Shown here: piece after piece, positions 1 to 29,996 of the stretch
Numbering within the stretch: the first letter of the stretch is position 1
Layout: every line of letters starts with the position of its first letter
Virus record (IMG/VR): IMGVR_UViG_3300042547_000170
Coordinates: 1 to 29,996 of that record
Source: a virus
Reading direction: 5' to 3' (one strand)
Length of the DNA: 29,996 bases
Notes under the pieces: generated by a model
Told to the model about the DNA's origin: nothing
Seen by the model: only the letters and a program-made list of their open reading frames with translations
The model's database searches: none
Translations under genes and position numbers: made by a program

Positions 1-365
1 GCGAACATCTTGTCGCCGTATGCGTCCAGGATTGCCTGCGCTTGCTGCGTGCGCTCGATCGGGATCGACGGGCCAGGCTCGAGGCGCGACCACTTGCGCT
101 GCGGCGGGAAGACCACCGACTGCAGCCTGTTCGCAAACCGCTGGGTGCTGTTGATGGCAGTCGAGTCGAAGACGCGCTGCATCTTCTTCGTGCCGGTGCT
201 GCCACCTTCCCAGATGCCGTACAGCTGGCGCTGCGGGAGCGCGAACTCGTAGGCGTCCTGGTAGATCTGCTGGAACTCGTCCTTCTTCTTCTGGGCCGCG
301 TCGTGGCGCTTGAGAATCTGCTCTGGCGTCAGCCGCATCCCGCCTGTGTTCTTGTCGTATTCCAT
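1..365 (-). CDS. Portal (head-tail connector) protein, N-terminal part, cut by window edge
   Basis: About 121 N-terminal residues are visible, starting with ATG at 365 and running off the left edge. They contain the segments AYEFALPQR and VFDSTAINSTQRFANRLQS followed by a VFPP/KWSRLEPG stretch, which I recognise as the conserved N-terminal part of podovirus head-to-tail connector proteins (T7 gp8-like family). In this family the protein forms the dodecameric ring at the packaging vertex, where terminase docks and the tail attaches. A GAGG Shine-Dalgarno precedes the start, which is one base after the stop of the upstream DUF6321-like gene, so translation is probably coupled. The C-terminal three quarters is missing only because the window ends. 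Confidence 0.88.
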   Translation of the reverse strand, partial: MEYDKNTGGMRLTPEQILKRHDAAQKKKDEFQQIYQDAYEFALPQRQLYGIWEGGSTGTKKMQRVFDSTAINSTQRFANRLQSVVFPPQRKWSRLEPGPSIPIERTQQAQAILDAYGDKMF

Positions 366-366
366 A

Positions 367-690
367 TCAAGCCTCGGCCTTGTACTGCTCGAGCAGATTG
401 CGACCCTTCGCGGCCAGACGCTGCGCAGCAGCTGCGGTGCGCGGAGCAGGTTCGCCCCATGCTCGAGCCGCCAACGCAAGCCGCGTCGGCTCACCCTTGT
501 CGTTGACCAGCGGGCCTGACGGATTGGTGTAGAACCGCGTGAGGAACGAACCCTTGCGGCGAGCACGCTGGCCGGTAGGGCTCGATTCCTTCACGCCGGG
601 CTGGAGGTTTCCGCTCTCGCCCGTCGACTCGTAATGCCGCCTGCCGGCCTCTGTCAGCCCGCCTTCTGGATCCTTGTAGCGAGCCTTCAT
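367..690 (-). CDS. DUF6321-like small phage protein
   Basis: A 107-residue basic protein. I chose ATG at 690 because the longer open frame upstream (to 798) is an arginine-rich shadow overlapping the preceding gene, whereas from 690 the sequence becomes family-like: KDPEGGLTEAGRRHYEST, then NLQPGV, a basic RRKGSFLTRFY motif, PTRLALAARAWGEP and a C-terminal KGRNLLEQY. This pattern matches my memory of the DUF6321 family found in phages; its function is unknown. The gene lies directly before the portal gene. A DNA-binding or packaging role is possible given the charge and position, but this is a guess. Confidence 0.75.
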   Translation of the reverse strand: MKARYKDPEGGLTEAGRRHYESTGESGNLQPGVKESSPTGQRARRKGSFLTRFYTNPSGPLVNDKGEPTRLALAARAWGEPAPRTAAAAQRLAAKGRNLLEQYKAEA

Positions 691-703
691 GGTCTTGCTC
701 TTA

Positions 704-967
704 TCAGGAGCTCGACCCCGGCAACCGATTCGCTGCCATCTGCGCCTGGTAGGACGCGACCACCTCGGGCGTCCACGCGGCCTGGCACTGCGCAACAACG
801 CTGGCAGGCTGGCCGGTGAGATCAGCGCCAGGCGTCAGCGTCCAGCGACGGAACTGGCGTGCGAAGAACTCGCCGTTCTTGGTGATGGTCGTGCATTCGC
901 GCACCTGCACGATGCCGTTTCCAACGATCTCGATTTTGTCGATTGCGACAGTTTCTGCGAGTGACAT
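704..967 (-). CDS. Small conserved phage protein of unknown function
   Basis: An 87-residue protein with a strong AAGGAG Shine-Dalgarno before ATG 967. It reads as a beta-rich N-terminal half (DKIEIVGNGIVQVRECTTI, then GEFFARQFRRWTLTPG) and a helical C-terminal half with the motif AAWTPEVVASYQ. Similar small proteins with a V..I/VQVR...PG.DL...AAWTPEV pattern are common beside phage tail and fibre genes, but I know of no assigned function. It sits just downstream of the putative fibre/decoration gene at 1007-1663, so a chaperone or accessory role for that protein is a reasonable but untested guess. Confidence 0.65.
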   Translation of the reverse strand: MSLAETVAIDKIEIVGNGIVQVRECTTITKNGEFFARQFRRWTLTPGADLTGQPASVVAQCQAAWTPEVVASYQAQMAANRLPGSSS

Positions 968-987
968 GTACTTCTCCTTGGTGTCCG

Positions 988-1007
988 ATCACGCAATCCA
1001 GCGTGAT
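988..1007 (-). terminator. Hairpin at the end of the 1007-1663 gene
   Basis: A perfect 7-bp inverted repeat, ATCACGC and GCGTGAT, with a 6-base loop. It lies at the stop codon of the putative fibre gene and ends about 20 bases before the next start codon. No U-run follows it on either strand, so it is more likely an RNA-stability or translation-separating hairpin than a strong intrinsic terminator. Confidence 0.4.
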
Positions 1008-1663
1008 TAAGCTGCGATGTAGGTAAGTGAAAAAATGATTGCGCCGGAAGTATCAATAGGTACAGCAGTCGAACCCCCGCCGCCAGTTGGGTATTGAAAA
1101 ATCCTTATATCTGTAGTGTTTGGCTCCACAAACCCAGTCGCTATATTGGAAGCTGTCAAAGAAATTGTTTCTAAATACCCAATAATTGCTGCATGGTATA
1201 GAGCAGCAGTGTTTTCAGTTACAAATGGCAAACCAGTAATGCGCATATCTCCAGTGCCTGTATGCGCCGACCAGGCTAAATAAGAACTAACAGTAACTAG
1301 CTTCCCGATCTTTACATAGCGGGCTGATTGGGTTGTATAAGTTCCGGCTCCGGCAATTGAAGACCCAATGATCGCAATAGACGATGCGGTTCCCTCTTCG
1401 TAGTCATCCAGCGTGTTCGCATCACTCGATGCGGAGATCGAAGCAGGAAACGAAATACCAGCACCTGACGCTGCAGGCGTGGCACCGCCGACGCCGATCG
1501 TCGCGGGGAATGCCTTGATGTAGTTCTGCAGTTCCTGCGCGGTGATCTTTTTGCTGCGGTCTGCAGCAGAAGCCTCGCTGATGTCAACGATGTAGAGCAG
1601 GTCGCCGGTCGCGGTGCCAGAGCCCGTCAGGGACGTGAGTGCGGATACGGCTTTGTCAGTCAT
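1007..1663 (-). CDS. Putative virion fibre/decoration protein
   Basis: A 218-residue protein. I chose ATG 1663 (good GGAGAG Shine-Dalgarno) over an in-frame TTG two codons upstream. The N-terminus has the segment GDLLYIVDIS followed by KKITAQELQNYI, a pattern common at the N-terminus of phage fibre and baseplate-type proteins. The middle has NTLDDYEEGT, frequent in phage structural and tail-spike proteins just before a C-terminal beta domain. The C-terminal half (about 1010-1360) is clearly richer in A+T than its flanks, as expected for a receptor-facing module exchanged between phages. Exact role and location in the virion are inferred. Confidence 0.6.
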   Translation of the reverse strand: MTDKAVSALTSLTGSGTATGDLLYIVDISEASAADRSKKITAQELQNYIKAFPATIGVGGATPAASGAGISFPASISASSDANTLDDYEEGTASSIAIIGSSIAGAGTYTTQSARYVKIGKLVTVSSYLAWSAHTGTGDMRITGLPFVTENTAALYHAAIIGYLETISLTASNIATGFVEPNTTDIRIFQYPTGGGGSTAVPIDTSGAIIFSLTYIAA

Positions 1664-1665
1664 GG

Positions 1666-1971
1666 TCAACTCTCCAAAAGTAGAAGGTCAAGATCCTCAA
1701 GTAGGGCGTCGTACCCGTCCTCGAACTCAAGGTTGGTGAACAGCGATTCATCGTTCTCAAACAGCAGATAGGACGAATCCTCTAGCAGCACATTGCCGCC
1801 ATCCTCGAGCTCGACGTTGTAGGACAGGTAGTCGGTGCTCTCGAGGAGGATGTAGCCACCGTCCTCAAGCAGGATGCCGCCGCCGTCTTCCAGCTGCAGC
1901 ACCGCCGGGAATTCGATCCCGTTGCCGAGTCCACCGAACCGGCCTAGCCTGAGATTGATGCCGAGAAACAC
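1666..1971 (-). CDS. LEDGG-repeat protein
   Basis: A 101-residue very acidic protein starting at GTG 1971, one base after the preceding stop. From about residue 27 it is made of imperfect repeats of the type LEDGG-x-(I/V)LLED/E-x-x-Y-(I/L)L-(L/F)E: LEDGGGILLEDGGYILLES, then LEDGGNVLLEDSSYLLFEN, then degenerate copies FEDGYDALLED and LDLLLLES. Such (L)LEDG repeats are known from other phage structural proteins, but their function is unknown to me. The regular spacing suggests a short beta-solenoid or beta-hairpin stack. It is translationally linked to the fibre/decoration gene downstream. Confidence 0.65.
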   Translation of the reverse strand: MFLGINLRLGRFGGLGNGIEFPAVLQLEDGGGILLEDGGYILLESTDYLSYNVELEDGGNVLLEDSSYLLFENDESLFTNLEFEDGYDALLEDLDLLLLES

Positions 1972-1972
1972 G

Positions 1973-2227
1973 TCACACCAGGCCGACGATGCTGGTGGCG
2001 GTCGTGCCAGTCGACCAGACCCGCACCGCGGTCACCGGCAGGATTGATCCAGCCTGCACGGCGTTGAAGGTGGTTGCGTTGCCGAGCGCGTCAGTGATCT
2101 TCACGTTGCCGCTGCCGCCAACGTAGAGCGCACGCACGGGTGCCGCCAGGTCGCTGTCTGCAGGCGTGATCGCAATCGCACCGATCGCGCATGAGTCTGG
2201 CGTGGTGGGGAAGGGTAGTTGCGCCAT
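1973..2227 (-). CDS. Small conserved phage structural-type protein
   Basis: An 84-residue protein, ATG 2227 with an AAGGA Shine-Dalgarno. It contains AIAITPADSDLAAPVRALYVGG, G-NVKITDALG, a central AGSILPV and a C-terminal TGTTATSIVGL. This is a recognisable pattern of a widespread small phage protein with a spike or beta-barrel look that is usually encoded among tail/head genes. I recall no experimentally assigned function. It starts one base after the stop of the preceding tiny gene, so both are probably translated from one message. Confidence 0.65.
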   Translation of the reverse strand: MAQLPFPTTPDSCAIGAIAITPADSDLAAPVRALYVGGSGNVKITDALGNATTFNAVQAGSILPVTAVRVWSTGTTATSIVGLV

Positions 2228-2228
2228 G

Positions 2229-2387
2229 TCACTTTCCTTTTTGTGCTGCCCGCATGTTGTCGACCAGGTTGGGGTAGGGCCGTCCTGCTTTCTTGGCCAT
2301 CATCTGCGCGGCCTTCTTCTGCATCGGCGAGAGTTGCTTCGGCTCGCCCAGATCCTTCGGTCGCGCTTTGTCCCAGACCTCTTTCAT
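2229..2387 (-). CDS. Tiny basic protein, paralogue of its upstream neighbour
   Basis: A 52-residue lysine-rich protein with ATG 2387 inside an ATGA overlap with the upstream gene's stop. Its middle (SPMQKKAAQMMAKKAGRPYP) closely matches the middle of the product of 2384-2578 (TAFQKKVAQMMAKRAGRSKP), so the two are likely products of a tandem duplication followed by divergence of both ends. Function unknown; the basic QKK-AQMMAK-AGR core could bind nucleic acid or an acidic virion partner. Confidence 0.6.
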   Translation of the reverse strand: MKEVWDKARPKDLGEPKQLSPMQKKAAQMMAKKAGRPYPNLVDNMRAAQKGK

Positions 2388-2578
2388 TTCTTCATCCCGT
2401 ACTCGTCGAGTTCACTCTCGAGCTCGGCGGCCATCTTCATCTCGTGCTCGTTGGGCTTACTGCGCCCGGCACGCTTTGCCATCATCTGAGCGACTTTCTT
2501 CTGGAAGGCCGTCTGCTTCATGGCTTTCATCTCTTCGCCGTGCTTGCCGTTCGACTCGATTTCAATCTCGACTTTCAT
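2384..2578 (-). CDS. Small charged protein with QKK-AQMMAK-AGR motif
   Basis: A 64-residue protein, ATG 2578 overlapping the preceding stop by ATGA. An acidic N-terminus (VEIEIES) is followed by the basic core QKKVAQMMAKRAGR and an acidic tail (ELESELDEYG). The core is shared with the next gene downstream (2229-2387). Together with the DUF6496-like protein before it, this makes three consecutive tiny, coupled genes between the portal-proximal fibre genes and the coiled-coil proteins. No function is known. Confidence 0.65.
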   Translation of the reverse strand: MKVEIEIESNGKHGEEMKAMKQTAFQKKVAQMMAKRAGRSKPNEHEMKMAAELESELDEYGMKK

Positions 2579-2745
2579 TTCTTCCTCGCCATTCCGGCTT
2601 CAGACATCGCAATGGCCACGGCCTGGTCGCGGCTGGTGACCTTGTCACCGCTCGAGCTCTTCAACTTCCCGGCCTTGTACTCGCGCATGACCTTCGAGAC
2701 CTTGGCCTTCATCTTGTCGTCTTTGGATCCGTAGTGACCGGGCAT
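2575..2745 (-). CDS. DUF6496-like small protein
   Basis: A 56-residue basic protein, ATG 2745. The sequence has KAKVSKVMREYKAGKLKSSS, then a spacer, then TSRDQAVAIAMSEAG and a lysine/arginine tail. This is the pattern I associate with the DUF6496 family: a VMxEYKxGxLxSxS half and a QAIAIAxSEAG half, widespread in phages and bacteria with no known function. The gene starts 2 bases after the stop of the upstream 198-residue protein and ends in an ATGA overlap with the next gene. Confidence 0.75.
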   Translation of the reverse strand: MPGHYGSKDDKMKAKVSKVMREYKAGKLKSSSGDKVTSRDQAVAIAMSEAGMARKK

Positions 2746-2747
2746 GG

Positions 2748-3344
2748 TTACGCTCCTGCAAGCATGTTGCGGCTGCGACGGGACACCGCCGCCAGCCTGG
2801 CAGCGCGGCGCTCGCCGAGCTCACGCTGCAGACCAGACTCCAGACCCTTGCGCTCAGTCTCAAACGCGCTGGTGTCGAACGCTGCGATCGTCGGTGCGGC
2901 CGGAGCGGTTGGCGCTGCAGGCTTCTGTTCAGTAAAGGTCGGAAGAGGCTTGGGCTCTTCGTACTCGTAGCTGCGCGTCTCGGTGGTGTAGCCCGCGAGA
3001 CCGAACAGACCAAAGCGCGGAACCCGCTCCTGGTAGGTGCCAGTCCTGGTTACAGTCGGGCTCGCCTTCACGGCTGCGAGCTCGTCCTCGTAGGCCTTCA
3101 ACCGTTCGTTGTAGGCCGCCACCTGCGACTCGTAGGTCGGGAAGTCCACCGTCTCGTACTTCGACTTGGCAGCCTCGAACGGTGCCATCTGCGTGCGCAC
3201 GCCGGCCTGGTACTGCGCGAGTGCTGCTTCCTGTTTACCGGTCAGCGACTCGATGTCTTTTCGGAACTGGGTAGATAGACGGTCGATGCCAGCGGTCTTG
3301 CGACGCAGAGCGCGTTGCGCGAACTGCGGCAGCCTGGTGGCCAT
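2748..3344 (-). CDS. Coiled-coil phage structural-type protein
   Basis: A 198-residue protein, ATG 3344, overlapping the previous stop by one base (TGATG). Residues about 1-100 are predominantly helical and charged, with heptad-like spacing (FRKDIESLTGKQEAALAQYQ and later YNERLKAYEDELAAVKA). A tyrosine/proline-rich middle follows (FGLFGLAGYTTETRSYEYEE). The C-terminus is basic and ends RRSRNMLAGA. I do not recognise a named family. Its position among virion genes next to a membrane-anchored coiled-coil protein suggests a minor virion or ejection-associated protein. Confidence 0.6.
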   Translation of the reverse strand: MATRLPQFAQRALRRKTAGIDRLSTQFRKDIESLTGKQEAALAQYQAGVRTQMAPFEAAKSKYETVDFPTYESQVAAYNERLKAYEDELAAVKASPTVTRTGTYQERVPRFGLFGLAGYTTETRSYEYEEPKPLPTFTEQKPAAPTAPAAPTIAAFDTSAFETERKGLESGLQRELGERRAARLAAVSRRSRNMLAGA

Positions 3345-3790
3345 CAGAGCATCATCCCGGAGCCCAGCTGCGGGCCGGTGATCCCGAGCTCTGGCGTGAG
3401 GCGCTCTTGCGAGAGGAGCGAACGTCTGCCGCCTCGCGTCCTGGCCTTGAGGGCCGACGCTTCAGCAGCCGCGGCCTTGCGGCGCTCTTCGTCTGCAGCG
3501 GCTTGTACCTCGCGGGCCTTGTTATCCATCGAGAGCTTGTTCTCAGCGTACTGGAGCTGGCTGGCCTGGAAGGCCTGCCGGGCGGTCTCAGCCTGCGTCT
3601 GGAGTGCTGCAGCCTGCGTGCCGTAGGCAGCGGTCTGGCGGGCGATCTCTTCGCGCATGGCGGCTGCATCACGCTCCTGCTGCTGCAGCTGCAGAGCTTG
3701 GTTCTCACGCGCTGCACGGTTCGCCTGACGCGCCTGGTTGGCCTGGTAGGCCGTCCCCAGAAGAATCGCTCCGGCAATCAAGAATGGCAT
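3344..3790 (-). CDS. Coiled-coil protein with N-terminal hydrophobic segment
   Basis: A 148-residue protein, ATG 3790, overlapping the cupin gene's stop (TAATG). Residues 1-14 (PFLIAGAILLGTAY) form a short hydrophobic segment. A long Ala/Gln/Glu/Arg-rich helix follows, to about residue 120, typical of an extended coiled coil. The C-terminus ends RRSLLSQERLTPELG then GSGMML. The arrangement resembles small phage core or ejection proteins of the gp14 type (compare 25152-25811), but no family can be named with certainty. Confidence 0.6.
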   Translation of the reverse strand: MPFLIAGAILLGTAYQANQARQANRAARENQALQLQQQERDAAAMREEIARQTAAYGTQAAALQTQAETARQAFQASQLQYAENKLSMDNKAREVQAAADEERRKAAAAEASALKARTRGGRRSLLSQERLTPELGITGPQLGSGMML

Positions 3791-4113
3791 TAGTCGCTCC
3801 TGACCAGCACTTCATCCATCCGATCCAGGTCTGTCTCACTCGTTGCGTGAACACAGAACCAGACCGCGTCCTCGATCGCCTCGATCCGGTGATGCACCCC
3901 AGCTGGTATCGTGATCACGGCCGGCGCTTTGTATTGCCTCTCGACACCGTCTGCCTCGACCGTCACTTCACCACTCGCCAGTATCGACAGGTGGTCATAG
4001 TGATGCGCGTGGGTCACCGCAAAGTGACCCCGCGGCAGCATCATCTGTCTCGCATACAACCCAGCTGAGAAGTGATGCCTGATCTGCAGATCTATGTCGA
4101 TCATGCAGACCAT
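3790..4113 (-). CDS. Cupin-domain protein
   Basis: A 107-residue single-domain cupin, ATG 4113. Motif 1 is seen as HAHHYDHLSILASGEV (metal-binding His cluster, Gly turn) and motif 2 as ITIPAGVHHRIEA, with strands between them, so the small beta-barrel looks complete. Cupins of this kind bind a metal and a small ligand or act as structural barrels; the substrate cannot be told from sequence. The gene lies at the head of the structural run that leads to the portal gene, so it may be a virion or tail accessory rather than a metabolic enzyme. Weak Shine-Dalgarno; a second ATG three codons in is possible. Confidence 0.75.
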   Translation of the reverse strand: MVCMIDIDLQIRHHFSAGLYARQMMLPRGHFAVTHAHHYDHLSILASGEVTVEADGVERQYKAPAVITIPAGVHHRIEAIEDAVWFCVHATSETDLDRMDEVLVRSD

Positions 4114-4145
4114 TCTATTGGATGTTGTACAGAGGAGGGAATAGC

Positions 4146-4167
4146 GCGGTATCGGAGCGGTATCGCT
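4146..4167. repeat. Two 11-bp direct repeats, GCGGTATCG(G/C)(A/T)
   Basis: Two abutting copies, GCGGTATCGGA and GCGGTATCGCT, lie between the 61-residue gene and the cupin gene. The core GGTATCG (CGATACC on the other strand) also occurs at 4396-4402 and at both promoters in 11145-11341, so these may be binding sites of one phage regulator. Confidence 0.5.
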
Positions 4168-4351
4168 ACTCGATAGACTTCAGAAACTGCCACTGCTCGA
4201 CCGTCACCTCGTTCATCTCATCATGGGGTTGTTTAATGTGCTCGCACATTTCCCAAGGTGGACAGTCGCAGTCACTCGATGGCAGCGAGTAATCGGTGCG
4301 TTGAGTCACTCTCGGTCGCGCTGTAGGTTCGTACCGTTTAGCTTTTCCCAT
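4166..4351 (-). CDS. Small Cys-rich hypothetical protein
   Basis: A 61-residue protein with a GTGAGG Shine-Dalgarno before ATG 4351. A basic N-terminus (GKAKRYEPTARPR) is followed by a Cys/His cluster, CDCPPWEMCEHIKQPH, which could hold a metal ion, and a short acidic C-terminal helix (VTVEQWQFLKS). I recognise no family. It is the first gene after the structured region at 4352-4720 and probably starts the message that runs through the cupin and structural genes to the portal gene. Confidence 0.55.
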   Translation of the reverse strand: MGKAKRYEPTARPRVTQRTDYSLPSSDCDCPPWEMCEHIKQPHDEMNEVTVEQWQFLKSIE

Positions 4352-4378
4352 AGAACCTCACCCGTGGGGGGTGTTCTT

Positions 4379-4408
4379 TGACTGCGAGGGTTCGTGGTAT
4401 CGCAGTCA
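4379..4408. repeat. Perfect 9-bp inverted repeat with GGTATCG in its right part
   Basis: TGACTGCGA at 4379-4387 and TCGCAGTCA at 4400-4408, separated by 12 bases. It lies about 30 bases upstream of the 4166-4351 gene start. No U-run follows on either strand, so an operator or 5'-UTR hairpin is more likely than a terminator. It contains a GGTATCG core at 4396-4402. Confidence 0.5.
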
Positions 4409-4589
4409 TCAGACGCTCTGGTTTATCTAGGCTGGCTTCCGGTTTCCCGTCCACCCCGAGCAACTGGCCCCGTTCGCTTGCGCTACTGAAGCACCACCCG
4501 ATTCGCCACGTTTATCCGAGTCGGTCGCGTCAACCTTCTCGAGGGCTGGGTTAATGGCCCCCGTTCCCGGTTGGCGTAGGGGCAAACAA

Positions 4590-4664
4590 AAAGCCCTTGC
4601 AGCTGCCCCTCGGTAGAAACCCCCGAGGAGACATTCGGAGGCGAGAGGCATGTGCAAGGGCTTT
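4590..4664 (-). terminator. Bidirectional terminator-like hairpin after terL
   Basis: A 12-bp perfect stem, AAAGCCCTTGCA (4590-4601) with TGCAAGGGCTTT (4653-4664), encloses a 51-base loop that holds its own CCTCGG/CCGAGG hairpin (4608-4628). On the minus strand the stem is followed by a T-rich tail (GGGCTTTTTGTTTG), as in an intrinsic terminator downstream of terL. The plus strand also has a T-rich tail (CTTTCTTTTG). A further 10-bp pair (4570-4579 with 4678-4687) encloses the whole element, which is more elaborate than a simple terminator. Confidence 0.6.
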
Positions 4665-4720
4665 CTTTTGTCGGTTTCTACGCCAACGCTTCGTACACTA
4701 GCCAAACGCTCCGCAGGCTG

Positions 4721-6265
4721 TCAAGCAAACACGTCAAAGTCCGCACTGGCAGTGGTCTGATGAACCATCGGAGCACCGGCCATGTTGCTTTTCCGCACCA
4801 TCCGGTTGTACTCGCCGCCACCCAGCATCAGGTACCCAAAGCTGTCGCCAATGTGCGAGTGCTCGTTCTTGTTGGGCGTATCCCTGAACCGTTCCTGTCC
4901 CGCGCCGATCGCCACCCTGCGAAAGTGATACCCGCCTCCCAGAGCCTTTCTGAGGAGCTTGCAGGAGCGATTGACGATCAGCCCAGGCTTACCCATTACC
5001 AGCCTCTGCATGGGGCTTGCAGCGGCTTCCCTGCGTACCTTGAAGTCGTTGCTGGCAGTGGGTTGCGCCTTTAGCCCCAGGGTGCGCAGGAAGTCGAAGG
5101 ACGTGACCTCATAGATCGCGTCTCTCGCCATACCGGCGGGATCCCCCCAGAGCATGACCTGGTGGTTGGGGTATCGCTGGTTGAGCTCTGCGAGCAGCTG
5201 CAGGCCGAACCGCTCGAGGCCCATGTCGAAGGTCACGATCTCGTGGTGGATCAGCCAGCGTCCGTTGGGGAGTCTCTGTCCGATGGTGGCTGCAGGGGTG
5301 AGACCAAAGTCCAGGCCCACCTGGATGGGTACGCCAGGCTCGACCTCCGTCTCCCCGCTCATGGTGGCGTCGTCGTACTCTGGCCAGACGGGTCGGCCTT
5401 CCTGGACGTAGGTGTACTGACCCGCGGCATAGCACCGGATCCAGTCCAGGTTCTTGCCGGGCAGCATCTGCTGGTAGTAGCCGGCGGGGAGGTTGTTGAT
5501 GTTCTCCGCGGCGGGGTTCGTCTTCCACCACTTGCCGGCAGCGAGCATATGGTCGTTGGCCTCGGGGTTGTCCGGCAGGTCGTCAGCGGGAACTTCGATG
5601 ACACCGCCTGGTTGCTTCCAGAACTTCCAGCCTCGGGGCTTTTCCTTCTCGGCCATGTTGTGCCACCAGTGGTCGTCGTCCATCGGGTTGGTATCCATCC
5701 AGATGCCGTGCCAGGACGCGCCGCCATCACGCTTCGTTGGATACCGTCCCACCCGGTGCGTGAGGCCGTCTATGACCGCTTTGGGGAGCTCACGGGCCTC
5801 GTTGACCCATGCGCCTGTGAGCTCGAGAGAGAGCAGCTTTCTAACGTCCTTGGGCTGATCGAGCGCCAGAAAGATGACCTCGCAGTCGATACCGGCAGCA
5901 TCACCGCGGGCGGGCAGCCGAATGTGGTGGGTGATGGGTGGCGTCCAGAGCATGTTGCCGAACGTGCTCTCGGGGAACAGATCCAGCCAGGTCTTGATGG
6001 TGGTGGTCTTCAGCATGGGGTAGCTGTTCCTGACCACGGCCCAGCGCGAGTACCGGATGTTGTCGATGGGGGAGGGCTTCTGTTTGACGGCCTGGATGAA
6101 GATCTTGGCCGCGCAGGCGTAGCTCTTCCCGGATCCGACCGGCCCCATGACACCGGCCACGAACTGTCTGGATTGGATGAAGTCGTAGACCACCGGGCTC
6201 TCACTGAAGTCCAGCTTCAGTCCGGTGACGCCGACCTGCTTGGCGCTCTGTTCTTTAGTTCTCAC
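4721..6265 (-). CDS. terL: Terminase large subunit (packaging ATPase/nuclease)
   Basis: A 514-residue packaging motor that pumps DNA into the procapsid through the portal and cuts it. The N-terminal ATPase domain has Walker A GPVGSGKS (41-48), an RN-SYPML segment (79-85) and a Walker B-like strand ending WVNEA with the catalytic Glu near 156. The C-terminal RNase H-type nuclease shows Asp in VGLDFGLTP (319), Asp in LWGDPAG (375) and Asp in HIGDSFGYL (474). Length and motif order fit a full-length enzyme. The start is GTG 6265 in a GTGA overlap with the upstream gene, supported by a GAAGGA Shine-Dalgarno. The small subunit is unusually far upstream, separated by five small genes. Confidence 0.93.
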   Translation of the reverse strand: MRTKEQSAKQVGVTGLKLDFSESPVVYDFIQSRQFVAGVMGPVGSGKSYACAAKIFIQAVKQKPSPIDNIRYSRWAVVRNSYPMLKTTTIKTWLDLFPESTFGNMLWTPPITHHIRLPARGDAAGIDCEVIFLALDQPKDVRKLLSLELTGAWVNEARELPKAVIDGLTHRVGRYPTKRDGGASWHGIWMDTNPMDDDHWWHNMAEKEKPRGWKFWKQPGGVIEVPADDLPDNPEANDHMLAAGKWWKTNPAAENINNLPAGYYQQMLPGKNLDWIRCYAAGQYTYVQEGRPVWPEYDDATMSGETEVEPGVPIQVGLDFGLTPAATIGQRLPNGRWLIHHEIVTFDMGLERFGLQLLAELNQRYPNHQVMLWGDPAGMARDAIYEVTSFDFLRTLGLKAQPTASNDFKVRREAAASPMQRLVMGKPGLIVNRSCKLLRKALGGGYHFRRVAIGAGQERFRDTPNKNEHSHIGDSFGYLMLGGGEYNRMVRKSNMAGAPMVHQTTASADFDVFA

Positions 6266-6459
6266 TTGCGTCCTTCAATCAGCATCTTCATGGCGATCAC
6301 AAGATCACTGGCGGCCTGCTCTGTCAGCACCATTGAATCGGTGTCCTGGGTGACAGTAAAGAATAGCGGGCCTTCAAGCGTTGACCCCGGATCGATCTCG
6401 ACCTCGAGCGCCAGACCCTTGTGGTTTTCGATCTCGTAGCGTGTTGGTTTGATCTTCAT
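6262..6459 (-). CDS. Small hypothetical protein
   Basis: A 65-residue protein, ATG 6459 (ATGA overlap with the upstream gene), ending in a GTGA overlap with terL. It has a beta-rich N-terminal half (RYEIENHKGLALEVEIDPG, then PLFFTVTQ) and a C-terminal helix (LTEQAASDLVIAMKMLIEG). I recognise no family. Tight coupling to terL on both sides makes it a real gene of the packaging operon. Confidence 0.6.
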   Translation of the reverse strand: MKIKPTRYEIENHKGLALEVEIDPGSTLEGPLFFTVTQDTDSMVLTEQAASDLVIAMKMLIEGRK

Positions 6460-6821
6460 GCATTCTTCTCCTTTAGCTTTGCATCGACCATGTAAACCAA
6501 CGCTTGCCAGTTTGTTTTGTCGCCGAAAGTCGATCGACTAACTAGAGCACGCGCTTCGTCGTCCGTCAGTTCGACCCATTGGCGCGGTGCGGTGTAGAGC
6601 GGTTGCCAATACTTCCCAATCATGTCTTCGCTGGGATCGGTGGTGAAACGAGTCTTATAGTTGTCCGCATGAAACCAAGCCATTGGCTTCTCACCCTGCT
6701 CGATGGCAGCGCGGAGAGCGATGATGCTTGGCTCCCAAGAAAATACTTTCGCTGGGTGAAACATAAAGCCCTTAATCTGCTCCAACGCCTCCAGCGCCTG
6801 CTTCATGACCGCGATGCTCAT
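6456..6821 (-). CDS. Ea22/DUF551-like early phage protein
   Basis: A 121-residue protein. I chose ATG 6821 (GGGAGT Shine-Dalgarno, ATGA overlap with the upstream stop) over an in-frame TTG two codons upstream. The N-terminus has MKQALEALEQIKG and ALRAAIEQGEKPMAWFH, followed by KYWQPLYTAPRQW. These are hallmarks of a mosaic family of phage early proteins often called Ea22-like or hypothetical, in which an ALR-AIEQ helix precedes a W.PLYTAP segment. The C-terminal ELTDDEARAL region is helical. Function unknown. Confidence 0.65.
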   Translation of the reverse strand: MSIAVMKQALEALEQIKGFMFHPAKVFSWEPSIIALRAAIEQGEKPMAWFHADNYKTRFTTDPSEDMIGKYWQPLYTAPRQWVELTDDEARALVSRSTFGDKTNWQALVYMVDAKLKEKNA

Positions 6822-7012
6822 AGCCAACTCCCTTTCAATACATACCCACGTTTACCCCGCTCTCGTACATCAATCTGCCGGTCTTTCCGTTTCAGCCGCT
6901 TCGCGTAGTACCGCGCCCGACCTAGATACGGCGTGACGATGAAATTGCTGTAGCCGAACGAAAACTTGCGGGCTTTGTCGAGCATGACGTAGTACAGACG
7001 GTGGCGCCTCAT
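6818..7012 (-). CDS. Small basic hypothetical protein
   Basis: A 64-residue, strongly basic protein. I chose ATG 7012 because it sits in an ATGA overlap with the upstream stop; the longer frame upstream to 7102 is the shadow of that gene. It contains aromatic and arginine-rich stretches (LYYVMLDKARKFSFGY, then RARYYAKRLKRKDRQID) and ends YVLKGSWL. No recognised family; nucleic-acid binding is possible from charge alone. Confidence 0.55.
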   Translation of the reverse strand: MRRHRLYYVMLDKARKFSFGYSNFIVTPYLGRARYYAKRLKRKDRQIDVRERGKRGYVLKGSWL

Positions 7013-7233
7013 ATCTCCCCCTTCAGCACTTTGGCTGCGTGCAAGTAGTAGTTGTACTGACCGCCAGACCGCTCGTGCAGGCGCTCCAGTATCAGCACGC
7101 ACCGCTCACGCTCGGCAGCTGCAGCACGCTCTGCAAAGCGCATCAAAAAGGTTACATCTTTCTCTGGCGTCTCCGACAGCTCCCAGAACGCTCCGCAATC
7201 CAGCGCCTGGCGCAAGATCTCGTCTCGGTTCAT
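7009..7233 (-). CDS. Small hypothetical early phage protein
   Basis: A 74-residue protein, ATG 7233 (ATGA overlap with the zinc-ribbon gene). It is mostly helical, with DEILRQALDCGAFWELSE, then FAERAAAAERERCVLILERL and a C-terminal YYLHAAKVLKG. The AAAAERERC segment is common in small phage early proteins, but no function is known. Overlapping stops and starts on both sides argue that it is translated. Confidence 0.6.
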   Translation of the reverse strand: MNRDEILRQALDCGAFWELSETPEKDVTFLMRFAERAAAAERERCVLILERLHERSGGQYNYYLHAAKVLKGEI

Positions 7234-7421
7234 CGTTCCAGCCTCCCATTCGGATCCCCATCATTCTCAACCTGCAGCGTCTCTGCCGGCACCTCATAGG
7301 TCGACCACCGGTGCCCACACTCCACGCAATCCCTGAGACGCCACTTCCACCCATACCGGGTGTCGCGTCTGGACTCCTTCACCTGCGACTTCCAGCTTCC
7401 GCACTCCACACACACACTCAT
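7230..7421 (-). CDS. NrdR-like zinc-ribbon protein
   Basis: A 63-residue protein that looks like the isolated zinc ribbon of the ribonucleotide-reductase repressor NrdR. It has CVECGS at 4-9 and CVECGHRWSTYE near 32-43, with Arg-rich segments between (VKESRRDTR, WRLRDC). This CxxC...CxxCGxR(W/F)(S/T)TYE pattern is the NrdR signature, but the ATP-cone domain that follows in NrdR is absent. It probably binds DNA or RNA. ATG 7421 has a strong GGGAGG Shine-Dalgarno and overlaps the stop of terS (ATGA), so it is part of the packaging/early operon. Confidence 0.72.
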   Translation of the reverse strand: MSVCVECGSWKSQVKESRRDTRYGWKWRLRDCVECGHRWSTYEVPAETLQVENDGDPNGRLER

Positions 7422-7840
7422 CCCTCCCCCCTGGGGGCCACCACGTTCACGTCAATCACCGAGGGCTTCTCATCGTCTTCAGGCCTGTCCAAGAGCCCCG
7501 AGGCCTTGGCCAGCAGCCTGAGTACCTGAACCTTGTCGAAGAGCTCGATCTCGAGCGTCTGCTGCCCGTCCTTGCCCTTCGTCACCCTCACGTTCTTGAT
7601 CGCCTGCAACGCATGCTCCGGGATCCGGCCGGCACCCTTGAACCTCACCGTCCCGTCATCATCCCAATCCATGATGTCCGTGATCTTCGTCTTCGCCATG
7701 CAGAGCAACAGGTAAGCAACAGCCTCCCGGTTCTCAACGATCGTGGCTGACCTCTCGAGCCTGCGCTGTACCGACCGAATCCCTCCCCACCCATCCAGAC
7801 TCGGTATCGTCGCGCTGAACTTCTGCTTACCCGTAGCCAT
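7418..7840 (-). CDS. terS: Terminase small subunit
   Basis: A 140-residue protein. I chose ATG 7840 (GAGGAG Shine-Dalgarno) rather than a TTG 15 bases upstream. The segment KITDIMDWDDDGTVRFKG, then IPEHALQAIKNVRVTK, then TLEIELFDKVQVLRLLAKAS and GLLDRPED is the typical C-terminal core of podovirus and siphovirus small terminases of the terminase_2 type (W/D-G-V-K....IP..A...I..V). The subunit recognises the packaging site and loads the large subunit. The N-terminal DNA-binding part is shorter than in many relatives. It lies 1.15 kb upstream of terL in the same operon. Confidence 0.75.
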   Translation of the reverse strand: MATGKQKFSATIPSLDGWGGIRSVQRRLERSATIVENREAVAYLLLCMAKTKITDIMDWDDDGTVRFKGAGRIPEHALQAIKNVRVTKGKDGQQTLEIELFDKVQVLRLLAKASGLLDRPEDDEKPSVIDVNVVAPRGEG

Positions 7841-7851
7841 ACCAACACTCC

Positions 7852-8118
7852 TCAAAACGGGATCTCTTCGTCCTGCTGACCCTGATACCCATTGCTCTTG
7901 GCCTGCTCATGCGCCGACTGCCCAGCCTGCTGCACCCGATCACCCAGCGCCAGGCTGATCCACTTCTCACCAGCACTCGTCTCCTTCGTCCAACCACTCA
8001 CCCAGTACACACTCCCATCCGGCAGCATCAACCGTCCCTTCAGATTCGGATGCCGCTCACTCGTCTTCTTGTCGTTCTTGAACAGACTGCCCTGCCCAGG
8101 CTTCATCTCGTATGCCAT
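7852..8118 (-). CDS. Small SSB-like protein with SSB-type acidic C-terminal tip
   Basis: An 88-residue protein, ATG 8118 with AAGGAG spaced 8 bases (an in-frame GTG at 8124 is too close to it). The first part, GQGSLFKNDKKTSERHPNLK, then LMLPDGSVYWVSGWTKE and GEKWISLALGD, is a small beta-rich domain seen in many phages and compatible with an OB-type fold. A Gln-rich linker follows, and the protein ends DEEIPF, nearly identical to the DDDIPF tip by which bacterial SSB recruits replication and recombination proteins. I infer a minimal single-stranded-DNA-binding or SSB-mimic protein working with RecT, RusA and the replication protein. Confidence 0.6.
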   Translation of the reverse strand: MAYEMKPGQGSLFKNDKKTSERHPNLKGRLMLPDGSVYWVSGWTKETSAGEKWISLALGDRVQQAGQSAHEQAKSNGYQGQQDEEIPF

Positions 8119-8138
8119 CGTCACTGCTCCTTGTTAAA

Positions 8139-8549
8139 TCACTTTGAGAATAATTTCCGCTTCAATTCATTCACAAACGCAGTCTGCTCTGCCGTGGCCA
8201 CCCCAGCCGATGGATCTCCAGACAGAATCCGCGCAGCAATGGTCGCCTTCCGATCTACATCACTGGCATTCCGGTATGTGCTCGTGTCCAACATCCGCTT
8301 CTGCTGATCCGTCAGATCAAACACCGGCTCCAGCGACGGGTCACTCTTCATCAACAGCCTCGCAGACTCATTCGTCGCGACAGACTGATACTCGTCCGGC
8401 TTCAGATCAGAGTAGGGATTCAATATGACCTTCCCATCCTCCGTCGCCATCCCGGACACTTTCGGGTTCTTCCTGAAGTAATCCAACTCACCCTGATAGG
8501 GCTCACGCATCTCCACGCCCTTCGGCAACTCGATGTAACTGAAATCCAT
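8139..8549 (-). CDS. Conserved phage hypothetical protein
   Basis: A 136-residue protein, ATG 8549 with AAGGAG at good spacing. It has an N-terminal mixed segment (YFRKNPKVSGMATEDGKVIL, then NPYSDLKPDEY) and a helical C-terminal two thirds including ATNESARLLM, LTDQQKRML and VATAEQTAFVNELKRKLF. Similar proteins with the G(M/A)A-(T)EDG-(K)VILNPYS pattern and a NE-ARL helix are common in phages, but I know of no function. It is the first gene after a 270-base gap and may have its own promoter. Confidence 0.65.
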   Translation of the reverse strand: MDFSYIELPKGVEMREPYQGELDYFRKNPKVSGMATEDGKVILNPYSDLKPDEYQSVATNESARLLMKSDPSLEPVFDLTDQQKRMLDTSTYRNASDVDRKATIAARILSGDPSAGVATAEQTAFVNELKRKLFSK

Positions 8550-8816
8550 CTCAATACTCCTTGTGAAAGAAAATCAGGGGAAAATTTTGGAGAGGCCCCC
8601 ACTCGCTACCGTTGAGGGGAGGGGGGCAAGGGTGCCTCGTCTCCGCGCCCGCATAACGCGCCCCACGCGCACGCCTAGCCGTATGACACCGGGCCTCGCC
8701 TCCCGCCAGCACCCGACACGGCCCTGCCTGTCCAATTCCCATACGTTCGTTTGAGTTTTGTACGGAGCCCGTAGAAAGGCCTACAACGCGCTGGAAGGGT
8801 GCCTGGCTATGTCCGG
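8550..8816 (-). other. 267-base intergenic region between the replication gene and the next gene
   Basis: No convincing gene. The minus-strand open frame here ends by reading through the ribosome-binding site of the 8139-8549 gene and resembles no protein. The part nearest that gene holds a G-rich plus-strand block (about 8615-8635, runs of 4, 6 and 3 G) and a short A+T-rich patch (8570-8584). A weak hairpin, CGTAG-AAAGGC-CTACA, lies near 8770-8784. I could not find a clear promoter; a leader for the downstream genes or a replication-related site is possible. Confidence 0.4.
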
Positions 8817-9728
8817 TCATCCTGCACCCCGGTCGTGCGCTGTAGGCGATCCTGGCGCGTTCTGGGCGGTGTCATACACGCCGTCGACGATGCGGTCGGC
8901 GTTCAGGTTGATGACCGACTCGAGCAGCGAGGCCAGGCGAGGCGGCGGCAGACCCTCGGCCTTGTGCCGGTCGAGCACCTCGTCGATCAACGCGCCAATC
9001 CGATCAACGTGAACATATTGATCGACAACTTGAATCAAACCTTCACACTCCGTAGTTACTTCATACCCCTTTGCCTTTAGTGTGATTGCGCAACCTTCTG
9101 TAGGCCTATTGCCTATTTTTTGAGCATCTTCACACTCGCCACTTTCAGGTTGTCTATGTGGCCGCTTCTTGAGGCCTTCCCTGATCCGTTTGACTGCCAG
9201 CGTCTCGCCCTTCGGCATGGTGTATCTCCTGGTCGGTTGTTGGTTGACCACGGGCTTGACGATGCCTGCCAGCATCTCCGCGATCATCTGTTGCTGCTTC
9301 TTCGGTGGGATCGACTGCATCTTCTCCTCAAGCTCCTTCAAGAATGGTGGCCGTGCGTCTTCTGTGGTGCTGGCCACCGCGATGGCGTCCAGCGTGCCGA
9401 TCTGCGGGTCGTAGATCACCCTGATCGTGTCCCCGGTGTAGCCCTTGAACCCCTTGCGGATCACCTCGATGTACCCGTGATCCTTCAGCTGCTTGACGTG
9501 CTTGTTGACCGCCTGGCGTCGGATGCCAGACTCCTCGGCAATCCGCTGCTGCGTCACCCAGGTGATCCCGGCCCGGTTCGCCCAGCTGCAGACCTTCGCC
9601 AGAGTTCTGACCGCACCATCTGTCAGCCTGCGGTCTTCCAGCGCCCTGATCGGGATCACTGCGAACATCCGGCGCGACGGCGGCTTCTGCTTGACCCTGG
9701 CCTGCTTTGGGAGCCTGAGCTCAGTCAT
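8817..9728 (-). CDS. Winged-helix phage replication protein (RepO/RepA-like)
   Basis: A 303-residue protein. I chose ATG 9728 (GAGG Shine-Dalgarno, ATGACTGA overlap with the upstream gene); the longer frame to 9782 is not supported. Residues about 20-95 form a winged helix-turn-helix: FAVIPIRALEDRRLTDGAVR, WVTQQRIAEESGIRRQAVNK, then HVKQLKDHGYIEVIRKG, as in replication initiators and lambda O-type proteins that bind origin iterons. A linker with MIAEMLAG and a basic patch (KRIREGLKKRPHR) follows, then a C-terminal helical domain that may contact a helicase or loader. No helicase gene is visible, so it probably recruits host machinery. Confidence 0.7.
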   Translation of the reverse strand: MTELRLPKQARVKQKPPSRRMFAVIPIRALEDRRLTDGAVRTLAKVCSWANRAGITWVTQQRIAEESGIRRQAVNKHVKQLKDHGYIEVIRKGFKGYTGDTIRVIYDPQIGTLDAIAVASTTEDARPPFLKELEEKMQSIPPKKQQQMIAEMLAGIVKPVVNQQPTRRYTMPKGETLAVKRIREGLKKRPHRQPESGECEDAQKIGNRPTEGCAITLKAKGYEVTTECEGLIQVVDQYVHVDRIGALIDEVLDRHKAEGLPPPRLASLLESVINLNADRIVDGVYDTAQNAPGSPTAHDRGAG

Positions 9729-9969
9729 CCCCGTCCTCAAGCCAGCCCGCACCCATGCCACGCGGCATCGGAGCCCATGCAATCACCCGCGGCCGGTCGA
9801 TCGGGCTGCCTGCGCCCGCATCACGCCAGAGACGGCGCTCCCGGTCATACCAGCCGATCCAGACCTCAACCGGGTGGTCGAGCTCCACCAGCACCGTCTC
9901 ATCGTCTGCCGGCAAGTGCTGCCGCGCCTTGCGCCACAGAATGAGCTCCTGCATCACTGGTCTGGCCAT
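9721..9969 (-). CDS. DUF551-like small protein
   Basis: An 82-residue protein, ATG 9969 with AAGGAG. The core DDETVLVELDHPVEVWIGWY, then RRLWRDAGAG and PRVIAWAPMPRG matches the DUF551 pattern: a beta strand after (D/E)-(x)-VLV, then YD-G-W, ending in V..W.PLP. This is a small domain common in phage early regions with no known function. Its 5' part overlaps the 3' end of the DUF7696-like frame by about 70 bases, longer than usual here; an in-frame ATG at 9954 would shorten this to about 56. Confidence 0.7.
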   Translation of the reverse strand: MARPVMQELILWRKARQHLPADDETVLVELDHPVEVWIGWYDRERRLWRDAGAGSPIDRPRVIAWAPMPRGMGAGWLEDGDD

Positions 9970-10219
9970 TGCGCTCCTTCCACAGTTTCAGCATCACCGC
10001 CCGCAGCTGCTCCGCTGCACGCTCCCCACGCACCCGCTGCACCTCGAGCAGGTAGCGTCGCTTCGTCCACCGTTTCGATCTCGGGCCAACCGTGTCCGGC
10101 AGCCGCATGGCCCAGGTCGCTTCGCAATAGAGCCGGTACTGCTCGCTGTGGTTGCCCACCTGGCGGCCGTCCGGCAGCGTCACCAGCTTCGCGTTGTCGT
10201 GCACGTTCCCGCAGCCCAT
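9899..10219 (-). CDS. DUF7696-like phage protein
   Basis: The frame is open from GTG 10258; I favour ATG 10219 or a slightly later start because the family core begins near LVTLPDGRQVGNHSEQYRLY, followed by CEATWAMRLP, RRYLLEVQRVRGERAAEQLR and LKLWKERNG. This is the pattern I recall for DUF7696 (LPDGR.V.S.SE..R.ECEA... YL..V...RG...A..L), a small phage family of unknown function. Its 5' end is embedded in the zinc-finger frame at 9954-10337, so the two either overlap heavily or are one gene split by a frameshift. Confidence 0.6.
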   Translation of the reverse strand: MGCGNVHDNAKLVTLPDGRQVGNHSEQYRLYCEATWAMRLPDTVGPRSKRWTKRRYLLEVQRVRGERAAEQLRAVMLKLWKERNGQTSDAGAHSVAQGAAALAGRR

Positions 10220-10337
10220 GCATGCAAGCGCCGCATTGCCACCTTCGATGCCTTCCACCGTTCAAAATCCTCCACGCACCACCCTCGATCGGGTTGCGCT
10301 GCTGACAGTTACTGCACCACCTCGGGCTGTCGCTCAC
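9954..10337 (-). CDS. Small zinc-finger protein (C-terminal extent uncertain)
   Basis: The frame starts at GTG 10337 in a GTGA overlap with rusA. The first 40 residues look real: WCSNCQQRNPIEGGAW, ILNGGRHRRWQCGACM, i.e. CxxC - about 23 residues - CxxC, a treble-clef or zinc-ribbon pattern with the EGG(x)W core seen in other small phage proteins. After that the frame continues to 9954 only as a low-quality Gly/Ala/Arg-rich sequence antiphase to the DUF7696-like frame. The genuine protein therefore probably ends or changes frame near 10215. Confidence 0.55.
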   Translation of the reverse strand: MSDSPRWCSNCQQRNPIEGGAWRILNGGRHRRWQCGACMHGLRERARQREAGDAAGRPPGGQPQRAVPALLRSDLGHAAAGHGWPEIETVDEATLPARGAAGAWGACSGAAAGGDAETVEGAQWPDQ

Positions 10338-10759
10338 TCGAGCACCTCGTGCATGTAGACCTCGACGCCAGGCTCGGTCGAATAGGCCTTGCTGACCGTC
10401 AGCCTGGCGACCTGCTTGTCGTCGACGTAGGCGATGCCGTTGCAAGCGTCCAGGATGGCCTTGGCGACGTTGTCGAGATCCGGCTTGCCCGGCACCTCAT
10501 CGCCGCTCAGTGCGGCCAACTGGCGGCGCTTTGACCAGCTGACAGGCACACCGACCCGGATGTTGATCCGCACCGCCATCGGGTGCTCTGACGGCTGCCA
10601 GGTACCCATCGCTGACCTGCAGGCCTCGGCCACCAGGCGCTCCCAGGCGACCGTCTTCGCCGGCGTGTACATCCGCGGCCGCCCGCCGATCGTGCTCACT
10701 CGAGGCCGGCCCTTGCCGACCGCCTGGCCATCGACCGTGAAGTAGACCGCCAGGCTCAT
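10334..10759 (-). CDS. rusA: RusA-family Holliday junction resolvase
   Basis: A 141-residue enzyme that cuts four-way DNA junctions made by recombination or replication fork reversal. The N-terminus has VDGQAVGKGRPRVS (basic DNA contact loop). The catalytic core is KPDLDNVAKAILDACNG then IAYVDDKQV, giving D94, D96 and D113/D114 in place of the conserved acidic triad of RusA. The length is near the family norm of about 120-140. ATG 10759 lies in an ATGA overlap with the upstream gene. In this phage it would resolve branched intermediates made by the YqaJ-type nuclease and RecT before packaging. Confidence 0.9.
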   Translation of the reverse strand: MSLAVYFTVDGQAVGKGRPRVSTIGGRPRMYTPAKTVAWERLVAEACRSAMGTWQPSEHPMAVRINIRVGVPVSWSKRRQLAALSGDEVPGKPDLDNVAKAILDACNGIAYVDDKQVARLTVSKAYSTEPGVEVYMHEVLE

Positions 10760-10959
10760 AGCGGCAGCCTGATGACGTGGCAGGAGTGATGCAGGGAGCT
10801 CTCGCGCCGCTCGCCATCGCGCCGCACTACATGCCGGGTGCCGCTGGGCGTGAAAGGCTCCCGCCGCACGAACGTGAAGACCTCCCGCGTGCGCTTCAGG
10901 ATGAACCGGTCACCCGGCTGCAGGTTGCGCACCCGCTTGCTGGCAACCAGGCCGCTCAC
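10756..10959 (-). CDS. Small basic phage protein
   Basis: A 67-residue protein starting at GTG 10959 in a GTGA overlap with the ribbon-helix-helix gene. The core LQPGDRFILKRTREVFTFVR, REPFTPSGTRHVVRRDG and SSLHHSCHV resembles a small beta-barrel (SH3-like) and is a recurring phage hypothetical. No function is known. It is the second gene of the leftward early operon. Confidence 0.6.
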   Translation of the reverse strand: MSGLVASKRVRNLQPGDRFILKRTREVFTFVRREPFTPSGTRHVVRRDGERRESSLHHSCHVIRLPL

Positions 10960-11144
10960 CGCTTGCCGCCCAGCATCCGGTCGATCCGATCGCGCACGTC
11001 GCTGTAGCGCGGCTGCAGGTGCTCACGGATCAGCGCGTCGATCAGACTGGCCTTGCTGCGCCGCTGGTCTGTCGCCGCTCGGTCGAGTAACTCATATGTG
11101 GCCGGCCGCAGCCGCACCAGGAAAGCCTTGTTCTGTTCGCTCAT
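10956..11144 (-). CDS. Ribbon-helix-helix (Arc/CopG-type) regulator
   Basis: A 62-residue protein, ATG 11144 with GAGGGG upstream. The sequence AFLVRLRPATYELLDRAA, TDQRRSKASLIDALIREHL is a strand (residues 6-12) followed by two helices, the arrangement of ribbon-helix-helix DNA-binding dimers. The C-terminus (DVRDRIDRMLGGKR) is a short amphipathic helix. It is the first gene of the leftward operon and lies next to the palindromic sites in 11145-11341. I infer that it regulates the divergent promoters and possibly itself. Confidence 0.72.
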   Translation of the reverse strand: MSEQNKAFLVRLRPATYELLDRAATDQRRSKASLIDALIREHLQPRYSDVRDRIDRMLGGKR

Positions 11145-11161
11145 GTTCCCCTCATCTGGAA

Positions 11162-11179
11162 TCGCTACGATACCAGCGA
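11162..11179. promoter_or_regulatory. Candidate operator at the leftward start site
   Basis: An imperfect palindrome, TCGCT-ACGATACC-AGCGA, containing the CGATACC core. It touches the leftward -10 element and covers the expected start of transcription. It matches in position, and in the core motif, the palindrome at 11293-11313 just downstream of the rightward promoter. Confidence 0.45.
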
Positions 11180-11207
11180 CTTAAGAACCGGACTAGCCTG
11201 AAGTCAA
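11179..11207 (-). promoter_or_regulatory. Candidate leftward early promoter
   Basis: Read on the minus strand: TTGACT (11207-11202), a 17-base spacer, then TTAAGT (11184-11179). The -35 matches 5 of 6 and the -10 matches 3 of 6 of the sigma-70 consensus, so it is plausible but not strong. It would drive the ribbon-helix-helix, rusA, replication and terminase genes. Confidence 0.5.
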
Positions 11208-11254
11208 GGACTTGCGTTAGGGTTTCCCCTAATCTCTGAGTACCGATTGAGTGT

Positions 11255-11283
11255 TTGACAGACCAAAAAGACCGGCGTAGAGT
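11255..11283 (+). promoter_or_regulatory. Rightward sigma-70-type promoter
   Basis: TTGACA (11255-11260), a 17-base spacer, TAGAGT (11278-11283). The -35 is perfect and the -10 matches 4 of 6. It lies about 60 bases upstream of the first rightward gene. A 6-bp inverted repeat, GACCGG/CCGGTC (11270-11275/11285-11290), straddles the -10, and a larger palindrome follows at 11293-11313, so it is probably repressible. Confidence 0.72.
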
Positions 11284-11292
11284 TCCGGTCAT

Positions 11293-11313
11293 GCGCTACC
11301 GCAACGGTATCGC
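11293..11313. promoter_or_regulatory. Candidate operator or 5'-UTR hairpin downstream of the rightward promoter
   Basis: GCGCTACCG - CAA - CGGTATCGC, a 9-bp inverted repeat with one mismatch. It begins about 10 bases after the -10 element, so it spans the first transcribed bases. The right arm carries the GGTATCG core shared with 4146-4167, 4396-4402 and 11162-11179. Confidence 0.55.
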
Positions 11314-11341
11314 TCAACCACCGAGAAACAGGAGTTGAACC

Positions 11342-11623
11342 ATGAACAGCATCAAGACCGTCAAGATCTCCCGCTACTCTTCAGCGATGCTCGCGAAGCA
11401 CGCGATGTCCACTGAGCACCTCAGTGACGATGAGTGCGTCCGTGCGGTGACCGCGTTCAGCAGCGTCGCCGACATGATGGACACGCAAGCGCACTACAGC
11501 ATCAAGTTCAACATCAGCCGCTCGATCACGCCGTCAGGCGCAGCGGTTATGTGCCGCGTGGCCGACATCTTCAACCGGCAGGCTGAAGCCGCCGGCCAGG
11601 CCCGTCGTGCGGTGTTCTTCTGA
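11342..11623 (+). CDS. First rightward early protein, function unknown
   Basis: A 93-residue protein, ATG 11342 with CAGGAG spaced 7 bases. It is mostly helical: YSSAMLAKHAMSTEHLSDDE, CVRAVTAFSSVADMM, ISRSITPSGAAVMCRVADIF, ending NRQAEAAGQARRAVFF. I recognise no family. As the first gene after the rightward promoter it could be a regulator or a host take-over protein. Confidence 0.65.
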   Translation: MNSIKTVKISRYSSAMLAKHAMSTEHLSDDECVRAVTAFSSVADMMDTQAHYSIKFNISRSITPSGAAVMCRVADIFNRQAEAAGQARRAVFF

Positions 11624-11625
11624 TC

Positions 11626-11739
11626 ATGCGCACTGCTGCCTTCATCGCCCTGGCGGCCGGCTTCGGTGCCGCCGCCGCAACCGGCTCACCCTGGGCGCTG
11701 CTGCCTGTTCTGCTGCTCGCCCCGTTCGTCATTCGTTGA
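11626..11739 (+). CDS. Tiny hydrophobic peptide
   Basis: A 37-residue open frame starting two bases after the previous stop. It consists of two hydrophobic stretches (AAFIALAAGFGAAAA and WALLPVLLLAPFVI) separated by TGSP, compatible with a membrane hairpin or a signal-like peptide. The Shine-Dalgarno is poor, so expression would depend on coupling to the preceding gene. A real but tiny membrane protein is plausible; chance is not excluded. Confidence 0.4.
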   Translation: MRTAAFIALAAGFGAAAATGSPWALLPVLLLAPFVIR

Positions 11740-11757
11740 TCCCAGAAAGAGGACGCC

Positions 11758-12405
11758 ATGACCAAGTTCGTTGCTTACTTCCGCGTGTCCACCGAGCGCC
11801 AGGGCCAGTCCGGCCTTGGCCTCGAGGCCCAGCAAGCAGCTGTGAAACAATACGCCGACTCAATCATTCACAGTTTCACTGAGATCGAGTCAGGCAAACA
11901 CCATGACCGGCCCCAGCTGCAGGCTGCCATCGCAATGTGCAAGCGAAGTGGCGCTGCCCTGCTCATTGCCAAGATCGACCGGCTCTCACGTCAGGCTGCC
12001 TTTCTGCTGACGCTCCGCGACTCTGGCGTTCAGATCGTCGCTGCCGACATGCCGCACGCCGGCACCCTCGAGTTTGGCATCCGCGCAGTGGTCGCCCAGC
12101 ATGAGCGCGAGGAGATCGCCCGCCGCACCAAAGCCGCCCTGCAGGCCGCGAAAGCCCGTGGCGTGAAGCTCGGGTGCCCGACCCCCGAGATCGGCAGCGC
12201 CGCCGGCATTGCCGTCATCCAGGCCCGCGCCAGTGCCTACGCTACACGCCTGGCGCCGATCGTGGCCGACATCAAGCGTGCCGGCTGCACCACCCTCCGC
12301 GAGATCGCTGCAGCCCTTCAGGCCCGCGGCATCTCCACCCCCCGCGGCGGCACCAACTGGGCGCCGTCGCAAGTTCGCAACCTGCTGGAGGCCTGCAATG
12401 CGTGA
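11758..12405 (+). CDS. Serine recombinase (resolvase/invertase family)
   Basis: A 215-residue recombinase, ATG 11758 with AAAGAGG. The N-terminal catalytic domain begins KFVAYFRVSTERQGQSGLGL, in which Ser11 is the expected nucleophile and Arg9 a catalytic neighbour; LLIAKIDRLSRQ and HEREEIARRTKAALQAAKA are the other signature segments. The C-terminal part (TTLREIAAALQARGISTPRG, then WAPSQVRNLL) is a DNA-binding helix-turn-helix of the recombinase type. At about 215 residues it is a small serine recombinase, not a large phage integrase. Role: site-specific inversion, resolution of genome multimers, or integration. No att or inversion sites were recognised nearby. Confidence 0.88.
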   Translation: MTKFVAYFRVSTERQGQSGLGLEAQQAAVKQYADSIIHSFTEIESGKHHDRPQLQAAIAMCKRSGAALLIAKIDRLSRQAAFLLTLRDSGVQIVAADMPHAGTLEFGIRAVVAQHEREEIARRTKAALQAAKARGVKLGCPTPEIGSAAGIAVIQARASAYATRLAPIVADIKRAGCTTLREIAAALQARGISTPRGGTNWAPSQVRNLLEACNA

Positions 12406-12592
12406 TAGCAAACCCCTGTCGAAGGTTCCCATCGGGAACAACTACCATCCCGAGCACCGCCCGAAACCAACCTGGGAGGAGCTTGAGATTCAATATTGGC
12501 TGCTCCGCAAACCCGGCAAGCGCCGTCTGTCTGACGGGTTCATCGCGGTTGTCTGCATCGTTGCCGTCGTGCTGCTGGGGCTCGCGCTATGA
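12398..12592 (+). CDS. Small single-pass membrane protein
   Basis: A 64-residue protein, ATG 12398, overlapping the recombinase stop by 8 bases. The N-terminal 45 residues are polar (NYHPEHRPKPTWEELEIQYW) and residues 48-64 (GFIAVVCIVAVVLLGLAL) form one transmembrane segment at the extreme C-terminus, i.e. a tail-anchored topology. No known family. The gene is sandwiched between recombination genes with overlaps on both sides. Confidence 0.6.
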   Translation: MRDSKPLSKVPIGNNYHPEHRPKPTWEELEIQYWLLRKPGKRRLSDGFIAVVCIVAVVLLGLAL

Positions 12593-12891
12593 GCCTCGAC
12601 GGTCGGACAATCAAAGAGACGCAGCTGGGCCTGTTCGAGGTGCAGCATGGTGAGTTGCTCGAGCGGTGTCGGGCAGCGGCTATCGTGTACGCACGCCGGC
12701 ACGGTTTCGTCAGTATCAATGAAGTACGCGAGGCGGTCACCCTGCCGCCTGGCACTCACCCTAGCCTGCTGGGCGCGGTCTTCCGCACCCGACAGTTCCG
12801 CGCCATCGGATACACCGAGGCGCTTCACCCCGCGGCTCACGCTCGAGTGATCCGCGTCTACGCCCTGAAGGAGACCTCCGATGGTCAGTAA
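12589..12891 (+). CDS. Small phage protein, possible winged helix
   Basis: A 100-residue protein, ATG 12589 in an ATGA overlap. The sequence YARRHGFVSINEVREAVTLP, THPSLLGAVFRTRQFRAIGY and HARVIRVYAL fits a small winged-helix fold (helix, HGFVS turn, recognition helix, then strands) seen in many phage early proteins. Function unknown. It directly precedes the nuclease gene and overlaps it by 11 bases. Confidence 0.6.
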   Translation: MSLDGRTIKETQLGLFEVQHGELLERCRAAAIVYARRHGFVSINEVREAVTLPPGTHPSLLGAVFRTRQFRAIGYTEALHPAAHARVIRVYALKETSDGQ

Positions 12892-13840
12892 AGTCACTCC
12901 GAATACGATGATGTCAGCCAGCCGGCTGCCGGCGCTCATGGGTCTGTCGAAGTATCGCAGCCCCAACGATGAGCTCACCGCCACGATCAGCGCCCTGCGC
13001 GGCGAAGACTGGCCCGACATCGGCAATGAGGCAATGGCCTGGGGCAACCAGCTGGAGCCCATCATCCTGCGCGAGGCTGCCCGCCGGCTCGAGCTCACCG
13101 ACCTGATCACCGAGCACCCGGAGCCGTTCTTCCACCGCGACTTCCCGCTGGCCTGCAGCCTGGACGGCAGCGCCGATGGCCGCGGCCAGGTGCTGCACAC
13201 TGACCCCGATGCCGGCATCTACGTCGTCGGCCAGGACAGCATCCAGCTTGACGGCCTGGGCGTGCTCGAGGCCAAGCTCACCAGCCAGCCAGCAGAAGAC
13301 ATGCCGCCGCTCTGGCGCGGCCCGATCCAGTTGCAGGCGCAGATGGCCATCCTGGGCGCGAAGTGGGGATGCATTGCCACGCTCTATCAAGGCACCGAGC
13401 TCCGGCTGTTCCTGTTCGCGCCGCACGATCAGACGCTGGGCGCGATCCGCGCTGCCTGCGAAGACTTCCAGCGCCGGCTGCTGGTCTGGAAGGAAACCAA
13501 CACGGTCGACTTCTACCCGCCGCAGGACAGCAAGGATGCCAACCGCATGTACCCGCAGGCCGAGCCCGACTCGATCATCCATCTGGATGACACCGCGCAG
13601 GAGCTCGCGATGAAGATCCTGGCTGCCAAGATCAAGATCGACCAGGCCGAGACCGATCGTGCTGACGCCGAGAAGAAGCTCAAAAAATTGATTGGCACTG
13701 CATCGAAAGCAGTCGCCGGCAACTACCTGGTCAGCTGGCCGATGCGCAACTACCAGGCGCAGCCAGCCAAGACCGTGCCGGCCAAGGAGGCCTACAGCAT
13801 CCGGCAGTCCACCCTGTCCATCAAGGAGATTCGGCCATGA
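12881..13840 (+). CDS. YqaJ/lambda-exonuclease-type recombination nuclease
   Basis: A 319-residue nuclease predicted to resect double-stranded DNA ends to give single strands for RecT. Motifs of the PD-(D/E)xK exonuclease fold are visible: SASRLPALMGLSKYRSP (N-terminal helix and turn), WGNQLEP (Glu59), ACSLDGSADG (Asp95), VLEAKL (Glu130, Lys132) and the Gln-rich helix PIQLQAQMAILG (150-160). The C-terminus has a long charged coiled coil (IKIDQAETDRADAEKKLKKL). ATG 12881 has GGAG upstream. Pairing with the downstream RecT-type protein is the standard two-gene phage recombination system. Confidence 0.88.
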   Translation: MVSKVTPNTMMSASRLPALMGLSKYRSPNDELTATISALRGEDWPDIGNEAMAWGNQLEPIILREAARRLELTDLITEHPEPFFHRDFPLACSLDGSADGRGQVLHTDPDAGIYVVGQDSIQLDGLGVLEAKLTSQPAEDMPPLWRGPIQLQAQMAILGAKWGCIATLYQGTELRLFLFAPHDQTLGAIRAACEDFQRRLLVWKETNTVDFYPPQDSKDANRMYPQAEPDSIIHLDDTAQELAMKILAAKIKIDQAETDRADAEKKLKKLIGTASKAVAGNYLVSWPMRNYQAQPAKTVPAKEAYSIRQSTLSIKEIRP

Positions 13841-14016
13841 GCTCCCGCGATCTGACCAGCCTGGAAGACGCTCACGCCCGCGCCGTGCGGGCCGTCATCA
13901 ATGCCATGCACCTGGCATCAGAAGATGAGGCAATGGAGCTCGTCGACTCGATCACCATGGTCGTACTGGAAACCATCAAGGCACACTTGCCGGAAGGCGA
14001 AGCATCATGCAACTGA
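13837..14016 (+). CDS. Small acidic helical protein between nuclease and RecT
   Basis: A 59-residue protein, ATG 13837 in an ATGA overlap with the nuclease stop; its 3' end overlaps the start of recT by 10 bases. It is mainly helical (DLTSLEDAHARAVRAVINAM and ELVDSITMVVLETIKAHL) with a net negative charge. No family is known; tight coupling with both recombination genes suggests it is a partner or regulator. Confidence 0.6.
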   Translation: MSSRDLTSLEDAHARAVRAVINAMHLASEDEAMELVDSITMVVLETIKAHLPEGEASCN

Positions 14017-15167
14017 CCACCCATCGCGGGTTCGCACCCGCCACCCTCACCGAGGCCATGCAGTTTAGCGAGCACCTGGCAGCCAGCACGATGGTGCCCA
14101 AGCAGTACCAGGGAAAACCCGCAGACATCCTGGTCTGCGTGCAGTGGGGCTATGAGATCGGCCTCGCCCCCATGCAGGCGCTGCAGAACATCGCCGTGAT
14201 CAACGGCAAGCCTTCAGTCTACGGTGACGCGGCGCTCGCCCTAGTGCAGGCCTCGCCGCTCTGCGAGGGCATCGATGAGCACATTGAGAATGAAGGCACC
14301 CCAAACCCGGTGGCCGTCTGCATCGCCCGCCGCAAGGGACGCATGCCGGTGGTCGCCAGGTTCAGCGTGGAAGACGCCAAGCGTGCCGGTCTATGGGGCA
14401 AGCAAGGCCCGTGGCAGGCCTACCCAAAGCGCATGCTGCAGATGCGTGCTCGAGGGTTCGCCCTGCGCGACGCCTTCCCCGACGTGCTGAAGGGACTGAT
14501 CACTGCGGAGGAGGCCCAGGATTACCCGAGCGATGATCGACAGCCGGCCAAAGACATCACGCCGCGCAACCCGCTCGATGCCATTAGCGCGCCTTCGCGA
14601 GCCTTACCGAGCGTTAGCGAGCCGCCTCGCGTCGAGCAGACCAGCGACCCGATCGTCATCGAGCAGGTGTTCGCAGCCGACCAGGCCGCCGACGATGCAG
14701 CCGTCAGCAAGGCCGAGGCCGATGCTGGGATGTCTACCAAAGGCTGGGTCACGAAGCATGCCCAGCCTGTCGAGGATCCTGGCTTGAACGATGCCGAGGC
14801 CGACGCCGAGCGTGAGGCCATCATCGCCGAGTCAGGCGAGCCGCCAGCCGAGGCTGCGCCTGGTGGCTTCCCGATCTGGGTGCCCGGCAAAGAGACGCCG
14901 CTTGCGGTCTACAAGACGCTGATCGAGTGGGCCGAGGCCTACGATGCGCTGGGAGACAAGACGGCCAGGGCAGGCCGGGCAGGGGCTCGCACCAGGATGA
15001 CCAAACTGCGCGAGCTCCGCGAGTGCAACGAAGAGCTCCTGCAGCGTGTCGACCTGGTGCGCAAGACCGCGCTGATGGCGAACTACAGCCAGCGGCTGGC
15101 GGCGCTGGGTGCAGCATTGACCCCCGAGGAGCGTGAGGCCGAGGCCGCCTCACGCAAGGTTGCTTGA
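14007..15167 (+). CDS. recT: RecT-family single-strand annealing protein with C-terminal extension
   Basis: A 386-residue protein, ATG 14007. Residues about 1-175 carry RecT-family features: AMQFSEHLAASTMVPKQYQG, KPADILVCVQWGYEIGLAPM, QALQNIAVINGKPSVYGDAA, VEDAKRAGLWGKQGPWQAYP, KRMLQMRARGFALRDAFPDV. RecT anneals complementary single strands made by the nuclease. Many relatives stop near 250-300 residues; here an acidic Pro/Ala-rich linker (about 180-280) leads to a further helical domain (GFPIWVPGKETPLAVYK, TLIEWAEAYDAL, NYSQRLAAL) of unknown function. The linker DNA holds four 10-bp repeats (14584-14623). Convergent with the endolysin gene, overlapping it by 18 bases. Confidence 0.85.
   Translation: MQLTTHRGFAPATLTEAMQFSEHLAASTMVPKQYQGKPADILVCVQWGYEIGLAPMQALQNIAVINGKPSVYGDAALALVQASPLCEGIDEHIENEGTPNPVAVCIARRKGRMPVVARFSVEDAKRAGLWGKQGPWQAYPKRMLQMRARGFALRDAFPDVLKGLITAEEAQDYPSDDRQPAKDITPRNPLDAISAPSRALPSVSEPPRVEQTSDPIVIEQVFAADQAADDAAVSKAEADAGMSTKGWVTKHAQPVEDPGLNDAEADAEREAIIAESGEPPAEAAPGGFPIWVPGKETPLAVYKTLIEWAEAYDALGDKTARAGRAGARTRMTKLRELRECNEELLQRVDLVRKTALMANYSQRLAALGAALTPEEREAEAASRKVA
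14584..14623. repeat. Four tandem 10-bp repeats inside recT
   Basis: Units TTAGCGCGCC, TTCGCGAGCC, TTACCGAGCG and TTAGCGAGCC, consensus TTAGCGAGCC. The period of 10 is not a multiple of three, so it does not come from a repeated peptide; one helical turn per unit would place the sites on one face of DNA. Confidence 0.6.
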
Positions 15168-15677
15168 CCCGTTCATCTTGCCGGCTGCGGTGGCCACCTC
15201 GGTCACCCGCCGGCCCCATCCCTTGCCGAAAGTGTCCCAGGTCGGCAGGCGCTGCAGGAAATCCAAGCGCACCGCTTGGTATTGGGACACGATTTCGTGG
15301 GCAGGCATGGCCGCGACAGCCCGCAACGTGCCAGGCCCGATCGAACCATCAGCGGTGACGCCGACAACCTGCTGCAGCCACTTGGCCGCACGGCCTGGCC
15401 CGCTGTTGATGGCCGCATCGAACACGCAATAGTCGACGCCTGTCGGCAGATCGTCGCCGGAGATCTGGTTCCAATACTTGGCCTTGTACATGGGCGCAAC
15501 GTCCTCAGGCGTGAGCGCACGCATCGCGGCCTCGTCGACCTCGTGCTTGACCCACTCCTCCCAGACTCGCTTGGTCACGCCCAGGTTGGTCATGCCGCCA
15601 GGATCGCGGGGGTGATTCACGAAGCCGCCCTCGTGGTGCAGCACCGCGGCGAGCGCCGACTCGAAGTTCTCTTTCAT
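15150..15677 (-). CDS. Endolysin, GH108-type muramidase with peptidoglycan-binding domain
   Basis: A 175-residue lysis enzyme that cuts the glycan strands of peptidoglycan. I chose ATG 15677 (ATGA overlap with the holin stop); the longer frame is not supported. The N-terminal catalytic segment VLHHEGGFVNHPRDPGG then TNLGVTKRVW carries the EGG catalytic Glu (16) and the DPGG-TN(L)G signature of the family. The C-terminal part (VFDAAINSGPGRAAKWLQQV, VTADGSIGPGTLRAV) is the family's peptidoglycan-binding half. No signal peptide, so export needs a holin, which lies directly upstream. Confidence 0.9.
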   Translation of the reverse strand: MKENFESALAAVLHHEGGFVNHPRDPGGMTNLGVTKRVWEEWVKHEVDEAAMRALTPEDVAPMYKAKYWNQISGDDLPTGVDYCVFDAAINSGPGRAAKWLQQVVGVTADGSIGPGTLRAVAAMPAHEIVSQYQAVRLDFLQRLPTWDTFGKGWGRRVTEVATAAGKMNGSSNLA

Positions 15678-16087
15678 TGCTTGCCCTTCTTCATGTCGAT
15701 GATCTTCTCGAGCGTGCGGCCGCCAAAGTAGAAGGACATGATCAACATGCCCCACTGACCCAGGAGCTCGACGTAGTTCTCGTTGGTGTTCTTGCCGAAC
15801 GCGCTCATCATGGCGAAGGTGAAGTAGCCCGCCAGGATCGCGATCAGCGTCATCGGCCTGATGTTCTTCGATAGCCAGCTGTCGCTGCCCATGTCGGCCT
15901 TGAGCCGCTCGGTCAGATTGTTCTGCTCGAGCTCGAAGAGCTTCGTCTCGTTGGCCATCTTCGCGAGCTCGCCGTCCTGGTGGAGCTTCGCGAGCTCGGC
16001 CTGGGCTCTCGCCTTGGCCTCCGGGTCAGGCAAGACCCTGTCGAGGATCTTGCCGCCTACCTCAAGCAGTGGGCCGAGGGGTAGCAT
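15674..16087 (-). CDS. Holin of the 3TM/GTA-holin type
   Basis: A 137-residue membrane protein, ATG 16087 with a strong GGAGG Shine-Dalgarno. The N-terminal half is an amphipathic, charged region (PLGPLLEVGGKILDRVLPDP then KARAQAELAKLHQDGE). It is followed by DSWLSKNIRPMTLIAILAGY and LLGQWGMLIMSFYFGGRTLE, the pattern DSW(L)-(K)NIRP-TL...F...FGGR-EK of the 3TM holins. It would permeabilise the inner membrane and release the endolysin. It overlaps the upstream membrane-protein gene by 26 bases and the endolysin start by ATGA. Confidence 0.85.
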   Translation of the reverse strand: MLPLGPLLEVGGKILDRVLPDPEAKARAQAELAKLHQDGELAKMANETKLFELEQNNLTERLKADMGSDSWLSKNIRPMTLIAILAGYFTFAMMSAFGKNTNENYVELLGQWGMLIMSFYFGGRTLEKIIDMKKGKQ

Positions 16088-16355
16088 CGCCGTCCTCCTT
16101 CTTGGTAAGCATATTGGCCGCAGCGTAGGCACCCTTCCTGCCGACCAGGCCACCGACTGCGCCTATCGCCAGCAACATGATGTCCTTGAGAATGCCGATT
16201 AACTGCGTGTCAATCGGGCTGATGCGCTCAAGGTCGTGCTCGACGAACAGCACGCCGAATATGATCGACACAACCGACAGAACAAGGATCGCAGCAAGAC
16301 ATAGCGAGATAATTGCCCAGATACGAACTTCAATTTCTTCTGTAGTCATTCTCAT
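16062..16355 (-). CDS. Two-pass membrane protein of the lysis cassette
   Basis: A 97-residue protein, ATG 16355 with GGAGGT spaced well; the longer frame to 16505 is a shadow of the upstream gene. Two hydrophobic segments are seen: IWAIISLCLAAILVLSVVSI with IFGVLFV, and LKDIMLLAIGAVGGLVG, with a basic C-terminus. The topology would suit a second holin or antiholin. Its position just before the 3TM holin supports a role in lysis timing, but the family is not certain. Confidence 0.65.
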   Translation of the reverse strand: MRMTTEEIEVRIWAIISLCLAAILVLSVVSIIFGVLFVEHDLERISPIDTQLIGILKDIMLLAIGAVGGLVGRKGAYAAANMLTKKEDGDATPRPTA

Positions 16356-16426
16356 CGACTTACCTCCGAAAGCGTTGCCATCAGCAACACCAAAAAGATC
16401 ATCAGGAACGCCAGCCACTTCATCAT
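16352..16426 (-). CDS. 24-residue membrane micropeptide
   Basis: ATG 16426, 24 residues, overlapping the upstream stop by ATGA and the downstream 97-residue gene by ATGA. It is nearly all hydrophobic (KWLAFLMIFLVLLMATL) with a short polar C-terminus carrying the GGAGGT Shine-Dalgarno of the next gene. The double ATGA overlaps argue for translation. Its role could be lysis control or simply coupling. Confidence 0.45.
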   Translation of the reverse strand: MMKWLAFLMIFLVLLMATLSEVSR

Positions 16427-16923
16427 TGATTGGCCTGATACCAGGCCCAGATGTAACTGGCCGAGTGGTAGAAGATGATGCCGCCGATCCCGAGCACCAC
16501 TGCAAGCAGCATCCGCTCTTTGCGTTGCTTCAGCCGCAGTGCCGCTTCTTCTTCTGCCTTGCGCTTCGCTGCGAGTTCTGCGGCTTTCCGTTGCTGGATG
16601 ATCGCGTTGCGCTCTCTTTGGATCTCATCCCAAATGTCCGACTGTCCTGACCAGATAAGGTATTGCTTCAACTCGTCGGTCATGTCGCGGATTTTTTTGG
16701 CTGCGATCACAGACTCGAGCGCCTCGCTCATCGCGCTCTTCTGTTTCTCTTCTGGCAACTTCGCCCGTTCTTCGGTACTGGCCCGCTGGATCTGATCCTG
16801 GGCATCAAATAGAGACATGAACTCGCCCAGGCACTCCTTGGCATCTTTGCCTACCTGGATCGCCTGCTTGATGCCGGCGACCGCAGCCTGGGCAGCTGCG
16901 AGTGCAACCGCGATCTCGACCAC
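16423..16923 (-). CDS. Coiled-coil phage protein with C-terminal membrane anchor
   Basis: A 166-residue protein starting at GTG 16923, one base after the upstream stop. The N-terminal part (GIKQAIQVGKDAKECLGEFM, SLFDAQDQI) and the middle (ALESVIAAKKIRDMTDELKQ, YLIWSGQSDIWDEIQRERN) match a widespread phage protein in which a (V/I)-GKD motif and an E-AAKK-(R)-(E/D)-EL helix precede a transmembrane segment. A charged Ala/Glu/Lys coiled coil leads to the anchor MLLAVVLGIGGIIFYHSASY. Related genes are often found near lysis or tail genes. Function unknown. Confidence 0.65.
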   Translation of the reverse strand: MVEIAVALAAAQAAVAGIKQAIQVGKDAKECLGEFMSLFDAQDQIQRASTEERAKLPEEKQKSAMSEALESVIAAKKIRDMTDELKQYLIWSGQSDIWDEIQRERNAIIQQRKAAELAAKRKAEEEAALRLKQRKERMLLAVVLGIGGIIFYHSASYIWAWYQANQ

Positions 16924-16924
16924 G

Positions 16925-17092
16925 TCAGCTCACCTTCAGCACCAGGCCGAGCAGCAGCATGATGATGAACCCTGCGCTACCGATCAGGATCGTCTCGAGC
17001 CGTTTGAGCCGGGCATTGATGCCCTCATAGCGCACCGCGCAAACCTCCTCATGCGTCATCAACCGAGCCTCCACTTCATTCGCTGTTGCCAT
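16925..17092 (-). CDS. Small membrane protein, XhlA-like
   Basis: A 55-residue protein, ATG 17092 in a TGATG overlap. The N-terminal half is polar and helical (ANEVEARLMTHEEV, YEGINARLKRLETILIGSAG), ending in one transmembrane segment (FIIMLLLGLVL). The pattern of a short amphipathic helix followed by a C-terminal membrane helix resembles the XhlA-type lysis-associated proteins. It lies at the start of the lysis cassette. Confidence 0.6.
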   Translation of the reverse strand: MATANEVEARLMTHEEVCAVRYEGINARLKRLETILIGSAGFIIMLLLGLVLKVS

Positions 17093-17541
17093 CACACACC
17101 CGCGAAGAAAATTGAATATTTAGATTGGTCGGCCATCATCGTTGGAAGCATTGTCCCTTCGATATATTGCTTTCTAGCAAGATTGTTCGATCCAGCCCAT
17201 ATCTGCAATGTGTAACTCAAGAAAGCAGTTGAATCAGCAAGACTAAATGTGCCGCTGTTATTGATGTCACCAAATTTTCTGCCGTTGATAACCTCATTAA
17301 ACAAAGTCGCTTCTGGTTCTCCTCCAGATGATGCAGTCCCCAGCAAAGCAAGTATCTGTTCAAAACTGGGATATGTCACAACTTCCTGCCATGACCCACT
17401 TTTGTACACACTGATCTTGCGCACTCGTTTCCAATATCCAGTGATCAAACCAGGAGAAGCGTTCGTACTGTCATAGGCATATGCAAGGCTGGCCTGCTGC
17501 CATGTCGACTGATCTGAATACCAGAGATTATTTGTGGTCAT
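17092..17541 (-). CDS. Tail protein with dockerin/EF-hand-like calcium motif
   Basis: A 149-residue protein, ATG 17541 with GAAGG. The N-terminal part (LWYSDQSTWQQA, TGYWKRVRKISVYKSGSWQE) resembles the short beta modules of tail-fibre tips. The middle contains FGDINNSGTFSLADSTAFLS then YTLQIWAG, which fits the D-x-N-x-(S/D)-G-x-(F)-(S)-x-x-D calcium-binding loop and following helix of dockerin-type proteins. The gene is noticeably A+T-richer than its neighbours, suggesting recent exchange. It follows the T7-type tail-fibre gene and probably forms or assists the distal fibre. Confidence 0.6.
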   Translation of the reverse strand: MTTNNLWYSDQSTWQQASLAYAYDSTNASPGLITGYWKRVRKISVYKSGSWQEVVTYPSFEQILALLGTASSGGEPEATLFNEVINGRKFGDINNSGTFSLADSTAFLSYTLQIWAGSNNLARKQYIEGTMLPTMMADQSKYSIFFAGV

Positions 17542-17543
17542 GG

Positions 17544-18236
17544 TTAAACCTTCAGCCAGAGCGCCCCATCAACTGCCGTACCGCTGGGGTTATTGGTGCT
17601 AACCGTGACAGGTTGCATCGCGTTCTGCCATGCGCCGCCACTGAATACTCGAATGGTTGATAAGGTCGTGCTGTAGTACAGGTCGCCAGCGACACGCGAC
17701 GTGCCATCGGGCCGGGTGGTCGGATCGCTAGAGGCGCTGCCGTAATACAGCGTATTCGGTGCGCCGGCGCTGGCAGTCGGGTTGCCATTGGTATCGAAGC
17801 TCAGATACTTGTTCGCCCTGGTGGTGCGGCCCGGCAGCGTCATGTTGATCGTGGTCGGGTCAGTCTGCGGTGCCTGCAGCGCACGGCCCAGACCCTCGGC
17901 ATTCTGCTGCGCGAAGATCGTCTGCTGGTCGAGCTCGTCGTTCAGCGTGTTAGCAAAGAAGTCGCCGCCGGTCACGAAGTCGGTGGTGCGGCTGATCGTC
18001 CGGTTGCCGACGATCGCGATCTGTGTCGCACCAGTAGGCGTGGCAGTCAGCGTGACGAAACCGGTGCCGTTGGCGTTGATCGTCACCGTGTAGTCGGTGG
18101 TCAGCACCAGCAGCATGTCGTCCTTGTAGACCGCGATGTCGGTCGCCGCCAGGATCTCAAACGTGAAGTTATACGGGCCGGTGGTTGAGGCCGTGTAAAC
18201 CACGCGCCGGGTGACGTTGTTGATTTGGATGGCCAT
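17544..18236 (-). CDS. Tail fibre/spike protein with T7-type N-terminal domain
   Basis: A 230-residue protein, ATG 18236 with GAGG. Residues about 1-130 are the T7 gp17 N-terminal type that attaches fibres to the tail: NNVTRRVVYTASTTGPYNFT, IAVYKDDMLLVLTTDYTVTI, IVGNRTISRTTDFVTGGDFF, NTLNDELDQQTIFAQQNAEG. The rest is short (DPTTRPDGTSRVAGDLYYST, GGAWQNAMQPV, VDGALWLKV), a repeat type common in phage tail proteins. At 230 residues it is much shorter than a full fibre, so it probably acts as an adaptor that carries a separate tip (17092-17541). Confidence 0.85.
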   Translation of the reverse strand: MAIQINNVTRRVVYTASTTGPYNFTFEILAATDIAVYKDDMLLVLTTDYTVTINANGTGFVTLTATPTGATQIAIVGNRTISRTTDFVTGGDFFANTLNDELDQQTIFAQQNAEGLGRALQAPQTDPTTINMTLPGRTTRANKYLSFDTNGNPTASAGAPNTLYYGSASSDPTTRPDGTSRVAGDLYYSTTLSTIRVFSGGAWQNAMQPVTVSTNNPSGTAVDGALWLKV

Positions 18237-18239
18237 CGT

Positions 18240-21167
18240 TTACCTCGCGTAGTTGCCCAGCCGCGGCAGGCGTATCTGGGCTGTTTCAATCCGGCGCTGA
18301 ATGGCTGGCGCGAACTTGCTGTTCATCATCAGATCATTTTGCGCTGCCTTGACGTATCCTGAATAGACATCGCGGATGTTGTCCTGCTGCACATTCCGCG
18401 GGTCATCGCTGAAGCCTGGCGTGTTATACCGCTCGGCGATTGCATCTTTAAGACGCAGCCCGCGACCGTCTGCAATGCGGCCCAACTGCTGCATCATGTA
18501 TGCATACTCATCGACCTCGAGCTTGACCGTCACGCCGGCTGCGGTGACGCTCATGTCAGGCTTCTTGAGCGGGATGCCCAAGCTGATGATGATCTTATCG
18601 GCAGGCCGCTGCTTCGTCTCGCTGTAGCGCACGCCGGTGGTCGAGGCCAGCCAGGGATTGGCCGGATCGACATCGGTCATCGGCTCGCCCAGGTAATCGT
18701 ATGTAACCGGCAGCCGCTCACTTAGGATCGGCGTGCGGGCCTGGCTGCGATTGATACCCTCGAAGAATCCCTTGAGCACTGTCGGCGTGTTGGGCGACTC
18801 AGCAGTCATGCGCTTGAACGGATCGACGCCGCGCTCGACCATTGCCCGCGCTGAACTGAAGATCCCAACCGGCGAGCCCTCGATGACGTAGCTGGCAGCA
18901 GTCCCGGCCAGGCCATCGAGCGCATTCTTGAAGGCCTGCTTCGGATTCGGGATGGTGGCGCTGAACGCACCCGCCAGCGAACTGATTCCCTGCACGAACG
19001 GCATCTGGCCGACGTAGCCGTAGAGACCCCAAGTCGCGCCCAGCAACACCTCGCCGACCAGATCCTGGTTGTCCTCATAGCGGGCATACTCGACCGCGTC
19101 TGCAATCATGGCCATCGGCGCACCAACCGGATCGATTCCGCGGAACGGGACATACAACCGGCCATCCTTGCTGATCGACGGATCGATCCGCATGCCGCTC
19201 AAGTATTTGACGAAGTCTTGATCCCATTCGCCGGCCTGGAAGACGAACGAATACGGACGCCAGCCGCTGTCCAGGTAAATCTTGCGCAGGTTGCTGTCGC
19301 CAGGCCCGCCACCAGTGATCCGGCCATCAGCCGCCAGACTGCCAGCACCGATCATGATGCCGGTGCCCATGCCCCACTTGGCCATAGCGAGCTCGCGCTT
19401 TGCGCCGCCGGCCATGAAGTCCTGCCGCCACTGCTTTGACATCGGAGCGAACGCGCTGTGCTGCATGCCCTCGCTCACAACCCAGATCGGCGTCTTCACG
19501 AACGGCAGCACGATGCGGCCGAGCAGGTTGTCCTGCGCAAGCTCTTGGATCTGCGCGGCGTTGCCGGTCAGCTTGCGGCTGAACGTGATCATGTGGCTGA
19601 AATCACGCGCCAGATCATCGAGCTCTGGCGGGGGGTCAGACAGGAGCTCACCCATCCGCTTGAGGCCAAGCTGCTCGGCTTCCGCTGCAGGCACGCCGGC
19701 ATCCCTGGCAGCGCGTCTGACCTGCTGCTCGGCACGATAGGCCTGGGCATAGAGCTCGGCCCGGTAGCCCATTGTCTTGAAGATCTCGTCCATCGCCATG
19801 ATGGGGCGGCCGCCCAGCAGCGTGACGAAGTTCGCGTATGCGTTGATGCCCTTGACCAGCCCTTCTGTCTCGATGCCGTAGTCGCGGGCATCGAAGATGT
19901 TGTACTGGCCCTCGAGCTTGGTGCCGGCGTCGCTGATGAGCTCGGATCCTGCCCGCATCTCGCGGGTGGTACCGGTGCGCAGTGCCGTGCCAGCCAGGCT
20001 GAACCCTTCGCGCAGAGAATGCACATAGCCGGCCACCATCGCGCCAGCCTCACCGAGCTCGACCTCGGCGCTCATGCCAACCGCACGCTTGGCAGACCCG
20101 GCCAGACCGGCCAGCGCCCTAGTGGCAACAGAGCTCGCCAGGAACGTCGTGTTCGATGTCAGGTTGACAACGTGCGTGCCGATGCCTGAAAGCAGGCCGT
20201 TCTTCCAGGTGCGATCCCACAAGTCTGCGATGAGCCCGGTCTTGCTGACCTTGTTGAGCAGACCCTCGCGGGCACCATCGTCCTGCAGCTGGACGAACTT
20301 CTCGACCAGCACCTTGAGCTCTGGCGCGACCTTTGGATCGGCCAGCATCGTCTTCATCTCAGGATCATTCGGCCCTGGGATCTTCGTGCCTTCGGCGACA
20401 TCCAGAATTCCGGCGGCGCGGCCCTGGCTGACTTCTACACGCCCGACAGCGGTAGCTTGCGCTGCGCGAGTGCGCGACAGCACATAGGCGTCGTTGATCA
20501 GGTTCTGCCGGTTCAGCAGGTACAGCAGCTGCGCCTGCATGTCGACGTTGTCCGGATTCACATACGCCTGCCGCGCCAGGTCGTAGAAGTCCTTGGCGTT
20601 CTGATAGCTCGCCAGGCGCATCCGCATCATGTCGACAGGGATCTCGCCGTACTGCTGCTTGAGCGCAGACAGGTCGCTGATCAGATCCTGGCCGAATCCC
20701 TTCTTCTTGGCCGCGGCGATCGTCTGCTCGAACGTCATGCGCTCGACTTGGATGCCGCTGGACGTGACCAGCGAGTCGACCGTCTGCTTGAAGTCGGCCG
20801 GCCCTTCAACCCGGTTCAGGTTGATCAGCGTGGTCGGCGGGGTGCCGGCTGCTGGCGCAGCCTCGATCGTCTGCTCGATCTTCTGCAGCTGCTGCGGCAG
20901 TGCCTCGAGGGGTTTTGCTGCTGGCGGCGCAGACTCTGCTGCGGCCTTGGCGGCGGCCCTGGCGGCCTCGCCTTCTTTGACGGCCTTGGCCCCGCCGATG
21001 ATGATGTTGCGTAGGCCTGCGACCTGCACCACATTGTCGTCGCCAGTATGCGCTGGCTCAAATGCCGGGATCGGCTCATCCGGCTCCGCGCTCACCTCAC
21101 GCTGCTGCGGAGGCGGGACGATCTCGTCGAGGCGCTGCTCGAGGGGGGCGTTAGGGATGGCCATCAT
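18240..21167 (-). CDS. Large internal virion (ejection) protein
   Basis: A 975-residue protein, ATG 21167 (a second ATG follows at once) with GGAG upstream. The N-terminal 100 residues are Pro/Ala-rich and charged. A long helical middle follows (FGQDLISDLSALKQQYGEI, MRMRLASYQNAKDFYDLARQ), then LWDRTWKNGLLSGIGTHVVN, recognisable from large phage internal proteins. Later come KTPIWVVSEGMQHSAFAPM, GWRPYSFVFQAGEWDQDFVK and RGIDPVGAPMAMIADAVEYA, with short hydrophobic or Gly-rich stretches suited to crossing a membrane. I infer a gp16-like core/ejection protein; no transglycosylase motif was recognised. Confidence 0.72.
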   Translation of the reverse strand: MMAIPNAPLEQRLDEIVPPPQQREVSAEPDEPIPAFEPAHTGDDNVVQVAGLRNIIIGGAKAVKEGEAARAAAKAAAESAPPAAKPLEALPQQLQKIEQTIEAAPAAGTPPTTLINLNRVEGPADFKQTVDSLVTSSGIQVERMTFEQTIAAAKKKGFGQDLISDLSALKQQYGEIPVDMMRMRLASYQNAKDFYDLARQAYVNPDNVDMQAQLLYLLNRQNLINDAYVLSRTRAAQATAVGRVEVSQGRAAGILDVAEGTKIPGPNDPEMKTMLADPKVAPELKVLVEKFVQLQDDGAREGLLNKVSKTGLIADLWDRTWKNGLLSGIGTHVVNLTSNTTFLASSVATRALAGLAGSAKRAVGMSAEVELGEAGAMVAGYVHSLREGFSLAGTALRTGTTREMRAGSELISDAGTKLEGQYNIFDARDYGIETEGLVKGINAYANFVTLLGGRPIMAMDEIFKTMGYRAELYAQAYRAEQQVRRAARDAGVPAAEAEQLGLKRMGELLSDPPPELDDLARDFSHMITFSRKLTGNAAQIQELAQDNLLGRIVLPFVKTPIWVVSEGMQHSAFAPMSKQWRQDFMAGGAKRELAMAKWGMGTGIMIGAGSLAADGRITGGGPGDSNLRKIYLDSGWRPYSFVFQAGEWDQDFVKYLSGMRIDPSISKDGRLYVPFRGIDPVGAPMAMIADAVEYARYEDNQDLVGEVLLGATWGLYGYVGQMPFVQGISSLAGAFSATIPNPKQAFKNALDGLAGTAASYVIEGSPVGIFSSARAMVERGVDPFKRMTAESPNTPTVLKGFFEGINRSQARTPILSERLPVTYDYLGEPMTDVDPANPWLASTTGVRYSETKQRPADKIIISLGIPLKKPDMSVTAAGVTVKLEVDEYAYMMQQLGRIADGRGLRLKDAIAERYNTPGFSDDPRNVQQDNIRDVYSGYVKAAQNDLMMNSKFAPAIQRRIETAQIRLPRLGNYAR

Positions 21168-23416
21168 TGCGCTCCAGACTGCGGAGCGCGGCCGCCCCTA
21201 GTTACGCTTGATTGTCTTCCTGCTCCGGCCTGTCTTCCGGATCGTTTGGATCCATCGGCAGCACCACCTTGGACAGTTCGCGAAACAGCGCCAGCGGATC
21301 CTGCGGCTGGGAGGGGGGTGCCGATTGCGGCTGCGAAGTCGTCGATGAGTTCACGGTTGACTCCTGGCCAGGTGTACCACGGTTTCCCAAAATAGGGGTT
21401 TGGTTTGCCATCTGGCAACGTGTCCTTACTGAAGAATTTTACCCCAGGAAAGTTATCAGGGATAACCCCATTTTTAGGATCCATGACGTGGTCGAACATT
21501 TCGTCCAGGTCTTTCTTTGTCACGGCAACCTTGTCGCCAGTAGCAGTCTGGTAGACAAAGCGATTGCCACCACTTGGCATGCGCTCATAGGTAATGCCGA
21601 AAGCGCGTTCATGCATTCGGCCTTCTTTGACCGGCACATTGGCGAACGGCTGCGCGGCACCCTCGGCTTTCTTGACGATTGTCTCGAGGGTCGGATGCGC
21701 CACCTCCTGGCCAGATGACAGCACCCAGCTTTCCCAGTGGTAACGCCCGATGCTGGCCTGCTCGGGCCTACCAACAGAGGCGTATAGATCCTTGATGCGG
21801 GGGGCTAGCGAACGCTCCAATCCCTCGTACATGGCGAGGCCAGGGCCACCGTCGAACAGGTGGGCTACATCGTCGTAGATCTTGTCGCCACCAGCAAACA
21901 AACGATTGATTTGGATTCTGTCCAACACCATGACATCGTCGCGGCCAGAAACCAACAGCGCGAAAGACAGCACCTTGTTCTTGATGCCTACATCCTCGGC
22001 CAGCCCGTAAAACTGCCTCCGGATCTGCGGGCCAGTCATATCAGGGTTGGCAATCAAATCATGCAACGCCTGCAGCTTGGTGCGCCCATCTGGCAACTTC
22101 TCGCTCATCTTCGGCAGGAATACACGCAGAAAGTCGTTGGCATTGCTGGTGACCATGTTCCCTGGGCTTCCGGCGGGGATGGTTTGCTTAATCATCTGCA
22201 GCCCAGATTCAATGTCTGCAGGCGTGTACTCACCGCGCACTGCTTTTTGAATCACCGGCTGCATTGCCTCGGCCAGGTCGAGGAACCCAGACTCATGCGG
22301 GTAAGCAGATGCCCGACGTGAAAGCATGGCCCAGAACATCAGGGTGCCGGTGGTGTCTGCCCCAGCGGCCCCGCTCTGGTAGGCATTGCGGAACTTGTCC
22401 ACCACTGCAAAGCCGCGGGCCGCTTCATCGATCTGGCCTTTGGTCATGCTTCCGAACCAGCTTGACCACTTGGGCATATCGTTGACGTTCTCAATCATCC
22501 ACCGAGGCGGGATCGGCACTTCGGTTGAGTTGTAAACATTGGCCAGCATGGTGGCGAACGATTCGTTTGACTTCAACGGGTCAGGGAACGATGTCGCAAG
22601 ATCATCAAGCCTAGTCGCAATGTCCTGATAATTGCCAGGATTGACAGCGTTGGTGATGTTCTGACCTTTCCCTTCTGGCGTGTATGAACCGACCACCTTG
22701 ACCCTGTATTGCGGATCCAGTTGCAAGTTCTTGCCAGGCTCAACTTTGTTGCTCAACCTGACAGAGCCTTGATCAGCTTTAGCCGCTGATGCCGCCGTCA
22801 CCTGGCCATAGCGATTGAGCGGCACCGCAGGAAGCAGTAGCCCCTGGCGGCGCAGCAGATCCTCGGCCATCTCTCCGGCCTTCGGCGCGAGCTCGCGGCC
22901 GATTGCAGCGCCAGCCTGCGCGGTGGCCTTGCCCAATCCGAGCGCCGTCTTGCCGCCACCGAATAGCTCGCCCACCGTCTCGGTGACGCCAGCCGATTCG
23001 CGCCGGATCTGATCGGTCTCGCCGGCTGGCACCAGCGGAACCCCCAGCGTCTCGTCAAGGAACTTCTTTACGTCCTCGGTGGTGGGCAGGATGGTCGCGC
23101 CTTTGGTGCCGCGTAGGAACGCATCAAGGCGGCCTTCTCCCGCATTCGGACTAGCAGCTGCTGCAACCCCGCGGGCAAGCGAGATCAGGTCACCAGGCAA
23201 CCCGATCGTGCCCTGCACCGCACCCTTGGCCAGGCCAGCAGGGACATCCATCGCCATCTTTCCGAACGTCGACAGCGGGATGTTCTTGGCGTCCTCGGGC
23301 AGCGTCATCATCGTCGCCGCTTCCTGCAGGTCTGGCGCTGCCGGCTCGTCAGGGTAGGTGGCCTTGAGATAGCCGTCGACGATCCGCTGCTCGAACGGTG
23401 TATAGACTTCGCTCAT
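21164..23416 (-). CDS. Internal virion protein, probable C-terminal frameshift
   Basis: A 750-residue open frame, ATG 23416 (ATGA overlap with the upstream gene). The N-terminus has FEQRIVDGYLKATYPDEPAA and a Gly/Ala-rich hydrophobic region (AGLAKGAVQGTIGLPGDLIS). The middle contains WSSWFGSMTKGQIDEAARGF, KVLSFALLVSGRDDVMVLDR and QINRLFAGGDKIYD, with DRIQINRLF suggesting a nuclease-like or polyvalent internal-protein domain. The last 50 residues are Gly/Ser/Arg-rich and look out of frame; past the C-run at 21313-21318 the other frame gives a natural ending (see the separate entry). Predicted as an ejected core protein. Confidence 0.7.
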   Translation of the reverse strand: MSEVYTPFEQRIVDGYLKATYPDEPAAPDLQEAATMMTLPEDAKNIPLSTFGKMAMDVPAGLAKGAVQGTIGLPGDLISLARGVAAAASPNAGEGRLDAFLRGTKGATILPTTEDVKKFLDETLGVPLVPAGETDQIRRESAGVTETVGELFGGGKTALGLGKATAQAGAAIGRELAPKAGEMAEDLLRRQGLLLPAVPLNRYGQVTAASAAKADQGSVRLSNKVEPGKNLQLDPQYRVKVVGSYTPEGKGQNITNAVNPGNYQDIATRLDDLATSFPDPLKSNESFATMLANVYNSTEVPIPPRWMIENVNDMPKWSSWFGSMTKGQIDEAARGFAVVDKFRNAYQSGAAGADTTGTLMFWAMLSRRASAYPHESGFLDLAEAMQPVIQKAVRGEYTPADIESGLQMIKQTIPAGSPGNMVTSNANDFLRVFLPKMSEKLPDGRTKLQALHDLIANPDMTGPQIRRQFYGLAEDVGIKNKVLSFALLVSGRDDVMVLDRIQINRLFAGGDKIYDDVAHLFDGGPGLAMYEGLERSLAPRIKDLYASVGRPEQASIGRYHWESWVLSSGQEVAHPTLETIVKKAEGAAQPFANVPVKEGRMHERAFGITYERMPSGGNRFVYQTATGDKVAVTKKDLDEMFDHVMDPKNGVIPDNFPGVKFFSKDTLPDGKPNPYFGKPWYTWPGVNRELIDDFAAAIGTPLPAAGSAGAVSRTVQGGAADGSKRSGRQAGAGRQSSVTRGGRAPQSGAQ
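21202..21318 (-). other. Alternative-frame C-terminus of the 750-residue internal protein
   Basis: After a run of six C on the minus strand (21318-21313), the +1 frame reads SQPQDPLALFRELSKVVLPM then DPNDPEDRPEQEDNQA and stops at 21202, 35 bases before the next start. This is natural, acidic and well composed, while the annotated frame here is Gly/Ser/Arg-rich. Either a base was inserted in the run, or a programmed +1 shift takes place at ACC-CCC-C. The frame is also open upstream from an ATG at 21411, so a separate 69-residue gene is possible but less likely. Confidence 0.55.
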
Positions 23417-25152
23417 CGCGCCACCTCACGCAGAATGCGCTGCTGCTGCCGCAGGTAGTCGATGTCCTCCGGCTTCAACTTGTTGTACCGTTTCGCAAGA
23501 TCGTCCAGGTTGGTGTCTGCGCTGATCGTGATGCTGGCAGGTAGCTGCTTCTTCTCGATCAAGTCGCGCACCGTCCGATCGATCGCGGTGGTGGCGTTTG
23601 CTTTCCGAGCATCTGCCTTCTCTGTTTTGTCGTACTGCTGCACGGCCTGGTCGGCCAATATACGGAAGGGGATGCGCTGGCCCGGATTGTTTACTCGAAA
23701 ATCTTCGACCAGCGTGTCAAAGTAGCCATTGATCTTTTGCTCTTTGTCGATCTTGTGCTGATCGTCTTTGGTGGCAAACACGCTTACAACGTCAGGGGTG
23801 CCGGATGCCCGCCTGATGAGCCTGACTGCATCAGATCGCTCGCGATCCAGCGGTTGCTTGAGCTCTGCAGCCAGATCCTTGAACTGCTCGCCGTTCATGC
23901 CGTGACGGTTTGACAGCGTCAACAGTTGCCCAAAGTCGGTGATGTCCCCGCGCTGGATCGCATACTTGGCTGCAGCAAACGCATACGGATCGCCAGGCTT
24001 CTGCTTCGGGTCGAGGAATTTCTCCAGCTGCTCGATCGACATGACGTTGAGCTTGGCGGCCTCGAACGCGATCTCGCGCTGCCGAGTGGGCGGCGTGCCA
24101 GGCGTGAAGTATTCGATCATCAGATCGTTGACCTTGATGTCGCGCTGGCGCTTATCCAGTTTCTCTGCATCCTCGCGCTGGGAAATGCGGGCAGACACCT
24201 CTGCGCGGAACGTCTTGACGATGTCATCGACTGCAGCCTGGTCAGTCGCAACCAGGCCAATCAGCATGTTGTTGTACTTGTTGCCCATGCCGAGCGATCC
24301 GCTGCGGATGTCGGCGATCGTCTGCGTGGTGTTGGTGAAGTAGGCGTCGTTCTGCAGCTGGTTGGTTATGACCGAGACCTTCGCAGCCCTGACCATCTTC
24401 TCGAACTTGTCGCTGTACTCCTTCTGCACGCCGAGGTTGCCCAGCGTCAACGCGGTCGTGCTGATGTTCCGGCGATGAATGTCAGCCAGCGCATCGAACT
24501 GATCGGGCACCTGCGTCGCAGCGGCATAGAGCAGCTTGCCGACTTTGTCGATGTCCATGTCCAGCTTGATGAGGTTCTGCTGCTGCTCGCGCTTCATCTG
24601 CGCTTCGTAGGCCGCATTGAGCACGACGTTGCCGTGCGTGGCCATCGTCGCCCGGAACTTGATTGCAGCCTCGGGATCCTGGCTGGCCAGCGCCCGGCTG
24701 TATCCCTCGGTGAATGTGGCGATCTTTTGGCTGATCTGCTCTCCGGTTGCCTTGCCGCTCTGAATCTCGGTCAGCATCTTCGAGAGCTCGTTGCGGCCCT
24801 CGATCTCAAAATGGCTCGCCAGCTGCAGCCCGCGGGCCTTGCGCAGCGCGTCGGTGTAGATGTTGCCTGCCAGGCCAGGGACGATCGTCGCGCCGTTCTT
24901 GGCGAGCTCGATTTGCTCCGGCGTGATCGGGTTGTCGGCGGCGAACTGCAGCGCCTCCTGCTGCGCGAGCTTGCCGGCCTGCTGAAACGCGCTCTCGCTC
25001 ATGCGGTCGAGCATCTGCGCCAGCGTGCCTGCTTGCTGGGCTGCAGCGCGTGCGGCGATCGGCTCGGCGACCTGTACCTGCGGCTGCGCCATCGGCACGC
25101 CGCCCTGCGCACCGCGCAACATGATCTGACCGGATTCGAGCATCGTCGCCAT
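23413..25152 (-). CDS. Internal virion protein (gp15-like)
   Basis: A 579-residue, mostly helical protein, ATG 25152 in a TGATG overlap with the upstream gene (an ATG three codons on is an alternative). It has a Gln/Ala-rich N-terminus (VAEPIAARAAAQQAGTLAQM, SESAFQQAGKLAQQEALQFA), then NPITPEQIELAKNG, helical repeats with KFRATMATHGNVVLNAAYEA, AQMKREQQQNLIKL and IDKEQKINGYFDTLVEDFR, and a basic C-terminus. Position between the gp14-like protein and the larger core proteins, and the length, match the T7 gp15 role of an extruded tunnel-forming ejection protein. No catalytic motif is seen. Confidence 0.75.
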   Translation of the reverse strand: MATMLESGQIMLRGAQGGVPMAQPQVQVAEPIAARAAAQQAGTLAQMLDRMSESAFQQAGKLAQQEALQFAADNPITPEQIELAKNGATIVPGLAGNIYTDALRKARGLQLASHFEIEGRNELSKMLTEIQSGKATGEQISQKIATFTEGYSRALASQDPEAAIKFRATMATHGNVVLNAAYEAQMKREQQQNLIKLDMDIDKVGKLLYAAATQVPDQFDALADIHRRNISTTALTLGNLGVQKEYSDKFEKMVRAAKVSVITNQLQNDAYFTNTTQTIADIRSGSLGMGNKYNNMLIGLVATDQAAVDDIVKTFRAEVSARISQREDAEKLDKRQRDIKVNDLMIEYFTPGTPPTRQREIAFEAAKLNVMSIEQLEKFLDPKQKPGDPYAFAAAKYAIQRGDITDFGQLLTLSNRHGMNGEQFKDLAAELKQPLDRERSDAVRLIRRASGTPDVVSVFATKDDQHKIDKEQKINGYFDTLVEDFRVNNPGQRIPFRILADQAVQQYDKTEKADARKANATTAIDRTVRDLIEKKQLPASITISADTNLDDLAKRYNKLKPEDIDYLRQQQRILREVAR

Positions 25153-25811
25153 CAGAGCGTCCTCGCAGCGCCAATAAGGCCTTGTGTCAACGTCGCGCCA
25201 GCAAGTAGACCGCCAGTCCTGCGAGCAGTGGCTGCAGCGAACTCAAGCCCACCTGCCTGTCGCTGGGCCTGGAAGCGCGAAAGGGTCGCCTGCAGTTCTG
25301 TCGACTGCAACATGGCCGACGCATCCTCGAACCCGAGCACTTGCGCCGTCAGCGCGTTGAGCTCGGCAATGTCCACGTCGCGCATCACAGCCTGCACGTT
25401 CGCCGTCTGGATGCCCTGGATGCTGCCCTCGCCGAGCGCCACCCCAGACGCAGCCGCCCGAGCACGCGCCGCCGCGTTGGTCTTGCGGAGATTGCGCAGT
25501 AGCGTGTTGCCAGCGATCTTGTAGTTCATCGCCTCCATGTCGGCACGCTTGAGCATGCGGCCGGCTTGGATGGTTGCGTATTGCTCGGAGAGATCGGCCC
25601 GAATTTCGGCCACCGCGAGCGTGTCGCGGGCCTGCACCAGGTAGGCCGTCTGCTGGTTGATTGCCTGGGCCTGCTGCGCCTGCGCTGCGCCATACGCGCC
25701 GATCAGGCCAGCGACGCCATACATCTGCCCAGTAGACAGGAACGGAGCGGCTGCGGCTGCAGCTGGTGCGCCTCCTACAGAACCCGGATCGTAGCCACCA
25801 ACGTCGGCCAT
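25152..25811 (-). CDS. Internal virion protein (gp14-like)
   Basis: A 219-residue protein. I chose ATG 25811, directly after the stop of tail tubular protein B; the longer frame to 25847 is shadow. The N-terminus is Gly/Ala-rich with a hydrophobic stretch (GGAPAAAAAAPFLSTGQM, YGVAGLIGAYGAAQAQQAQA), then a helical core (DMEAMNYKIAGNTLLRNLRK, TNAAARARAAASGVALGEGS, ATLSRFQAQRQAGGLEF). This is the typical layout of the smallest podovirus core protein, thought to line the outer-membrane part of the ejection channel. Confidence 0.78.
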   Translation of the reverse strand: MADVGGYDPGSVGGAPAAAAAAPFLSTGQMYGVAGLIGAYGAAQAQQAQAINQQTAYLVQARDTLAVAEIRADLSEQYATIQAGRMLKRADMEAMNYKIAGNTLLRNLRKTNAAARARAAASGVALGEGSIQGIQTANVQAVMRDVDIAELNALTAQVLGFEDASAMLQSTELQATLSRFQAQRQAGGLEFAAATARRTGGLLAGATLTQGLIGAARTL

Positions 25812-25812
25812 C

Positions 25813-28086
25813 CTATGTCCCCGAATAAACCGCGATGCGGTAGTCAAGACCCAGCAGCGTCATCTTCAGCGGCAGCGTCTGCGAGATCTCGATCGCCTGC
25901 TCGCGGTCGTAGCCCAGCACTCCGTTCACGCGCTTGATGCCGGTGAAGGTCGGCACCGGCTCGTCGAGCAGCGGGTTGTCCATCAGCCGGAACGCAACCG
26001 GCTGGTTGTTGATCTCGAGCTCCTGCGTGTCCTTCACCACCGCGCTGATCTCGACGATCCGCTTCTTGAAGCTCACGCGGCTGCCGGTCTGCAGCTGGAT
26101 CTCAGCCGGCATCGTCTTGGCGTACACGGTGAAAGGCAGGCCGACCTCGTAGCTGAAGACCGAGGCCCGGTCGAACGTCACAGTGCCGGATCCGCTCACC
26201 ACCTCGTTGCCCTGCGGCACGCCGTCGCAGATCACGTTCACCGTCTTGCGGGTCATCACCAGGCTGGACGCGCTGGCAGCAGCGCCGCCGGTCACCGCGC
26301 AGTCGGTGTACACCGCATCGTCAAACAGTTCGATCAGGTACTTGGTGCCCGCGAACTCCTGCACGATGCCATCACCGCCCTCGGTCAGGATCTCGCTCCC
26401 AGACTCTAGCAGCAGCGCACCGGAAGCCACGCGCTCGGCCACCGTGTAGATGTCTGTCACGTCCACGCCAACATCGATGAACTCGCCATCGGTCACGAAC
26501 TCAGACGGCGCGGTGATCTGCTGGCTGCGCATGATGCTGAACGCCGCCATCGTGCCGTCGGTAGTGTTGGTGAGCAGCAGCAGGTCGGCCTCGTCGGTGC
26601 TAGTGGCGCGTCGGATCGCCATCCGCTGCGGGCCTTTCAGCAGGTGCCCGGACAGCAGCGAGATCCGCTGCGTGATGTAGGTCAGCTGCGTGTCCGCGAA
26701 GACGAACTCGTTGAGAGACTTGCCCTGGCGCTGGATGAAGACCGTGCCGCTCTCGACCGACTGCACCCGCGTGCCAGGCTTGATGCCGTTGCGGGACACG
26801 TTCTTGAACGTGAACGTCAACGGGGTGATCGGATCTGATCCCTGCTGCGGGACGAAGAACTCGCCGCCGGTGGTGAACACCTGGAAGTCGCGGCCGCTGA
26901 TGATGTCGGTGATGACGTTCAGATCATTCGTGTCGAGCGTCGCCTCGACCGCATCGTCGTCCAAGTTCTCGGTCGGCACGAACTCGTAGAAGAGCCCGAT
27001 CTTCGAGCCCCAGATCGTGCTGGGCCTTGATTTGCTGCCGCCAAAGAACAGCCGTCCCTCGTGGAAGCTCACCGTCCTCGGCCACCCTCGACTGGCAGAC
27101 CAGACATCCTCGTAGTTGTGCTCGAGCTCCCAGTTGCCGGCAGCAACCGCGGTCGTGTTGAAGAACGGGTACTCGACCACCGCGTTGACCACTGTCGAGC
27201 TGACGTACTGGACAATCCTTGCACGGCCCTGCGGGCTCACGTTGATGTACTGATTGACCGATTCGGTTGTCCATGTCGTGATCGAGTAATTGCTCGCACT
27301 GGTTGGTGCCGTCGTCCATGCCGGGGTTATCGTCGCGACCTTGGTACTGCCGACATAGTCCTCGATGACCCTGATCTGCCCCGCACCAGGCCCGCTGGTG
27401 ATCGTGACGTACATGCCGTTGTAGATGTCGTCGGTGGCGCTAGATGTTGATTTCAGCGTGATTGTGGTACTGGTGCCAGCCTGTGCTGCTCCGCTGTCAT
27501 GGTTGGTCGCAGAAGCCGTCAGCGTGATATTCCCAGATACAGCTGACGGGGTTAGCGTCGAACCGATGTTCGTATCAAAGTTAATGTTGAATGCATACTT
27601 CGGGATGCTGTCGAACGTGATGGTGGTGGCCGTCCAGGCGCTGTCGCTGGTGCGCTGGATCTGCACCGGCTGCAGGTCGGGATGCACCACGATCAGCGTG
27701 TCAGCCGATTGTGTCCAACACATGTCGTCGACAATCGCGCTGGTGATGCTCGAGACAGACAGGTAGTTGTTCCCGCTGCCGTTGATGTTGGTGATCAGCG
27801 CCCCGTTCTTGATGACGTACATGCGCTGATGAACGAAGCAGAGCATGTAGCTGTCGTCGACAGAGAACTGGAACGACACCAGGCGCACACCGTCCGAGGC
27901 GTTGCTCGGGAGCTCTGCGACGTACTTGGTGCCAGGCCGGCGGCGCAGCCCGCCCTGGGGCTGGATCAGGACATTGGTGGCCTTGGCCAGCGCGTTGTTG
28001 TAGGCCTGCAGGTCGACTCGGGCCCGCAGCAGGGGATCGAGCTCGCCCGTCGAGAAGTTGCTCTGCAGGTCGACGAAGCGCGGCAC
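25813..28086 (-). CDS. Tail tubular protein B (gp12-like tail nozzle)
   Basis: A 757-residue protein starting at GTG 28086 (TGAC-GTG after tail tubular protein A). The N-terminus FVDLQSNFSTGELDPLLRAR then NNALAKATNVLIQPQGGLRR and RPGTKYVAEL is diagnostic of the T7 gp12-type nozzle family (F..GELSP....R.D...Y....... N..P...G...RPG). The rest is beta-rich with ASRGWPRTVSFHEGRLFFGG, SKSRPSTIWGSKIG and QGKSLNEFVFA, as in these nozzle proteins. It forms the distal tail tube. It includes the segment LLLESGSEILTEGGDGIV, an echo of the LEDGG repeats at 1666-1971. Confidence 0.92.
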   Translation of the reverse strand: MPRFVDLQSNFSTGELDPLLRARVDLQAYNNALAKATNVLIQPQGGLRRRPGTKYVAELPSNASDGVRLVSFQFSVDDSYMLCFVHQRMYVIKNGALITNINGSGNNYLSVSSITSAIVDDMCWTQSADTLIVVHPDLQPVQIQRTSDSAWTATTITFDSIPKYAFNINFDTNIGSTLTPSAVSGNITLTASATNHDSGAAQAGTSTTITLKSTSSATDDIYNGMYVTITSGPGAGQIRVIEDYVGSTKVATITPAWTTAPTSASNYSITTWTTESVNQYINVSPQGRARIVQYVSSTVVNAVVEYPFFNTTAVAAGNWELEHNYEDVWSASRGWPRTVSFHEGRLFFGGSKSRPSTIWGSKIGLFYEFVPTENLDDDAVEATLDTNDLNVITDIISGRDFQVFTTGGEFFVPQQGSDPITPLTFTFKNVSRNGIKPGTRVQSVESGTVFIQRQGKSLNEFVFADTQLTYITQRISLLSGHLLKGPQRMAIRRATSTDEADLLLLTNTTDGTMAAFSIMRSQQITAPSEFVTDGEFIDVGVDVTDIYTVAERVASGALLLESGSEILTEGGDGIVQEFAGTKYLIELFDDAVYTDCAVTGGAAASASSLVMTRKTVNVICDGVPQGNEVVSGSGTVTFDRASVFSYEVGLPFTVYAKTMPAEIQLQTGSRVSFKKRIVEISAVVKDTQELEINNQPVAFRLMDNPLLDEPVPTFTGIKRVNGVLGYDREQAIEISQTLPLKMTLLGLDYRIAVYSGT

Positions 28087-28087
28087 G

Positions 28088-28702
28088 TCAATATCTCACA
28101 GCCACGAGGGTGTAATCGTCTATCACCCGGCTCGGGTTACCCTGCGCATCCATCTGGCAGGCCTGCCGGAAATAACCCCCGCGCATGTTCTCAGCCGGGT
28201 CGCCCAGCGCCACCCGCTGCCAGCGCAGAGACTTGTCCTGCTGCTCGGTGATCGCCTCGGCAATGTGCCAGGCCATCTGGTACTTCAGCAGCTGTACGAA
28301 GTATTGCGGCATCGCGTACTCGGGCACGCTGTACTGGTAATCGATGAAGACCGCGGTCAGGTTGGTGAGCAGCTGGTCGCCCTGGATCTCCCAATCCTTG
28401 TCGATCGGGGTGCCTACATTGCTGCTCGGGTATACCGCCATCGGGTTGCCCAGGCGATCGCCAGGCAACTGGTAGGCGTACTTCCAATAGCTGCCGGGTG
28501 CGGTCACCAGCTGCGCCAGCGCGATCTTCTTCATCGAGAAGCTCCACCGGTACATCGTCAGGGTGGAGTCGCGAACATTGGGGTAGAGCCGGTCGCAGAC
28601 CGAGCTCGAGTCGGTGCCGTCGTTGAATGAGGTGATCGCCTTTGCGCCCAGCATGAGCAGCGCGTCCGAGCAGATCCTGACTCCCGTATCACCTGCAGCC
28701 AT
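28088..28702 (-). CDS. Tail tubular protein A (gp11-like adaptor)
   Basis: A 204-residue protein, ATG 28702 with GAGGGG. It has the gp11-type pattern: ICSDALLMLGAKAITSFNDG, then CDRLYPNVRDSTLTMYRWSF, LPGDRLGNPMAVYPSSN, WEIQGDQLLTNLTAVFIDYQ and a helical C-terminus (YFVQLLKYQMAWHIAEAITE). Family members form the ring between the portal and the tail nozzle and act as gatekeeper. A hairpin (28722-28758) lies just before its ribosome-binding site. Confidence 0.9.
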   Translation of the reverse strand: MAAGDTGVRICSDALLMLGAKAITSFNDGTDSSSVCDRLYPNVRDSTLTMYRWSFSMKKIALAQLVTAPGSYWKYAYQLPGDRLGNPMAVYPSSNVGTPIDKDWEIQGDQLLTNLTAVFIDYQYSVPEYAMPQYFVQLLKYQMAWHIAEAITEQQDKSLRWQRVALGDPAENMRGGYFRQACQMDAQGNPSRVIDDYTLVAVRY

Positions 28703-28721
28703 TGCGGCCCCTCAATGTGAG

Positions 28722-28758
28722 AAAGGCCAGCCTCCGCTCGAGGCGAAAGCCGGCCCTT
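28722..28758 (-). terminator. Hairpin between head and tail genes
   Basis: On the minus strand AAGGGCCGGC (28758-28749) pairs with GCTGGCCTTT (28731-28722) as a 10-bp stem with two G-U pairs, and the loop holds a GCCTC/GAGGC hairpin. It is followed by CTCACATT, so the U-run is short (TTT of the stem). It could reduce but not abolish readthrough into tail genes, keeping capsid expression highest. Confidence 0.55.
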
Positions 28759-28774
28759 CTGGTTGCTGCTGCTA

Positions 28775-29047
28775 TTAGTCGCTGTCGGTCACGGTGATCG
28801 ACGTGCCATCCGACACATCGACAACGGTGCCACTGTTCGACACCACAACCACCAGGTTGGCGGTCGGGGTTGCCGTGTCGTAGCAATAGACCAAGTCGCC
28901 GACTTTCATCAGCGAGGCCACGTCGTTGAAGTAGCCCGACGTGTTCACGGTGGCGATCGCATCAGCAGACTGGTAAGACCAGATCTGCGGTGCGTTGCCA
29001 GCCTTGGAACCGGCGACCAATGCAAGACCAGTGCTCGAAAATGCCAT
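28775..29047 (-). CDS. Small head protein following the capsid gene
   Basis: A 90-residue protein, ATG 29047 with AAGGAG, 10 bases after the capsid stop; the longer frame is shadow of the capsid gene. The sequence STGLALVAGSKAGNAPQIWS, TVNTSGYFNDVASLMKVGDL, VYCYDTATPTANLVVVV, NSGTVVDVSDGTSITVTDSD is a well-known small beta-rich protein found right after the capsid gene in many podoviruses. It is likely a head decoration or fibre protein, though I know of no structure. Confidence 0.75.
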   Translation of the reverse strand: MAFSSTGLALVAGSKAGNAPQIWSYQSADAIATVNTSGYFNDVASLMKVGDLVYCYDTATPTANLVVVVSNSGTVVDVSDGTSITVTDSD

Positions 29048-29057
29048 GATCTGCTCC

Positions 29058-29897
29058 TTATTCGCGGCAGGTGATCTGAACGATGCCCTCGGCGTCGATC
29101 GCAACCGCGTTGGCCGAGAACACCTCGTTGACCAGCCAGCTGGTCTTTTCCGGGATGTAGTTGATCTCGGTGCGCATTGCGATGCCCTCGCCGTAGCCGA
29201 TTGCCTGCTGATGGAACGCGAAGACCTTGCGGTCGCTCGAACCATCGATCGGCAGCCCGCCCTCGGCACGGTCGCCCAGAACGTGGAAGGTGAAGCCCAG
29301 GAACGTGTTGAGCTCGCCCTGAACCAGCGCCTTGACCGTGTTGAAGTCGCTGCTGGTGACCGAGGTCTCAGACAGCAGGTTCGACAGGCTGTTGGCGTGG
29401 ATCACAATGTGACGGCCCTCGGGCGGCACATTGTTCTTGTCGAGCAGGCGCTTCGCGTCGCGGAGCTTGGCCAGGTTCAGGTTGGTGTTCGACCCGCCGA
29501 TGCTGTTCGCAACGGTGGCGGTCGTTCCCGAGTTGACCAGCGCGTCGATGATCATCTGATCCTGACGGCGGCCGACAGCGGCTGCGACAACCTGCACAAG
29601 CTCCTGGCGCTCGTCGAAGTTGACCTTGGCCTGGCTGAAGATGTCCGAGTATTCGGCAGCATTCCAGTCCTGCAGGGTCAGCGTGACTTGCGAGAAGCTC
29701 GCGTTGATGGGGGTAACGTCGGTTTGCGGAACGCGCAGGGTAGCGGTGCCTTTGCCGACCTTGGGGAATTTGACGATAGAACCTTCGACTCCGCGACGCG
29801 CCCTGGTGGCCCCGACAAGCATTGCCTTGCCTTGGTAGGCTTGCTTGACTTCTGCGTCGAACAGAGTGACGAAGGCATTGGAAAGACCGATTGCCAT
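29058..29897 (-). CDS. Major capsid protein
   Basis: A 279-residue protein, ATG 29897 with GAGGTG. The N-terminus (NAFVTLFDAEVKQAYQGK, VEGSIVKFPKVGKGTATLRV), the P-domain-like segment (LTLQDWNAAEYSDIFSQAKV, NFDERQELVQVVAAAVGRRQ) and the C-terminal part (RAEGGLPIDGSSDRKVFAFH, AIGYGEGIAMRTEINYIPEK) match the short podovirus capsid proteins that take the HK97 fold without a delta domain. It assembles the icosahedral head around the scaffold. Gene order (scaffold, capsid, small head protein, tail tubes) supports the call. Confidence 0.88.
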   Translation of the reverse strand: MAIGLSNAFVTLFDAEVKQAYQGKAMLVGATRARRGVEGSIVKFPKVGKGTATLRVPQTDVTPINASFSQVTLTLQDWNAAEYSDIFSQAKVNFDERQELVQVVAAAVGRRQDQMIIDALVNSGTTATVANSIGGSNTNLNLAKLRDAKRLLDKNNVPPEGRHIVIHANSLSNLLSETSVTSSDFNTVKALVQGELNTFLGFTFHVLGDRAEGGLPIDGSSDRKVFAFHQQAIGYGEGIAMRTEINYIPEKTSWLVNEVFSANAVAIDAEGIVQITCRE

Positions 29898-29906
29898 TTG
29901 ATCACC

Positions 29907-29996
29907 TCATTCGGTTGAAAACTTGGGGTTCTCGCGCCGGTGGGCCTGCGTTGCACAGGGCCGAATGCTTGCTGGTTGCGCCAGCCACTCGTCAGC
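29907..29996 (-). CDS. C-terminal end of a gene upstream of the capsid gene, possible scaffold
   Basis: The minus-strand frame from the right edge reads about 29 residues ending THR-type basic sequence HRRENPKFSTE and a TGA at 29909-29907, overlapping the capsid gene's Shine-Dalgarno region. In podoviruses the scaffold gene lies just upstream of the capsid gene and often ends in a basic tail. Another frame is also open to the edge, so this is only a candidate. Confidence 0.35.
   Translation of the reverse strand, partial: ADEWLAQPASIRPCATQAHRRENPKFSTE

Follow-up and report, generated by a model that had tools for sequence, protein, structure and literature searches.

An exchangeable two-module structured RNA with a predicted loop-to-terminator kissing contact in aquatic phages

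Introduction

The lambda pR′ leader (6S RNA) is a short, terminated leader made from a constitutive-type promoter, with an operon lying beyond the terminator, and phage P4 has a CI immunity RNA, small and structured, which termination may release. The HK022 put RNAs, of ~70 nt with two stem-loops, are located just after early promoters and prevent termination without a phage protein (PMC9378689). In GOLLD RNAs, a conserved 3′ part is accompanied by a less conserved 5′ part (PMC12286853).

Here we describe an RNA locus in a virus record of 29,996 bases, the whole of which is referred to as the window. The RNA is encoded on the minus strand from about 4688 to 4350 (~340 bases) and consists of a 5′ module and a conserved core, preceded by a sigma-70-like promoter. 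It is almost certainly a real, conserved structured RNA. A preliminary description of the region had suggested a phage structured RNA, and this proposal is now strongly supported by a conserved promoter, by covarying helices and by homologues in many phages.

Results

Extent of the feature and coding potential

A repeat search recovered, at the same places, all four inverted repeats given in the preliminary description:

4379–4387 and 4400–4408: 9-bp inverted repeat
4570–4579 and 4678–4687: 10-bp inverted repeat
4590–4601 and 4653–4664: 12-bp inverted repeat
near 4608–4626: small inner CCTCGG/CCGAGG hairpin

The predicted folding energy of region 4560–4700 was −68.8 kcal/mol on the minus strand (z −5.5) and −68.7 kcal/mol on the plus strand (z −6.4), and on each strand none of 200 dinucleotide shuffles was as good. 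The 12-bp stem, earlier taken for a terminator, is indeed terminator-like on the minus strand, where it is followed by TTTTTGTTT, and the kissing segment described below lies inside this stem-loop. The stem and the U-run, both of which are really present, could be explained by a strong terminator acting in both directions, the inverted repeats being due to chance, but as a complete explanation this is scarcely credible, being contradicted by the conserved promoter, the kissing covariation and a 200-nt core conserved in dozens of phages. Covariation was clearly present beyond the 12-bp stem. The feature is larger than first described and is more than a terminator; the earlier account did not include the promoter (4724–4697, overlapping the terL stop), the complementarity of the 5′ hairpin loop to the apex of the terminator (GTAGAAACC at 4673–4681 and GGTTTCTAC at 4613–4621) or the conserved RNA core (4350–4563).

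The stop-free minus-strand frame noted earlier is present, running from a TTG at 4705 to 4427 (92 aa). The small overlapping peptide proposed with it was not borne out: relatives that have this RNA show the frame shifted or interrupted by in-frame stops (L004, L006, L007 and L012), leading to rejection of the protein-coding reading, and the 92-aa frame had no match in PHROG.

None of the Rfam 15 covariance models matched the window at the family threshold, and a relaxed threshold returned only sub-threshold, unrelated matches (E up to 5). The 18 loci with homologues or related modules that were searched in the same way also gave no match. The RNA was not matched by the GOLLD or ROOL models and, at 200–350 nt, does not have the ~70 nt, two-stem-loop form of HK022 put. 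By the tests made, it is not a member of the Rfam, GOLLD/ROOL or HK022 put families, and the RNA family is new, being absent from the public RNA-family library (Rfam 15).

Promoter

Two elements were assigned directly before the RNA:

4719–4724, minus strand: −35 box TTGACA, overlapping the terL stop codon
4697–4702, minus strand: −10 box GCTAGT, assigned from its spacing to the RNA 5′ hairpin across loci

The pair reads TTGACA-16-GCTAGT in the window and TTGACA-16-GATAGT in the relatives L003 and L004. The window promoter was called by position and conservation and not by consensus scan; an automatic general consensus scan did not list it, and its second hexamer is weak. Upstream of 41 loci with a 5′ module, a TTGACA/TATAAT-like pair was present with a median of 8 nt (IQR 7–9) between the end of the −10 box and the RNA 5′ hairpin, and for 24 cores without a 5′ module the median promoter distance was also 8 nt, with larger scatter. 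Promoter pairs scored above 95 % of shuffles in 23 of the 41 and in five of the 24. The transcription start was deduced from promoter spacing. Many homologues have the promoter-like pair directly before the RNA and early-looking genes after it, whilst in the window the RNA follows terL.

Kissing contact, terminator and alternative pairing in the 5′ module

The 5′ module of the window comprises the following elements:

4670–4687, minus strand: 5′ hairpin GUUGG-CGUAGAAA-CCGAC, at the inferred RNA start
4673–4681, minus strand: kissing strand 1 (GUAGAAACC), loop of the 5′ hairpin
4613–4621, minus strand: kissing strand 2 (GGUUUCUAC), located in the apical region of the terminator hairpin
4590–4664, minus strand: terminator hairpin, outer stem 4653–4664/4590–4601, inner stem 4642–4650/4604–4612
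4584–4592, minus strand: U-run (TTTTTGTTT), after the terminator stem
4570–4579, minus strand: alternative strand CUACGCCAAC, which pairs with GUUGGCGUAG (4678–4687), excluding the 5′ hairpin

The same module design, with a 5′ hairpin, a terminator hairpin and U-run, and 13–24 nt to the core, was found upstream of the core in 44 loci. A U-run of 5–8 was present in 43 of these 44 modules, which had been located by a T-run of at least four. The 5′ hairpin has a 7-nt loop (GUNNNNN) that pairs with a segment lying, in the usual case, 8–14 nt before the terminator 3′ arm, and in 31 modules less than 85 % alike kissing with the own partner exceeded all 20,000 permutations, the same free helix choice being allowed for own and permuted partners. 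The 44 modules contained 25 distinct kissing helices (anchored 7-mers). Standard pairs made up 116 of the 125 variable kissing pairs, compared with a mean of 57 and a maximum of 79 for permuted partners, the own value being somewhat inflated by the picking of the best-pairing anchored 7-mers in each sequence. Together this makes a strong comparative case for a kissing contact between loop and terminator that persists through complete changes of sequence. Judged by covariation, the contact could form within one molecule or between molecules, as both fit the data.

The segment between the U-run and the core, which in the window corresponds to the 10-bp repeat described earlier, is complementary to the 5′ hairpin, and its own-partner pairing also exceeded all 20,000 permutations. 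The kissing and alternative pairings compete, because the alternative pairing partly uses the kissing nucleotides.

Structure of the conserved core

The core was resolved into the following elements:

4350–4563, minus strand: conserved core RNA (3′ module), from model match and covariation
4542–4561, minus strand: P1 hairpin GGGGC/GCCCU, with loop CAUUAACCCA at 4547–4556
4517–4541, minus strand: P2, CGAG/CUCG with inner GGU/ACC, from covariation
4505–4517, minus strand: conserved GGAUAAACGUGGC, the 3′ part of which forms the closing helix GUGNN/NNCUAG
4415–4430, minus strand: conserved CUAGAUAAACCAGAGC, varied in the cultured phage MEP301 (see below)
4379–4408, minus strand: 3′ hairpin UGACUGCGA/UCGCAGUCA, with other stems instead in L012 and L069
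4360–4363, minus strand: GGGU, pseudoknot partner of ACCC in the P1 loop, assigned by eye in the window

P1, P2 with its inner helix and the closing helix GUGNN/NNCUAG were found by RNAalifold in 30 diverse cores. Standard pairs accounted for 97.8 % of the core helix pairs (75.9 % when shuffled), and the covariation score was 0.564, compared with 0.152 for shuffled sequences and at most 0.087 with partners slid. The P1 closing pair was CG in 19, GC in eight and UA in two. At three pairs of P2 both sides had changed in 14–17 of the 30 sequences, with at most one broken; own-partner pairing was matched by none of 20,000 permutations for P2 and by three of 20,000 for a further helix, P3. The invariance of CUAGAUAAACCAGAGC and of CTAGATAAAC[CG]AGAGC is partly by construction, since an exact pattern was used for the search.

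The P1 loop and the 3′ end fell into five compensating 4-mer classes (ACCC/GGGU, AUCC/GGAU, ACCU/AGGU, ACCA/UGGU and GCCC/GGGC), which do not constitute a formal test because the 3′ strands were chosen by complementarity. In the window, L012 and L069 an additional G puts the 4-mer rule out of frame, and the rule fails there. For this pseudoknot, a general permutation test on the best helix (1556 of 20,000) was uninformative, as the P1 stem was scored as well.

The 5′ leader position of the RNA and the conserved unpaired motifs GAUAAACGUG and CUAGAUAAACGAGAGC between covarying helices would suit a riboswitch, with the core binding a ligand or protein and controlling the downstream operon. We consider this very improbable, given that no single ligand would suit genes as varied as those downstream, that the terminator stands before the core and not after it, and that no Rfam riboswitch was matched.

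Homologues and their distribution

A conserved 21-base pattern led to 15 contigs and the CTAGATAAACSAGAGC pattern to more than 119 hits, some of them by chance; once upstream P1 and GATAAAC features were required, 78 distinct core sequences were obtained from viral data. Covariance model R1 matched the window at 4415–4563 (120.5 bits, E 4.8e-38), the metagenomic genome MW202825 (E 2.8e-40) and the cultured Methylophilales phage MEP301 at 33432–33565 (E 8e-22), the last of these being outside the training set of the model. The MEP301 core carries a compensating change in P1 (GGAC/GUCC), and CCAGATAAACGAGAATGC replaces the search pattern. On the plus strand of MEP301 (L260, 33430–33885), the RNA and the DUF1289 ORF behind it are both unannotated, the record instead giving gp54 (33584–33730) on the opposite strand. 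The searched papers on OM43 phages, which discuss MEP301, make no mention of a non-coding RNA, and a literature search for the core sequence gave no description, its sole match being an unrelated Entamoeba paper.

Apart from MEP301, the homologues were found in contigs of uncultured aquatic phages. The core was present in 13 of the 34 virus records reached through the loci, in one copy each, most of the 13 having been recruited by the core pattern. In five of these 13 records the RNA lay within ~700 bases of a contig end; perhaps an RNA common to different strains breaks assemblies.

A search of 754 bacterial genomes (369 and 385 from two classes) gave one candidate, with 30.3 bits and an E of 4e-7 for that genome. 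This weak core match (L275, 1501–1693, genome G208) has P1 and P2 intact and is flanked by a PIN/HTH gene pair on one side and a resolvase gene on the other. Pattern matches in genomes looked like chance and were rejected. No core match was found in the plasmids searched, and no convincing match in the parts read of other TerL relatives (Hodr, BcepC6B and SI2).

Genomic context and exchange of modules

In the window the RNA lies between two minus-strand reading frames:

4721–6265, minus strand: terL (terminase large subunit), upstream neighbour (phrog_2, E 3.2e-19)
4166–4351, minus strand: 61-aa ORF starting at the RNA end, no Pfam match

The closest cultured relative of the window TerL is that of MEP301 (74 % identical). 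The minus-strand sequence after the terL stop was common over ~340–370 nt to L003, L004, L006, L007, L012 and L069, and only in those six of the 80 viral loci with a related terL was the core found by the model. L004 lacks the 61-aa ORF and has, after the RNA, the promoter-like stretch described below and then the next gene. L002 and L005 encode a TerL that is 99 % identical, but have a different sequence after terL, which in L002 gave nothing of note against Rfam at a relaxed threshold. A DNA methylase-like ORF directly follows terL in L013 and L014 (judged by eye from the first residues). Many other terL relatives have a promoter-like stretch (TTGTACAA...AATAGAATC) within ~60 bases after terL, which in the window lies beyond the RNA. 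At about 4085–4160 of the window, a promoter-like TTGTACAA-like ... CCAATAGAAT stretch precedes the next gene, and members of the terL clade share it whether or not they have the RNA. Most window-type phages lack the RNA; its position is empty or taken by a probable methylase or another RNA. As relatives with a similar terL may have the RNA, lack it or carry other content there, the RNA is an accessory, exchangeable cassette.

Elsewhere the RNA usually heads a gene group, often an early-looking operon with a YqaJ-like exonuclease or DNA methylases, several of these neighbours having been called by resemblance to the YqaJ gene of the window or by eye. A same-strand ORF follows shortly after the core in most contexts, and the first downstream gene varies widely; in MEP301 relatives it is a DUF1289 gene (16 loci in one cluster; Pfam on two such proteins). 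L108 and L140 have no credible downstream gene, and their neighbouring genes are on the other strand. Marine relatives have the core without the 5′ module.

These contexts bear on the possibility that this is an ornate, trans-acting phage RNA of the GOLLD/ROOL kind, stable, made in infection, perhaps a kissing-loop multimer, and variable in its 5′ part and conserved in its 3′ part. The RNA has its own promoter, varied genes downstream (on the other strand beside it in L108/L140), cargo behaviour between terL and the next gene, and a conserved 3′ core whose 5′ module varies or is absent; a similar division is reported for GOLLD (PMC12286853), although this is an analogy of layout only. We regard such a role as possible but on balance unlikely: the RNA is smaller, has no Rfam match, is usually close upstream of an ORF, and a terminator was not found at its 3′ end.

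The 5′ modules themselves are exchanged. The window, L004, L006 and L007 have near-identical terL and core but wholly different self-complementary 5′ modules, and this fast swapping, together with the 25 distinct kissing sequences, is the one hint of a specificity RNA for superinfection immunity or incompatibility, in which a short terminated 5′ RNA would know its own kind through the 7-nt kissing sequence and block a second genome. Such a function appears improbable. No repressor or target was seen, and turnover of a terminator hairpin has duller explanations. In addition, the domain combination of a functional serine integrase is reported missing from MEP301 (PMC8024684), so that a temperate life style is not indicated for this phage.

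A second type of 5′ module (type B), with the same terminator idea, was found in 40 contigs. It was followed by the core in four cases and directly by an ORF in L220, L223 and L232, whilst in 32 it led into further conserved sequences of at least three types that appear to be structured. The sequence types replacing the core in these 32 of 40 contigs (L207–L242) were CTCCGCAC, GCGGTACGTCGG and GGGCGCG..GTTAG; two such loci, L209 and L215, had no Rfam match at the gathering threshold. An ORF directly after the terminator of a type A or type B module was observed in L008, L220, L223, L232 and L233, and the L220 product (89 aa) had no Pfam match. Because type A and type B modules lead into the core, other structured RNAs or ORFs, head and cargo are exchangeable, and finding one kind of head in front of various structured RNAs or genes suggests a control system built from RNA modules. 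A further step, that promoter and self-kissing terminator form a plug-in head for interchangeable RNAs or small genes, the kissing sequence being a hypervariable self-recognition tag between competing phages, is rather improbable.

Discussion

At the level of sequence comparison, the promoter position, the two-module RNA, the covariation and the exchangeability are established. Our preferred explanation, over the GOLLD/ROOL-like and immunity readings, is a tentative one, namely that the RNA may be an exchangeable leader cassette controlling transcription elongation. RNA polymerase would start at the promoter adjoining the 5′ hairpin, the loop of which would dock onto the apex of the emerging terminator hairpin. 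Part of the transcripts would end at the U-run, giving a short RNA of ~105–110 nt, whilst read-through transcripts would expose the alternative strand, which may capture the 5′ hairpin and free the kissing contact. The core would then be made and would close by pairing of its 3′ end with the P1 loop; its target may be the elongating polymerase or downstream expression, as with leader RNAs such as HK022 put.

Control of elongation is favoured by the promoter 7–9 nt before the RNA, by the kissing and alternative pairings that each beat all permutations, by the near-universal U-run and the covarying core helices, and by the same-strand ORF shortly after the core in most contexts, frequently within early-looking operons that also contain a YqaJ-like exonuclease or methylases; 5′ modules may also run straight into an ORF (L008, L220 and L223) or other RNAs. 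Against it, the alternative strand is made only once the terminator has been passed, kissing need not alter termination because the kissing strands lie outside the terminator stem, some kissing contacts could be intermolecular, and marine relatives have the core without the 5′ module. The varied first downstream gene, and the absence of a credible one in L108/L140, would fit a trans-acting RNA better.

The RNA represents a widespread family in aquatic phages, unannotated so far, that is also present in a cultured phage of a marine methylotroph. Its presence in MEP301 makes it testable at once in a real phage–host pair.

In its constitutive-type promoter, predicted short terminated leader and operon beyond the terminator, the RNA resembles the lambda pR′ leader; it differs in that no Q-like gene was identified beside it, and we know of no kissing design in lambda 6S RNA. 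With the P4 CI immunity RNA it shares small size, structure and possible release by termination, but it has another architecture and comes without an immunity target or satellite biology. Like GOLLD and ROOL, it is phage-encoded and highly structured with kissing loops, but it is much shorter, has no sequence or covariance match to them and usually heads an operon, and no tRNA island was seen next to it in a search that was not systematic. Compared with HK022 putL and putR (PMC9378689), it is longer, has a predicted kissing contact that reaches a terminator hairpin and includes a further module, the core; as a putative phage leader RNA it likewise has stem-loops and no phage protein obviously needed, and in many homologues it directly follows a promoter-like pair and precedes early-looking genes.
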